51,906 nt of DNA from Promethearchaeia archaeon (GTDB lineage Archaea > Asgardarchaeota > Lokiarchaeia > Sigyniarchaeales > SOKP01), in the NCBI GenBank assembly GCA_029856235.1, contig JAHQWP010000036.1, forward strand, positions 1-51,906, in the 5' to 3' direction. Within the stretch, counting starts at the first letter, position 1. Each line of letters opens with the position of its first letter. The translations under genes were made by a program, and so were the position numbers. Positions 1-51,906 of the stretch are shown here, one piece after another. A model generated the notes under the pieces. It saw nothing but the letters and a program-made list of their open reading frames with translations, did not search any database and was not told where the DNA came from.

Positions 1-613
1 CTTGTAGTATTAGTCCGTTTAACGTAATGGATTTTGGTATACCGATTAAAACTATGGTATAAATCATTACAATAACTAACAGAGCGATATATACAAAACC
101 GTATAAATTTGGGTAATTTTTATTGTTTAGAACGGCAATAGTAAAAAAAATTATGCCAAGTATACCAGTAATATTAAACAAATTTGAAAAAATCAAATGC
201 GTTCTATCAAAAAGATCCCAGGGAGTGAGAATTGTAGCGATTAAAAAGCCACCAGACACTAAACAAATTAAAGCACCTATTCTGGCTATTAAATACTGCT
301 TTTTATCGTTTTTAAAATATGACGAGATTACGAAAGCAAAGGGGATAAACGAGATACTTAGTATCAACGCTGTAATTGTAAATATTGTAAAGGAAACAAC
401 ATTCGAAGCTCCTGAAAGCGCTATAATACGACCTAAATCACTAAAAAAATTACCCCAAAAATAATATCCTGGACTTAGAGGATCTATCATGGTACCTCCT
501 GCGTAAAATACCATAGCTACAGCCGTTAATATTATATATTGAGCGGGACCGAATATTACAAATAATGAAGCAAACATTTTCCAATTTTTAATTAACTTCA
601 ATAAAACCACCAA
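1..613 (-). CDS. Polytopic membrane protein, DUF998-like (C-terminus cut off by window)
   Basis: An open frame runs on the minus strand from a TTG (613) or GTG (610) codon to the window edge, about 204 codons without a stop. It shows several long hydrophobic segments separated by short loops. After the first membrane segment comes a DPLSPGYYFWGNFFSDLG stretch, and later TPWDLFDRTHLIFSNLF; both recall DUF998-type membrane proteins, in which a PGY segment and a short acidic loop follow the first helix. A TTTAAAAATA element about 20 bases upstream suggests a leaderless transcript starting close to the TTG/GTG. The function is unknown. The family assignment rests on motif memory only, and the start codon is uncertain because no ATG lies near the promoter. 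Confidence 0.6.
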   Translation of the reverse strand, partial: MVVLLKLIKNWKMFASLFVIFGPAQYIILTAVAMVFYAGGTMIDPLSPGYYFWGNFFSDLGRIIALSGASNVVSFTIFTITALILSISFIPFAFVISSYFKNDKKQYLIARIGALICLVSGGFLIATILTPWDLFDRTHLIFSNLFNITGILGIIFFTIAVLNNKNYPNLYGFVYIALLVIVMIYTIVLIGIPKSITLNGLILQ

Positions 614-746
614 ATAGTTAATCCTTATTATATTTTTAAACTAACGTTTTTAAAGCTCGAAAATAATTACACCTAACTAAAAAATCTATATTCAAAAAAT
701 CAAAAAAAAGAGTAGATTTACAATATTTTAGATCCTTAGAATGTCC

Positions 747-1568
747 TTACTTGGCGTATTTTGGTTTGGAGATGAATCCAATAAATATGAGTAAATTGAC
801 GCCAATATCGATTAATTCAGCAAAAATGCCCAAAGAAAGATCGGTATTAATTAGGATTGTCCGTATCAAATTAGATATCAGAAAACAAATGAAAGCAATT
901 CCAATTATCAATCCGTTTGCTTGAACGAGACGCTTATTTTTGTACATGAACAAAAACATGAAAGCAATTGCAATGTAAATTAATATGGTAACGAAGGGAA
1001 ACACTAGATTAAGAAAATCCACTGACGGTGCTAGGATAATAACCAATGTTGTCACCAAAACATAGCCTAGCATAATTCTTAATCGCAACTTGTTAAATTG
1101 CTTCTTATTCATCTCTTTATTTTTATTCATATTAATATATATAAGAATTGCGTCTAAACCAATATACAATATAGGTATTAAATTCACAATTATTACGAAA
1201 AACCTGACCTTTGCTAAAAGTAAGATAAGTTCGGAAGGAAATGCACCAGAGATAAACACTAAATTAAAGAAGAGATCGTAGATTTTTGCACAAGTTAATA
1301 TTCCAAAAAAGGATCCAAATAAAAAGTAGGCGTCTGATATGTATATAGCTTCTTGTCTTAACCATTTCCGAAATAGAACGAATGACATAATTCCAAGTAT
1401 AAAAACTCTTGAAATTATTGCGACTGCTCCAATCCATAGACCTTCATTACTAAGAATAATAGTAATTAAATCAGACCAATACAAAGAATATAAAATGCTA
1501 AAAGCGATCGCTAAAACGATAATCACGGTAAAAATGCTATATAGAAACTTTTTCTTTTTACTTTCCAT
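747..1568 (-). CDS. Unrecognised multi-pass membrane protein
   Basis: A 273-residue protein with about seven or eight predicted membrane helices (roughly residues 8-28, 45-65, 82-104, 118-145, 165-185, 190-210, 219-240 and 247-267). A lysine-rich N-terminal tail and a basic loop (around residues 146-163) suggest where the cytoplasmic side lies. I see no catalytic or cofactor motif and no soluble domain. The layout resembles the seven-helix sensor modules found in front of kinases, but here nothing is attached. It is transcribed in the same direction as the membrane protein at 1-613, 134 bases upstream of it. Function unknown. Confidence 0.7.
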   Translation of the reverse strand: MESKKKKFLYSIFTVIIVLAIAFSILYSLYWSDLITIILSNEGLWIGAVAIISRVFILGIMSFVLFRKWLRQEAIYISDAYFLFGSFFGILTCAKIYDLFFNLVFISGAFPSELILLLAKVRFFVIIVNLIPILYIGLDAILIYINMNKNKEMNKKQFNKLRLRIMLGYVLVTTLVIILAPSVDFLNLVFPFVTILIYIAIAFMFLFMYKNKRLVQANGLIIGIAFICFLISNLIRTILINTDLSLGIFAELIDIGVNLLIFIGFISKPKYAK

Positions 1569-1764
1569 TTTTTACAACCTTTTAACTTTCCAGAAGATAA
1601 TTCTATTTTAATATAATGTTGAAATATCTTATCTGTTCTAAACATTATTTTGTAAAATTCTTTTAAAAACCCTTTTTTTTTTTCTTTTAACTTAATTTTA
1701 AGAAGAAGAATTTCCATTATTTTAGAAATAGTTTAGCAATATAAAAATAATTTTATAGTTATTT

Positions 1765-3138
1765 ATGGTTTACTTTAGGATAAATGGATTAGGATATAAT
1801 TGCGGGTATAACGAGAATAAGTGTCCAAATGAGAAGGAATCTTGTATAGAATGTATTAAAGCGCGGTTAAAGGAATTAGGGTTCGAATTCGACTCAACGA
1901 TAGAGATATTTAAACTAGATTCTATTGAAAAGCAGCTGAAATTGGAAAGGGAAACGATATGGGGGAAATTCTTAGATGTATTAAATATTAAGCACATAAT
2001 TGTAATGGATAAAGGATCAGGGCTAACCCTCTTAAACTATGCAGTCTCAGGAGTCGATGTTGACGCTAATTTGTTGACTGGCTTTATTCAAGCTAACATT
2101 AACTTTTCTGAATCGGGAGAAGTGTCGGATCAATATCTTATCCCTTCATTTGAATACAATTATTATGAATTTCAATACAAAAGCTTTAACATTCTACTCA
2201 AGGATGGAGATTATGTAAGAGTGTGCTTAATACTAGATCACAAAGCTTCTAATAAACTGAAAAATCATACTTTTCGATTTGTAGAAGAGTTTGAACTCTC
2301 TTTCGAAAATGAGCTTATTATCTTTCAAGATACTGGTGGTATTGAAACTAATCATATGATTAATGCTATTGTGGAATCTTTTAATATTAGTCTTATGTTT
2401 CCAATGACTTTAGAGCAATCAATTCCTCCCTATGAATTAGAAAAAGTTAAAAGAAGTGTAATACAGAAAGCAATCTATAATCTCGCAAATGAAATGCTTG
2501 CGGTGAAGCCCTTCTTTTTCATTTATAATATGCTCAAACGTCTTAAGAAAATCGTTAATATCGAAGACGAAGTCGTTATTTATGAAATTCACCAGCTATT
2601 GGAAAGACGTGTATTCAAACCTACATCAATAGAAGTTATGGCAAATAATATAGAATCAGTCCAAGAGGCCGATCAAAAAAAAGAGATGAAAACAAGCTCA
2701 ATATCTTCAATAATTATGAGTGATACAGATATCGACGAGTTAAAAGATCGATTAGAATTTATGGATGAGTATACAGCACATAAGTTAATTAAGGAAATAA
2801 TGCGAAAAGCAAAAGCGGCGGAAAAGGATTCAACTTATCAGGTTACCATAAACGAGTACAATAAAGCCCTTTTTATAGCAAAAGATTTTAAATTCAAAGA
2901 CGAAGTTAATAAGCTTTCTCGAAAAATCTTCGATCTAGAACATAAATTCAAAAACATAGAATTAGAATTCAATATTGAAAAAGCAGAAAATGCCGAGAAA
3001 TATGGAGATTTTATTAATAGTATTAATTATTACCAACATGCTTTAGAAATTCTTGATGGTTTTAAAGTATATAATATAATTGATCCTAGGATAAAGAAAT
3101 TCAAGAAAAAAATATTGAAGCTAAGGGATGAAATTTAA
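1765..3138 (+). CDS. Longin/roadblock-like sensor protein with N-terminal Cys cluster and C-terminal TPR/MIT-like helices
   Basis: A 457-residue protein. The N-terminus carries a compact cysteine cluster (C13, C19, C26, C29), probably a small metal site. Residues 60-190 have the pattern of Asgard longin/roadblock-like modules: an alternating hydrophobic strand (IKHIIVMDKGSGLTLLNYAV), then a helix of the LLTGFIQANINFSES type, then strands ending in a helix FEELS-like region. Residues 345-457 are charged helices with two TPR- or MIT-like units (one contains AENAEKYGDFINSINYYQHA). Such modules commonly partner small GTPases in Asgard archaea, and a Ras-like GTPase gene follows 134 bases downstream on the same strand. 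An upstream TATA-like TATAAAAATAATTTTATAG fits a leaderless start at the ATG. The role as GTPase regulator or adaptor is inferred. Confidence 0.6.
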   Translation: MVYFRINGLGYNCGYNENKCPNEKESCIECIKARLKELGFEFDSTIEIFKLDSIEKQLKLERETIWGKFLDVLNIKHIIVMDKGSGLTLLNYAVSGVDVDANLLTGFIQANINFSESGEVSDQYLIPSFEYNYYEFQYKSFNILLKDGDYVRVCLILDHKASNKLKNHTFRFVEEFELSFENELIIFQDTGGIETNHMINAIVESFNISLMFPMTLEQSIPPYELEKVKRSVIQKAIYNLANEMLAVKPFFFIYNMLKRLKKIVNIEDEVVIYEIHQLLERRVFKPTSIEVMANNIESVQEADQKKEMKTSSISSIIMSDTDIDELKDRLEFMDEYTAHKLIKEIMRKAKAAEKDSTYQVTINEYNKALFIAKDFKFKDEVNKLSRKIFDLEHKFKNIELEFNIEKAENAEKYGDFINSINYYQHALEILDGFKVYNIIDPRIKKFKKKILKLRDEI

Positions 3139-3272
3139 TCCTATATTATTGACATTTCTGTATAAGCATAAGAAGCTAAACATATTGTAAAAACTTTTTT
3201 ACGTGTTAACATTACACAAATTAACTTTAAATAGAATTTTTATAATCTTTATCTGCACAGATAATAATAATT

Positions 3273-3782
3273 ATGAAAAAAACAATAAAAGTCATAGTTT
3301 CTGGAGATGGTGGAGTAGGAAAAACCTCCTTTTTGAATCGTCTCGTTAACGACAGTTTTGACGATTATAGCGCATTAACAAAAGGCGTTGACTTTTATTC
3401 AAAAAGCATTTTTGTTAATGGAACTGAATTCAATTTCATAATGTGGGACTTTGCTGGACAAGATCGATTCAAAACACTGTTAAATGATTTTGTTGAAGGC
3501 TCTCTCGCCGCCTTTATTCTTTTTGATTTATCAAGAATTAATACCATAGAAAATTTGCATGATTGGATAATCACTCTAAAAACATTTGGACATATTCCTA
3601 TTATCTTGATAGGGACTAAAAATGATTTAATTTCCCCTCCTGAATCGCAGGTTATCGATAATTATATCTCTGAAATTAAGCAAGAGTATGATAATGTAAT
3701 AACGTACATAAAAATATCATCGAAGACTGGGGAAAATATTAGAAACGCATTCAAATTTTTAATAGGAAATCTGATTCTTTAA
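3273..3782 (+). CDS. Ras-superfamily small GTPase (minimal, Rab/Ras-like)
   Basis: A 169-residue protein that is essentially a bare G domain. All nucleotide-binding boxes are visible: G1 GDGGVGKTS (11-19), a switch-I Thr (T36 in ALTKGVDF), G3 DFAGQ (59-63), G4 TKND (115-118, with Thr in place of the first Asn of NKxD) and G5 SSK (149-151). The catalytic-type Gln of G3 is present, so it should hydrolyse GTP. There is no C-terminal cysteine motif, so no prenylation as in eukaryotic Rab or Ras; membrane attachment, if any, must use another partner. It follows the longin-TPR gene and may be regulated by it. The effector is unknown. Confidence 0.9.
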   Translation: MKKTIKVIVSGDGGVGKTSFLNRLVNDSFDDYSALTKGVDFYSKSIFVNGTEFNFIMWDFAGQDRFKTLLNDFVEGSLAAFILFDLSRINTIENLHDWIITLKTFGHIPIILIGTKNDLISPPESQVIDNYISEIKQEYDNVITYIKISSKTGENIRNAFKFLIGNLIL

Positions 3783-3806
3783 CTTAATCTGTTAATTAAA
3801 GAATTT

Positions 3807-4841
3807 TTAAACTTTCTCAATCCATCCAAATTCGTCATCGATTTCTAAACGTTGAATTCCTGTCAGGAGTTCGTATAGTTTTCGTGTAAATTCTCCTGGT
3901 TCGCCTTCACTAAACAGCCTTCTTTTATCGTCTAGTACGACAGATTTAATCGGAGTGACAACAGCAGCAGTTCCGGAACAAAAAGCTTCGGTACAGGAAT
4001 CCTCAAACAGTTCCTTGTAAGATATGTCTCTTTCTTCCGTTTTCATTCCTATTTTCTTTGAAGCTAAGTCTAGTATTGATTTTCGAGTAATACCTGGTAA
4101 AATTGTGCCCACAGTTTTTGGAGTTACTAGCGTTCCATTAATCACCGCAAAGAAGTTAGCTGTTCCGACCTCGTCTATAAATTCGGAATGCACTGCGTCT
4201 AGAAAAATAACTTGAGCAAATCCCCTTTCCTTCGTCTCCTTCGCAGGTAACATAGACCCTGCGTAATTACAACAAGTTTTAGCCGCTCCAGTTCCCCCAG
4301 GGGCAGCTCTTGTATATTTTTTAGTAATTTCTAAATCGATACCTGTAAAACCTTCTGGAAAATAGGGTCCTACTGGAACCGTGAATATTAGTAATTTATA
4401 TTCTTTCGCAGGTTTTACTCCAACTATAGGGCCTGTTCCAATCATTAAAGGTCGAATATAAAGTGCTCCACCACTATCGTACGGTGGTATGTAATCCTCG
4501 TTAGCTTTCACTACTTCCTTTACGGCAGAAACAAAACTATCTGTATGATAAATTGGCATTAACAATCTTTCTGCACTATCGTTGAATCTTTTTGCGTTTT
4601 CTTTAGGTCGAAAAAGTGTAATTTCTCCGTTCTTAGTCCTTAAAGCTTTCATCCCCTCGAAAATTCCCTGACCATAGTTTAATACACAAGCAGCTGGTGA
4701 AATTTCAAAATTGCCGAAAGGTACTAATTTTCCTTCTTCCCATTTTCCATCTTCGTAATTTGAGACAAACATTTCTTTTGTTTCTATAAACTCGAAACCT
4801 AGAGAATAATAATCTATATCTTTAGCATCCATAAATATCAA
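3807..4841 (-). CDS. ilvE: Branched-chain amino acid aminotransferase
   Basis: A 344-residue fold-type IV PLP aminotransferase that interconverts valine, leucine and isoleucine with their 2-oxo acids. Signature features: the early YGQGIFEGMKA segment, FRP..N..RF near 78-86, the PLP lysine K188 in GGTGAAKTCCNYAGS, and the conserved acidic residue in FIDEVGTANFF (about 224). The insert pattern (FTVPVGPYFPEG) and length match the bacterial/eukaryotic long BCAT form. The encoded start is ATG at 4841; an in-frame ATG at 4832 is also possible. It is convergent with the small GTPase and 1.2 kb from panB, whose substrate 2-oxoisovalerate is the oxo acid of valine. Confidence 0.93.
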   Translation of the reverse strand: MIFMDAKDIDYYSLGFEFIETKEMFVSNYEDGKWEEGKLVPFGNFEISPAACVLNYGQGIFEGMKALRTKNGEITLFRPKENAKRFNDSAERLLMPIYHTDSFVSAVKEVVKANEDYIPPYDSGGALYIRPLMIGTGPIVGVKPAKEYKLLIFTVPVGPYFPEGFTGIDLEITKKYTRAAPGGTGAAKTCCNYAGSMLPAKETKERGFAQVIFLDAVHSEFIDEVGTANFFAVINGTLVTPKTVGTILPGITRKSILDLASKKIGMKTEERDISYKELFEDSCTEAFCSGTAAVVTPIKSVVLDDKRRLFSEGEPGEFTRKLYELLTGIQRLEIDDEFGWIEKV

Positions 4842-5013
4842 TTCCTTGTTTATTTTATCAGATTTATTTAATGAAGAGTATACTAAAAAATCTTATTGAT
4901 AAAAATCAGTATATCAACAGTCTTTAGAAAATCAATAAAAATAAATAAAAAAAACAAGATTTATAAATTAATTTGAGAAAATGTCTAAAGGTAAAAGTTA
5001 ACACTCAAGAGCT

Positions 5014-5958
5014 ATGACCGAAAATCCTCGAATATCAAACGAATTTAAGATAGTTATTGCAGGATTAGATAACGCAGGAAAAACAAGCGCTTTAATAGCG
5101 TTAAGACAAAAATATAACTTCTATGAACGAGTAAAAAATTTAAAACCCACCATCAAAATCGATTACAGCTCCTTCAAGTTCCTTAAAACCTTCCGTATTA
5201 ATCTCTGGGACATGGGAGGGCAAAAAAAATTCAGAAAAATTTACATTACTAATCCTATTTATTTTGAAGATACCGATTATATTTATTATCTCATAGATAT
5301 GCAAGATGAAATCAAATTTGAGGAAACCGTAGAATATCTCCACGAATTACTTGACATTTATAGAACTTTGAGTTATTCTAATGAAGTAATAATATGTTTT
5401 AACAAATTTGATCCCCAGTTTAAAAGTAGTGTAGAATTTTTAGATCGAGCGAATATGATTAAAAAGTTGATTCTATCGCAAAATAAGGATATTAAATTTG
5501 AATTTTATAATACCTCATATTACGACATCTCATCAATTTCGCAAGCTTTTTCTCATTCGTTAAATAGCTTATTAAATTTAAACGATGTGGATGACGGATT
5601 AAATAAGTTAGTAAATAATTTTAATTGTAGATATGCAATTTTATACACAGATTCGGGTATAATTATATCTGACCATTACATAGACACGATGGATATAAGA
5701 GAGTTTGAGGAGAAAATAAGTCGTAAGATTAGTGAAAACCTCGAATTTTTTCAGAGGTTAAAGGATGAGAACGTTAATATAGATGATAGATTAGCTTTTT
5801 CAAACGATAAAGCTGATTATGTAAAAAAATTTTCAATCTTATCTCAGAATAAAGATAATACGTTCTACATTGGAGTGAGTACGACAGTAAGTAATATTAA
5901 TGAAATTAAGACTGAATTAGAAAAATTAAGAAATGTTTTACAAATGAGTTTTACTTAA
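5014..5958 (+). CDS. Rag/Gtr- or Arf-like GTPase with C-terminal longin/roadblock-type domain
   Basis: A 314-residue protein in two parts. The N-terminal G domain has Arf-style motifs: G1 GLDNAGKTS (17-25), G3 DMGGQ (66-70) inside LWDMGGQKKFRK, and G4 NKFD (130-133). Residues about 190-314 form an alpha/beta module (CRYAILYTDSGIIISD, then a helix and later strands ending FYIGVSTT) of the longin/roadblock type. G domain plus C-terminal roadblock is the architecture of eukaryotic Rag/Gtr GTPases, although the G3 box WDMGGQ is closer to Arf. There is no N-terminal myristoylation glycine. It lies between ilvE (divergent) and panB (same strand, 93 bases downstream). A nutrient- or membrane-sensing role is only by analogy. 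Confidence 0.85.
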   Translation: MTENPRISNEFKIVIAGLDNAGKTSALIALRQKYNFYERVKNLKPTIKIDYSSFKFLKTFRINLWDMGGQKKFRKIYITNPIYFEDTDYIYYLIDMQDEIKFEETVEYLHELLDIYRTLSYSNEVIICFNKFDPQFKSSVEFLDRANMIKKLILSQNKDIKFEFYNTSYYDISSISQAFSHSLNSLLNLNDVDDGLNKLVNNFNCRYAILYTDSGIIISDHYIDTMDIREFEEKISRKISENLEFFQRLKDENVNIDDRLAFSNDKADYVKKFSILSQNKDNTFYIGVSTTVSNINEIKTELEKLRNVLQMSFT

Positions 5959-6051
5959 TCTTACATACTTCCTCTCGATATCGATTTCTTTAACACCTTT
6001 TATTTTTCCCATAAACAAAATATTTTTCTAAAATATAAAGCTACTTTACAT

Positions 6052-6927
6052 ATGGCGCTTCAAAAAATGACGGCTAAGAAAATCATCGAGAAAAAAAAGC
6101 AGGGAGAAAAAATTGTTACCATAACCTCGTACGATTATTCCTTTGCTAAAATTGTAGATGATTGCGGGATAGATTTAATTCTCGTCGGTGATTCCCTCTC
6201 CATGGTAGTTCTTGGATATAAAAATACGTTATCAGTTACGATGGACGAAATGATTCACCACACTAAAGCAGTAGTTAGAGGGGTGTCGAATTCTATGGTC
6301 GTTGGCGATATGCCCTTTTTATCTTACAAAATCGGGATCAAGGAGGCAGTAAAAAATGCGGGAAGGTTTATTCAAGAAGGTGGCGCGGAAGCTGTCAAAG
6401 TTGAGGGCGGAGCTAAAATATGTCCGACGATAAAAGCTATGATTGATGCAGATATACAAGTGATGGGCCACATAGGACTAACACCTCAGGCAGTATATAG
6501 ATTTGGTGGGTTCTTAGTACAAGGAAAAACCGTAGAGTCCGCCAAAAAGTTAATAATTGACGCTAAAAAATTAGAAAAAACAGGTGTATTTTCAATCGTG
6601 CTTGAGAGCGTACCCTGGCAAATTGCAAAATTAATAACAAAGTCGGTAGACATTCCTACCATTGGTATTGGTGCTGGTTCGTATTGCGACGGGCAAATAT
6701 TAGTTATAAATGATATGTTGGGGCTATTCACAGATTTTAAACCGAAATTTCTCAAATATTTTGGGAATATTGGTACTTCCGTTCGAAAGGCTATAAATAA
6801 CTATAAAAGCGAGGTAGAAGGAGGAGTATATCCCGATGCAGAACACTCCTACGAATTTCCAACAGAAGACTTGAATGAGATTGAAAGTTGGTTTGAAAGT
6901 GTTGAAATTGAAAAGGAACTAAAGTAA
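6052..6927 (+). CDS. panB: 3-methyl-2-oxobutanoate hydroxymethyltransferase (ketopantoate synthase)
   Basis: A 291-residue TIM-barrel enzyme that transfers a hydroxymethyl group from methylene-tetrahydropterin or folate to 2-oxoisovalerate to give ketopantoate, the first committed step to pantothenate and coenzyme A. Visible signatures: [19 protein letters not shown], the metal/substrate loop [12 protein letters not shown] (D47-S48), [10 protein letters not shown] (D86), the [12 protein letters not shown] stretch, and PTIGIGAG. The length is normal for the family (about 265-290). A TATA-like AAAATATAAAG lies about 25 bases upstream. Neighbouring ilvE can provide its substrate, and mfnA 3 kb away may provide the beta-alanine branch. 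Confidence 0.96.
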
Positions 6928-6973
6928 ATCCAATGGTAGCATAATCATACAACCAAATATAATGAGTGGAAAG

Positions 6974-7011
6974 TTGTATAAGATTTTTTAATGATTTTTG
7001 TTTTTATACAA
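6974..7011. repeat. Inverted repeat in panB / Rab-like GTPase intergenic region
   Basis: TTGTATAA at 6974-6981 is repeated perfectly in reverse complement at 7004-7011 (TTATACAA), enclosing a T-rich 22-base loop. It lies 47 bases after panB and may form a stem that ends the panB transcript, given the T-rich loop, or serve as a binding site. No function is shown. Confidence 0.4.
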
Positions 7012-7130
7012 GTGATTATGCCCTCGAAATATATTCAAATTACCTTTTCATTAGGCAAAAAGAATTTGGAAAATAAGATGTAAATTATCCAAAAGTATAA
7101 TTAAATAAATTTTTATTAATAATAATAACA

Positions 7131-7159
7131 TAAGAACTTTGTTTGATGTTTTGTTCTTA
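7131..7159. promoter_or_regulatory. Inverted repeat just upstream of the Rab-like GTPase
   Basis: TAAGAAC (7131-7137) and GTTCTTA (7153-7159) are a perfect 7-base inverted repeat around a 15-base spacer. The repeat sits between an AT-rich TATA-like region (about 7095-7125) and the ATG at 7196, so it falls in or near the transcribed leader. It could be an operator or an RNA hairpin. This is inference from position only. Confidence 0.35.
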
Positions 7160-7195
7160 AAAATTAAGACCGAATAAATTAATGGAAGATTCAAA

Positions 7196-8953
7196 ATGGC
7201 TGATGAGTACGATTACCTTTTTAAATCTATTGTTGTAGGTGATGGGGGTGTTGGTAAAACAGCTCTTACACTCCGTTTTTCAAAAGGATTCTTTACAGAA
7301 GATTATAAAATGACAATTGGGGTAGATTTTCACGTAAAAACAATTTCAATAGATACTTCTGAAGGGGCCATTAAGTGTAAACTCCAACTCTGGGATACAG
7401 GCGGCCAAGAGCGATTTAGTTCGATAAGACCGATGTACTATAGGGGATCGTTAGGGACAATACTTGTTTTCGATCTCACAAATTCCGCGAGTTTTGAACA
7501 TTTACCACAATGGATAGAGGAAGTTAGAGCAAACATAAAAACTGAAATTCCGGTGTTGCTCATTGGAAATAAAAGCGATTTACTCAACCAGAGAGCCGTT
7601 TCAGCTGAGGAGATTGGTAGATTTACAAAAAATTTTAACTTGTATTATATGGAAACTTCAGCTAAAACCGGTAATGGAGTAGGTGATTGTTTTTATATTC
7701 TTGCGTGTTTAATGATAGGACAAGGTGTTCCTGAGCAATTGGTTGCAAACAAAACTGTTTATGCTCCAGGACAAGTAGTTGAAGAAAGCGGTAAAATACC
7801 CTCAAAAGAGTTGCCTTCTAGCAAACCCCATGATGAATATATCGCCCCGCCTGTTCCAGAACCCGCTCAATTCTTAAATGAACAACCTAAAATCGAATAT
7901 GAGGCCCCGCCCGTCCCCGAACCGAAATTGACTAAATTAGTGGAACCGGCTTCTTTTTTTGAATCTGAAAAGGAAATTGAATATGAAGCTCCACCTGTTC
8001 CCGAACCAAAGCCTGAAACGGAACCGCAATTCATTCCCGATATCTCAATTCCTGAATTAACTGAAATTGAATTTAAAACTCCAGATGAAATTTTGATCAA
8101 AGAAACGATAAAATCCGAACTTGAATCCTTAACAAGCGACGATACGGTCTATAAACCAAAAGCAATTCCTTTTACTAACGCTCCAGAACCTGCACCACCT
8201 CCCAAGGAGTTTCAAAGCCCTCCTTCGGAAAAACCAAAAGAAAGCACTCCGATTCATACTCCATTTCGCGTAATTAAAAGGGAAGAACCTACGAAACCTC
8301 AACCTGCATCAATGACATTTGAACCTAACACCAAACCACAACCAGATCCTATAAGTAGATCACCACTTTTTCAAACCCAAACACCTCAAGGATCTACTTC
8401 TGATTCACTTATCGATTACATGCCCCCAGCCATTATGTCAAAAAAGGAGAAGAAAAAGAAAGACAAGGAACAAAAGAAGCAAGATAAAGAAAAAGCAAAG
8501 ATTGAGAAGGAAAAAAAAATATCTGAAGAACGGGAGAAACAAGAGAATTTAATTAAAGCTATGAAAAAATCGAAAAAAGAAAAACAAACTGAACCTAAAA
8601 AAACCAAACCGTCATCACTCCCTACTGTTAGTAAACCCAAAGTTGGGATGGATTCCTTATTTCAAACTCTTAGCCAAAGATCTGAAGTAGAATCTCAGAG
8701 TCAGAGCGTTCCTTTTATGCCTTTTACAGGAGAAAGGAAAACTAAGGAAGAGGGGGCGTCTAAATTAAGAATAATTCCTAATGTAGCGGATGTTGAAGCC
8801 AACTCTAATTCTTTTACAGCGTTTACGTCTGCTCAACAAGTAGAAGAAGAAAAACCAAAAAGTAAATCTAAAGATCTTTTAATCTGTGAACAATGTGGAT
8901 CTATTTTATCCTCTGATTATGCTTTTTGTAATAAATGCGGTAATAAATTATAA
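7196..8953 (+). CDS. Rab-like small GTPase fused to a proline/lysine-rich tail and C-terminal zinc ribbon
   Basis: A 585-residue protein. Residues 1-175 are a very Rab-like G domain: G1 GDGGVGKT (15-22), G2 T40 in TIGVDFH, G3 DTGGQERF (67-74, Gly where Rab has Ala), G4 NKSD (125-128), G5 SAK (155-157). Then comes about 380 residues of low-complexity tail. It has three near-identical EYxAPPVPEP motifs (starting at residues 214, 234 and 262), more proline-rich sequence to about 415, a Lys/Glu-rich probably helical segment (about 418-480), and finally a C4 zinc ribbon (CEQCG ... CNKCG) at the end. Eukaryotic Rabs end in prenylated cysteines; here the tail ends in the zinc ribbon. The proline motifs look like docking sites for a proline-binding partner. 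Convergent with a double zinc-ribbon protein (40 bases between the stops). Confidence 0.92.
   Translation: MADEYDYLFKSIVVGDGGVGKTALTLRFSKGFFTEDYKMTIGVDFHVKTISIDTSEGAIKCKLQLWDTGGQERFSSIRPMYYRGSLGTILVFDLTNSASFEHLPQWIEEVRANIKTEIPVLLIGNKSDLLNQRAVSAEEIGRFTKNFNLYYMETSAKTGNGVGDCFYILACLMIGQGVPEQLVANKTVYAPGQVVEESGKIPSKELPSSKPHDEYIAPPVPEPAQFLNEQPKIEYEAPPVPEPKLTKLVEPASFFESEKEIEYEAPPVPEPKPETEPQFIPDISIPELTEIEFKTPDEILIKETIKSELESLTSDDTVYKPKAIPFTNAPEPAPPPKEFQSPPSEKPKESTPIHTPFRVIKREEPTKPQPASMTFEPNTKPQPDPISRSPLFQTQTPQGSTSDSLIDYMPPAIMSKKEKKKKDKEQKKQDKEKAKIEKEKKISEEREKQENLIKAMKKSKKEKQTEPKKTKPSSLPTVSKPKVGMDSLFQTLSQRSEVESQSQSVPFMPFTGERKTKEEGASKLRIIPNVADVEANSNSFTAFTSAQQVEEEKPKSKSKDLLICEQCGSILSSDYAFCNKCGNKL
7835..8008 (+). 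repeat. Three in-frame copies of an EYxAPPVPEP-coding repeat
   Basis: Copies at 7835-7864, 7895-7924 and 7979-8008 encode EYIAPPVPEP, EYEAPPVPEP and EYEAPPVPEP, spaced 20 and 28 codons apart. The DNA of the copies differs at synonymous positions (for example gccccgcccgtccccgaa versus gctccacctgttcccgaa), so the peptide rather than the DNA has been kept. That supports a role as a repeated short linear binding motif. Confidence 0.85.
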
Positions 8954-8992
8954 TTTTTAAACATTGAAATAGATCTTTTTTATTTGAATCTT

Positions 8993-9733
8993 CTAAAGAT
9001 TTTTACCGCAGATGGGGCAAGTGCTCCACAATTTTTTGATCTTTGAATTACAATAAGGACATATTTTTAAATCTGGATCTATTTGAGTTTGGAGCTTTCC
9101 AAAGATAGTTAAATTGTCCTCTAAACGATAGCTTTTTGGTTGTGGTGGTGGTTGAATCGAAGGTTCGCTTAAATTATCGTTTAATTTTATATTAGGTTCT
9201 GGTATTGAGTTACTCGCCAAATCTGGTGGTTCGTTATATTCGCTCTTTACCGTATCTTGCTGTGAAAATCGTCGATTTCCTTCTGATTCTTCTATAGGAA
9301 TGCCAACTTCATAATGAAAATAATTTCCCTCGTTATTTTCAATAATAACTTCACCATGAGCTAGTAATACCTCAATGTAATAAATAATAATAGAACCCAT
9401 TGGAACTTCAGCTATTTCTGCTATAAAATAATCTAACTCGTGTTCCATTTGCATTCGATACCACGATTTTCCACGATCAGCACTAAATATGAGCAGAACC
9501 CTTTCTAAAGTTTTGTTAAAATCATCTTCTGTTAGTTTAACAACAATTTTAATCGTTTTTTTTTGTATACCCTTTTGCCCTAAAGCTTCTTCTGCTTTAG
9601 CAGCATCCCACGCGGTTCCGCATTTAGGGCAATTCGTAAACCAATTTGGGTATTCAAACATGCAGTTAGTGCAGTTTTTCGTAAAATAACGGGTAGTTTT
9701 TATTCCAAATGTTTTTTTTTTATCTTTTCCCAT
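8993..9733 (-). CDS. Double zinc-ribbon protein with central Ig/E-set-like domain
   Basis: A 246-residue protein. An N-terminal zinc ribbon (CTNCMFEYPNWFTNCPKCG, residues about 17-38) and a C-terminal one (CPYCNSKIKKLWSTCPICG, about 224-243) flank a beta-rich middle (about 57-148). The middle contains VLLIFSADRGKSWYRMQM and later IIIYYIEVLLAHGE; this 'sudden-strand, GKSW, YYIxV' pattern is typical of Ig-like/E-set modules (fibronectin III or FlgD-Ig type). Residues 155-215 are a polar, proline-rich linker. There is no signal peptide, so it is cytoplasmic. It converges on the Rab-like gene, which also ends in a zinc ribbon. Function unknown; a scaffold or adaptor role is a guess. Confidence 0.7.
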   Translation of the reverse strand: MGKDKKKTFGIKTTRYFTKNCTNCMFEYPNWFTNCPKCGTAWDAAKAEEALGQKGIQKKTIKIVVKLTEDDFNKTLERVLLIFSADRGKSWYRMQMEHELDYFIAEIAEVPMGSIIIYYIEVLLAHGEVIIENNEGNYFHYEVGIPIEESEGNRRFSQQDTVKSEYNEPPDLASNSIPEPNIKLNDNLSEPSIQPPPQPKSYRLEDNLTIFGKLQTQIDPDLKICPYCNSKIKKLWSTCPICGKNL

Positions 9734-9850
9734 TCTCCAATCAGTTCTAAAGAGGAATTTTACCCTAATAATCTTATATAAAATACTAAATTACTTTCCG
9801 ACTAATAAATATATTTCAGACGGATATATAAAAAACTAAATTCTTACTTA

Positions 9851-11026
9851 TTATAATTTTAGTTTTTTTACAATTTTTTCTAAATCACCGGCAAAATTAG
9901 ATAAATGTCCTCTCTTTACGTGCGGCATTATCACAACTCTAACTAAATTAAAATCTAGGAATTTCCCTAACATCCAATTATTCTGACGTAACGCTTTTTC
10001 GAGTTCACAGATACTATCTCCATTTTCCGTGGTGATCCCAACCACATTCATAACAGGATCCGCAGCTAATTTTATCCCGCGAATTTCAGAGATCCTTTGT
10101 GCTAAATATTTAGTGTTATCCATACATTTCGAAACTATTTCATTAAAACCTTTAATTCCTAAATACTTTAATACTCCCCAAAACGCTATGATTGGACCTC
10201 CTGGTCTAGTCCCAACAATATGAAAGTGCTTAAATGATCCTCCCGCTAAATAAGGAATTTCAAAACCCGTTTTCTGTAATATTGAAGAGTCTTTAATAAA
10301 AATGCCGCCAGAAGGAATTATTCCTAAACCCATTTTATGAGGATCAGCAGTAATTGAATCTACAGAGTTTATCGAAAAATCCCAAGGAGGAACCTGATAA
10401 CCTAACCTTTTAAGAAAAGGTAAAACAAAACCTCCGAATGCGGCATCAATGTGAAAAAAAATATCTTTACCTTCAATAAATGTACCTATATCTTCAATTG
10501 GGTCAATTAAACCCAAAGAAGTTGTGCCCGCAACTCCGACAATAGCACAAGTATTTTTATTAATTAATGTTTCAAGATGATTTAAATCCACTTCGTAATT
10601 CTCTAATAATTTCACCTTTCTCAGTCTAAGGTTTAACAAATCAGCTGCTTTATCAAAAGAAATATGAGCAGAAATTGGAACTACGACTTCCGGATTTTTA
10701 ATATCAGATCGCAAATTTCTGGCGATCCTCATAGCTATCAAATTTGCTTCAGACCCGCCAGTAGTAAATGTTCCTATAATGTTTTTATTTCCAAACAAAT
10801 CCCCAATTTCAGAGATTAGTTCATCCTCCAATGCAGCAGTGCCTGGGAATAACCCGGGATCTCCTAAATTCTTAGAAATATATTTGAGATAGATTTCTTT
10901 AGCAAAATCTAATGGCTCTGTGCACATTGATCCTAAAATTGAGCCTGAATCGTAGGAAAAATCTTTCTCAAGCTTTTTTTCCAGCAAATGAAGTATATCT
11001 CGTTTCTCTAAACCGTTTTCTTTCAT
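9851..11026 (-). CDS. mfnA: Group II PLP decarboxylase: L-tyrosine/L-aspartate decarboxylase (MfnA type)
   Basis: A 391-residue glutamate-decarboxylase-family enzyme. Conserved elements: TTGGSEANLIAM (88-99, PLP phosphate), H121 of SAHISFDKA that stacks on PLP, DAAFGG (194-199, Asp to pyridine N), and the PLP lysine K231 in TADPHKMG. Length and motifs match archaeal MfnA. In methanogens MfnA makes tyramine for methanofuran; in Thermococcus the homologue decarboxylates aspartate to beta-alanine for coenzyme A. With panB and ilvE nearby and no methanofuran genes in view, the aspartate/beta-alanine role is the more likely one, but that is inference. Confidence 0.9.
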   Translation of the reverse strand: MKENGLEKRDILHLLEKKLEKDFSYDSGSILGSMCTEPLDFAKEIYLKYISKNLGDPGLFPGTAALEDELISEIGDLFGNKNIIGTFTTGGSEANLIAMRIARNLRSDIKNPEVVVPISAHISFDKAADLLNLRLRKVKLLENYEVDLNHLETLINKNTCAIVGVAGTTSLGLIDPIEDIGTFIEGKDIFFHIDAAFGGFVLPFLKRLGYQVPPWDFSINSVDSITADPHKMGLGIIPSGGIFIKDSSILQKTGFEIPYLAGGSFKHFHIVGTRPGGPIIAFWGVLKYLGIKGFNEIVSKCMDNTKYLAQRISEIRGIKLAADPVMNVVGITTENGDSICELEKALRQNNWMLGKFLDFNLVRVVIMPHVKRGHLSNFAGDLEKIVKKLKL

Positions 11027-11157
11027 CTACTACATTGAATAATTGATTATGTTATAATTTCTATTAATTCTAAGAAATAAAAAGCTTATAAGAATTAAAG
11101 TTTTACAAATTAAGATTTATATTAGGAGAATTCTAATAAAATTGGTAAAATTTATAC

Positions 11158-11475
11158 TTAAACAAACCGCTCTGAATCTCTCTTAGTATATTTTTCAATA
11201 ACGAGTCCTAGTTCCTCGCTTATATCAATTTTATAATAATTAGCTACACATAATATCGCAAAAATAACATCTGCGAGCTCTTCACCTATTTTCCTTGCGT
11301 TTTCGTCAGACTTTTTTGGTTTGAATCCTTCAAGGTAATTTATTTCTCTAGCTAATTCACCAACTTCTTCCACTATCGCACTGAACATAGAAAGAGGAGG
11401 CCAATAGCCACCATGATTTAAAATCCAAGCATCAATTTTTTGTTGAAATTCTTTGAGCGATAAATTTTCTTTCAT
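11158..11475 (-). CDS. MazG-like nucleotide pyrophosphohydrolase
   Basis: A 105-residue all-alpha NTP pyrophosphohydrolase that cleaves (d)NTPs to NMPs and pyrophosphate, probably for house-cleaning. The metal-binding pattern of the family is present: EEVGELAREI in the second helix and EELADVIFAI in the third, separated by the usual loop. A single MazG domain of this length resembles the YpjD/short MazG group. It stands alone with its own upstream AT-rich promoter region and is divergent from the gene at 11677. Confidence 0.88.
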   Translation of the reverse strand: MKENLSLKEFQQKIDAWILNHGGYWPPLSMFSAIVEEVGELAREINYLEGFKPKKSDENARKIGEELADVIFAILCVANYYKIDISEELGLVIEKYTKRDSERFV

Positions 11476-11676
11476 AAATAATGTAAGATACTCAAATATT
11501 TATTGACAGTGAATATGTAATTTATTGAAAAAATTGCAAAATTTTCAGCAGTAAAACCTTATTTTATAATGATTTTTAGGTAGTCTTATATTAAATATTG
11601 CAAAATTCTATCTAAATTTATACCCTGTATTAAAACAGCTATTTTGAAAAATAAATTAAAGGATTAAATAAGAAAA

Positions 11677-12303
11677 ATGAAAGATAAATTTATTTCTCTT
11701 TATGAGAAAAATCACTCAAAAAAGGACGATGAAAGGTTAGGATTATTCCAACGGCTTAATGATGAGTATTCGATTAAAAAAGCTCTATATCCTGGAAGTT
11801 ATGCACATATTACACCAATATTTGTATTTCCAGCAGTTATTTTTAACGATGTATATAAGAAACTTCAAAAATTTTTCGATTCAGATGAAGTTTTTAAATA
11901 TATAAATAAAAGAAAAATTTATTCCGAGGAGCCATTTTATTCATATATATGCGAAGATTACAACAAAGAACTCCCATTGGAAAAGAAGAGCTTTGATTTA
12001 TTAATATCCCAATACGCAGGATTCATATCTCGCGCTTGCAGACACTATTTAAAAATTGGTGGAATATTAGTAGTTAATAATAGCCATGGAGATGCAAGTA
12101 TGGCCTCTATATCGCCTGATTATGAATTTAGTGCTGTAATAAACAAACGAGACAAAAAGTTCACTCTTTCCACCCGAAATTTAGAAGAATATTTTATACC
12201 TAAGAAGAAGATTGAAATAACAGAAGAATTTTTAGAAAAATATATGCGTGGAGTGGGATATACGAAAACTGCAACAGATTATGTTTTTAAGAGAACATGT
12301 TAA
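11677..12303 (+). CDS. Possible degenerate Rossmann (methyltransferase-like) protein
   Basis: A 208-residue protein of uncertain function. A segment around ALYPGSYAHITPIFVFP sits where motif I of class I SAM methyltransferases would be, and FDLLISQYAGFISRACRHYL-type sequence followed by LKIGGILVVNNSHGD resembles the motif IV-V region. However, the glycine-rich SAM loop (ExGxGxG) is not intact, so it may not bind SAM, or the fold may be another alpha/beta type. It is alone on its strand, with nrdD convergent downstream after a 274-base AT-rich gap in which I see no gene. Confidence 0.5.
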   Translation: MKDKFISLYEKNHSKKDDERLGLFQRLNDEYSIKKALYPGSYAHITPIFVFPAVIFNDVYKKLQKFFDSDEVFKYINKRKIYSEEPFYSYICEDYNKELPLEKKSFDLLISQYAGFISRACRHYLKIGGILVVNNSHGDASMASISPDYEFSAVINKRDKKFTLSTRNLEEYFIPKKKIEITEEFLEKYMRGVGYTKTATDYVFKRTC

Positions 12304-12577
12304 CCATATACTTCAAGATAAAAGAGAGTTTTGGAATCTTTAATCTTTTTATATTTTAATGAACACCTATTACTCTAAATTTACCTTCAATTTTATGAAC
12401 CATAATATTCATTGAATATTTTTTAACTTTAGTTTTTCTAGTTTACTGTATTCCCGAATTTATTAAAAAGAAAATTGTAAAATCCGAGTAGAGCATTATT
12501 AATATATTTTTGCAATATTTTTTGTAAGAGTTTCTACAATAATTTTTGTTAGATTTGCATTATTTATTGTCAATGAA

Positions 12578-15500
12578 TTAGGAAAACAAATTATATCTTT
12601 TTCTAGATTCCCATTCTGCTTTCTTACCCGGATTATACCTATTTACTTCGCTGTAATACCCTGTAACTCTTGAATATACTTTAACATCTCCAGATTGACA
12701 ATTAAGACAGATAAAACTCCCACCTCGAAACATTTTTCTACAATGAGGGCAATAAGTAAAATCGGTTGTGTAAGCGAAATAAGCCGTGTTAGTATTAAGG
12801 CATATATTTTTAGTTAGTTCCCACAATCCGTTAATGTCTGGATTTTGTTCACCAAGCCAGATATGCGTTATTACTCCTCCTTCAACAATTGGATGATAAT
12901 CTGCTTGTAATTGAATTCTCTTTGATAATGGTATATTAGCATCGTAACGAATATGATCTGAATTTGTGTAATAAGCAGAGTTACCAGATGATATTGGAAT
13001 TGCTTTTTTTGGAAAATGCTTTAAATCTAACTTAGCAAAACGGTTACTCGAGGATTCCCCGGGTTGTTGCCATAAAGAATACGAAATTCCGTCTCTTTCC
13101 GTCATCGAATTACACTTTGCTACCATATATTCTAACACTTTTTTACCGAAATTGTATGCGGTGTCGTGTTCGTGCAATTCATACCCAATCAGACTTTTTA
13201 AGGCTTCGTTTAAACCAGTAAAACCAATAGAGAGATTCTGATCGTTTAGGTTAAAAATTGGCTCTCCATCTATTTTACCGCTACATAAGGGTAGATGGCC
13301 CGTTCTTAAGCGTTTTTCCATCAATTTCCATTTTTTTAGTAGTACTCTTGCAGAGAGCTCCATATTCTTATCTAAAATCCTAAAGTAATCGTCTTCGTTA
13401 GCAGACATGTAAGCGTACCTAGGTAAATTAAGACTGACGCTTTGAAGCGAACCAATTGAGACGTAATTTTCCCAGACATTAGCGTTTTTCCTCTTTTCGG
13501 GGTCTAATTCACATCTGCTTATAATTTGATTACCGCTTAAAAATTTACGGCAACATTGGCTATGAATTTCGTCTGGCATCCATTCTGGGCACATATTAAG
13601 AAAATATGGAGTGCCCATCTTAGCAACTTCTTCCATTAATTTAATGTAAGACGGTTCGAACTCTTTAAGCCACTCTTTTTTAATCTTTATTTCGTGTTTT
13701 GGAAATGCAAATAGCTTTCCATCGTAGTCTCCATGGATATAAACATCAGTTAGAGCGTCAAAAAGCTTTAGACACTCTTCTTTAAAATCACCATATTTAC
13801 CAATAATTTTACCGTGGGGACCAATAGCCTGAATGGATAACAAACCTTCAGGTACTGTAGGAGTACAAGAAATTGAAGTAAATGGTACTTGCCCTCCCCT
13901 CGCTGCAAAAATCTGGTTTGTTTCGAATATTAAGCATTGCATTGATTGTTCGATTTCCCTAGCGGTAAGTCCTTTAGCATAAGGAGCGAGGAACGTAGTT
14001 AAGTAATCATAGCCCTGACCGCCTGAAAACTCTCCTTGTATCGTCCCTAACCATTTAGCTAGATGGGTTACAGCCACCCGTAAGCTTCCTGCAGGACCAG
14101 ACCTACTACAATGTGCCCAACTATTTACGGGAGGAAGTCCGTGTTCGAGAATCATACGAGGATCCCATTCCTGACAATTATGAATTAAGATATTATTTGC
14201 ATAGAAAGTATGAGTGCGCCAGTCTCCATTACCTTCTAAGGTGAAATCATATAAATATGGATAAGTAGGATGAATTTTTTCAATGCATTTAACAATATCA
14301 TATGTTTCTCTTTCAGAATATTTTGGTGAATGGTTTTTAAGATACTTTTTTAATTTATTTTGTTTTTTTATTTGTGCAAATTCAACCAATTTAGAGAATT
14401 TGAGAATATTATCGCCACCAAAGATTTTTAGCCTATACTGTATACCTTCACCTTTATATCCCTTTATTTCATATTTATAATGTTCTTCTTTAATATAATG
14501 ATATATAGAATGAGTAGCAAAAACAATACTTAAGAAGTCAATTAAGGATTTTGATTTAGAGGTATATGTAATATCACAATCTGATCTATCAGGCCTATAA
14601 ATTATATGCCCATCTCCACTGTAGAGGGCAGATAATAATGGTTTTAAATTTTGATCAGATAAATTCAAGAAAATTTCATTAAGTTGCTTCTTATGGCTAT
14701 AGGGTTTAATTCCAAAAACGTATCTGAACAATAGATAAATCATTTTCCCCCCAAAATATAATTGTGGTGCTTTATTTTCAACAAAATTGGGAGTGATATA
14801 TGTTTCAAAGCTTTCTTTAATAACCCGCTCCATATCCGCAAGTATATAAGGATCTTTGCTAGTTAAAACAAGATTATAATTCTGTTTATCTTGTATATTG
14901 TAATTTCCCTCAGATAAAAAATATCCAATTAATCTTAAGATTGGTTCTTTAATTTTTAAAATTGATGGAATTGAAAGAGGAGACCCAATAATACCCAATT
15001 CTAAATTAGAAAATGGAATATTGAATGTTTTTATTATTTTAATTGCCTCTAGAATTGGAAGACTTCCTCTTTCCCAACTTCTTGGGTAATTTAGGATTTC
15101 CGCTTTACAAAAAACATCATCCCAAGACATAGAATACCGCTGTCTTACTGAAATTAAAGAATTTCTTAGATCTTTCACGTATATACTCTCTAACAGGTCT
15201 GTAGGACACTTTTTAATTAGTTCTTCAATAATATTTAGTTCATAATGATCTCCTTTTATTACACTATTATTTAAAATCAATAATATATCTCCAATTTTTA
15301 GATTCTTTGTGGAGATTTGACTAGGAATTGAATCATTAAAGATCATTATACGATGATCATCGCTAAGGAGAATTTCTTTTCCACTTTTCGTCGTTATTTT
15401 ATTGATATAATCATCTGAAGGTTTTCTTGATAAAAATTTTAGTTTTTTTATTCCCGTAGGCGTATATAATGAAAGTGATTTTGATGACATATTAACAAAT

Positions 15501-16138
15501 TCCTGATTTTTATCAAAATATACATCAAAATCTTTCGCCTTTTTTAAAGATAAATATTTCCCATCAAATGTTGGAATTTTAGTACTACCATCAACGCAAA
15601 AGGGTCTTAAATCGAAATATCTTAGCATATGTACATGGATGTCTCCGTATAAATGAGCATGCGCTTCTTCTGAGTTTAAAATCCTTAAAAGAGCATATTC
15701 GTCAGAAATTCTATTTGCTGCCCAATGGTGAATACTCTCGGGATTTAGATCTTGATTAGCGTTTTCATTGACACCTTTCTCTAATATCGCTTCGTAATCC
15801 ATTAAAGGCATACCTATTCTAGTGTATAGCTTACGTTCGTCTTCGTAGTGTTCTTCTGATAATATAGAGCACACAATTTCTCTTATATGTGGACCTGAAA
15901 GAAATATAATGTTAGAGGATATAATTCTCCTCACAACTAACTGCGTGATTCGGCTAGCGGATTCTAAATCTAATCCCGTTTCACTAATAATACTTTCTTT
16001 TATTTTTTTTGGATCAAATGGTACGACATCGCCTTCTGTTCGTGAAACCCTTGGTAGTAGGCTTTTTAAAAATCCACTTTCTAATATTTTTTTTTCTTTA
16101 ATAGTTTCAGACTCTGGAGTTAAAACCATATTAATCAT
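12578..16138 (-). CDS. nrdD: Anaerobic ribonucleoside-triphosphate reductase (class III) containing an intein
   Basis: A 1186-residue precursor. Residues 30-120 are an ATP-cone (allosteric domain: VSRTEGDVVPFDPKKI). The catalytic barrel is interrupted after F180 by an intein (181-654) and resumes at C655 (CQEWDPRMILEHGLPPVNSW). The C-terminus has the class III zinc site (CPHC ... CLNC) and the glycyl-radical loop RVTGYYSEVNRYNPGKK, with the radical Gly at about residue 1160. The spliced enzyme would be about 712 residues, normal for archaeal NrdD. It makes dNTPs without oxygen, which suits an anaerobe, and needs the activase NrdG; no nrdG is seen nearby. Starts at ATG 16138, with a second ATG three codons in. 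The gene stands alone with long non-coding flanks. Confidence 0.95.
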   Translation of the reverse strand: MINMVLTPESETIKEKKILESGFLKSLLPRVSRTEGDVVPFDPKKIKESIISETGLDLESASRITQLVVRRIISSNIIFLSGPHIREIVCSILSEEHYEDERKLYTRIGMPLMDYEAILEKGVNENANQDLNPESIHHWAANRISDEYALLRILNSEEAHAHLYGDIHVHMLRYFDLRPFCVDGSTKIPTFDGKYLSLKKAKDFDVYFDKNQEFVNMSSKSLSLYTPTGIKKLKFLSRKPSDDYINKITTKSGKEILLSDDHRIMIFNDSIPSQISTKNLKIGDILLILNNSVIKGDHYELNIIEELIKKCPTDLLESIYVKDLRNSLISVRQRYSMSWDDVFCKAEILNYPRSWERGSLPILEAIKIIKTFNIPFSNLELGIIGSPLSIPSILKIKEPILRLIGYFLSEGNYNIQDKQNYNLVLTSKDPYILADMERVIKESFETYITPNFVENKAPQLYFGGKMIYLLFRYVFGIKPYSHKKQLNEIFLNLSDQNLKPLLSALYSGDGHIIYRPDRSDCDITYTSKSKSLIDFLSIVFATHSIYHYIKEEHYKYEIKGYKGEGIQYRLKIFGGDNILKFSKLVEFAQIKKQNKLKKYLKNHSPKYSERETYDIVKCIEKIHPTYPYLYDFTLEGNGDWRTHTFYANNILIHNCQEWDPRMILEHGLPPVNSWAHCSRSGPAGSLRVAVTHLAKWLGTIQGEFSGGQGYDYLTTFLAPYAKGLTAREIEQSMQCLIFETNQIFAARGGQVPFTSISCTPTVPEGLLSIQAIGPHGKIIGKYGDFKEECLKLFDALTDVYIHGDYDGKLFAFPKHEIKIKKEWLKEFEPSYIKLMEEVAKMGTPYFLNMCPEWMPDEIHSQCCRKFLSGNQIISRCELDPEKRKNANVWENYVSIGSLQSVSLNLPRYAYMSANEDDYFRILDKNMELSARVLLKKWKLMEKRLRTGHLPLCSGKIDGEPIFNLNDQNLSIGFTGLNEALKSLIGYELHEHDTAYNFGKKVLEYMVAKCNSMTERDGISYSLWQQPGESSSNRFAKLDLKHFPKKAIPISSGNSAYYTNSDHIRYDANIPLSKRIQLQADYHPIVEGGVITHIWLGEQNPDINGLWELTKNICLNTNTAYFAYTTDFTYCPHCRKMFRGGSFICLNCQSGDVKVYSRVTGYYSEVNRYNPGKKAEWESRKRYNLFS
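14177..15598 (-). mobile_element. Intein with LAGLIDADG homing endonuclease inside nrdD
   Basis: This 474-residue insertion starts at Cys181 (CVDGSTKIPT, block A) and ends at Asn654 (NNILIHN), immediately followed by Cys655 as the +1 nucleophile. Block B is GKEILLSDDHRI (Ser in place of the usual Thr, His kept); block F/G ends THTFYANNILIHN with the penultimate His. Between them are two LAGLIDADG-like helices, LIGYFLSEG (about 403-411) and LLSALYSGDG (about 501-510), each with an acidic residue at the catalytic position, so the endonuclease may be active. All splicing residues look intact. The insertion point is right before a conserved cysteine of NrdD. The intein is visibly richer in A/T-ending codons than the flanking host sequence. 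Confidence 0.93.
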
Positions 16139-16553
16139 TTATTTTTTTAATTTGCTCTTTCCACCTAAGTGATATCGGTATTTTACCATAATACACATTA
16201 GGAATTTTTGTCGGTTTTATGGACCGAAATACTAGCTTAAAATATTATATATTCTCGTTAATACTTTGCCTCTTTTGATATAAAAATGTATTTTATTTTC
16301 CAATTTAAACTTATTCTATTAACCTTCTATTCATAATCTAATAAACCAGTTTAGAAATCCACAGAAAATTCCATAGTTTCACCTAAAAGTCCAGTCGTAT
16401 TACCTATATCCTCGTTATTTTACTCGCAAACTTAAAATTGTCGTCTTTACTGGTTTTGTAATTTTCAAACGATTAATGAAAAATTTAAAAAATATTGAAT
16501 ATGAGTATATTTAAAGAAAAAATAGATGAAATCAGATTATTCAAGCTTTTAAA
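16139..16553. other. 415-base non-coding region between nrdD and the cupin gene (divergent promoters)
   Basis: This gap separates divergent starts and holds no convincing ORF or RNA gene. It has TATA-like runs on both sides (for example AAAATATTATATATT around 16240 and TATATTTAAAGAAAA near 16505-16520) and one inverted repeat at 16211-16227. It is probably the control region for nrdD on the left and the cupin on the right. Confidence 0.6.
16211..16227. promoter_or_regulatory. Inverted repeat upstream of nrdD
   Basis: TCGGT (16211-16215) and ACCGA (16223-16227) flank a 7-base spacer, about 75 bases upstream of the nrdD start. It is unusually GC-rich for this intergenic region. It could be an operator controlling nrdD, but it is short and does not match the NrdR box I know. 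Confidence 0.3.
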
Positions 16554-16883
16554 ATGAGAAAAAATACCGTTAATAAAAGTTCTGTTAAAGCCTTAGAAGC
16601 GTTGCCAGGAATTTATCGAAAAACTCTAATCTATAACGAGCATATGATGCTATGCCATTTTTTACTTAAAGAAAATTCTGAAGTCCCCCTTCATTCGCAT
16701 CAGGAACATCAAATCGGATATGTAATTAAAGGAAAATTACAATTTTTTACCGAAAATGAAGAATTTTTGGCTAAAAAGGGAGATAGTTATGTTTTTGAAT
16801 CAAACGAAAAACATGGGGCAAAAATATTGGAGGATTCAGAGGTTATAGACGTGTTTAATCCTCCAAGAGAAGATTATAAATAA
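16554..16883 (+). CDS. Small cupin-2 domain protein
   Basis: A 109-residue single cupin barrel. The two metal motifs are visible: motif 1 PLHSHQEHQIGYVIKGKL (His, His, Gln-His and Glu-type positions) and motif 2 GDSYVFESNEKHGAKI with the second-motif His. Cupins of this size bind a divalent metal and may act as isomerase, dioxygenase or ligand sensor; nothing here defines the substrate. It has no operon partner. Confidence 0.85.
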   Translation: MRKNTVNKSSVKALEALPGIYRKTLIYNEHMMLCHFLLKENSEVPLHSHQEHQIGYVIKGKLQFFTENEEFLAKKGDSYVFESNEKHGAKILEDSEVIDVFNPPREDYK

Positions 16884-16918
16884 ATCTGCGCAGTTCACAA
16901 AAGGAAAATAAAAACTAA

Positions 16919-17272
16919 TTACCATTGATAAGCGGCAATAACAAAAACTGCAATCATACTAAAAATAAATTGACCTAAAAGCCAATCTATAAACAATTTC
17001 CTTTTTTGATCTCTGTTTTTCTTAACACGAGTTGCTAAGGCAAAGCTAATTGCTGCATTAGTGCCAGTGAAAATTATTAATGTAAATGTTGATGCATTTA
17101 ATGTTAGTTCAATCAAGTCGAGTATCATGTCAAAAATAAAAAACGCGCTTATTAAAGCTAATAAAGCAATTAAAAACATCCAACCTGAAAAATTGATAAC
17201 TTTTTCAAATACGATTTCTTCTTGGGATAATCCTCCCGGCGACTGAGTGGGCTTTTTCTTTACTTTTGACAT
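16919..17272 (-). CDS. Small membrane protein, three predicted helices
   Basis: A 117-residue protein with a polar, proline-containing N-terminal tail (about 20 residues) followed by three hydrophobic segments (about 29-53, 58-80 and 95-116). A strongly basic KKNRDQKRK loop between the second and third helix should lie in the cytoplasm. I do not recognise the family. It lies downstream of the PAN-PUA-NAC genes on the same strand (83 bases after NAC) and could be read through with them. Confidence 0.6.
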   Translation of the reverse strand: MSKVKKKPTQSPGGLSQEEIVFEKVINFSGWMFLIALLALISAFFIFDMILDLIELTLNASTFTLIIFTGTNAAISFALATRVKKNRDQKRKLFIDWLLGQFIFSMIAVFVIAAYQW

Positions 17273-17355
17273 ATCTTTCTACCGTACTAATTATAAAAAA
17301 TTGAATGGTCAATGATTCTTAATTCTTATTTTTTCTACAAATACAATTCAAGATA

Positions 17356-17835
17356 TTAAGGTTTATTTTTTAAAAATAAAATGGCTTTAGCAATATCTCC
17401 TTCACTATCAATCAACGCAGCATTCGCTTCTTCTTTATCTACATTCGCTTGAGCTGCCACTAACATTATATCATTTTCAGTAATAACCGTTTTAGCTTCA
17501 GATTCTACTATTGCGTCCTCTCTTTCTCCTTCTTCCGTATCCCCTATTTGAACCTCCCCTGCAGAATATTCTTCTGCATCTCCTATTATTTGATAAATCT
17601 CTTGTCCCATTTGTTTCATTAAAACGACTTCGGGTTGATCGATTACAAGAGTATTTTCAGGACCTTCAATTATTACTCGCGTAGCGTTAATTGGTTCCAT
17701 ATCAATTCCTTGCTGTTGCATTCGACGGCGCATCTGTCTTGAAGCAAATTGTTGTCCTTCTCTCTTCTTTGTTGCTTGTGGTCGCGTTGGTTTACTTTTT
17801 TCCTTTTTTTGCATTTCCTTTGGTAATTTAACCAT
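17356..17835 (-). CDS. nac: Nascent polypeptide-associated complex, archaeal NAC (alpha type)
   Basis: A ribosome-associated chaperone that contacts emerging chains. Residues about 33-100 carry the archaeal NAC pattern: RQMRRRMQQQGIDMEPI, then VIIEGPENTLVIDQPEVVLM and GQEIYQIIGD. The C-terminus is a UBA domain (ENDIMLVAAQANVDKEEA ... ALIDSEGDIAKAILFL). At 159 residues it is longer than typical archaeal NAC (about 115), from a basic N-terminal extension and an acidic linker before the UBA domain. The frame is open four codons further to a TTG at 17847, but I choose the ATG at 17835, about 25 bases after a TATA-like ATAATATATA. Third gene of a PAN-PUA-NAC run on this strand. Confidence 0.92.
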   Translation of the reverse strand: MVKLPKEMQKKEKSKPTRPQATKKREGQQFASRQMRRRMQQQGIDMEPINATRVIIEGPENTLVIDQPEVVLMKQMGQEIYQIIGDAEEYSAGEVQIGDTEEGEREDAIVESEAKTVITENDIMLVAAQANVDKEEANAALIDSEGDIAKAILFLKNKP

Positions 17836-17883
17836 TTTTTTCAACAACTCTTAACTATATATATTATAGTTATCTATTAATTT

Positions 17884-18375
17884 TTATAATTTTGATTTAG
17901 CTGTACCTTTTCGAACTTTAATCGCAATTCCAGTTTTAAAACTTCGAACATAAGGGACTGGGATCACTAATTTTCCAATTGCTAAAATTTCGTTTTCTTG
18001 ATTAACAACAATAATCTCGTCGGAGGGTCTTAAACTATCATCTATGTCTATAACATGTTTACAAAAGACATTACGCCCTTTTCTAATGAATTCTGATATT
18101 TCATTCATTACTATCGCTCTTAATTTTAGCGGTGGAATGCTTTTAATTATTTTAACAGCGGAAAATAAACTTAATGTAAAAAATCCATTAGTTGGTCTTA
18201 AATTTAGGATTAGCTTGTCTTTGTCATACACATGTTTAATTTTACCAGTGTTTTTAGAAAATTTAAAATTAATTTCATTTTCATTTTCAAACAGAATATC
18301 AGTTATCGACTGACCAAATTGGTAATCAGATATAGCCCTTACTTTTCTTAAAGCAAAAAGCAGTTTAGTTTCCAT
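17884..18375 (-). CDS. Stand-alone PUA-domain protein resembling the C-terminus of archaeosine transglycosylase
   Basis: A 163-residue protein. Residues about 15-75 (AISDYQFGQSITDILF, then a KNTGKIKHVY stretch) resemble the small domain that precedes PUA in archaeal tRNA-guanine transglycosylase. Residues 85-163 form a PUA domain with the typical RPSDEIIVVNQENEILAIGK followed by FKTGIAIKVRKG. It has no catalytic TGT barrel. It probably binds structured RNA, perhaps tRNA or rRNA. It is between PAN (62 bases upstream) and NAC (48 bases downstream to its ATG), suggesting joint transcription. Confidence 0.8.
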   Translation of the reverse strand: METKLLFALRKVRAISDYQFGQSITDILFENENEINFKFSKNTGKIKHVYDKDKLILNLRPTNGFFTLSLFSAVKIIKSIPPLKLRAIVMNEISEFIRKGRNVFCKHVIDIDDSLRPSDEIIVVNQENEILAIGKLVIPVPYVRSFKTGIAIKVRKGTAKSKL

Positions 18376-18437
18376 ATTAATTTGATTTCTGTATCAATTA
18401 ATAATAAAATAAAGGTAAAATTTCGTAAAAATGATGG

Positions 18438-19652
18438 TTAGGAATACATCCGTGATTGAATAGCCTTATCTTTCATTTTATTCATTACTTTATTGACAGC
18501 TTCGATAAAATCATCTTTTACTATTTGTTCCGCATCTTTTCTTATTGCAAACATTCCAGCTTCAGTACATATTGCTTTAATATCTGCTCCAGTAGCACCC
18601 TCAGTTAACTCAACTAGCTTTTTAAAATTAACCTCTCCTTCAATAGTTAAAGATCTGCTGTGGATTTTAAAGATCGATAATCTTGCTTCTTCATCAGGGA
18701 TTGGAAAGTCTATCATTCTGTCAAACCTACCAGGTCTTAGCAAAGCAGGATCTAAAATATCAATTCGATTAGTCGCACCAATTATTTTTACGTCTCCCCT
18801 TTGTTCAAATCCATCTAATTCGCTTAATAATTGCATTAAAGTCCTTTGAACTTCTCTATCTCCTGATGTTGCGATTTTTAATCTTTGAGACCCAATTGCG
18901 TCTAATTCGTCAATAAATAAGATAGTAGGGGCTTTTTGTTTTGCCAAATTGAATATTTCTCGCACTAATCGAGCACCTTCTCCTATAAACTTTTGCACTA
19001 ACTCTGAACCGATTATTCTTATAAATGTAGCTTCGGTTTCATGCGCAACTGCTTTCGCTACCAATGTTTTACCCGTACCGGGGGGACCATAAAGTAAAAC
19101 CCCTTTAGGAGGATCAATTCCAATTTTTTTAAACAACTCTGGTTTTAACAACGGTAATTCCACAGTTTCTCTCACCTCTAGTATTTGGTCATTTAATCCG
19201 CCTACATCCTCGTAAGAGATATCTGGAATTTCATCTATGACTTCCATTCCTTTAACAAATGGATCTAATTTAGTTGGTAGAATTTCCATTATTGCAAACG
19301 TTCTTTGATTTAAAGCCACTCGCATTCCTGGAGTTAAGTTTTCATTCTTGACTTTTCTGCTGGGGTTAACAACAAAACTAGGTCCAGTGGAGCTTTTTAC
19401 TATAACTTTTCCCGTATCTTCTAGCATATCAATTACAGTTGCCGAAACTAATGGAGGTTCTCTTAATCTATCGATTTCATTTCTTAAACTGTTTAATTCT
19501 TGCTCTAATCTTAAACGTTCAGCATCTAACAGTTGCTTTTCTGTTTCTAGATTTCTTAGTCTTTTTTCTAAATGCCTTGTATAAGTGATTAAATATTCTT
19601 CATCTTTAGTTTCTTCCTGTTTCTTCCTTTCTTTTCCTTTAATCGTAGTCAA
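18438..19652 (-). CDS. pan: Proteasome-activating nucleotidase (PAN, AAA+ ATPase)
   Basis: A 404-residue AAA+ unfoldase that feeds proteins to the 20S proteasome. Domain order: an N-terminal coiled coil (about 15-65), an OB domain (about 70-130), then the AAA+ module with Walker A GPPGTGKT (about 188-195), Walker [12 protein letters not shown] and the arginine-finger region LLRPGRFDR. The last three residues, Met-Tyr-Ser, fit the hydrophobic-Tyr-X motif that docks into the proteasome alpha ring. The start is TTG at 19652, with a TATA-like TATATATAAAAG about 25 bases before it. It heads the PAN-PUA-NAC gene run. Confidence 0.96.
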
Positions 19653-19894
19653 GTATTAAATTCCCCAACTTTTATATATATCAATATTAAGATACTAAAT
19701 TAATTTAATAATAACAATTTATTCATTTAAACTTAAGGTAATACGCTAATATCAGAAAGCAGTGTAGTTTTAAAAAATTTTTGTATTATATTTTATAACG
19801 AGTTGTAGCTAAAAACCAAAAATTATAAGAGTTCTATATCCCGATCTTATTCATAGTGCTTTTCCTTTGAAATTATTGAGTATAATGTTATTAT

Positions 19895-20431
19895 ATGTCG
19901 AAAAAATTAGCAGACGAATATGAGAAGGAATGTCCCATATGTGGTGGAAAAATATGGGGTAGAGGAGAAAAAGTCTTAATAGAAGGGGCAAAAATCGTTG
20001 TGTGTCAAAGTTGTGCCCAATTTGGAGTTAAAATCAAATTAAAGCCTAAAATTGCATCAAGTAACCAAAGATTATATCCTAAACCTAAATCGTCCGTGAA
20101 AAAAGTAGTCCGGTCTAGAGAAATCGAAGAGAGCGTAGAAATTGTCAATGATTACGTCGCAAGAATAAGAAAAGCTCGTAATTCTCGCGGACTGAACCAA
20201 GATCAATTTGCTCAAAAACTAAACGAAAAACCTTCACTTTTAAGAAGAATTGAAGCTGGGAAAGTTGAGCCTACAATAAAGTTAGCGAAAAAAATAGAAG
20301 ATGTCTACAATATTAAACTTCTTAAACAAGTCGACGAAATTGAACCAAGTGCTAAACAAAGTCAGTATATGAAAAAAGCTAGCGGCTCTTCTTTAGGTGA
20401 TATTGCCTATGTTAAAAAGAAAAAGAAATAA
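19895..20431 (+). CDS. Archaeal multiprotein-bridging-factor-1-like transcription factor
   Basis: A 178-residue protein with the aMBF1 layout. The N-terminal zinc ribbon (CPICGG ... VVCQSCAQFG, residues about 11-50) is followed by a basic linker (about 50-80) and a Cro/C1-type helix-turn-helix (about 85-145, with RKARNSRGLNQDQFAQKL and LLRRIEAGKVEPTIKLAKKI). A lysine-rich C-terminal tail ends it. MBF1 links regulators to TBP in eukaryotes; archaeal homologues interact with the translation machinery in some species. It is divergent from PAN. Confidence 0.93.
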   Translation: MSKKLADEYEKECPICGGKIWGRGEKVLIEGAKIVVCQSCAQFGVKIKLKPKIASSNQRLYPKPKSSVKKVVRSREIEESVEIVNDYVARIRKARNSRGLNQDQFAQKLNEKPSLLRRIEAGKVEPTIKLAKKIEDVYNIKLLKQVDEIEPSAKQSQYMKKASGSSLGDIAYVKKKKK

Positions 20432-20545
20432 ACACTAATAGTATTAAGAGATTTGCAAAAATATTACGTCAGATCGTAGTAACCCATAAAATTAGACGCT
20501 AAATTTTGTTTAGAACGAATCTCTTAGCCGAAATATGAGATGTAA

Positions 20546-21136
20546 TTAAACTATTGTATCTATAGATAAATCTAGATTTTCGATTAGAACTATTTTTTCT
20601 TTTAGAAAATGAATTAAATCCTTATTTTCTTGAGCTTCTAATGGACCTCCACAATCTGGGCATCTGAAATTTAATTCAAACCCTCTATCAAAATTGAATT
20701 GGTTATTTGAATCTTTACAATCTTTACAAACAAAGAAGTAGTTATTTTCTTCGAAATTTAATCTATCTCTTAGCTTATTCTCCATTATTCTCCTTTTTTC
20801 CGTTAAAATTTCTTCAAACAAGTCAAATTCATGCCACCAATAATATATAAACCAGCCTGTAGATTTATCACGAATTCTTCTAAATTGAGCTAATTTTCCA
20901 CTATATAACTTATATAAAGTCTTTCGTACGGTATTTAATTTTAAGAATTCTCCATCGTTTTCTTCAAAACTTATGTCCGGGTTTTCGCCTTTAAAGCGGG
21001 CCTTAATATTTTCAGTAATACCCTCATCAGTTATATCATCTTCTTCTGAATTCAATAATTCATTTCCAACTTCTATAGCTATATCGCCACCTAATATATA
21101 TAAAAAAGACTTTAATAGAGGGTTTAATTCCTTCAT
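20546..21136 (-). CDS. tfe: Transcription factor E, alpha subunit (TFIIE-alpha homologue)
   Basis: A 196-residue protein. Residues 1-100 form an extended winged helix (SILYILGGDIAIE-like helix, later LKLNTVRKTLYKLYS) which in TFE helps open promoter DNA. It is followed by a coiled segment (FEEILTEKRRIMENKLRDRL) and a zinc ribbon (CKDCKDSNNQ ... RCPDCGG, about 137-167). Residues 168-196 form a short acidic tail. It is 102 bases downstream of the unrecognised gene at 21239-22021, on the same strand. Confidence 0.93.
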   Translation of the reverse strand: MKELNPLLKSFLYILGGDIAIEVGNELLNSEEDDITDEGITENIKARFKGENPDISFEENDGEFLKLNTVRKTLYKLYSGKLAQFRRIRDKSTGWFIYYWWHEFDLFEEILTEKRRIMENKLRDRLNFEENNYFFVCKDCKDSNNQFNFDRGFELNFRCPDCGGPLEAQENKDLIHFLKEKIVLIENLDLSIDTIV

Positions 21137-21238
21137 AATCCTTGATCTTCTTAATCTCTTCTATTCGTTGTCCAAGTAAAACATTCATTAAAATTAAATT
21201 TTTTGAATTTCAATTTATTAGAATTTGTGTGCTTAATA

Positions 21239-22021
21239 TTAAACTACAATTGAGTATTGTTTTTCTATTTTTTCACCGTTAATGTCAATTGATCGAAACA
21301 TTTTTCCTTTTCGTATAGCCATGATTCTTAATAAACGAGAATCCTTGATATTTGAAGGAATCTCAATCTCTTTTATTATATAATTATTAAATACGGTAAA
21401 GGTCTTCCAATTTGCAGGGATATCAGATATAAATTCAGGAATAGTTAAATCTAGCACCATCTTTAGATTAGCATCTGTATTACTAAGTACACCAGTACAA
21501 AATTGAATTCTTTTGCTCACATCGTCGTCTTCAACTTTTTTTTTGGATGGTTGTGGTATGTTTTTTTTGGTCGTAACCTTACAATTGGGATTAATCACGA
21601 AAGACAACAGCAGATAGCTGTTTTCTCTAAATACTTCTAGGGCTTGAAGTAACAGACTTTTATTGATTTGGTCTACTATTTCAGCTTTGTAATTTTGCGT
21701 TTTACCTGTAGATTTTTTCAAATCCCAGTTTAAACCTAGATTTGATATCGTATCTTTTAAATCTCTTCCAGTAATCAATTTTCCTTTAATTTCAATATCA
21801 GCTTGAGCATTAGATAAGGATTTCACAACAAGCTCTAAGATTAAATCTTCGTATTCATGAGTTCCTTTAAGTGTTATTTTTCCACTTGTTTTAGTAATTT
21901 TTAAAGCAGGACCGATAAAATCTCCTTTAGAATATCTGTAGAAATGTCTATGGATTCTCATGTGTTCTTTAGCAGGATCGTCTAATTTTGGAGTTTCGAT
22001 TAACTTAGTTATAAAATGCAT
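21239..22021 (-). CDS. Unrecognised conserved-looking soluble protein
   Basis: A 260-residue protein I do not recognise. The first half (about 1-150) alternates predicted strands and helices (GPALKITKTSGKITLKGTHEYE and LILELVVKSLSNAQADIEIKG). A lysine/acid-rich linker at about 157-170 separates a second beta-rich half with a WKTFTVFNNYIIKEIEIPSN region. There are no membrane helices and no obvious metal or nucleotide site. The first part recalls the paired strand-strand-helix pattern of the longin/DUF class, but not enough to call. The gene is upstream of tfe on the same strand. Confidence 0.55.
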   Translation of the reverse strand: MHFITKLIETPKLDDPAKEHMRIHRHFYRYSKGDFIGPALKITKTSGKITLKGTHEYEDLILELVVKSLSNAQADIEIKGKLITGRDLKDTISNLGLNWDLKKSTGKTQNYKAEIVDQINKSLLLQALEVFRENSYLLLSFVINPNCKVTTKKNIPQPSKKKVEDDDVSKRIQFCTGVLSNTDANLKMVLDLTIPEFISDIPANWKTFTVFNNYIIKEIEIPSNIKDSRLLRIMAIRKGKMFRSIDINGEKIEKQYSIVV

Positions 22022-22115
22022 TTTAACTCGTAATATTATTTCTCTAATAATATAAATCTAAATAATGATATTATAAATAGAACATAACTTTAAATTTTAA
22101 TTTAAGCAATAAATT

Positions 22116-23003
22116 GTGAACAAAATTAAAACAAAAGATAGTATAATTTCAAAGATCATCGCCTACTTAGAGGATAGTTTTAAAGAGAGCATCATTAGTG
22201 TGTTCGGTATAGGAAGCTGTTTCGATATAACACTTCCATCTGATTGGAAAATCACTGATATTGATGTAATTGTTATAGTTAACTCCTTCGATAAAATCCC
22301 TAAACTCGAATGGACAGAAGTTCGACACGAAACTAAAAACGTCGATAATTTTAATGTTTGGTTAGGATATAATACATTACAAGGATTAAAAGAAAAGGAT
22401 GTATTTGTCCACCAATCATTTGCTAATTATGAGTGGAGTATTTTAGACTTGAAATGTCAAGAAAACTCCCAACTCCTATATGGCAAAGACATAAGAAATC
22501 AGCTTCCTAAGATATCTGAACTTAAGTATGATTTCGACGATATTTTCGTGAGAAGCCTTTACCATCTAGATAAAAGCCTCAAAGAAAGTAAATCTCCCCA
22601 AAAAATTTTAGATTCCAAGAGAGAATTTACTAAGGCTGTGTTCAAATTCGGATTCTATTTTTGTAAATATTTCGATAAAAGCTATTATTTAACTTCTGTT
22701 CTTAATATATCAAATCATATAGAACATTTACACATTGAAGATAAAATAAAAAAAAATATGCTGCATTTTATGAGGGAATCTATAAATTTTAGGAGAACTA
22801 ATAAGTTTTCTACTGAATTTAAGATTCTAATGAAAAACTTTATATTTTTTATTTTTTCTTTACTTAGAAACGGAGATCTTCATAGAAAATTAGAATTTCA
22901 AGAATTCGTTAATTTTCTTGAAATAAAGTTCAATGGCTTACCATACCTCATAAAATACCTAAAGACCGCAAAGAAGATCTACGATTCTTCAAAATTTCCA
23001 TGA
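22116..23003 (+). CDS. Nucleotidyltransferase-superfamily protein with helical C-terminus
   Basis: A 295-residue protein. Residues 20-60 fit the Pol-beta-type nucleotidyltransferase signature: hydrophobic strand, GIGSCFD (helix start), then TDIDVIVIV giving the D-x-D metal pair. The usual second Gly-Ser spacing is widened by an insertion (ITLPSDWK). After about residue 110 the protein is mostly helical and rich in Lys/Phe, as in nucleotidyltransferase-HEPN-type fusions, but I see no clear HEPN RxxxxH motif. It starts at GTG 22116. The substrate, if any, is unknown. Confidence 0.65.
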   Translation: MNKIKTKDSIISKIIAYLEDSFKESIISVFGIGSCFDITLPSDWKITDIDVIVIVNSFDKIPKLEWTEVRHETKNVDNFNVWLGYNTLQGLKEKDVFVHQSFANYEWSILDLKCQENSQLLYGKDIRNQLPKISELKYDFDDIFVRSLYHLDKSLKESKSPQKILDSKREFTKAVFKFGFYFCKYFDKSYYLTSVLNISNHIEHLHIEDKIKKNMLHFMRESINFRRTNKFSTEFKILMKNFIFFIFSLLRNGDLHRKLEFQEFVNFLEIKFNGLPYLIKYLKTAKKIYDSSKFP

Positions 23004-23116
23004 AAAATATTAACAATTTTATCTCATGGCGACATATATGAAATCAGATTAATAAAGTTAAAAAAAAATAAAAGATAAGATATTACTTAAACCATAAAAA
23101 CAAGTTACGATTATTT

Positions 23117-23344
23117 ATGTTATTTTTATATCTGCAGATCGATGATTTTCAAGTTCCTTCAATAACTATTTGGGTCTTAGCGTGGATTTTTCTCTTCATA
23201 GGATTCTTTTCTTTGGCTATTTTAATCGTTTATACGAGATATGGAAGAGAATTATCAATAAAACTCTCGATTATATCAATTAGCATTGCTGCAATTTTAT
23301 TAGGGTTTGCGTTTCACTTCTTCCTTATTACATTTGGGATTTAA
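23117..23344 (+). CDS. Small membrane protein, two helices
   Basis: A 75-residue protein with two hydrophobic helices (about 16-39 and 49-73) joined by a short polar loop (TRYGRELSIKLS). I see no known motif. It precedes another small membrane protein on the same strand with 205 bases between them. It may be a membrane subunit or anchor. Its coding status is supported by an ATG after a TATA-like segment and hydrophobic codon content, but it is short. Confidence 0.5.
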   Translation: MLFLYLQIDDFQVPSITIWVLAWIFLFIGFFSLAILIVYTRYGRELSIKLSIISISIAAILLGFAFHFFLITFGI

Positions 23345-23549
23345 TAAAACTCGTAAAAATTTCTACCCAAATTATGAGTAAAATCGGATATCACTTTCTC
23401 TTCTCTTATATTATTGACACTTTTTACCGTTCTCCTAATTTCCAATAAATTCAATAAAAAATATGAAAAATATTTATAAAAGAGTGAGAATATGTCTTTC
23501 TTAATTCTAAATATAAACTTACTTAATATATTTAATTGGAGCAATAAAA

Positions 23550-23969
23550 ATGTTATTTCAACTAGATTCTACCTTAATGTTTATTCTATGGTTAATTTTA
23601 GCAACCGTACTTGTCGCCTTGATACTATACATTGCGGTATTACTTATAGCATCGAAAACTAAAGCTTCTGATAAAAAGTTTGTTATCATCATCTTAGCCC
23701 TGATCTTTGTTTTGATATTACCAATAATCTTGGGTGCCGTGAATTCAGTGCTCTCAGTCGTCGGTGGCCTTATTGATTTTAGTGGAAGAAACCACTTAAT
23801 TCAGTTAACACCAATCATAGGATTTCTATTAATTTTAGTATTAGCCAAATTTTTCATCAGTATTCCTTGGGATCAGGCAGTATGGATAGCCTTATTGACC
23901 CTGTTTTTCCTGTTCCTTCTCTATACTATGATACCAGAGCTGTATAACTTCTTGGGATTTGGAATTTAA
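23550..23969 (+). CDS. Small four-helix membrane protein
   Basis: A 139-residue protein with four hydrophobic segments (about 8-33, 43-70, 84-104 and 111-134). The loop between the first two is basic (SKTKASDKK), so it should be cytoplasmic. A polar region (SGRNHLIQLTP) lies between the second and third helix. I do not recognise it. Transcription ends at a strong T-tract at 23972-23987. Coded next to, and convergent with, rpoB. Confidence 0.6.
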   Translation: MLFQLDSTLMFILWLILATVLVALILYIAVLLIASKTKASDKKFVIIILALIFVLILPIILGAVNSVLSVVGGLIDFSGRNHLIQLTPIIGFLLILVLAKFFISIPWDQAVWIALLTLFFLFLLYTMIPELYNFLGFGI

Positions 23970-23971
23970 AA

Positions 23972-23987
23972 TTTTTTTTTTTTTTTT
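23972..23987 (+). terminator. T-tract transcription terminator
   Basis: Sixteen consecutive T residues begin three bases after the stop codon of the four-helix membrane protein. T-tracts of this kind are the main intrinsic terminator of archaeal RNA polymerase. The opposite strand carries T-rich stretches at about 24029-24050 that can end rpoB. Confidence 0.85.
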
Positions 23988-24055
23988 ACTTCACAAATGT
24001 AATCTAAGCTCGTTTTTTTAACCAATAAAAAAGAATGTAAAAAAGAATAAGTAAC

Positions 24056-27000
24056 TTATATTTTTTCTTTTAATTTAAGTCTCGGAGCCAATCCAAGAGA
24101 CATCATTTCTTGTAATAAAAGTTTAAAGGCATAAGAACATACTACTTTAGATATCACAGTGCTTTCTCCACATACAGGGCAGTATCTCTTATCTCTGTTG
24201 CGATCGTACACTGCTAAAAGCCCACATTTTTCACAAACTAAAATCACTGTTCGATCAGACTCATCGAGTAGTCTCTCCTTTAATAATAGTGCCGATCCAT
24301 GGCCAACTAAGCAATCTCTTTCCATCTCACCAAACCTTAATCCCCCTTCTCTTGCTCTACCTTCTGTAGGTTGTCTCGTTAAGATTTGAACGGGTCCTCT
24401 CGCTCGAGCATGAAGTTTATCTGCAACGAGATGGTGCAATTTTTGATAATAAATAGGCGCGCAATAAATCCCTGCTTCGTATTTTTTACCGGTAATACCG
24501 TTATACATCACCTCTCTTCCATTAAATTCAAAGCCTGCTTCTACTAATTGCTCTTGAAGTTTCGTGATATCTTTCCACTCGAACGCCGTAGCGTCGCCTA
24601 ACTTCCCCGTTGTGCAAGCGATTTTACCGCTAATACCCTCAAATAATTGTCCTAAAGTCATTCTCGATGGCATAGCATGAGGATTTACGATAATATCTGG
24701 AACTACTCCATTTGAAGTGAAGGGCATGTCTTCTGCGGGTTGGACGAGACCAAGTACTCCCTTCTGACCATGCCTGGAAGAAAATTTATCTCCCAACTCT
24801 GGAATTCGTAAATCTCTAACTTTAATCTTAACTAATTTATTTCCATCCACAGTCTCAGATATGATTACTGTATCTACAATCCCTTTTTCATTGTGACGCA
24901 TATTTTTAGAGGTTTCCCGTCTATTTGGTTGCATCAATTCAAATTCTTCGTAAGATTTAATAAATCGTGGGGGAGATGTACGTCCAATAAGAACATCACC
25001 GCCGTTAACAGCCGTTTCGGGTTCGATAATTCCATCTTCTTCAGAAAGCAACCTATAAGATTCAGCAGATTTGAATCCTCTTACTCCTCTCTCTGGAATC
25101 TCGAATTTGTCTAATTCTCCTCCTGGATATTTCCTCTCTTCAGCATCGTAAGTTCTAAAGAAGTGAGAACGTGCTAATCCGCGTTCTATTGACGCTTTGT
25201 TTATAATAATCGCATCCTCAATATTATATCCTTCAAAACTCATCATTCCTATTATGAAATTTTGACCCGCTGGTCGGCGATTAATACCAATAATTTCCAT
25301 TGGGCTCGTTTTCACTAAAGGTTGTTGAGGGTAATGAAGGGTATGACCGCGAGTATCGAGTCTTAAATGCATGTTTGCAGCAAACAGACCTAGTGCTTGC
25401 TTTACCATTCCTGCTTCGTAAGTATTTCTTGGAGACTGATTATGCTCAGGAAATGGAATAATGGAAGCGCAAATGCCAAGAATTGCTGCCGGTGAAATTT
25501 CTAAATGAGTATGTTCATGGGTAATTTCTTCTTCGAACATCGCAATAAATGCGTTTTCTTCCTCTTCAGCGTCTAGATATTCTATAACGCCTTTCTGAAT
25601 CAAATCAGACCAAGTATACTTACCTTGCTTTAATTTCTCTATATCCTCATTTGTGGTAAGAATTTGGCTATTTTTTATTATAAATAGTGGTCTAGTAGCT
25701 CTTCCAGCATCACAATTTATCTGGATTTCTCTTGAATCGTGATAATAACCAATATTAACGTGTTGACCAATCTCACCCTTTCGTCTCTTCTCTCGAAGTT
25801 GATTCGTGAAAGGATTGTATTTTTGATGAATACCAACTAATTTACCGTTAAGAAAAACGTTTACTTTTTCTCCTTTTATGTTTTTCACTTCGTTAATAGG
25901 AATTACTCCGAGATCGATTAAAATATTCTCGATAACTCTCTCGTCTGTACCAACTGAGATAATAGAAGCCAATCCTAAATTTTTAACTAAACCACAATTT
26001 GGACCTTCTGGGGTTTCTGCAGGACAGATCTTCCCCCACTGGGTAGGATGTAAATCTCTTGCTTCAAAATGAGGTTGACTTCTACTTAATGGAGATATGA
26101 CTCTTCTTAAATGACTTAATGTTGCCACATGGTTAGTTCTGTTTAACAATTGACTAACTCCTGCTTTTCCACCAACCCAATTACCCGTTGCTAAAGCGTG
26201 CCTTATTCTTTCAGTTATTACGTCTGCTCTCACAGCAGTTTTAATATTAGGAGCTCTTCCTCGAACGGCGGTACGTTCTAACTGATATTTTATGTCTTTT
26301 ACAAGATTTAAAAACGCAACTCTGAAAAGTGATGTAAATAATTCACCAGCTAATTTCAATCTTTTGTTAGCGTAATGATCTTTATCATCTGGCTCACGAA
26401 ACCCTAAAGCAAGTTCCATAACCTTCTGAGCCATTTGTCCTAAATAATAAGCTTTTTTAATGCGGTCTTCCTCCGCATTTCCAACATGAGGTAATAAGTA
26501 TCGATCTAAAACTTGAAGCGCTCTTCTAATACGATAGTCTTTTGTTTGTCCTATTGCTACTCTTTTTCCAATATAGTCTAAAGAGTTTTGTTGAGATTTC
26601 TCAGGATCTTTCAGAACTTGAATTTCAGAAGCAACATCTATGACGGGGATTAATTCTTTTTGAATATCATCATTTTCGGAGATGGCTTCAAAGATTTCTC
26701 GATCAGAGTGTAACCCCAAGGCACGCATCAAGATTGCTAATGGTATTTTACCAGGAACTGAAGGAAAAGAAACTCTTAGGTTTCCATCTTTTTTTCTTTC
26801 TATTGTTACTGGTGCTCGAAAACCACTTCTTGTTGAAAACACTTTTGCTTGGTGCGTTGCACTGGAACTTCGGCTAGCTTCTTCAGCGAGAATTCTATTA
26901 GGTGCTAAATCTTCTTGCGTTACTAGTACCCGTTCTGTTCCGTTAATAATAAAATATCCGCCAGGATCGAGTGGGTCTTCCCCTCTATTAATCAATTCTT

Positions 27001-27427
27001 GTTCAGATAAACTTTCCAAAGGGCAACGGCAACTTTTTAGCATAATTGGTATTTTACCAATATAGATGTCAAGGATTTCTTCCGCCTCTTCCCTTTGAGT
27101 TCGTTCATCAATAGTTATAGGTGTCATTTCTAAGGTAATATCGGCAGCGTAGCTTAACTCCCGTATCCTAGCTTCAATGGGTGTAATTTCCATTGTAGCT
27201 CCATCTGCTTCTCTAACTTTTGGAACTCCAACTTTAATTTTACCAAAATTGATTTTAAATCCGGGAATATCCGGTATTACTTCACTCGATTCATCAACTA
27301 TGCTTTGCATCTCTTCTTCTATAAAATTATTATAAGAATCGAGATGTTGGCGTACTAAACCTTTTTCGTCAAATAAGCTTTTTAACACAACCCATTTACT
27401 ACTATTAGATAATTTTTCAGAACTCAA
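24056..27427 (-). CDS. rpoB: DNA-directed RNA polymerase subunit B (unsplit RPB2 homologue)
   Basis: A 1123-residue second-largest polymerase subunit in a single polypeptide; many euryarchaea split it into B'' and B'. It carries the conserved segments LLNRTNHVATLSHLRRVISP, DLHPTQWGKICPAETPEGPN, GYNIEDAIIINKASIERG, ELGDKFSSRHGQKG and LRFGEMERDCL, and near the C-terminus a zinc site CEKCGLLAVYDRNRDKRYCPVCG. The active-site lysines and the hybrid-binding region are intact. It begins at TTG 27427 and follows rpoH by 45 bases. No rpoA1/A2 follows it; the strand changes after the terminator, unlike the usual archaeal H-B-A order. Confidence 0.98.
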   Translation of the reverse strand: MSSEKLSNSSKWVVLKSLFDEKGLVRQHLDSYNNFIEEEMQSIVDESSEVIPDIPGFKINFGKIKVGVPKVREADGATMEITPIEARIRELSYAADITLEMTPITIDERTQREEAEEILDIYIGKIPIMLKSCRCPLESLSEQELINRGEDPLDPGGYFIINGTERVLVTQEDLAPNRILAEEASRSSSATHQAKVFSTRSGFRAPVTIERKKDGNLRVSFPSVPGKIPLAILMRALGLHSDREIFEAISENDDIQKELIPVIDVASEIQVLKDPEKSQQNSLDYIGKRVAIGQTKDYRIRRALQVLDRYLLPHVGNAEEDRIKKAYYLGQMAQKVMELALGFREPDDKDHYANKRLKLAGELFTSLFRVAFLNLVKDIKYQLERTAVRGRAPNIKTAVRADVITERIRHALATGNWVGGKAGVSQLLNRTNHVATLSHLRRVISPLSRSQPHFEARDLHPTQWGKICPAETPEGPNCGLVKNLGLASIISVGTDERVIENILIDLGVIPINEVKNIKGEKVNVFLNGKLVGIHQKYNPFTNQLREKRRKGEIGQHVNIGYYHDSREIQINCDAGRATRPLFIIKNSQILTTNEDIEKLKQGKYTWSDLIQKGVIEYLDAEEEENAFIAMFEEEITHEHTHLEISPAAILGICASIIPFPEHNQSPRNTYEAGMVKQALGLFAANMHLRLDTRGHTLHYPQQPLVKTSPMEIIGINRRPAGQNFIIGMMSFEGYNIEDAIIINKASIERGLARSHFFRTYDAEERKYPGGELDKFEIPERGVRGFKSAESYRLLSEEDGIIEPETAVNGGDVLIGRTSPPRFIKSYEEFELMQPNRRETSKNMRHNEKGIVDTVIISETVDGNKLVKIKVRDLRIPELGDKFSSRHGQKGVLGLVQPAEDMPFTSNGVVPDIIVNPHAMPSRMTLGQLFEGISGKIACTTGKLGDATAFEWKDITKLQEQLVEAGFEFNGREVMYNGITGKKYEAGIYCAPIYYQKLHHLVADKLHARARGPVQILTRQPTEGRAREGGLRFGEMERDCLVGHGSALLLKERLLDESDRTVILVCEKCGLLAVYDRNRDKRYCPVCGESTVISKVVCSYAFKLLLQEMMSLGLAPRLKLKEKI

Positions 27428-27472
27428 TTTTAATTAACCTATTGGAATATTATTTTTAATAAAAGAGATTTA

Positions 27473-27730
27473 CTATACTTTTTCTTTTTTGATGTAACGA
27501 TAATAATCTATATTTTTTACAGTTGTATGGGATTCCCGAACAATTTTTACAATATCTCCCTCTTTTGCGCCAATTGCTATCGACACTGGGTCCTTTTCAA
27601 ACATTTGAGGTAAGTCAGAAATATTTATCTGATATTTCTCTAATAAATTTTGTGATTCTTCTTTTGTCAGAAGGTAATGTTTAGGGACTAGTTCATGAAG
27701 TAGTACATCTATTTTCCTTTTCTTAGTCAA
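27473..27730 (-). CDS. rpoH: DNA-directed RNA polymerase subunit H (RPB5 C-terminal domain homologue)
   Basis: An 85-residue subunit matching the C-terminal domain of eukaryotic RPB5. The family hallmarks are HELVPKHYLLTKEE at the start and LPQMFEKDPVSIAIGAKEGDIVKI in the middle, with YRYIKKEKV near the end. It is the first gene of an rpoH-rpoB pair on this strand (45-base spacing). Confidence 0.96.
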   Translation of the reverse strand: MTKKRKIDVLLHELVPKHYLLTKEESQNLLEKYQINISDLPQMFEKDPVSIAIGAKEGDIVKIVRESHTTVKNIDYYRYIKKEKV

Positions 27731-27874
27731 AAAAAAAGCCTCTTTCCTCGCTAATTATTGCATAAAATATTCGATTTCTAAAAAAATTTACCATTTTTAC
27801 TCAAAATCTCTTCTTTTATTTTAGTTGGAAAATAGAAAACTGATAATAAAGACGATTCTAAAACTTTAAAAAAT

Positions 27875-28513
27875 CTAGAATGATATCAAACAGAAAATCC
27901 AGTATCCAGATCTCTTAAAAGTCACCTCAATTATTTCAAACAACTCTGAAAAATGCTTTTTCAAATAGGTATGTATATATTCTGCTCCCATTTTCTTTTT
28001 TATGACAAATTGAAATAAACCCTTGGCTTTTAAATATCGAGGTATGACCTCACATAAAGTGAGAAATTCTCGTCTACCACTACGTAAGGGCGGATTCATA
28101 TATATCCCATCAAATTTAACGCTCTTATCTTCGAAGGGTTTAAAATAACTTCCCTCTAAAACTATTACTTTGCCTGATCTTTCTGACAAATTATATTTAA
28201 TGTTTTCCCTAACACACCAGAGCGCTCTTTTATTAATGTCGGTTAAATATACGGTACTTTTGGGCGTTAAATATGCTAATACAATCCCAATCGGACCATA
28301 TCCACATCCCAGATCAAGAAACACGCCTTTTTCTTCTGGAATTTTCATGTGTTCTATAAAAACTTTGGTTCCTAAATCTAGTTTTTTGAACGAGAATATT
28401 CCCGTAATCGTTTTAAAAAGATATAAGTGGTGTTTTAAACTTTCTGGAACGGAATGTACTTTAACTCTGACATCAGGAAATTTGGTTGAGTAATGCTGGT
28501 TCTTTTTATCCAT
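27875..28513 (-). CDS. SAM-dependent RNA methyltransferase, RsmC/RlmG-like
   Basis: A 212-residue class I methyltransferase. Motif I FLDLGCGYGPIG, the acidic strand-2 end VYLTDINKRAL, and motif IV MNPPLRSG (the NPP[FYL] signature of N-methylating enzymes acting on exocyclic amino groups of bases) are all visible. It is similar to the catalytic half of RsmC/RlmG (16S/23S guanine N2 methylation); its target in archaea is uncertain. The gene follows cbf5 by 17 bases and is probably co-transcribed, consistent with an rRNA or tRNA target. Confidence 0.88.
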   Translation of the reverse strand: MDKKNQHYSTKFPDVRVKVHSVPESLKHHLYLFKTITGIFSFKKLDLGTKVFIEHMKIPEEKGVFLDLGCGYGPIGIVLAYLTPKSTVYLTDINKRALWCVRENIKYNLSERSGKVIVLEGSYFKPFEDKSVKFDGIYMNPPLRSGRREFLTLCEVIPRYLKAKGLFQFVIKKKMGAEYIHTYLKKHFSELFEIIEVTFKRSGYWIFCLISF

Positions 28514-28530
28514 ATTTACTGAGCTTATTC

Positions 28531-29541
28531 TTATTTATTTTTGATTTCATCCCATCTAGGGTATAATCCCCTTTCCATGAATACCTTATTTGTTTTTGCG
28601 ACAATACCCGACTTCGCTTTGTAAATCTTCATTGCATCTAAACTTGCTATACCAAATCCAATTAATTCTTTTTTCAGGGTCATATATACAATCTGTAGAC
28701 CCGGTTTAATTCTGGCATCAATATAACAGACTCCAGCAGCAGCTAAATCGGCGCCATGGCAAAGCGCATCAACGGCAGTGTCTCTCACATAAATTTTAGG
28801 CAAGTGGGAAACAATTTTTTCCATAGGTGATATAGTTTTTCGCAAATAGAACTCTTCACCCTCATCCTTGTATAAAGAGTAGGAGTCTTTTAGATTTTGA
28901 AGGCTGATTAAACTCTCATCTTCTTTAAAATGCCCAACTCTAGTTCTCCTTAGCTCCAACATATGGGCTCCAGAACACAAGGCTTCTCCTATATCAAAAC
29001 ATAACTTTCGAATGTAGGTTCCTGCTTCGCACCCAACTTTAAATAAAACGTGATTGCTATTAACTTCAAGCACGCTTGCGTAGTATATCTCCCTTATTCT
29101 TAATCTTCTTACTACAGAGGATTTTATGGGAGGAGTTTGATAAATTTTGCCCGTGAATATATTGAATACTTTGTCTATTTTTTTCGGCGTAACAGGTTCG
29201 TGTAAATACATAACTCCAACATATTCTTTACCTGCATTTAATAAAGCAGATAAAACTCGAGTGGCTTTTCCAAGGGCGCAAGGCAATATCCCTGTTACTT
29301 TTGGATCTAAAGTTCCTCCGTGCCCTGCGTTATCAATATCTAAAATTTTTCGCGCCCAAGAGACTACTTCGTGGCTCGTAGGACCACTAGGTTTGTCTAA
29401 ATTTATAACTCCATAATTTAAGAGATCCTTAATCTCTCTATTATTAGGATCACACCCATAATTTGTATTTGCTGTGTCTTGAGACTTCACTAATAATTGT
29501 TCTGATTCATCAGATGGTAATTTAAATTCTGAATTGGGCAT
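28531..29541 (-). CDS. cbf5: tRNA/rRNA pseudouridine synthase Cbf5 (H/ACA RNP catalytic subunit)
   Basis: A 336-residue pseudouridine synthase of the TruB/dyskerin family that isomerises uridines guided by H/ACA RNAs. The catalytic motif is GHGGTLDPKVTGILPCALG with Asp as nucleophile; GVINLDKPSGPTSHEV opens the domain and CEAGTYIRKLCFDIGEAL is the later conserved stretch. The C-terminal about 80 residues are a PUA domain (VRDTAVDALCHGADLAAAGV ... MTLKKELIGFG). The N-terminal extension of about 40 polar residues is somewhat long. First gene of a cbf5-methyltransferase pair. Archaeal Cbf5 also modifies tRNA U55. Confidence 0.96.
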   Translation of the reverse strand: MPNSEFKLPSDESEQLLVKSQDTANTNYGCDPNNREIKDLLNYGVINLDKPSGPTSHEVVSWARKILDIDNAGHGGTLDPKVTGILPCALGKATRVLSALLNAGKEYVGVMYLHEPVTPKKIDKVFNIFTGKIYQTPPIKSSVVRRLRIREIYYASVLEVNSNHVLFKVGCEAGTYIRKLCFDIGEALCSGAHMLELRRTRVGHFKEDESLISLQNLKDSYSLYKDEGEEFYLRKTISPMEKIVSHLPKIYVRDTAVDALCHGADLAAAGVCYIDARIKPGLQIVYMTLKKELIGFGIASLDAMKIYKAKSGIVAKTNKVFMERGLYPRWDEIKNK

Positions 29542-29844
29542 GCAACTTTAGTTGAAAAGAGTTTTATTGTAATTGTTAATTTTCAGCGAAATTAATTTTT
29601 ATCGTTATTGTTTACGAAAAACCTAGAAAATTTTAGAATATTTTTTAACTTTTAAACTCAAAACCGACATTATTCACAAAAAAATACGGGCCATATGGGG
29701 TATTCCCAACGATTCTTAACGAATGAGTGTATCGAACCCAAGACCTTCAGGTTAAAAACTTAATGTTTGTCATAATTCTGGAACCTATATTGATAAATCT
29801 CTAATCTCTTTACTTATAATTATAGAATAAGATATTGAAAATGT
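29542..29844. other. 303-base gap upstream of cbf5 holding a broken tRNA-Lys copy
   Basis: Between the divergent starts of cbf5 and the nuclease gene. Positions 29542-29687 have only AT-rich sequence, presumably the cbf5 promoter. Positions 29688-29757 hold the tRNA-Lys fragment. The remainder (29758-29844) has a TATA-like TTATAATTATAG before the nuclease ATG. No other gene is apparent. Confidence 0.7.
29688..29757 (-). pseudogene. Truncated tRNA-Lys fragment (left boundary of putative element)
   Basis: Read on the minus strand, this is the anticodon-loop-to-3'-end part of the intact tRNA-Lys at 30740-30844. Positions 29731-29757 match 30754-30780 in 26 of 27 bases, and 29688-29699 match 30741-30752 in 11 of 12. 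Between the matches (about 29700-29730) is a roughly 30-base insertion in the T-loop containing a short ATTC-GTTAA-GAAT hairpin. The 5' half of the tRNA is missing. Both copies have the same orientation, as expected for the left att-type repeat of an element that integrated in the tRNA 3' region. Confidence 0.75.
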
Positions 29845-30738
29845 ATGAATTCAATTGATTTAAAAAAAGCATTATTATTTAATGAATTAGAATTGGAATT
29901 GCAGCATTATCCCGATATTTCTCAAGTGAAGAGCATTAGAAGCATTGCAAAATCATTAGGATTAGCTCGAACATTAGTAAATAGATGGATCCGAGAATTT
30001 CTGACAAAAAAATTTGGTGAAAATTCTGCTGAAAATCTGTTTAATATTATATGGAGTTCAAAATCTCGTCAAATTAATTCAATAACATATTTAGATATTA
30101 AAATTAAGATTTTAGAAAGAAGAGGTAGAATTATTACAAAAGAAGAAGAATTCTATAGTCAAAGACAATCGCCAACTCTGAGATATATTAATTTATCATG
30201 TGAAAAATATTATAAGTTTAGAGTTAGAGTTAATGACATTCTTTATAACAATAGATGGTGCCCAAAGTGTCAATCAAAATTATGTGAAAGAGTAACTCGG
30301 TATTTTTTGGAAAGATTATTTAATCTCAAATTTCCGGAAACAACTTTAAAAAAAGCTTTGGGTGTCCATGGAGATCTGGGAGGTAGATTAAAATATGATG
30401 GTTTTAATGATAATGTTATTCTGAACCATAAAACCTATAAAATTGCTTTTGAATACGATGGAATTCAACATGATCAATTCCCAAATCAAGTTCATGGAGT
30501 TAATTTAAACCGGTTTCTTATACAGCAAGCTCGAGATAAGAAGAAGAGAAAAATCTCGGAAAAAAATGAAATCATTCTAATAATTATAAAAGAGATAAAT
30601 GGATTTGATAGATATAATCTGAGTTCAATTCAAGATGAAATTATAAATCAATTTAAACAAAAGACAAACATACTTTTAAAAAAGAGTTATGCTCCGATTC
30701 CAAGTTTCATTTCAAAAAATTTTGAAAAGAACGAATAA
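29845..30738 (+). CDS. Homing-type nuclease with HTH, zinc finger and Vsr/EDxHD-like catalytic domain
   Basis: A 297-residue protein. Residues 28-50 form a helix-turn-helix (SIRSIAKSLGLARTLVNRWI). Residues 80-146 are a small domain ending in NRWCPKCQSKLCERVTRYFL, the treble-clef zinc finger seen before Vsr-like nucleases in phages, giant viruses and Asgard mobile genes; C120 and C147 may complete the metal site. Residues 178-250 contain the catalytic pattern: D185 in LKYDGFN, E203/D205 in KIAFEYDGIQH with H209, and the D231/K232 pair in ARDKKKRK. The family fold is PD-(D/E)XK/EDxHD, acting on DNA. It has AGA/ATA-rich codon use unlike its neighbours. Upstream TATA-like TTATAATTATAG. Confidence 0.8.
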   Translation: MNSIDLKKALLFNELELELQHYPDISQVKSIRSIAKSLGLARTLVNRWIREFLTKKFGENSAENLFNIIWSSKSRQINSITYLDIKIKILERRGRIITKEEEFYSQRQSPTLRYINLSCEKYYKFRVRVNDILYNNRWCPKCQSKLCERVTRYFLERLFNLKFPETTLKKALGVHGDLGGRLKYDGFNDNVILNHKTYKIAFEYDGIQHDQFPNQVHGVNLNRFLIQQARDKKKRKISEKNEIILIIIKEINGFDRYNLSSIQDEIINQFKQKTNILLKKSYAPIPSFISKNFEKNE

Positions 30739-30739
30739 A

Positions 30740-30844
30740 CGGGCCATGTGGGAATCGAACCCACGACCTTCAGGTTAAAAGCCTGCTGCGCTACCTGCTT
30801 ACACAAAAGGCGCTAATCGCGCACTTTTTCTGCGCTAATGGCCC
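30740..30844 (-). tRNA. tRNA-Lys (anticodon TTT) with D-loop insertion
   Basis: The acceptor stem GGGCCAT/ATGGCCC, the T arm GTGGG-TTCGATT-CCCAC and the anticodon loop CTTTTAA (anticodon at 30777-30779) are all present, with a G discriminator and no encoded CCA. The D stem is GCGC/GCGC (30832-30835 with 30788-30791). The D-loop AG...CAGGTA carries 32 extra bases (30798-30829). Without them the D-loop is a normal 8-base AGCAGGTA. The anticodon stem has a mismatch at the 27-43 pair. Confidence 0.85.
30798..30829 (-). other. 32-base insertion (possible non-canonical intron) in the D-loop of tRNA-Lys
   Basis: On the minus strand the insertion folds into a stem of AAAAG, one unpaired T, GCGC, then loop GATTA, then GCGC, C and TTTT (about nine pairs). 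It is flanked by AG on the left and contains AG at its right end, so the exact cut is ambiguous by two or three bases. I tried three cut positions and none gives a strict 4-bp/3-nt bulge-helix-bulge, in contrast with tRNA-Thr in this window. It may be an unusual intron or an extended D-loop. Confidence 0.6.
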
Positions 30845-30952
30845 TTTATTCGAGAATTTTACTAAGACCACTTGTTAATTATCTGTGAAAAAATGCTTAA
30901 GTAAAATCGTAATAGATCAAATCTAGAATAATTTATAACTTTTTCTGTAATC

Positions 30953-30971
30953 ATGTATGTTCTACATACAT
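30953..30971. repeat. Short hairpin downstream of thiL
   Basis: ATGTATG and CATACAT form a perfect 7-bp inverted repeat with the 5-base loop TTCTA. It lies 23 bases after the thiL stop (reading on the minus strand) and may mark its 3' end. Confidence 0.4.
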
Positions 30972-30993
30972 AGAGTGATTTCCTTAAGTAAAA

Positions 30994-32010
30994 TTATTTG
31001 AAATGTTCATATCCTTGATTTTTTAGTTGAATCCTTTTACCTTCTTTTAAATAATAGATTTTTTCCTCAGGAATAACTTTTCCAACTTTAATCAATTTCC
31101 CCCCTTTAGAAGACACTAACTTTTGAGCAACCTCAAAGTTTTTTCTATCAATTGTAAAAAGATGAATAAATTCCTCTCCCGCACCAAAAACTAATTTTTC
31201 AAGTGAAACCGGGAATTCTCTAGAATATCGTAAAGCGTCTGGATGAATTAACCTATCATCGAATTCGATTTCAAAACCCAAATCGGATATTGACAACATC
31301 AAATCATTCAAAGATTTCGATAAGCCATCTGAAGAATCAATACTACCCGTAGCTAATTCGTTATCGGCCAGAAGAATTCCTTCTATTCCTATTTCGTTCG
31401 GTTCTAACACACTATTTATTGCTTTTTCATATTCAGAAAAATCTTCTAACCGCCCTTTTTTGTTTAAAATAATATCAAAACCTACTCCGGTTAAACCAAA
31501 TTTCTTGTTTATTACAACAAAATTACCCGGTTTTACGCCTTTTCGATAAATTATTTTATTACGCTTCTTAAAACCAAAAACGGTCGGATTAATGATAAGG
31601 TCACTTGTGGAATTAATATCTCCACCAATGTAATTTAAATTCCATGCTTTAGAGTAATCAACAATGCCCTCAATTAAACTTTTAAAATCTACGATTTTTA
31701 ATTCTTCCGGGAGCCCTAAAGAAACAATAATCCCTTCAGGTTTTACACCCTTAACGACGAGATCACTAATATTCATGAGAACAGATTTTCTTCCCATCTG
31801 ATAAAAATTCATTTGGATAGGGGCGTCCGTTGTGGCATTAAACATATCCGAGTTAAGAACAAGATCATAGGTATCTTTCCTATTTTCAATCTTAAAAAAA
31901 AAGGAATCGTCTCTAACTAATTCTTTACCCGTCTTTTTTAGAATTATATCTTCTATTATGTGGATTAGTTTTACTTCTCCGATTGCACTAACGATATCGT
32001 TTTCATTCAT
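30994..32010 (-). CDS. thiL: Thiamine-monophosphate kinase
   Basis: A 338-residue PurM/AIRS-fold kinase that phosphorylates thiamine monophosphate to thiamine diphosphate with ATP. Recognised features: the N-terminal GEVKLIHII, the metal site VRDDSFFF (33-40), MNISDLVVKGVKPEGIIV, YIGGDINST, IDSSDGLSKSLNDL, and the late FGAGEEFIHLFTI. The sequence is more divergent than bacterial ThiL but motif order is complete and length normal (about 300-340). Divergent from tRNA-Thr, 51 bases away. Confidence 0.9.
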   Translation of the reverse strand: MNENDIVSAIGEVKLIHIIEDIILKKTGKELVRDDSFFFKIENRKDTYDLVLNSDMFNATTDAPIQMNFYQMGRKSVLMNISDLVVKGVKPEGIIVSLGLPEELKIVDFKSLIEGIVDYSKAWNLNYIGGDINSTSDLIINPTVFGFKKRNKIIYRKGVKPGNFVVINKKFGLTGVGFDIILNKKGRLEDFSEYEKAINSVLEPNEIGIEGILLADNELATGSIDSSDGLSKSLNDLMLSISDLGFEIEFDDRLIHPDALRYSREFPVSLEKLVFGAGEEFIHLFTIDRKNFEVAQKLVSSKGGKLIKVGKVIPEEKIYYLKEGKRIQLKNQGYEHFK

Positions 32011-32061
32011 TAGAAAATTTTATAATTTTTTAAAATTTATATTTATAATATTCAATTACTA

Positions 32062-32155
32062 GCCTTTGTGGCTTAGTCGTAGAGCAACTGATTCGTAAAA
32101 TTAATTGATTCGAATCATCAGTAGATCGGGGGTTCAACTCCCCCCAGAGGCTCCA
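32062..32155 (+). tRNA. tRNA-Thr (anticodon CGT), one canonical intron, encoded CCA
   Basis: Acceptor GCCTTTG/CAGAGGC, T arm GGGGG-TTCAACT-CCCCC, discriminator T73 and encoded CCA (32153-32155). Anticodon stem ACTGA/TCAGT, loop TTCGTA-A, anticodon 32094-32096. A 19-base intron (32098-32116) interrupts it after base 37. The D-loop is only AGTCGTA, lacking one of the two usual guanines (G18 G19). A TATA-like TTTATATTTATAATA lies about 25 bases upstream. The gene ends two bases before the 3' end of the roadblock-Ras gene. Confidence 0.93.
32098..32116 (+). other. tRNA-Thr intron with a perfect bulge-helix-bulge
   Basis: The four anticodon-loop bases TTCG (32092-32095) pair with intron CGAA (32111-32114). 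The 5' bulge is T36-A37|A and the 3' bulge is T-C|A38, both three bases on opposite strands. The anticodon stem is the outer helix and a small AAT/ATT hairpin the inner one. Cutting both bulges after the second base removes exactly 19 bases and restores a 7-base loop. Confidence 0.9.
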
Positions 32156-32156
32156 T

Positions 32157-33173
32157 TTATACATCCTGCGTTTCTATATACCTTTTAATAATGTGTAGAG
32201 CGAGCATTTTGAAAGCGTCATTTATGTTCTCTCCCGTCTTAGCAGATGTTTCAATATACGTTAACTGTAAGTTCTCTGCTAGTGATTCCCCCTCTTCGCA
32301 TGAAACAATTCTATCTTCTGTTAAATCTATCTTATTCCCTACTAATATAAGTGCGATATTAGGAGAACTTTTTTTAATCTCGATATACCAATTTTTATCT
32401 ATACTTTCAAAACTAACTCGATTAGTTACGTCATAGACTAAAATTCCTGCTTCGGCATTAGCTAAATATGACTGTCTTACCCGTTTGAACTGAGCTTGAC
32501 CCGCCAAATCCCAAATTATAAACCTAACCGTGCTATCGAGCTCTTCAAAAGAGCATTCCTTTTTCATTATTGAAGTCCCTATTGTAGATTTATAGTCTTT
32601 AGCAAAATCATTTTCTACATATCGATGTACCATACTTGTCTTACCAACAGCTCCGTCTCCTCCAAGAATTAATTTAAAAGCGTATTCCTTAGATTTAATT
32701 TTAACTTTTTGAACTTTATCAACTTTTCGCTGGATTTGATTTCCACCCGGTCCGGAAATTAATTTAGGGATAACAGGACTCACAGTTCTTCCATCCATTA
32801 TACGCGCAATCTTCTCAGCTGCTAAATATGCGTAAGGGAAAACCGCGTCTACTCCTGATAAAGAATTTAAAACTGTAACTAAAACAGCTTCTGGTCCAGA
32901 TTCGCAGAATATGAATCGATATTCTTCAGTATCAAATGTTCCCGTTCCAAACGATCCTGAACTAAATTCTTCCGTGATTCTAGTTAATACCGGTTCAACT
33001 AAAGCACTTACTCCCCCAATGATTTCTTCGTCAAGCGATTTTTCTGAAGCCCCTACTAAAGAATCCATGATCAAACCGTCTCTATTAACAACAAGCACAG
33101 CAACTAAATCTTCACCCAAGCTCTGTTTATACCATTGGAGTAAAGCCATCAACTTTTTTGTATCAACCGGCAT
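32157..33173 (-). CDS. Roadblock/LC7 domain fused to a Ras-like GTPase
   Basis: A 338-residue two-domain protein. Residues 1-125 are a roadblock/LC7 (MglB-type) domain: LVAVLVVNRDGLIMDSLVG, a helix with EIIGGVSALVEPVLTRI, and later AVLVTVLN plus AYLAAEKIARIM. After a 35-residue basic linker follows a G domain (165-338): G1 GDGAVGKT (172-179), G2 T197 in STIGTS, G3 DLAGQ (222-226), G4 NKID (280-283), G5 SAK (310-312). There is no prenylation motif. In bacteria MglB is a separate activator of MglA; fusing it to its own GTPase suggests built-in control. It faces a tRNA on each side. Confidence 0.93.
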   Translation of the reverse strand: MPVDTKKLMALLQWYKQSLGEDLVAVLVVNRDGLIMDSLVGASEKSLDEEIIGGVSALVEPVLTRITEEFSSGSFGTGTFDTEEYRFIFCESGPEAVLVTVLNSLSGVDAVFPYAYLAAEKIARIMDGRTVSPVIPKLISGPGGNQIQRKVDKVQKVKIKSKEYAFKLILGGDGAVGKTSMVHRYVENDFAKDYKSTIGTSIMKKECSFEELDSTVRFIIWDLAGQAQFKRVRQSYLANAEAGILVYDVTNRVSFESIDKNWYIEIKKSSPNIALILVGNKIDLTEDRIVSCEEGESLAENLQLTYIETSAKTGENINDAFKMLALHIIKRYIETQDV

Positions 33174-33436
33174 TCTTTCTCATATTCGTTTTTCTTGTTA
33201 AATCAAAATCTAAACAAACCAATTATATAATTATTTAAAACTTATGAATAAAAATTTTGTTAAATAGATACCATTAAGATATTCGCAAATATCTATTAAT
33301 AAAGTTAGTGTCTACTCCTTTCACTATTTTCTAATCAAAGAAAATAAAAAAAAAATTTTTTAATGGTTCTATTCTTTAATGCTATTAAGTTCAAGAAAAT
33401 TGATAAAAAACTATCCGCTCTTTATTTAGATATTTT

Positions 33437-33521
33437 GCAGGAGTTGCCAAGCCTGGTCAACGGTGCTAGACCGAGGCTCTAGTCTCATAGGAGTTCGAGG
33501 GTTCGAATCCCTCCTCCTGCA
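33437..33521 (+). tRNA. tRNA-Leu (anticodon GAG), with C at position 33
   Basis: A class II tRNA with acceptor GCAGGAG/CTCCTGC, A73, and a long variable arm. Anticodon stem CTAGA/TCTAG, loop CCGAGGC, anticodon GAG at 33473-33475. The base before the anticodon (33472) is C, where almost all tRNAs have U33. T arm GAGGG-TTCGAAT-CCCTC. No intron and no encoded CCA. A TATA-like CTTTATTTAGA is upstream. Confidence 0.93.
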
Positions 33522-33569
33522 TTTTTTATTTAGTCTGTAATTTGCTTTAAGACTAAATTATATTCTTCT

Positions 33570-36500
33570 TCAAAAGAAGTTAGATAATTTCTGTTGCTTT
33601 ATCTTAGGATTATTAGTAAGGCTTTCGACATATTCTTCTATTAATTCCATTCTTTGAATTGTATATTCATCTAAGTTAAAAGTTTTGCATAATTTCAGCG
33701 CTTTAGGGATATATTTTTCGATACCTCCTCGATTAACTGTCAAAATTACTTTATTACCACATTTTGGACACTTTCCCGCATTTGAAAGTGGTGGACGTGA
33801 GAATTTTTCATTACATTTTACACATCTAAAAGTCTGTAATGCAAATTTTCTTAAATTTCCTAAGATATCAGGGTTGAAATGAGTAGATAAAATCTTTTCA
33901 GCAACCTTTTTCTCGTTAACAGCTTTAATAATTTTAGCAAGATACAATTGAGCGTCGATTTTTTCTTCCATAGTAATATAAGTTTTATATGCTGTAGTAA
34001 TAGGTCCTTCGTTAATATTTTTGGTAGGGATGTTAAAACCAAGATTTATGTATTGATCGAACATTCCTAATCGTTTTTTTACTAAATTCATTTTATCTTC
34101 TATTTCTATGGGCATAGCGTAGTTCAGAGTTGCCTCATAAAACTCTAAGGGGTATTTATAAAGAGTATCTATATTATGAGCTTCGCTATCTATCTCATTT
34201 GGATCTAATACAGAAGATATTACGAGAGTTGCGTCCATTCTTCCACCGATTTTACTTGGTAAATAGTATCTAGAGAAATTTAGTAGAGGATCTAAAAGAA
34301 GCATTACACCATCTTCATCTCCGTCACAGTTTCTGCGTTTTGCTGCGTGCCAAAATGGATGTGCATATATAGATCTAGCAGGGCTAAAACCAATAATTCT
34401 TCCTACAATTCCAGCACTGGTGTGAGGTGCTAGACCTACGACTAGATGACCTATAAGATCTTCTCTCGTCCTAACTTGGTAAAACTTATCCATTTTATAA
34501 AAATGCTCAAGTTCATCGTCAATAAATTTAGCTACCCTCACGAAATAGTCAGCACAATCATCTGACAATAGGACATCTTGCACTTGAAGTTCTAGTATCT
34601 GATCAGGATTGGTTAAAACATTATTTTTAAAATCTTTTTCATATCCTAATTCTATTAATCTATTTACTGGTGTCTTGATTTCTTTCGGTTTGAAATGAGT
34701 TAATGGAATATCAGTAGCATCATAACGGATTTCAGCAGTTTTATAGACCATTAATCCATTCTTAGCTCTCAATATTCCCTTAACTATTGGTTCTGGAACT
34801 TTAAATTTATTAGTTAAACCAAGGATCCCCTTAAATTTATTTGGCAAAGCTAGATTTAGCGAACTTGAAATAGATTGTGTATAATTTTTTATGTTAAAGG
34901 AAGCTTCTTTAGAAAAATTAAGCAATCCCCCGCATTGATGACATTTTTCTTCGTTTTTAGGATAATATTTATTGCATTTAAGACATATCTTCTGAAATTC
35001 TGTATGCGTTCCACAATTAGGACATAAGTTAAAAGGAGTAATGGTGTCACATTTAGGACATTTCTTTCTACAAATGTCAATTTTTACTTTTTCAAGTTCT
35101 ACCGCTTTCTCTACTAATCTTGTATTTCCCACCTTGTCACTAAGTGGAAATAAACTCTGAACGCCTTTCATGCTTTTTCTTTCGGATTTCTCAGGTCGTC
35201 CCATTCGAGTTCCCATGAAAATTGGAGCTTTATTCCTAATTTCTACAGGACAAAACGCAGAAAAAAGTGTAAAAACATTATCTTCTTTAGTTAGATCGTG
35301 TTCTTTTTTATTTTTCAAATCAAATATAGCTATGAAAATTTCTGTTGTAGGAACATCTAATAAAATTTTAGTATCATTAATCGTGTGAGAAATAAATGCT
35401 TTTTCTAAAATATCCTTAAGTTCTTTAGTATTTTTTAAACTGATTCTGTTGCTACTCTCGTTATAATCGGAAATTAAAGCTTCTCTTAGAATTAATAATT
35501 CTCCCCCTGAGATATTTCCCCAAAAGTCAATATACTTCGGATGAAGGGGTATGTTGTATTTTTTCGCTATATTTAAAGCTTCTTTTGCAGAGGGAATATT
35601 ATTAAAGGGATCTTCCATATATTTTGCCAGCTCTGCGCTAGGATTTTGTTGACCATGTATAGCTTCCTCTAATTCTAGAGCCCACCATTCTTCTACATAA
35701 CCCGAAGGAACTAATTTATGATTGTTTTCAGAAAATTCACCAAACCCAAAAAGAATATCGCCCAAAAATAAAATTTTTTCAATGTTCTGAAAACATTCTT
35801 TTGCCATTTTCATATTTGAAATTTGCATTACAGCCCCATTTTTCAACTTTACAATAGGGGGTTCTATTGAGCTAACCGGACAGATACTAGCGCTTTTTCC
35901 TGGTCTTTCTATTCTTAATTGCGTTCCAATTGCAATAAAATCATCTAATAATGTCATTGTTATAGGGTTCATACCTGCCGCAGCTAATCCCGTGTTTCGG
36001 GATCTTCCATATCGAATTCTATGCCCACCAATTTCAGAAGGGTGACTAAATACAGGTCTACCTGCGATAACATCAGAAACATATTTTGAATTAGGAGGAA
36101 TAACAACCTTACTGTTTTTATCCGTGGTATCAATATTAACTTTCTTCTCACCTTTCTGTGAGATGTCTTTTAATTTTGCTAACCAATCCCAACCTTCCAA
36201 GTTCATGCTTTTTGCAATCTTTAGAAGTTTTGGAGCTTTAAGTAGAATACCATCGTTTAAGACTAAACAGGCACCACCTCTTATCTTATTTGTTTCGATT
36301 CTTGGAAGTTTCCTAAAGGCAGAAACTTCTTCGTCTTCAGTGGGATCTCCGTTTATCTCCACAGGTAGATGCTCCACAGCAAATCGTATTTCATCATTTG
36401 AGGAAGGATATTGTAAATGTACTCTTCTATCGTAAAGTTTTACTTCTTCTACGTACCTCCCGATTTCACCCTCAGTTGCTTCATACTTTGGTATATTTGA

Positions 36501-37004
36501 CTTTTTCCTAACGTAATCAGCTATTAACACACATAAAGCGGCCGTTGTCCCTCCTGCAGCTCTAATAGGTCCAGCAAAGTACAATGACAGATATTTATTG
36601 TGGTGGCGATCCTCTCGTATTAAAATTTTAGAAATCCCTTCAAGTGGAGCACTAACAACACCCATCGTTTTTATTGCAAGTCCTACTCGTATTGCTCTCT
36701 CAACTCTCTCTTCAAGGGAGTCAATAATTCCAATTTTCTGCTCAAGTATGTCAGAAACTACTTGAAATACTATTTCATCTTCAGATTTACCTAAATTTTT
36801 TAATTTTCTTATTAATTTAGCAACTCCTAAAGGGCCCACGAGTTTTTCAACTCTTCCCGCCAAATCTTTAGCTTGTGGAGATTCTACGAAGATTTCAGGA
36901 TCCAACCCTTTTTGCCGAGCAAATTCAGCAATTTCGTAACACTCATCTACATCTTTTTGCAAGTTAGAAAAATATTCCTCTGTTTCTTCGCTCATTTCTA
37001 CCAT
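33570..37004 (-). CDS. polC: DNA polymerase D large (catalytic) subunit DP2
   Basis: About 1144 residues. Catalytic core signature [22 protein letters not shown] with the invariant Asp pair, preceded by [21 protein letters not shown]. Near the N-terminus are [24 protein letters not shown] and [21 protein letters not shown]. Zinc sites ([37 protein letters not shown] and, near the end, [14 protein letters not shown]...CPKCGNK) are intact. No intein, although many PolD2 genes carry one. The open frame reaches a GTG at 37016; the ATG at 37004 (or 36995) is more likely. DP1 is divergent 256 bases away. Confidence 0.97.
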   Translation of the reverse strand: [1144 protein letters not shown]

Positions 37005-37272
37005 AATACAGCTCACTTCATAGTTACTAAAATACAGTTTATACAGAAAACTAGATACATAAAGTTAAATTCTTACTTCGAAAATAAAATATTTTATTAA
37101 TAGGTTAGTTGAACAGTATTATAAGAACTTGGGGAGATTTACAGTTTATAATGAAAGTATGAGAATTGATACACCCTCCTAATACTTAAAAAAATTTGTT
37201 TGTTCTTTAATAATAAACAATTTAATTGTATTATTTCATAAATATAATAATTCTATTCTGGATAAGAGTGAT

Positions 37273-39036
37273 TTGAAGACCAAGATATCTGAGCAGAAAC
37301 AAGTAATTCTAAAAAAATTAGTTAATTCTGGTATTAACATTAGCCCCAAAATGTTAGAGTGTGTATTAAATCTCGACAATCCGATGAAAAAGGTAAACAT
37401 CCTTATTAAGGAAACTAGCTTTATTCCTTCATTTAAAAGCCATTTAACGGAAACCGTTGTTAATGAAATATCAAATGAAGAATTACAAAAAGCTTTAAAG
37501 CGAGCGTTAACTAAACATCTTTCTCTGCCTTTGAAAGAGGAAGCTCAAAGTAAGGTCAATGTTAGCCAAAATGAATCAATTGCAGAAAATTTCAAACAAG
37601 AAGTTGTTCCTATGAAAGTGGGACAAATTGTCAATCCTTCTATACCTGAAATAATAAACCGTGACATTCCTAAATCCTCGCCAGTAATAAAAACACTATC
37701 AAAAAAACACACACCTAAAATCCACGAATCGACGAAGTCAGCCTTTGCGTTTAAACCTGTTGCAAAGGATTACGATTTTCAAATTGAGATTATAAGTGAT
37801 CCTACCGGGAAATTATATACAAACGGGGGATATGAAGATTTTTACGAATTAACACTCGATAAATACAACAAACTCCGAAATCTCATGAGAAAAAGACCCG
37901 AAGCAAGCTCAGCAACGAATATTAATAATATTTATAGATTATCAAGTAGTGTAGAAATTTCTACAGTAGGTTTAGTGGAAGGAGTGCGTCAAACCAAAAA
38001 AGGGAATTTTTTACTAACTTTAGAGGATTTAACTGGAAAAATTAGTGTTTTAATTCAAAATAACTCTAATAATTTGGAATATGTCAATATTATTGAGAGA
38101 ACTTTCAACGATCAGATGCTATTTGTCAAGGGTTCATATAACCCTGGTGAAGATGGAAGAAAAGGCATAATTTTTGCTAATTATATTTCAAAAATCGATA
38201 TTCCAACTGATTTTGAACCAAATTTTTCTCCTGATCCTTTGTCTATTGCATTAATCTCTGATACTCACATCGGAAGTAAAGAATTTGAAGCAGATTTATT
38301 CAACAAGTTTCTAAAATTTTTAAACGGGAAAAGTAATAATAAGATTTTAAGAGAAAATGCTGCAAAAATAAAATATCTCGTCATTAATGGTGATTTAGTT
38401 GATGGTATAGGTATTTATCCAAATCAAAAAGAAGATTTAATTATATCAGATATTTTTAAACAGTTCAAAAAAGCTTCAGAGCTATTATCAGAAATTCCTG
38501 ATTATATTAAGGTCTTTTATGTTTCTGGCAACCATGAACCTGTTAGAAACGCAATACCTCGACCAGCGGTACCCAAAAAATATTGTGAAGAATTAATAAA
38601 TTTAGGAATTAAATGTTTGGGTAATCCTTCTATTATAAAAACTCACAATGTTAATACATTGATATATCATGGAGAAAGTATGCATGATATAAATAGATTA
38701 ATTCATGATTTAGACATTAACAAACCTATTGAAACTATGAAAGAGTTTCTTATTTGTAGACACCTTGCTCCAGTTTTTGGTGAAAAAACACAAATAGCTC
38801 CTATTAATAACGATCTACTTGTGTTAGATAAGATTCCAGATATTTTTCATACTGGACATATTCACATTAATGGAATGGGAAAATATCGGAATGTAACACT
38901 TGTTAATTCTGGATGTTTTCAAGCTCAAACTGATTTTATGAGAAGTTTTGGAATAATTCCCACTCCTGGTATTGTACCGATAATAGAACTTGATTCATTG
39001 AATTATTTCCAATTAGACTTTAAAAAAATCGATTAA
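37273..39036 (+). CDS. polB: DNA polymerase D small subunit DP1 (proofreading exonuclease)
   Basis: A 587-residue protein. After a long low-complexity N-terminal part (about 1-170) come an OB-fold (about 225-315, with SVEISTVGLVEGVR) and a calcineurin-like phosphoesterase domain, the 3'-5' exonuclease: SDTHIG, NGDLVDGIG, SGNHEP, HGESMHDI and HTGHIHING are all present. The start codon is TTG at 37273; no ATG is close enough upstream. It is divergent from DP2 and followed 71 bases later by the DUF2240-like gene, then by cdc6. Confidence 0.96.
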   Translation: MKTKISEQKQVILKKLVNSGINISPKMLECVLNLDNPMKKVNILIKETSFIPSFKSHLTETVVNEISNEELQKALKRALTKHLSLPLKEEAQSKVNVSQNESIAENFKQEVVPMKVGQIVNPSIPEIINRDIPKSSPVIKTLSKKHTPKIHESTKSAFAFKPVAKDYDFQIEIISDPTGKLYTNGGYEDFYELTLDKYNKLRNLMRKRPEASSATNINNIYRLSSSVEISTVGLVEGVRQTKKGNFLLTLEDLTGKISVLIQNNSNNLEYVNIIERTFNDQMLFVKGSYNPGEDGRKGIIFANYISKIDIPTDFEPNFSPDPLSIALISDTHIGSKEFEADLFNKFLKFLNGKSNNKILRENAAKIKYLVINGDLVDGIGIYPNQKEDLIISDIFKQFKKASELLSEIPDYIKVFYVSGNHEPVRNAIPRPAVPKKYCEELINLGIKCLGNPSIIKTHNVNTLIYHGESMHDINRLIHDLDINKPIETMKEFLICRHLAPVFGEKTQIAPINNDLLVLDKIPDIFHTGHIHINGMGKYRNVTLVNSGCFQAQTDFMRSFGIIPTPGIVPIIELDSLNYFQLDFKKID

Positions 39037-39107
39037 ATTTATCTAATTAACTAATTAATAGGTGTATTAAAATAAACTTCTCAATCCCGCGCAATAATTA
39101 TTCTGAA

Positions 39108-39755
39108 ATGACTCTCTATATCTGGAAAATTATTGAACTCCCATTTATATCTACAAGTGATTTAGCCTACAAAATATCTTTCGAATTATTTCTCTTCTCT
39201 CCTAAGGATGCAAAAGAATTCATTAAGAAGGCAATTCACAACGGTTTACTAATAGTAGGGGATAATAACAAACTTAGCCTTTCAGATGATTTAGCTCTTG
39301 AGTTAAAGAATTGGCATAAAAAAAGAAGGGTAGAAATTTCAAAAAAAGTTAATAAAACTAAGAGTATAACACAATATACAGAAAAATTTAAGAAAAATGA
39401 TTCGAATAAGTTCAATATATTATTAAAAGCTTTTTTAGATTCAGGTACTATCAATAGAGCCGTGCTAGTTTCAGATAGTGCTATCACACTCCGTATAATT
39501 GAGCCTCAAGGTAAAATTATTAAAGCTGAAGTTCAAGGTTCTCGAAAAATTCCCTATCTTATTGAAATCTCCACTATTGAAAAGGTTTTAAAACACGATT
39601 GTCACGATTTTAAAACCAAAAGAGTTCAAAATAAAAAATTCTGTAAACACTTAGCCAAATTATTTCTACTACTTAAAGAAAGGGATGAAAAAGGAGCAAC
39701 TACTCTTCTTGAAAATATAGCTAAAGATATTAATAAGTGGGAGTTTGTAATCTAA
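39108..39755 (+). CDS. DUF2240-like / SWIM-motif protein of the PolD-Cdc6 cluster
   Basis: A 215-residue protein. Residues 1-60 fit a winged-helix pattern (LYIWKIIELPFISTSDL, then NGLLIVGDNNKLSLSD), similar to archaeal DUF2240 proteins. Residues 150-190 have a probable zinc site of SWIM type: H163-x-C165 and C179-x-H181 (HDC ... FCKHLAKLFLLL), with His in place of the first Cys of the CxC-x(n)-CxH signature. SWIM domains bind DNA or proteins. It lies between DP1 (same strand) and cdc6 (convergent, stops overlapping by 4 bases), suggesting a replication or repair role. Function inferred. Confidence 0.6.
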   Translation: MTLYIWKIIELPFISTSDLAYKISFELFLFSPKDAKEFIKKAIHNGLLIVGDNNKLSLSDDLALELKNWHKKRRVEISKKVNKTKSITQYTEKFKKNDSNKFNILLKAFLDSGTINRAVLVSDSAITLRIIEPQGKIIKAEVQGSRKIPYLIEISTIEKVLKHDCHDFKTKRVQNKKFCKHLAKLFLLLKERDEKGATTLLENIAKDINKWEFVI

Positions 39756-41074
39756 ATTAATTTTTTAAAAACGATATTCTTAATCTTAACCTTGTCGGTT
39801 TGGAGTATTATGGGTTTATAATCTAACAATTTATAATCTTTTATTTTTTTATTTTGGGATAATACTCGTTCTACTACCCCACGTTCGATATCAAGTTTTA
39901 TGATTTTAGTTCGCCCATAATGCCCCATTGACCTTGTATTTGCAATAATTATTCCCGATAAAGTTAGTTCGTTAATATAGTCGCTAATTCTTCTACGCGA
40001 TAATTGTTTCAAGCCCGGAATTTTGCTAGATAGTTCTGAGTGAACTTCGTATATGTCTCCCGAGGTGATTACATGTCCTTTGGTAAATCTAGATAATAAG
40101 TAAATTGCTGTCAGAGTTAATTGGGTTTGAAGAGGCATTGAAAAGATATATTCAACAATGTGGTCTTTATCTATATCTTTTTGAGCTTTTTCAACATGAT
40201 TTTCAGTAATTTTCTTACTTTGATTTCTTTCCGCAATCTCTCCTGCTTTTCTTAATAATTGAAGAGCTTTTCTTGCATCGCCGTGTTCTTTGGCAGCAAA
40301 ACCTGCACACAACTTCACTACGCCATTATCAATGACATCCTCAATAAATGCTATCTCAGCTCTTTGCTTGAGTATTTCTGCCAATTGATTTGCGTCATAA
40401 GGGTGGAAAACGATAGGCTCCTCTTCTTCTAAATTAGAAGTAACTCTCGAATCTAGGCATTCCATAAATTTCAACTTATTAGATATTCCGATAACACTTG
40501 TTCTACATAAGTCTAAATTTTCATTGAGCCTTGTTAAATTATAGAGGATTTCATTTCCTCCTTTCTTCTCTATTAAAATATCGATTTCATCTAATACAAG
40601 AAAACAAATGCTGTTTTTGATTAATTGATCCAAAAGTCCAAGTAATTTCTTCAGTATAACATCTTTGGGTAAACCAGTTGCGGGAATTTTCTCTTTTCCA
40701 ACGATTGTATTATAAATATGAGCCAAAATTCGGTAGGGGGTCGATACTACTGTGCAATTGATGTATACCCACCAAGGTGGATTGTTAGTACAGTGTTGAG
40801 CTAGTTTTTGAGATATGTATCTTACAGTTGCTGTTTTCCCCGTACCTGTCATCCCATAGCATAAGAGATTAGGTGGTACATCTCCTTTTAAAGCACACGC
40901 TGTTATGCCTGCAATTTTTTCTATCTCGGAGTTTCGGTGTGGTAATTCGTTAGGAATAAATGATGGTTCGAGAGCTTCCCTATTTTTAAAAAGTTTTGGA
41001 CCCTTTAAATAATTTTGATAAAATTTATCAATGTTAAAAGAATACATACCTTTATCATTTTGATTCGTCAACAC
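39752..41074 (-). CDS. cdc6: Orc1/Cdc6 replication initiator
   Basis: A 440-residue AAA+ initiator that binds origin DNA and loads MCM. Walker A YGMTGTGKTATVRY, Walker B FLVLDEIDIL, sensor 1 VIGISNKLKFMECL and sensor 2 AKEHGDARKALQLLRKAGEIA (RKAL) are visible. A C-terminal winged helix (about 335-420) supplies DNA binding. Starts at GTG 41074; an ATG at 41047 is alternative. A candidate mini origin-recognition box lies 20 bases upstream. Confidence 0.95.
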   Translation of the reverse strand: MLTNQNDKGMYSFNIDKFYQNYLKGPKLFKNREALEPSFIPNELPHRNSEIEKIAGITACALKGDVPPNLLCYGMTGTGKTATVRYISQKLAQHCTNNPPWWVYINCTVVSTPYRILAHIYNTIVGKEKIPATGLPKDVILKKLLGLLDQLIKNSICFLVLDEIDILIEKKGGNEILYNLTRLNENLDLCRTSVIGISNKLKFMECLDSRVTSNLEEEEPIVFHPYDANQLAEILKQRAEIAFIEDVIDNGVVKLCAGFAAKEHGDARKALQLLRKAGEIAERNQSKKITENHVEKAQKDIDKDHIVEYIFSMPLQTQLTLTAIYLLSRFTKGHVITSGDIYEVHSELSSKIPGLKQLSRRRISDYINELTLSGIIIANTRSMGHYGRTKIIKLDIERGVVERVLSQNKKIKDYKLLDYKPIILQTDKVKIKNIVFKKLI

Positions 41075-41382
41075 TTAATCCCACCATATTCATTGTTTCC
41101 ACTCGAAATGATCACTAGAATAATATTTCGATTCCGCAATATTTAAACTTGATTATTAATCGAAAAACTAAAGATAATTTGTTAAAGCTTTAATATGTTA
41201 TTCTCAATTTATCAGATTAGCTACGATTAGATCGATAGTTTATAATATTATTGTCGGGACTTTAAAAGATAATTATTTAGGAAGCAATATTATTAAGGGT
41301 TTAGTAGAACTAATTATATTTGCAAAAATTTAATTTCAATCTAAAATTTACCAATCTAATTTTTATAATCATAGGAACTATT
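41075..41382. other. 308-base non-coding region between cdc6 and carS; possible origin region
   Basis: Divergent gap, AT-rich. It contains the candidate origin-box sequence at 41094-41110, runs such as AATATTTAAACTTGATTATTAAT (TATA-like for cdc6 about 41140), and a TATA-like TTTATAATC before carS. No ORF or tRNA is seen. Confidence 0.5.
41094..41110 (+). promoter_or_regulatory. Candidate mini origin-recognition box (ORB-like)
   Basis: GTTTCCACTCGAAATGA reads on the other strand as a TCGAGTGGAAAC core, close to the archaeal mini-ORB (CCAGTGGAAAC-like). It sits 20 bases before the cdc6 start codon, where Cdc6-binding sites often occur. Only one copy is seen, so this may be an autoregulation site and not an origin. 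Confidence 0.35.
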
Positions 41383-42156
41383 ATGTCAACGCATAATAAA
41401 AAGGGAGATATTAATAGGAGAGATGTAAGGCTTGCGATATTTTTGACGATATTTTTCATGAGTCTGCTCTTTTTTAACTTTCTGGTTATTTCTATCTTAT
41501 TTAGCTGGGCTGATTGGTTAGCAACCCTTATTTTTAGTGTACTTTTTATCGTTCCCGCGTATTTTTCAAACGCAGGAATGGTTATTGTTGGTGGTGGTAA
41601 ACCTATAGATGGGGGGAACTTTTGGCGTGATGGACGCAGAATATTAGGAGATCATAAAACCATTTCAGGATTTGTTAAAGGACCATTATATATTGGTATT
41701 CCATTGAGTTGCGGTTTATTTTTATTATTTTTATTGTTGTGGCCTGCTATACAACAGATTCCAATAGAGGGAGCTTCAACTGGAGTATATATATTATACT
41801 CTGAGATGTTTTATTATGAATATTATTTTATAGGTGGACCAATACCGATTGGAATACTAATGATATTGTTTAGGATTATCTTTTGCTCATACGGTGCTGC
41901 TTTTGGAGATTTAGCAGGTTCATTTCTTAAAAGAAGATTTGATATAAAAAGCGGAGCTCCCTTTTGGGTCGTAGATCAATTAGATTTTGCTGTAGGAGCT
42001 CTGATCTTTGCTATAATTCCTGCTATCTTTTTTCCAGGATTTTACTTAATTCCTGATATTAATATTATAATACTCCTCCTAATTCTGACGCCCTCTGTTA
42101 GCCTTATTGCTAATACTATTGCTTATCTCGTAAATATCAAAGAAGTTCCCTGGTAG
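41383..42156 (+). CDS. carS: CDP-archaeol synthase
   Basis: A 257-residue membrane enzyme (start ATG at 41383; the frame is open 21 codons upstream to a TTG but the ATG is placed better behind a TATA-like TTTATAATC) that transfers CMP from CTP to unsaturated archaetidic acid to form CDP-archaeol for ether lipid synthesis. The CDP-alcohol-synthase signature is intact: PAYFSNAGMVIVGGG, PIDGGNFWRDGRRILGDHKT, and later YGAAFGDLAGSFLKRRFDIK with the terminal DQLDF. About five membrane helices. It shows this organism makes archaeal ether lipids. Confidence 0.93.
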   Translation: MSTHNKKGDINRRDVRLAIFLTIFFMSLLFFNFLVISILFSWADWLATLIFSVLFIVPAYFSNAGMVIVGGGKPIDGGNFWRDGRRILGDHKTISGFVKGPLYIGIPLSCGLFLLFLLLWPAIQQIPIEGASTGVYILYSEMFYYEYYFIGGPIPIGILMILFRIIFCSYGAAFGDLAGSFLKRRFDIKSGAPFWVVDQLDFAVGALIFAIIPAIFFPGFYLIPDINIIILLLILTPSVSLIANTIAYLVNIKEVPW

Positions 42157-42161
42157 GTTTC

Positions 42162-42677
42162 TCACAAACTTACAACTTCACACTTAATTTTTACTTGAAA
42201 CCCTTGGTAATCTGCGAATTTAACATAACTTTCGAAGATAGTATTTATAGCTTTTATATAATCACCATTACAACCTATTGCTATTCCTCGTTCTTCGAAG
42301 GAGAGAAACCCTACAATAATTAAGATCTGCCCAGTGTTAAGATTTCTTTCTATTCTTATTCTATGAATATATGGATCGGGGAAAAAACCAAAAACTAAAT
42401 TAATTAAAACACTTTCTTCCCGAACAAACACAATTCTCCTACTTCGAAATTTCTTTCTTAGATACGGTAATTTTGATTTCGCTTCAAAATACATTCCATT
42501 ATCAAGAAAGAAAAACACAATATCTTTAATAATAATAACATTTCTCGGGAAAATCTTAGTAGAATCGTAGAAGAAGTGAAAGAGTAATAGTTCTTTATTT
42601 GAGAATTTCTTTATAACGGATAATTTCTGATAAAAAAGCAAATCATCAATAAATGAATTATGAGTCGTACTCAACAT
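42162..42677 (-). CDS. NusA-like KH-domain RNA-binding protein
   Basis: A 171-residue protein. The second half (about 85-171) matches the archaeal NusA pattern: LINLVFGFFPDPYIHRIRIER, then QILIIVGFLSFEERGIAIGCNGDYIKAI (the GxIG-x-x-G KH loop, here AIGCNGDY) and a terminal VKIKCEVV strand. The first half is unlike bacterial NusA N-domains but is common in being shortened or divergent in archaea. It would bind nascent or structured RNA, probably in transcription elongation. It lies far from the RNA polymerase genes and converges with carS. Confidence 0.65.
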   Translation of the reverse strand: MLSTTHNSFIDDLLFYQKLSVIKKFSNKELLLFHFFYDSTKIFPRNVIIIKDIVFFFLDNGMYFEAKSKLPYLRKKFRSRRIVFVREESVLINLVFGFFPDPYIHRIRIERNLNTGQILIIVGFLSFEERGIAIGCNGDYIKAINTIFESYVKFADYQGFQVKIKCEVVSL

Positions 42678-42797
42678 ATAATTAAGAATTCAGACCTACT
42701 ATTTTAAACTCCTAAGAAAATTAAATTGACCACCAAAAGATTTATTTTTAAACAAGACTATTTAAAGTAAATCTATACTGAAAATAATACAATTCAT

Positions 42798-43235
42798 ATG
42801 AAAAAAGCCGGATTTGAGTTTAGAGAGCATACTGCAGATGTTCAGGTGAGAAGTTGGGGACCATCATTAGAAGAAGCTTTTTCGCAAGCAGCTTATAGTT
42901 TAATGGCGACTATAACACCAAATTTAAAAATTATAACTCCTAAAATCGAAAAAAAAATAATCATTGAATCAATGGACAAAAAAGCCCTTTTAGTTGATTT
43001 TCTCTCTGAATTTTTGTATATTTTTGATGTACATGAGCTTGTTTTTAGTAAAATACATATAACTAAAATTGAAAAATACAACGACAATTATAAACTTAAA
43101 GCCACTCTCAAAGGCGAAAAATTCGATTTTGCTAAGCACGAAATTGGAATTGAAGTTAAGGCTATAACTTATTCTTTCTTAAATATTGAAGAAAAACATG
43201 ATAGCACATTAATAGATATAGTATTCGATATTTAA
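42798..43235 (+). CDS. Archease
   Basis: A 145-residue protein that activates RtcB and allows GTP-dependent guanylylation. Family motifs: FREHTADVQVRSWGPSLEEAF at the start (the conserved EHTAD metal site), LLVDFLSEFLYIFD in the middle and KAITYSFLNI near the end (metal-binding Lys/Asp region). Its partner RtcB is encoded convergently 220 bases away. Confidence 0.95.
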   Translation: MKKAGFEFREHTADVQVRSWGPSLEEAFSQAAYSLMATITPNLKIITPKIEKKIIIESMDKKALLVDFLSEFLYIFDVHELVFSKIHITKIEKYNDNYKLKATLKGEKFDFAKHEIGIEVKAITYSFLNIEEKHDSTLIDIVFDI

Positions 43236-43388
43236 TTAAAAATTTAATCTGTTTATTTAGGCTTACTTATCTTGTTTCTAAATTAGTTGAGTTTAGATCA
43301 TTATCAGTGTTAATCATTTTTAAATATAATTAGATTAAAAGGGGGATTTTAATACCTGGAACTGCAGAAATATTTCCGTTGGCATAAA

Positions 43389-43403
43389 ACTACTTTAAGT
43401 AGT
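43389..43403. repeat. Short palindromic hairpin between archease and rtcB
   Basis: ACTACT and AGTAGT flank a 3-base loop (TTA). It is followed on the plus strand by a T-rich run (CATATTTTTATTTTCATTTTTT) and could terminate the archease transcript. The rest of the 220-base convergent gap has no gene I can support. Confidence 0.45.
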
Positions 43404-43455
43404 CATATTTTTATTTTCATTTTTTATCAAAATTTATTTTAGGAGAAAAGAAAAA

Positions 43456-44928
43456 TTAACCCTTTACAACCCCTATTGGAACTAATCTTACTATTTTTTC
43501 AACGATTCCAAGATCGTGACTTACTTGCACTACTTGATCTATATCTTTATATGCCCCCGGAGCTTCTTCAGCAATAATTTTAGGAGAAGCAGCTTTTACT
43601 ACAATTCCTCTTTTATTTAAATCTTCTTTAATCTTCGAACCCCAGTATAGTTTTGTAGCCTTAGACCTTGACATTACTCGACCAGATCCATGAGCGGTAG
43701 ATCCAAAAGAAAGATCCATGGCTTTTGGTCTTCCAACGCACAGATAGGAAGCCGATCCCATAGTACCTGGGATTAAAGCAGGTTGACCAATACCTTTATA
43801 ATCAATAGGCAGATCTGGATGCCCTGGTGGAAACGCTCTAGTCGCCCCTTTTCTGTGAACATTTAACTTCATTTTTTTTCCGTCTACTTCATGTTCTTCA
43901 ATTTTTAAGATATTATGGCAAACACCATAAATCAAATTAAAATCCAGATTGTCTATACTCTTTTTAAAATGCTCTTGGAAAGATTCTCGTAGCCAATGCG
44001 TAATTAATTGACGATTATTAAAACCAAAATTTGCCGCACATGCCATGCTTTGTAAATATTTTACTGCTTCTGGAGTATTAGCTGGAACACACGCCAATTC
44101 TCGATCTGGAACTTTTATTTTATATTTTTTCATTGCCTGTTCGACATTTCGCAAAGAATCTGTGCATACTTGATGACCAAGAGCTCGAGAGCCAGTATGA
44201 ACCATGACTGTTACTTGATCTTTATTAAAAATTCCTAGTTTTTTAGCAATACTTTCGTTATAAATAGTATCTACTTTTTGAATTTCAAGAAAATGATTAC
44301 CACTTCCTAATGAGCCTAATTGCTTTATCGCTCTTTGCTTAGCTTTTTGGGAAATTAACGTCGAATCGGCGTTTTTCAAAAATCCATTTTCTTCACAATG
44401 TTCAATATCTTCTTTAATTGCATAATCGTTGTCAAGTGCCCAATTTAAGCCATTATCCAAAACATCGTCTAACTCCGAATAATTTATGTTCAATTTTCCC
44501 TTACTTCCTAATCCTGATGGAATATTGTGAAAAATAGTGTTTAATAAACTCGGAATCGATTTTTTTACTTCTTCAAACTGAAGATTTGTTCTTAACAATC
44601 TTACACCGCAATTTATATCGTAACCTACTCCTCCCGGTGATATCATGCCTGTCTCGGCATCTGTTCCAGCAACACCTCCTATACAAAACCCATAACCTTG
44701 ATGAGCATCAGAAAGAGCGATAGCGTGCTTCTGAATGCCGGGGAGACACGCAACATTACAAATTTGATCAAGCGTTCTGTCATTTTTAATCTTTTCTAAG
44801 ATATAAGCGTTAGCATAAATACGCACAGGCACATTCATTTGAAACTTTTCGATTTTACCTTCTACTCGCGCCATTAATGCTTTTTGCGGAATTTCATAGA
44901 TGTTATCGGCAACTTTATTCACGTTCAT
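43456..44928 (-). CDS. rtcB: RNA-splicing ligase RtcB
   Basis: A 490-residue 3'-phosphate/5'-hydroxyl RNA ligase that joins tRNA exons after intron removal. Metal and GMP sites are visible: GGVGYDINCGVRLLRT, SLGSGNHFLEI, MVHTGSRALGHQV, HNILKIEEHEVDG, GIGQPALIPGTMGSASYLC and the guanylated His in GSTAHGSGRVMSRSKA. Length is standard and there is no intein, though RtcB genes often have one. Together with archease it makes the ligation machinery that the intron-containing tRNA-Thr of this window needs. Confidence 0.96.
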   Translation of the reverse strand: MNVNKVADNIYEIPQKALMARVEGKIEKFQMNVPVRIYANAYILEKIKNDRTLDQICNVACLPGIQKHAIALSDAHQGYGFCIGGVAGTDAETGMISPGGVGYDINCGVRLLRTNLQFEEVKKSIPSLLNTIFHNIPSGLGSKGKLNINYSELDDVLDNGLNWALDNDYAIKEDIEHCEENGFLKNADSTLISQKAKQRAIKQLGSLGSGNHFLEIQKVDTIYNESIAKKLGIFNKDQVTVMVHTGSRALGHQVCTDSLRNVEQAMKKYKIKVPDRELACVPANTPEAVKYLQSMACAANFGFNNRQLITHWLRESFQEHFKKSIDNLDFNLIYGVCHNILKIEEHEVDGKKMKLNVHRKGATRAFPPGHPDLPIDYKGIGQPALIPGTMGSASYLCVGRPKAMDLSFGSTAHGSGRVMSRSKATKLYWGSKIKEDLNKRGIVVKAASPKIIAEEAPGAYKDIDQVVQVSHDLGIVEKIVRLVPIGVVKG

Positions 44929-45075
44929 ATTATCTGTACTAGTGATAACATTTTCATAAATCTTATGATTAATCGTCTTAACACGATTTTAATCAATAAA
45001 CTGAGAAAAAAGTGAATTCCTTTCTATTATATCATTAAAACTTTAAAAAACAAACTAAAAAACGCAAAAGGGTGT

Positions 45076-45840
45076 TTATTTAATATCGATAAAATTTAAA
45101 AGACCTAGATCGTCCAAATCGTCAATGATGACATTAATCTCTGCCTTTGGTACGCCCGCTTCCTCAGCTATATCCGCTACGGTGTGAAATCCATCAGCTA
45201 AATGCGCGATTTTATATTGCTCCTTGTTTAGAAAGCCTTGGATAATCACTTGAGAGGGAAGGCGCTTCGATGTCCATGCAGGCTTCTGGTTCTGAACCTT
45301 TCGTAAATCTTCTTCCGAAAGAACTAATCCTTTCTTCTCAAGGAGCTTCTGGGATTTGAGAAAATCCTTCTCAAAAATCTTCAATATAGGTATTTTTAGT
45401 GGAATCTCAGCAATTCTACCATCTTTTAGAACTTTGTCTATGAATTGTTCAAATCCCTTAAAAATTCTAACATCCCCTGACCAATTACTTATTATTTCAC
45501 TAAAATTTACCGTAAACTTATCAATGATGTCACTTAAAGCTTTGTGTGTAATCTTAGCATCATCATTCTTGTCTGCTGCTGCCGTACACAATATGCCATC
45601 TTTAAAAACCAACAATAAATAGAAAATTTGCATATCTATCACCTTCAATTCACCTGATCCTTTCGAAAATTCCACTGAGAAATCTTTAAGTGCCGTTAAA
45701 AATCCAGATACAAGATCTTGATTAAATTCAATTGTTCCGTACTTTCTATGAATAAGGCAAATGCCCGTATGCTGATGAATAAGGTAAACATTGTGTAAAA
45801 TAGTTCCTATAACACCTTTGAATGAGTATTTTTTTAGTAT
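45076..45840 (-). CDS. Longin/roadblock-like domain with C-terminal winged helix; no standard start codon
   Basis: A GTG at 45675 would give 199 residues, but the frame stays open a further 55 codons and encodes clear family sequence: LIHQHTGICLIHRKYG followed by DLVSGFLTALKDFSVEFS, the same layout as in the longin-TPR protein at 1765. I therefore extend the call to ATA at 45840 (254 residues). No ATG, GTG or TTG lies in that extension. A TATA-like TTATAAATA (45862-45870) about 25 bases upstream would place the RNA 5' end at the ATA, so a leaderless AUA start is possible. Residues about 205-254 form a winged helix (VADIAEEAGVPKAEINVIIDD). A GTPase-linked sensor or regulator is inferred. Confidence 0.6.
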   Translation of the reverse strand: MLKKYSFKGVIGTILHNVYLIHQHTGICLIHRKYGTIEFNQDLVSGFLTALKDFSVEFSKGSGELKVIDMQIFYLLLVFKDGILCTAAADKNDDAKITHKALSDIIDKFTVNFSEIISNWSGDVRIFKGFEQFIDKVLKDGRIAEIPLKIPILKIFEKDFLKSQKLLEKKGLVLSEEDLRKVQNQKPAWTSKRLPSQVIIQGFLNKEQYKIAHLADGFHTVADIAEEAGVPKAEINVIIDDLDDLGLLNFIDIK

Positions 45841-45861
45841 GTTTTACTAGAAAGATATTTT

Positions 45862-45870
45862 TATTTATAA
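45862..45870 (-). promoter_or_regulatory. TATA-like promoter element for the longin-winged-helix gene
   Basis: TTATAAATA on the minus strand, followed 22 bases downstream by the proposed ATA start at 45840, the distance expected for a leaderless archaeal transcript. It supports transcription of the N-terminal extension. Confidence 0.55.
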
Positions 45871-46070
45871 TAACACTATAAATATTTATTAATTTGCTTT
45901 TAGGGAAAAATAAAAATTTCTTTCTTTAGCTTCATTATTAATCGTACTTTTTGACAATTTATACATAAATATTAAGAAATTTATGTTTAGGAGGAAGAGC
46001 TGATTTCTTAAATAAATTGAAATTCATAATTGCATTATAAATTATTATTGAATATTATTAAGGGAATTAA

Positions 46071-46385
46071 ATGGATTATTATATTTTTTTAGTTACGGTT
46101 CCAAATATTGAAGAGGGTAAAAAAATAGCAAATATCTTGGTTGAAAGCAAGTTAGCGGCGTGCGTTAACATAATTCAAAATGTAATTTCAATTTATAGAT
46201 GGAAAGGAAATATAGAAAGAGAAAATGAAATGTTATTAATTATTAAGACCACTGAAAAAAAATGCGATTTGATAATTCAAAAAGTCAGAGAAATTCATAG
46301 TTATTCGAATCCTGAATGTGTTGCTTTCAAAATCGAAAAGGGATCAGAAAAATATTTAGATTGGATTAAGGAAGTTGTAGATTAA
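46071..46385 (+). CDS. cutA: CutA1-family divalent-cation tolerance protein
   Basis: A 104-residue small trimeric protein of the PII-like fold. Hallmarks: YYIFLVTVPNIEEGKKIANILV, LAACVNIIQNVISIYRWKGNIE, EMLLIIKT, and the terminal YLDWIKEVV. The true biochemical role is unclear in archaea; it binds divalent metals. It may be in an operon with the following gene (24 bases). Confidence 0.93.
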   Translation: MDYYIFLVTVPNIEEGKKIANILVESKLAACVNIIQNVISIYRWKGNIERENEMLLIIKTTEKKCDLIIQKVREIHSYSNPECVAFKIEKGSEKYLDWIKEVVD

Positions 46386-46409
46386 TATAAAAACTATGTT
46401 TAAAATATT

Positions 46410-47219
46410 ATGAGATTTAATATATTTCAAGTAGATTGGATTACCGTTGATATCATCATAATTACATTATTAATTCTGCTGCTAATTGGAGTGAAGGTGC
46501 TTAAAGAGGCCTATCGATGGAGATTTTTTTTTTCAAATGCTTCAACGATTCGGAGAATTGATAGACACCCTGATATTAACACTCATTTTTCGATGATTTC
46601 TATAAAAAAGTGCACTTTAACTAAATCTAGCGTTTCTCAACAAGAAAATTTAACAAAACCGCCAATAATCATAATAAGAAGGTTTCGAAAACTAATGTTG
46701 TTAAAAGCGCTTACAGAAGCGTTTTGTTCTTTTGGATATAGCGTGATAAACGTACAATTAAAAACTATGACTAATACCGGAACAAATAGAATGACTTCGG
46801 AAGTCGAAGAAGAGGTCAAACAAACATTTCCCTCTATAGTAAAGTTTTACAATCAGGATGCTGATATCGTGAATCAACATTATAATATTATTGATTTTAA
46901 AAAAAGGTTACTACCTTACAATCTTCTTTTAAAAGACTTAGACTGTAGAAGTCTAATTTTAATTAACCCTCGCTTAGATTCTTACAATCTGGAGCTCTTT
47001 TCAACTTTATTAGATGATTCAAACAAAGATACTCAATTAATTACCATCTTTAGTGAGAAATTAAATCCCTTTTTTACAAACAAGAAAATAAAAAAGATTC
47101 TACTAGATAATGAAACATTAAAAAACTCCAAAATTACTACCATTCAAAAAGCTAAAAGCACTTTCAAGTATTACGAAACGATACTCTTAAGCGTAATAAT
47201 TAGATATATTAAGAATTAG
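46410..47219 (+). CDS. Single-pass membrane-anchored alpha/beta protein (possibly inactive hydrolase-like)
   Basis: A 269-residue protein. One N-terminal membrane helix (about 10-32) is followed by a basic segment (KEAYRWRFFF) and a soluble domain. The PPIIIIRRFRKLMLLKALTEAFCSFGYSVINVQL stretch, in which a hydrophobic strand is followed by a helix and another strand, resembles the start of an alpha/beta hydrolase, and RSLILINPRLD recalls the strand near the nucleophile position, but I see no G-x-S-x-G. The domain is thus unassigned. It sits 24 bases after cutA and 27 before the nucleotidyltransferase. Confidence 0.45.
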   Translation: MRFNIFQVDWITVDIIIITLLILLLIGVKVLKEAYRWRFFFSNASTIRRIDRHPDINTHFSMISIKKCTLTKSSVSQQENLTKPPIIIIRRFRKLMLLKALTEAFCSFGYSVINVQLKTMTNTGTNRMTSEVEEEVKQTFPSIVKFYNQDADIVNQHYNIIDFKKRLLPYNLLLKDLDCRSLILINPRLDSYNLELFSTLLDDSNKDTQLITIFSEKLNPFFTNKKIKKILLDNETLKNSKITTIQKAKSTFKYYETILLSVIIRYIKN

Positions 47220-47246
47220 TAAATATGAAAAAGCGATTAACTTCTA

Positions 47247-47954
47247 ATGAAAGGAAATAAAATTCTAAGAGAATATTTTAATACCGTCATATATTCTGAC
47301 AACCACTTGAAACTATTGCAAGAAAAAAGAGATCGATCTAAATATCTTCTGGATATGTTCGTTAAAGAGGGTTTGAATCCTTTCATATATGGCAGTGTTG
47401 CTCGAGGCGATGTTCATAGTGATAGCGACATAGATATAGTTATATTCCAATCAATTGCGCCGTACCAAATCGAAATAATGCTTGACAAGAACGGTTTTAA
47501 TAATTATTACAGAGAAATTATCATGGCCACTCCTGCTGATGCATTAAAACTCTACATATATTTAAACGAGTTAGAGAGCATAACAATTCCTTTATCTAAA
47601 TTTGAAAAAAGATCAAAGGAGTTTTACGATTTTGGTGGAAAAATCAATTTAGATCAATTAGATAATAATATTAGAGTACCGGGGATCGATAAAAGACTAG
47701 TCCTAATTCAACCCATTCTTGAAGGCCATGAAGAGGGATCGGTTATTGGAAACGAACATTTGGCAGCGAAGAAATTAAAGGTAAGTATTAATTTAATTAA
47801 TGAGAGGAAGAAAGTTCTTTTAAAACGGGAAAGATTTGGAAAAACTGGTGTTTTTCTAAAGAGACCAATTGCAATGAATGAAAGTATCGAAGATGTGGTA
47901 AAAAACTTAGCTAATAAAAAATCGATTGTAAGAAAAAAGTTGATCCCGCGATGA
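47247..47954 (+). CDS. Nucleotidyltransferase-domain protein (archaeal)
   Basis: A 235-residue protein. The Pol-beta signature is complete: FIYGSVARGDVHSDSDIDIVIF (G-S-x(n)-G ... D-x-D), so it may transfer a nucleotide to a protein, RNA or small molecule. The C-terminal half has a rare VIGNEHLAAKKLKVSI and a basic tail. It resembles the archaea-specific predicted nucleotidyltransferases. Its stop overlaps the start of the radical SAM gene by four bases (ATGA), indicating translational coupling. Confidence 0.8.
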   Translation: MKGNKILREYFNTVIYSDNHLKLLQEKRDRSKYLLDMFVKEGLNPFIYGSVARGDVHSDSDIDIVIFQSIAPYQIEIMLDKNGFNNYYREIIMATPADALKLYIYLNELESITIPLSKFEKRSKEFYDFGGKINLDQLDNNIRVPGIDKRLVLIQPILEGHEEGSVIGNEHLAAKKLKVSINLINERKKVLLKRERFGKTGVFLKRPIAMNESIEDVVKNLANKKSIVRKKLIPR

Positions 47955-49102
47955 AAGAACCAGTAATTGTAGAATCTAAGGCACACACATTTTACATAAA
48001 AAAAAAGGGAATTCCTAAAGGATGTCAGCAATGTTTAAAGGGCACTAAAGCAGTGTTATTTCTTAACGGAATCTGTCAGAACCCAGAACATTGCTGGTGG
48101 TATTGTCCAATTTCTGAAAAACGAAAAGGAAAGAAAAGTACCTATATAAATGAGATTCAGATATCTTCTAAAGAACAGGTACTACACGAACTTAAAGCTA
48201 TTAACGCAAAAGGGATGAGTATAACTGGTGGAGATCCCTTATTTGAACCAAACTTAAAACAAACGCTGGAATATATCAATTTTATTAAAAAAAATAAAGG
48301 TAATTGGTTTCACATTCACCTCTATACAAACGGCCTTAATTTTAGCGAAGATATTGCAACGAAACTCTCTATAGCCGGGTTGAATGAAATTAGGTTCAAC
48401 CCCTCAAAAGAGAATTGGAAAGTGATAAAATACGCATTAAACAAGGGCATGACTGTAGGAGCAGAAGTTCCTGTGATTCCTGAAGTGCAGTACATAGATA
48501 ATTTGAAAAAAAATATTGTTTACTTGAATGAAATCGGCGCAGATTTTATTAATTTGAACGAATTTGAGTATTGCTCACCAAACAGCCAAAACCTCAAGGA
48601 TCGAAATTTTAAATTAGAGCCAGGCACGATTGCATCCGTGGAGAATAGTAAAAAATGGGCAATTCAGCTTGTTAAAGATATCGCTCCAAAAGTTTCAATA
48701 AAAATTCACTTTTGCACGATTAAAGCTAAGGACTATTGGCAGTTGAAAGAAAGATATTTAAGGCGAGCAAAAACGATTAAATTGCCGTATGAACAAGTTA
48801 CGAGTGAAGGTTTACTATTATTTGCTCAAATAGAAGGAGAGAAAAAGGACATTAAAGAATTTTATACTATTTTATTAAATGAAATAAATATCCCAAAGAA
48901 TTTTTTATCCTACCAAGAAACGAATATTAAATTATCAATTGCATTTGCTATTGAGGAGTCATTAATAAATTTATTAACTCAAAAAAATTTAAAAGGATAC
49001 GCTGTAGAAATGACCCCGTTTCGAGAAGAAAAACACCAGCAAATAACGGAAAAAACACCAATTATGTTATTCAAAGAAGAGATGGGCTTAAATGAGAATT
49101 GA
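47951..49102 (+). CDS. Archaeal radical SAM protein (COG2108-like) with non-canonical cysteine spacing
   Basis: A 383-residue protein. N-terminal C25-x2-C28 (GCQQCLKG) precedes C42-x5-C48-x3-C52 (CQNPEHCWWYCPIS), which takes the place of the canonical CxxxCxxC cluster. GDP-type motif ITGGDPLFEP (the GGE-like SAM-binding strand), IHLYTNGLNF and NEIRFNPS follow the TIM-barrel order. The closest family memory is the archaeal 'pyruvate-formate-lyase-activating-like' group. Substrate unknown. Translationally coupled to the upstream nucleotidyltransferase and overlapping the downstream GNAT gene by 11 bases. Confidence 0.75.
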   Translation: MKEPVIVESKAHTFYIKKKGIPKGCQQCLKGTKAVLFLNGICQNPEHCWWYCPISEKRKGKKSTYINEIQISSKEQVLHELKAINAKGMSITGGDPLFEPNLKQTLEYINFIKKNKGNWFHIHLYTNGLNFSEDIATKLSIAGLNEIRFNPSKENWKVIKYALNKGMTVGAEVPVIPEVQYIDNLKKNIVYLNEIGADFINLNEFEYCSPNSQNLKDRNFKLEPGTIASVENSKKWAIQLVKDIAPKVSIKIHFCTIKAKDYWQLKERYLRRAKTIKLPYEQVTSEGLLLFAQIEGEKKDIKEFYTILLNEINIPKNFLSYQETNIKLSIAFAIEESLINLLTQKNLKGYAVEMTPFREEKHQQITEKTPIMLFKEEMGLNEN

Positions 49103-49538
49103 CACAGTTGAACTTAAAGACTTAGATGAAATTTACAATTTGGAAAGAAAATTTTTCAAGAAAGACGCTTTTTCAAAAGATTTAATTTTTAATTTGATTA
49201 TGAAGAATTTTTTCTTTTTTAAGCTGATTGATGGAGAATTATCAAATGAAATTATTGGATTTATCATAATTATTCAGGATCGAGAAGATAGAGTAAATTT
49301 GATTAATTTTTTAATCAGAAAACGCAACCAGAATAAAGGCTGTGGAACTTACCTTTTGAATTATACAATAAATAAAGTTAAAAAAATGCCTAATATAAAA
49401 ACAATTGTATTGAATGTGAACTCCAAAAATAAAGCGGCTATAAAATTATATCAGAAATTTAACTTTCGAATCGTTCAGAAAATAGAAAACTACTATCGGC
49501 AAAAGGAAGGCGCCTACTTAATGGTTTTGAACATTTAA
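49092..49538 (+). CDS. GNAT-family N-acetyltransferase (RimI-like)
   Basis: A 148-residue acetyltransferase. Motif A, the acetyl-CoA pyrophosphate loop, is RNQNKGCGTYLL; the downstream ITLNVNSKNKAAIKLYQKFNFR (with N-x-x-A-x-x-L-Y) is the usual motif B. Length and motifs resemble RimI-type N-terminal or amine acetyltransferases. It overlaps the upstream radical SAM gene by 11 bases, so is part of the same cassette; the substrate may be linked to that cassette. Confidence 0.85.
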   Translation: MRIDTVELKDLDEIYNLERKFFKKDAFSKDLIFNLIMKNFFFFKLIDGELSNEIIGFIIIIQDREDRVNLINFLIRKRNQNKGCGTYLLNYTINKVKKMPNIKTIVLNVNSKNKAAIKLYQKFNFRIVQKIENYYRQKEGAYLMVLNI

Positions 49539-49647
49539 TCTTTTTCTAAAAACCAAGACTTATAAATAAATTCTATTATAAATTTTGTACAGAACGCATT
49601 GATAATGTGCTCAAAAAAGGAAATAAAATTATAAATATTGAGTGATT

Positions 49648-49803
49648 ATGATGTCCTTAGGTGACGAATTAAAAGAACAAATCAAAAAAGGTGTGACTCT
49701 CCAAAAGGTTGACGAGGCAGACATGAAACAACGTGAAGAAGAGAAAAAGAAACGAATGGAAGAATTAGAAAAAGTAAAAGCAGCCTTAGGAGCAAAAGAT
49801 TAA
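49648..49803 (+). CDS. 51-residue WH2-motif-like protein (candidate actin-binding peptide)
   Basis: A short ORF with paired ATGs (49648 and 49651) after a TATA-like TTATAAATA-rich leader. Residues 5-21 read GDELKEQIKKGVTLQKV, which matches the WH2 actin-binding pattern (helix, x-L-x-x-x-I-x-x-G-x-x-L-x-x-V, as in N-WASP and thymosin-type peptides): L8, I12, G15, L18 and V21 occupy the conserved positions. A charged helix (EEEKKKRMEELEKVKA) follows to the end. Below the usual ORF length cut-off. It lies between the GNAT gene and pelota. The actin link is by sequence pattern only. Confidence 0.7.
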   Translation: MMSLGDELKEQIKKGVTLQKVDEADMKQREEEKKKRMEELEKVKAALGAKD

Positions 49804-49949
49804 ATTTTTTATGTTTTTCGTATTTTATTATTTTTTTTCTTTATATTTTGTAAGAAGACAGACTTAGATACTATTTATCTTCTTGTTTATACTATACTTA
49901 TTTATACACATTAATTATGCAAATTTGAAATTGGGAGTCTGTTATACCG

Positions 49950-51023
49950 TTGAAAATTCTGGAAATAGATAAAAAGAAAGAAAAAGTGTCTGTAAGGACT
50001 GAAGATTTAAACGATTTATGGACGCTATATAATGTTATTGATAAAAATGACGAAGTTTCAGCAAGAACTAACAGAAGGATTGTGTTAAAGGAAGGCTCTA
50101 AGGGAGAAAGAAAACAAATGAATTTAAGACTAAATGTTGAATCTGTCTCTTTCCATGAATTTACAAGTCGATTAAGGGTAAAAGGAACGATATTAGAAGG
50201 TCCAGACGATTTCGTTACATATGGGACATATCATACGTTCAATATAGAACCTGGACAAAAGCTAACAATAAAGAAGACCAAGTGGTTAAAGAGCGAAATA
50301 AAAAGTCTCAAAAAACCATCCACTTTCAAAACAGATTTTAATATGTTAATGATAGCAATAGAAACGGGACTAGCCACTATAGCTCTAATAACAAATTTTA
50401 GTCATAATAGGATTGCAACTATTAAAAAAAACATTCCTGGTAAAAGATACGAACAATCATTTAGAAATAAAGCTTACGAAGAATTTTTTAGTGATATAAA
50501 TAGAATTCTAATCGAAAAAATAAACAGCGTTAAGATAAATTCCATAATAATTTGTGGTCCTGGAAGCACGAAGGAACGTTTTAATCAATTTATCAACGAG
50601 AAAGCCCAAATTCCCAATCCTCCAAAGATTTTTTGCATTCAAGCTAGCTCTGGAACGGAAAGTGCTATTTTAGAGACGTTAAAATCGAAAGAACTAAAAA
50701 GTTTAAAGGAAAATGTAAAGGTTTTGCTGGAAACTGAGAAAATTGAAGAAATAATGCAATTATTTGCTACAAATTCCGACCTCATAGCTATTGGATTTAA
50801 CGAGATATCTCACGCAATTGAAAAAGGTGCAGTAAAAGAATTGTTTTGCGCCGATATTTTAATAAGAGGAGCTTCAAAAGAAAAAAAATTACAAATCGAG
50901 AGTATTTTAAACGGAGTTGAGAAAGTAGGTGGAATTATTCACATTTTAAGTAGTGAACACCCAACTGGGCAACAGATAATTGATTTAGGGTCTCTCGTTG
51001 CAATTTTAAGGTATAAAATTTAA
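49950..51023 (+). CDS. pelA: Archaeal Pelota (mRNA surveillance and ribosome rescue)
   Basis: A 357-residue protein homologous to Dom34/Pelota that recognises stalled ribosomes with aEF1A and ABCE1. The N-terminal Sm-like domain (LEIDKKKEKVSVRTEDLNDLW) and the conserved FTSRLRVKGTILEGPDDFV are followed by the eRF1-like central and C-terminal domains (IIICGPGSTKERFNQFI, GATNSDLIAIG-like stretch, and VHILSSEHPTGQQI). The GGQ motif is absent, as expected of Pelota. Starts at TTG 49950. Confidence 0.96.
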   Translation: MKILEIDKKKEKVSVRTEDLNDLWTLYNVIDKNDEVSARTNRRIVLKEGSKGERKQMNLRLNVESVSFHEFTSRLRVKGTILEGPDDFVTYGTYHTFNIEPGQKLTIKKTKWLKSEIKSLKKPSTFKTDFNMLMIAIETGLATIALITNFSHNRIATIKKNIPGKRYEQSFRNKAYEEFFSDINRILIEKINSVKINSIIICGPGSTKERFNQFINEKAQIPNPPKIFCIQASSGTESAILETLKSKELKSLKENVKVLLETEKIEEIMQLFATNSDLIAIGFNEISHAIEKGAVKELFCADILIRGASKEKKLQIESILNGVEKVGGIIHILSSEHPTGQQIIDLGSLVAILRYKI

Positions 51024-51053
51024 AACACCTAAACATATAATATCTTTCTAAAA

Positions 51054-51906
51054 ATGAATGAAAACATTAAATACATAGATGCTAAATCAGAAATACCCTT
51101 AATGGGGGTAGATTTTCTTGGTGTAATTGACAGAGGGACTAATGTTATCGAGCTTAAACCTCTTACGATATGCAATTTGCGATGCAAGTATTGTTTTGTC
51201 AGTTCGGGTGATTATAACACTAATTTTGTCGTTAATTCATATCACTTAGTTGAAAAGGTTAAAGAAATCGTTAAAATAAAGGGAAATCATGGCCTCGAAA
51301 TTCATCTTGCCCCGTATGGTGAAATACTCCTTTATAATGAATTACCTGAACTACTAAAAAGCCTTTCAGAAATCACAGGTGTGTCGACTATATCTATGCA
51401 AAGCAATGGTTTGTTGCTTTCGAAAAATATTATTGAAAAATTAAAAAAGAACGATCTTACAAGAATTAACATCAGCCTAAATAGTTTAAAAGAGGAAACT
51501 GACTGTTATCTATGTAATTGCACACATTACGATGTGAATAGGCTATTAGGAAATATATATACTCTTTTAAATAGCAGCATTCAAGTTCTGATTGCACCAG
51601 TTTGGTTTCCAGGAGAAAATGAAAAGGACATTGAAGCAATAATAGAATTAGTCCTAAAATTAAGAGGGGAGGGATTTTCTAAACAGCAAATTCAAATTGG
51701 CATTCAAAAATATTTAATCTATAAGACGGGTAGAACATTAAAAAAAATAAAACCAAAATCGTGGGACTATTTTTATTTACAATTATCAAGATTAGAAAAA
51801 AGGTACGGAATCAAATTGAAACTTGGACCAAAAGATTTTGGCATTCATAAGAGAGCTCAAGTTTCCACTTTCGGTCTTAAAAAAGGAGACCTGATCAAAA
51901 TCAAAA
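51054..51906 (+). CDS. Radical SAM protein, COG2100-like (C-terminus beyond the window)
   Basis: 284 codons are visible and the frame runs off the end. The canonical iron-sulphur motif CNLRCKYC (Cx3Cx2C) follows IELKPLTI, then a YGEILLYNELPELL segment with the SAM barrel and QSNGLLLSKNI, INISLNSLKEET. The last visible residues, RAQVSTFGLKKGDLIKIK, look like the beginning of a TRAM-like RNA-binding domain, as in archaeal COG2100 proteins, so this may be a modification enzyme for RNA or translation. It follows pelota by 30 bases and may share its transcript. Confidence 0.8.
   Translation, partial: MNENIKYIDAKSEIPLMGVDFLGVIDRGTNVIELKPLTICNLRCKYCFVSSGDYNTNFVVNSYHLVEKVKEIVKIKGNHGLEIHLAPYGEILLYNELPELLKSLSEITGVSTISMQSNGLLLSKNIIEKLKKNDLTRINISLNSLKEETDCYLCNCTHYDVNRLLGNIYTLLNSSIQVLIAPVWFPGENEKDIEAIIELVLKLRGEGFSKQQIQIGIQKYLIYKTGRTLKKIKPKSWDYFYLQLSRLEKRYGIKLKLGPKDFGIHKRAQVSTFGLKKGDLIKIK

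Follow-up and report, generated by a model that had tools for sequence, protein, structure and literature searches.

True actin, profilin and gelsolin are all present in Asgard archaea. The Lokiarchaea, which belong to this group, are related to the forerunners of complex cells. Among the closest described actin-binding elements are the WH2 motif and the beta-thymosins, in which a helix is followed by an extended segment and a second helix. The spacing ahead of their L.KV-type residues varies, and the C-terminal helix of beta-thymosin runs toward the pointed end of actin. Within Asgard archaea, a WH2-like contact with actin is described for the linker of two-domain gelsolins, where it takes the form LVDV, LRRV or LKHV (PMC9433394). 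This linker is the only WH2-like element of Asgard archaea in the parts of open-licence full texts covered, a body of literature without bioRxiv preprints and most subscription papers. Profilin and gelsolin are named in the corresponding parts of PMC12050087 and PMC12993045, and profilin plus a small number of actin-binding proteins in that of PMC11853071; no Asgard WH2 or thymosin protein is named in these parts of the three papers.

The window, that is, the whole stretch of 51,906 nucleotides analyzed here, encodes a 51-aa protein (P0001) that is probably a lineage-specific WH2/thymosin-like module and a putative binder of actin monomers. Like the WH2 motifs of N-WASP, WAVE and MIM, the Loki module combines a helix, a short linker and L.KV in ungapped register with LLDQIREGAQLKKV, and it is likewise used in tandem. 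It differs from them in falling below the Pfam cut-off, in having LK in most stand-alone members where the second hydrophobic position of the WH2 helix has LL, and in adding a conserved 27-residue charged helix. With beta-thymosins, it shares the format of a small stand-alone protein, the N-terminal helix, an LKKT/V-like stretch and a C-terminal helix, and the orthologues of families f2 and f3 also share the longer linker, whereas the Loki C-terminal helix is far more charged. Thymosin is absent from the 25 Pfam families among the matches listed for 29 family members at E ≤10, where HMMER filters drop most weak matches, and the sole thymosin-type PDB match is a thymosin-cordon-bleu chimera (4pl8_H, E 4.5), the weakest of 10. 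The gelsolin element of PMC9433394 consists of four residues that connect two gelsolin domains, whereas the element described here has a gene of its own and is a module that can move between proteins. If our reading is true, a layer of actin-monomer control that is usually seen as eukaryotic would be placed in archaea; the module peptides are small enough to be synthesized and tested on archaeal and rabbit actin.

The stand-alone gene and its conservation

The 51-residue open reading frame claimed in the earlier note is real. Translation of positions 49648-49803 (+) gives MMSLGDELKEQIKKGVTLQKVDEADMKQREEEKKKRMEELEKVKAALGAKD and then a stop, and frames standing alone (34-108 aa) are among the matches to A1, a profile made from 29 stand-alone family members that contains no tandem repeats, in 69 of the 79 genomes of the same lokiarchaeal order. 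Residues 5-21 read GDELKEQIKKGVTLQKV, and the WH2-like placement of Leu, Ile, Gly, Leu and Val that had been proposed for them is exact in the translation. Since the frame opens with GTG at 49642, the likely start is ATG 49648 or ATG 49651; in the orthologue L003, Met is located at the second of these two positions. The T-rich DNA that follows the stop codon is a possible archaeal terminator, and no hairpin terminator was found within 49400-50100. Radical-SAM genes flank the GNAT-P0001-pelota set on either side (Table 1).

At E ≤0.01, A1 matches 73 of the 227 genomes of the phylum. These comprise 71 of the 79 genomes of the same order, none of the four from other orders of the class and two of the 144 elsewhere. 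The match lies only in a longer protein in G154 and only in an array in G049, and eight of the 79 order genomes have no match at this threshold (G017, G139, G035, G027, G141, G032, G047 and G043). Named relatives belong to Candidatus Lokiarchaeota at all 21 loci among the matches listed, and no relative was found on viral contigs. The pooled pN/pS was calculated from 45 pairs of 10 genus members, single pairs being noisy (dN 0.024/dS 0.076 for L003-L006 and dN 0.067/dS 0.076 for L001-L007). The frame at 49648-49803 is more than a chance ORF. The order rSAM-GNAT-ORF-pelota-rSAM is whole at 20 of the 21 named Lokiarchaeota loci (L080-L100), with L099 lacking only GNAT. GNAT-module-pelota is also present at the f2 loci L049 and L050 and at the f3 locus L041, so that these f2/f3 members are orthologues by position; no GNAT or pelota was found in the stretch examined at L046-L048 (f2) or at L030 and L110 (f4). 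The f2/f3 orthologues have 1-2 additional residues ahead of L.KV, which reads LKKV or LAKV in most of them.

In A3, an alignment of the N-terminal half with 21 rows of the f1/f4 form, L8, I12, G15, L18 and D22 are invariant and K20 is present in at least 90% of the rows. E32, R36 and E39 are invariant in A1, and over 37 modules L18 and R36 are the two near-invariant positions. Of the L-I-G-L-V pattern, the first four residues hold throughout A3, but residue 21 is P instead of V in several family members and G15 is not retained in most f2/f3 orthologues.

Table 1. Features of the P0001 locus, with coordinates in the window and the basis of each assignment
Feature	Coordinates	Strand	Basis
GNAT acetyltransferase, conserved neighbour upstream of P0001	49092..49538	+	PF00583 E 3e-13; synteny
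51-aa stand-alone WH2-like protein (P0001)	49648..49803	+	translation, orthologues, pooled pN/pS 0.29
N-terminal helix, residues 4-14, carrying L8 and I12 and predicted to occupy the actin cleft	49657..49689	+	AlphaFold2; conservation
Residues 15-22 (GVTLQKVD), extended, LQKV as counterpart of LKKT/V	49690..49713	+	AlphaFold2 non-helical; aligned to N-WASP QLKKV
C-terminal helix, residues 23-49, highly charged, R36 near-invariant, without WH2 counterpart	49714..49794	+	AlphaFold2; A1
T-rich stretch, possible archaeal terminator	49804..49850	+	inference from sequence 3' of P0001 stop
Pelota (eRF1 domains 1-3), conserved neighbour downstream of P0001	49950..51023	+	PF03463 E 2.3e-30, PF03464, PF03465; synteny

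Comparison of the module with WH2

The AlphaFold2 model of P0001, built from 21 rows (mean pLDDT 84.8, pTM 0.40), predicts a helix at residues 4-14, an extended segment at 15-22 and a helix at 23-49, which is the element order of WH2 and beta-thymosin. The N-terminal helix followed by an extended LKKV, a trait of WH2, is thus present in the predicted structure. Foldseek with the model of the 51-aa protein gave no matches. The L...I..G..L+K(V/T) pattern of WH2 is found in the conservation of A3 and in the ungapped profile alignment. By contrast, the charged C-terminal helix, which the earlier note considered typical of WH2, is the better conserved half of the family but has no match in WH2 (hhalign score 6.2 for this half), and R36 is without a WH2 equivalent.

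Formal membership of the family in the Pfam WH2 entry (PF02205, curated cut-off 23.1 bits) is not borne out. The profile search that the earlier note had proposed as a check returned no PF02205 match for P0001 and none in its own genome at E ≤10, and the cut-off was passed in none of the 227 phylum genomes; of the 29 family members, one matched at E 0.076. Over the 227 genomes, 92 matches to PF02205 were obtained at E ≤1. Four of these belong to the P0001 family, three being stand-alone (G045:C436, G039:C344 and G041:C202) and one an array (G046:C363), and six to a protein of family f8 described below; part of the remaining ones was inspected. Weak matches to PF02205 also occur in seven of 14 control genomes. 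DUF3006, CCDC47 and similar scattered weak Pfam matches were taken as helix noise.

More sensitive comparisons gave a different picture from that of Pfam. Among 177,635 distinct PDB sequences, the best match of A1 is N-WASP (3m3n_W, E 0.014), a value that adds up three motif repeats aligned in register; taken singly, these motifs have E-values of 18 to 300 with A1 and of 18 to 460 over A1 and A3 together, and none is significant alone. N-WASP chain 2vcp_D was matched at E 0.27, and most of the other eight matches correspond to the charged helix, including weak coiled-coil-type matches. With A3, 11 matches were obtained, three of them WH2, namely, 3m3n_W (the best, E 0.0096, again summed), 2vcp_D (E 0.48) and the metastasis suppressor 1 entry 2d1k_C (E 1.2), and six of them designed, repetitive TIM barrels. 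A reversed-profile control yielded a single match, which is not WH2. The WH2 reference set for hhalign and HMM comparisons consisted of 11 canonical eukaryotic motifs, assembled by us rather than downloaded; it is small and canonical and therefore favours a match. Against this set, hhalign aligned the N-terminal half without gaps at E 7.2e-6 (score 22.5) and the whole module at E 7.7e-5. Because hhalign E-values are pairwise, shuffle and window controls were used. None of 1000 column shuffles reached the score of 22.5 (maximum 19.5), and none of 377 overlapping windows from four neighbouring genes reached 22.0, the hhalign score with rows from the named loci (maximum 16.8). When an HMM of these 11 motifs was run against the six-frame ORFs of the gathered loci, the family member L090 came first (E 0.0026); P0001 itself reached only E 0.82 and ranked lower than several unrelated fragments, part of which had entered the set through PF02205. 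The claim of a WH2 motif thus holds marginally in the PDB search, in the hhalign comparison with its shuffles and windows and in the reversed-profile control, but not in Pfam. The resemblance of P0001 to WH2 is strengthened in the sense that the protein may work like WH2.

Arrays and fusions carrying the module

Array proteins of ~490 aa are present in four f2 genomes, with nine modules in G042, eight in G046 and seven each in G049 and G050 according to profile A4. These counts are partly circular, because A4 was itself built with repeats from L031 and L032 and with the two modules of L039; with A1, which has no repeats inside, 2-4 modules per array are detected at E ≤0.01. Twelve tandem repeats alone match WH2 with a score of 17.2 (E 1.3e-4, reached in none of 500 shuffles), which barely exceeds the best natural window (16.8). 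WH2 is the sole Pfam match at E ≤0.1 of the L031 array (494 aa, E 0.072); the L032 array has no Pfam match. As far as readable, the neighbours of the L031 and L034 arrays are not cytoskeletal. In both f2 genomes examined, a gene judged by eye to be YggS-like is found close to the array gene (L031:3802-4458, L034:91-735), suggesting that the array locus is at least partly conserved.

Profilin and the module are joined in one ORF in G034 and G142, i.e., in two of the 79 order genomes (full-length match). The module half was recognized at E 2.6e-9 and 4.8e-9 by a profile that does not contain the fusion. The profilin half is similar to solved Asgard profilins (5zza_P, E 5.9e-11; 7pbh_A, E 4.3e-9; 5yed_A, E 3.5e-8), of which 5zza_P and 5yed_A are labelled uncharacterized in the PDB and are taken by us to be Asgard profilins; against Pfam profilin it has E 0.0035, below the cut-off. 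The fusion is thus like 5yed, 5zza and 7pbh in its profilin half and differs from them in the joined WH2-like module. A fusion of profilin with a WH2-like module was not found in the available parts of the open-licence literature. As for longer profilin proteins that were detected by means of the fusion protein, the 15 that were fetched do not carry the module (best module-profile E 0.098). Thirteen of these 15, from 13 f1 genomes (L195-L200, L202-L206, L208 and L209; 419-445 aa), consist of a profilin-like domain, a winged-helix-like region, presumably TrmB-like, and a C-terminal domain; L201 and L207 are without the winged-helix-like region. The profilin fold inside a likely DNA-binding protein was unexpected. 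Since profilin-like domains also join winged-helix-like regions, the fusion with the module is no proof of a cytoskeletal role.

The other architectures are Ras GTPase-module-RHH (RHH, ribbon-helix-helix), LRR-module-RHH, RHH-module and a coiled-coil-like protein with the module at its end. In the Ras-like GTPases and LRR proteins (L142, L143, L149, L039; L144-L146), the module is followed by an RHH-like domain, and L039 and L149 contain two module copies each. Small RHH-like proteins bearing the module are encoded in the own genome (contig C64, L037:2384-2776) and at L036, L150 and L151, the module being C-terminal in L036, L037 and L150 and N-terminal in L151. The RHH assignment is weak (E 8e-6 to 0.045, with DUF6290 and NikA-like matches assumed by us to be RHH-type), and in the LRR proteins the RHH region was assigned by eye.

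Putative actin partner and alternative readings

The actin of the own genome (P0002; PF00022, E 2.1e-132) has HC1 actin (9wc4) as its nearest PDB chain and is identical to yeast actin at 227 of 370 residues. At the cleft and pointed-end positions that we listed, the cleft residues Y143, G146, T148, G168, I341, I345, L346, L349, T351, F352 and M355 are identical to those of yeast and D24/D25 are E/D, whereas the listed pointed-end positions are less conserved, with 39, 40, 61, 62 and 203 changed. Judging from these residues, the WH2-binding cleft is conserved in the organism's own actin, which, like the profilin fusion, speaks for the WH2 reading. Co-occurrence with actin is uninformative either way, because actin was found in all 14 genomes checked, 12 of which are without the module by A1. 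Further support comes from G139, one of three g5 genomes that have no stand-alone form (g5 being a genus). Here, a gene for a 169-aa protein with the module and an RHH-like part (L240:1163-1669) is located directly upstream of an actin frame (L240:1673-2830) on the same strand, the gap being the 3 bases of the stop codon. Its module has E 6.8e-4 with A4 and is not detected by A1. Relatives of the 169-aa protein are present in 17 of the 79 genomes, and actin stands next to the module gene at one of 37 loci, comprising the relatives of the G139 protein and a further 20 loci with arrays or fusions.

The actin binding of the module, its geometry and its sequestering or assembling activity are what we infer, as follows. 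Stand-alone P0001 would bind the eukaryote-like actin of its own organism, chiefly in the monomeric state. Its N-terminal helix (L8 and I12) would occupy the cleft formed by subdomains 1 and 3 of actin, LQKV (18-21) would run up the actin face and the charged helix (23-49) would continue toward the pointed end. Stand-alone copies might buffer or sequester actin monomers, and modules joined to profilin or present in 7-9 copies might bring monomers to a site or align several actins. A more far-reaching scheme, which we put forward as doubtful, is a Lokiarchaeal actin toolkit derived from one WH2/thymosin-like module, with a near-universal monomer-binding peptide, a profilin-WH2 fusion, an array of 7-9 modules that nucleates or measures actin filaments, and modules coupled to Ras GTPases and to DNA-binding RHH domains, in one case encoded just ahead of actin. 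Signalling and transcription could then respond to the level of free actin, much as they do through the MRTF system of eukaryotes.

Besides the Pfam result, several observations count against the WH2 reading, namely, the conserved C-terminal helix without a WH2 match, the pelota neighbour, the presence of actin where the module is absent, the modules joined to RHH-like, LRR and Ras domains and the low number of loci (one of 37) with an actin neighbour. The GNAT-module-pelota arrangement at 20 of the 21 named loci and at L049, L050 and L041 (f2/f3), together with the charged helix being the most conserved part, would suit a translation-linked small protein that acts with pelota or the ribosome via this helix, its WH2-like N-terminal half being convergent. 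We consider this unlikely: modules are found elsewhere in profilin, GTPase, LRR, RHH-like and array proteins, loci L046-L048 (f2), L030 and L110 (f4) have no GNAT or pelota in the stretch examined, and the N-terminal half is itself conserved and beats both shuffles and natural windows in the comparison with WH2. Similarly improbable is a generic helical protein-protein adaptor of Lokiarchaeal signalling and transcription proteins whose likeness to WH2 is incidental. Several larger architectures are indeed Ras-, LRR- or RHH-like, the C-terminal helix has weak coiled-coil-type matches in the PDB, and R36 and L18 are near-invariant in all 37 modules; however, the best match across the PDB is WH2 and no other adaptor, the array matches WH2 by itself, a profilin fusion exists, and one module gene lies directly upstream of actin.

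An archaeal precedent for a different kind of actin-binding helix is arcadin-2, which reportedly controls the crenactin filaments of an archaeon outside the Asgard group (PMC5173319). Arcadin-2 is a groove binder. A helix of this type, tied to WH2 by function only, is a very improbable identity for the module, since the WH2 match takes in the L.KV stretch after the helix. No arcadin chain is found among the PDB matches either, a weak test as chains of <20 residues are outside the library.

Beside the WH2/thymosin-like module of P0001, a second motif of this kind may occur in a protein of ~315 aa from another Asgard family, f8 (38 genomes). Six of the 92 weak PF02205 matches fall in this one protein (L101, L105, L118, L119, L121 and L152 in G214, G212, G213, G055, G197 and G216), which is TPR-like by eye and, in the case of L152, without a Pfam match. 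Its central motif, QAELKAx(I/L/V)xGGxxLKKA, has invariant Q, E, L, K, A, second G and L in the 18 loci parsed out of 30. The motif alone resembles WH2 weakly, with two of 300 shuffles reaching its score, and is close to the Loki module, with none of 377 windows doing so; we regard it as a candidate second WH2-like element.
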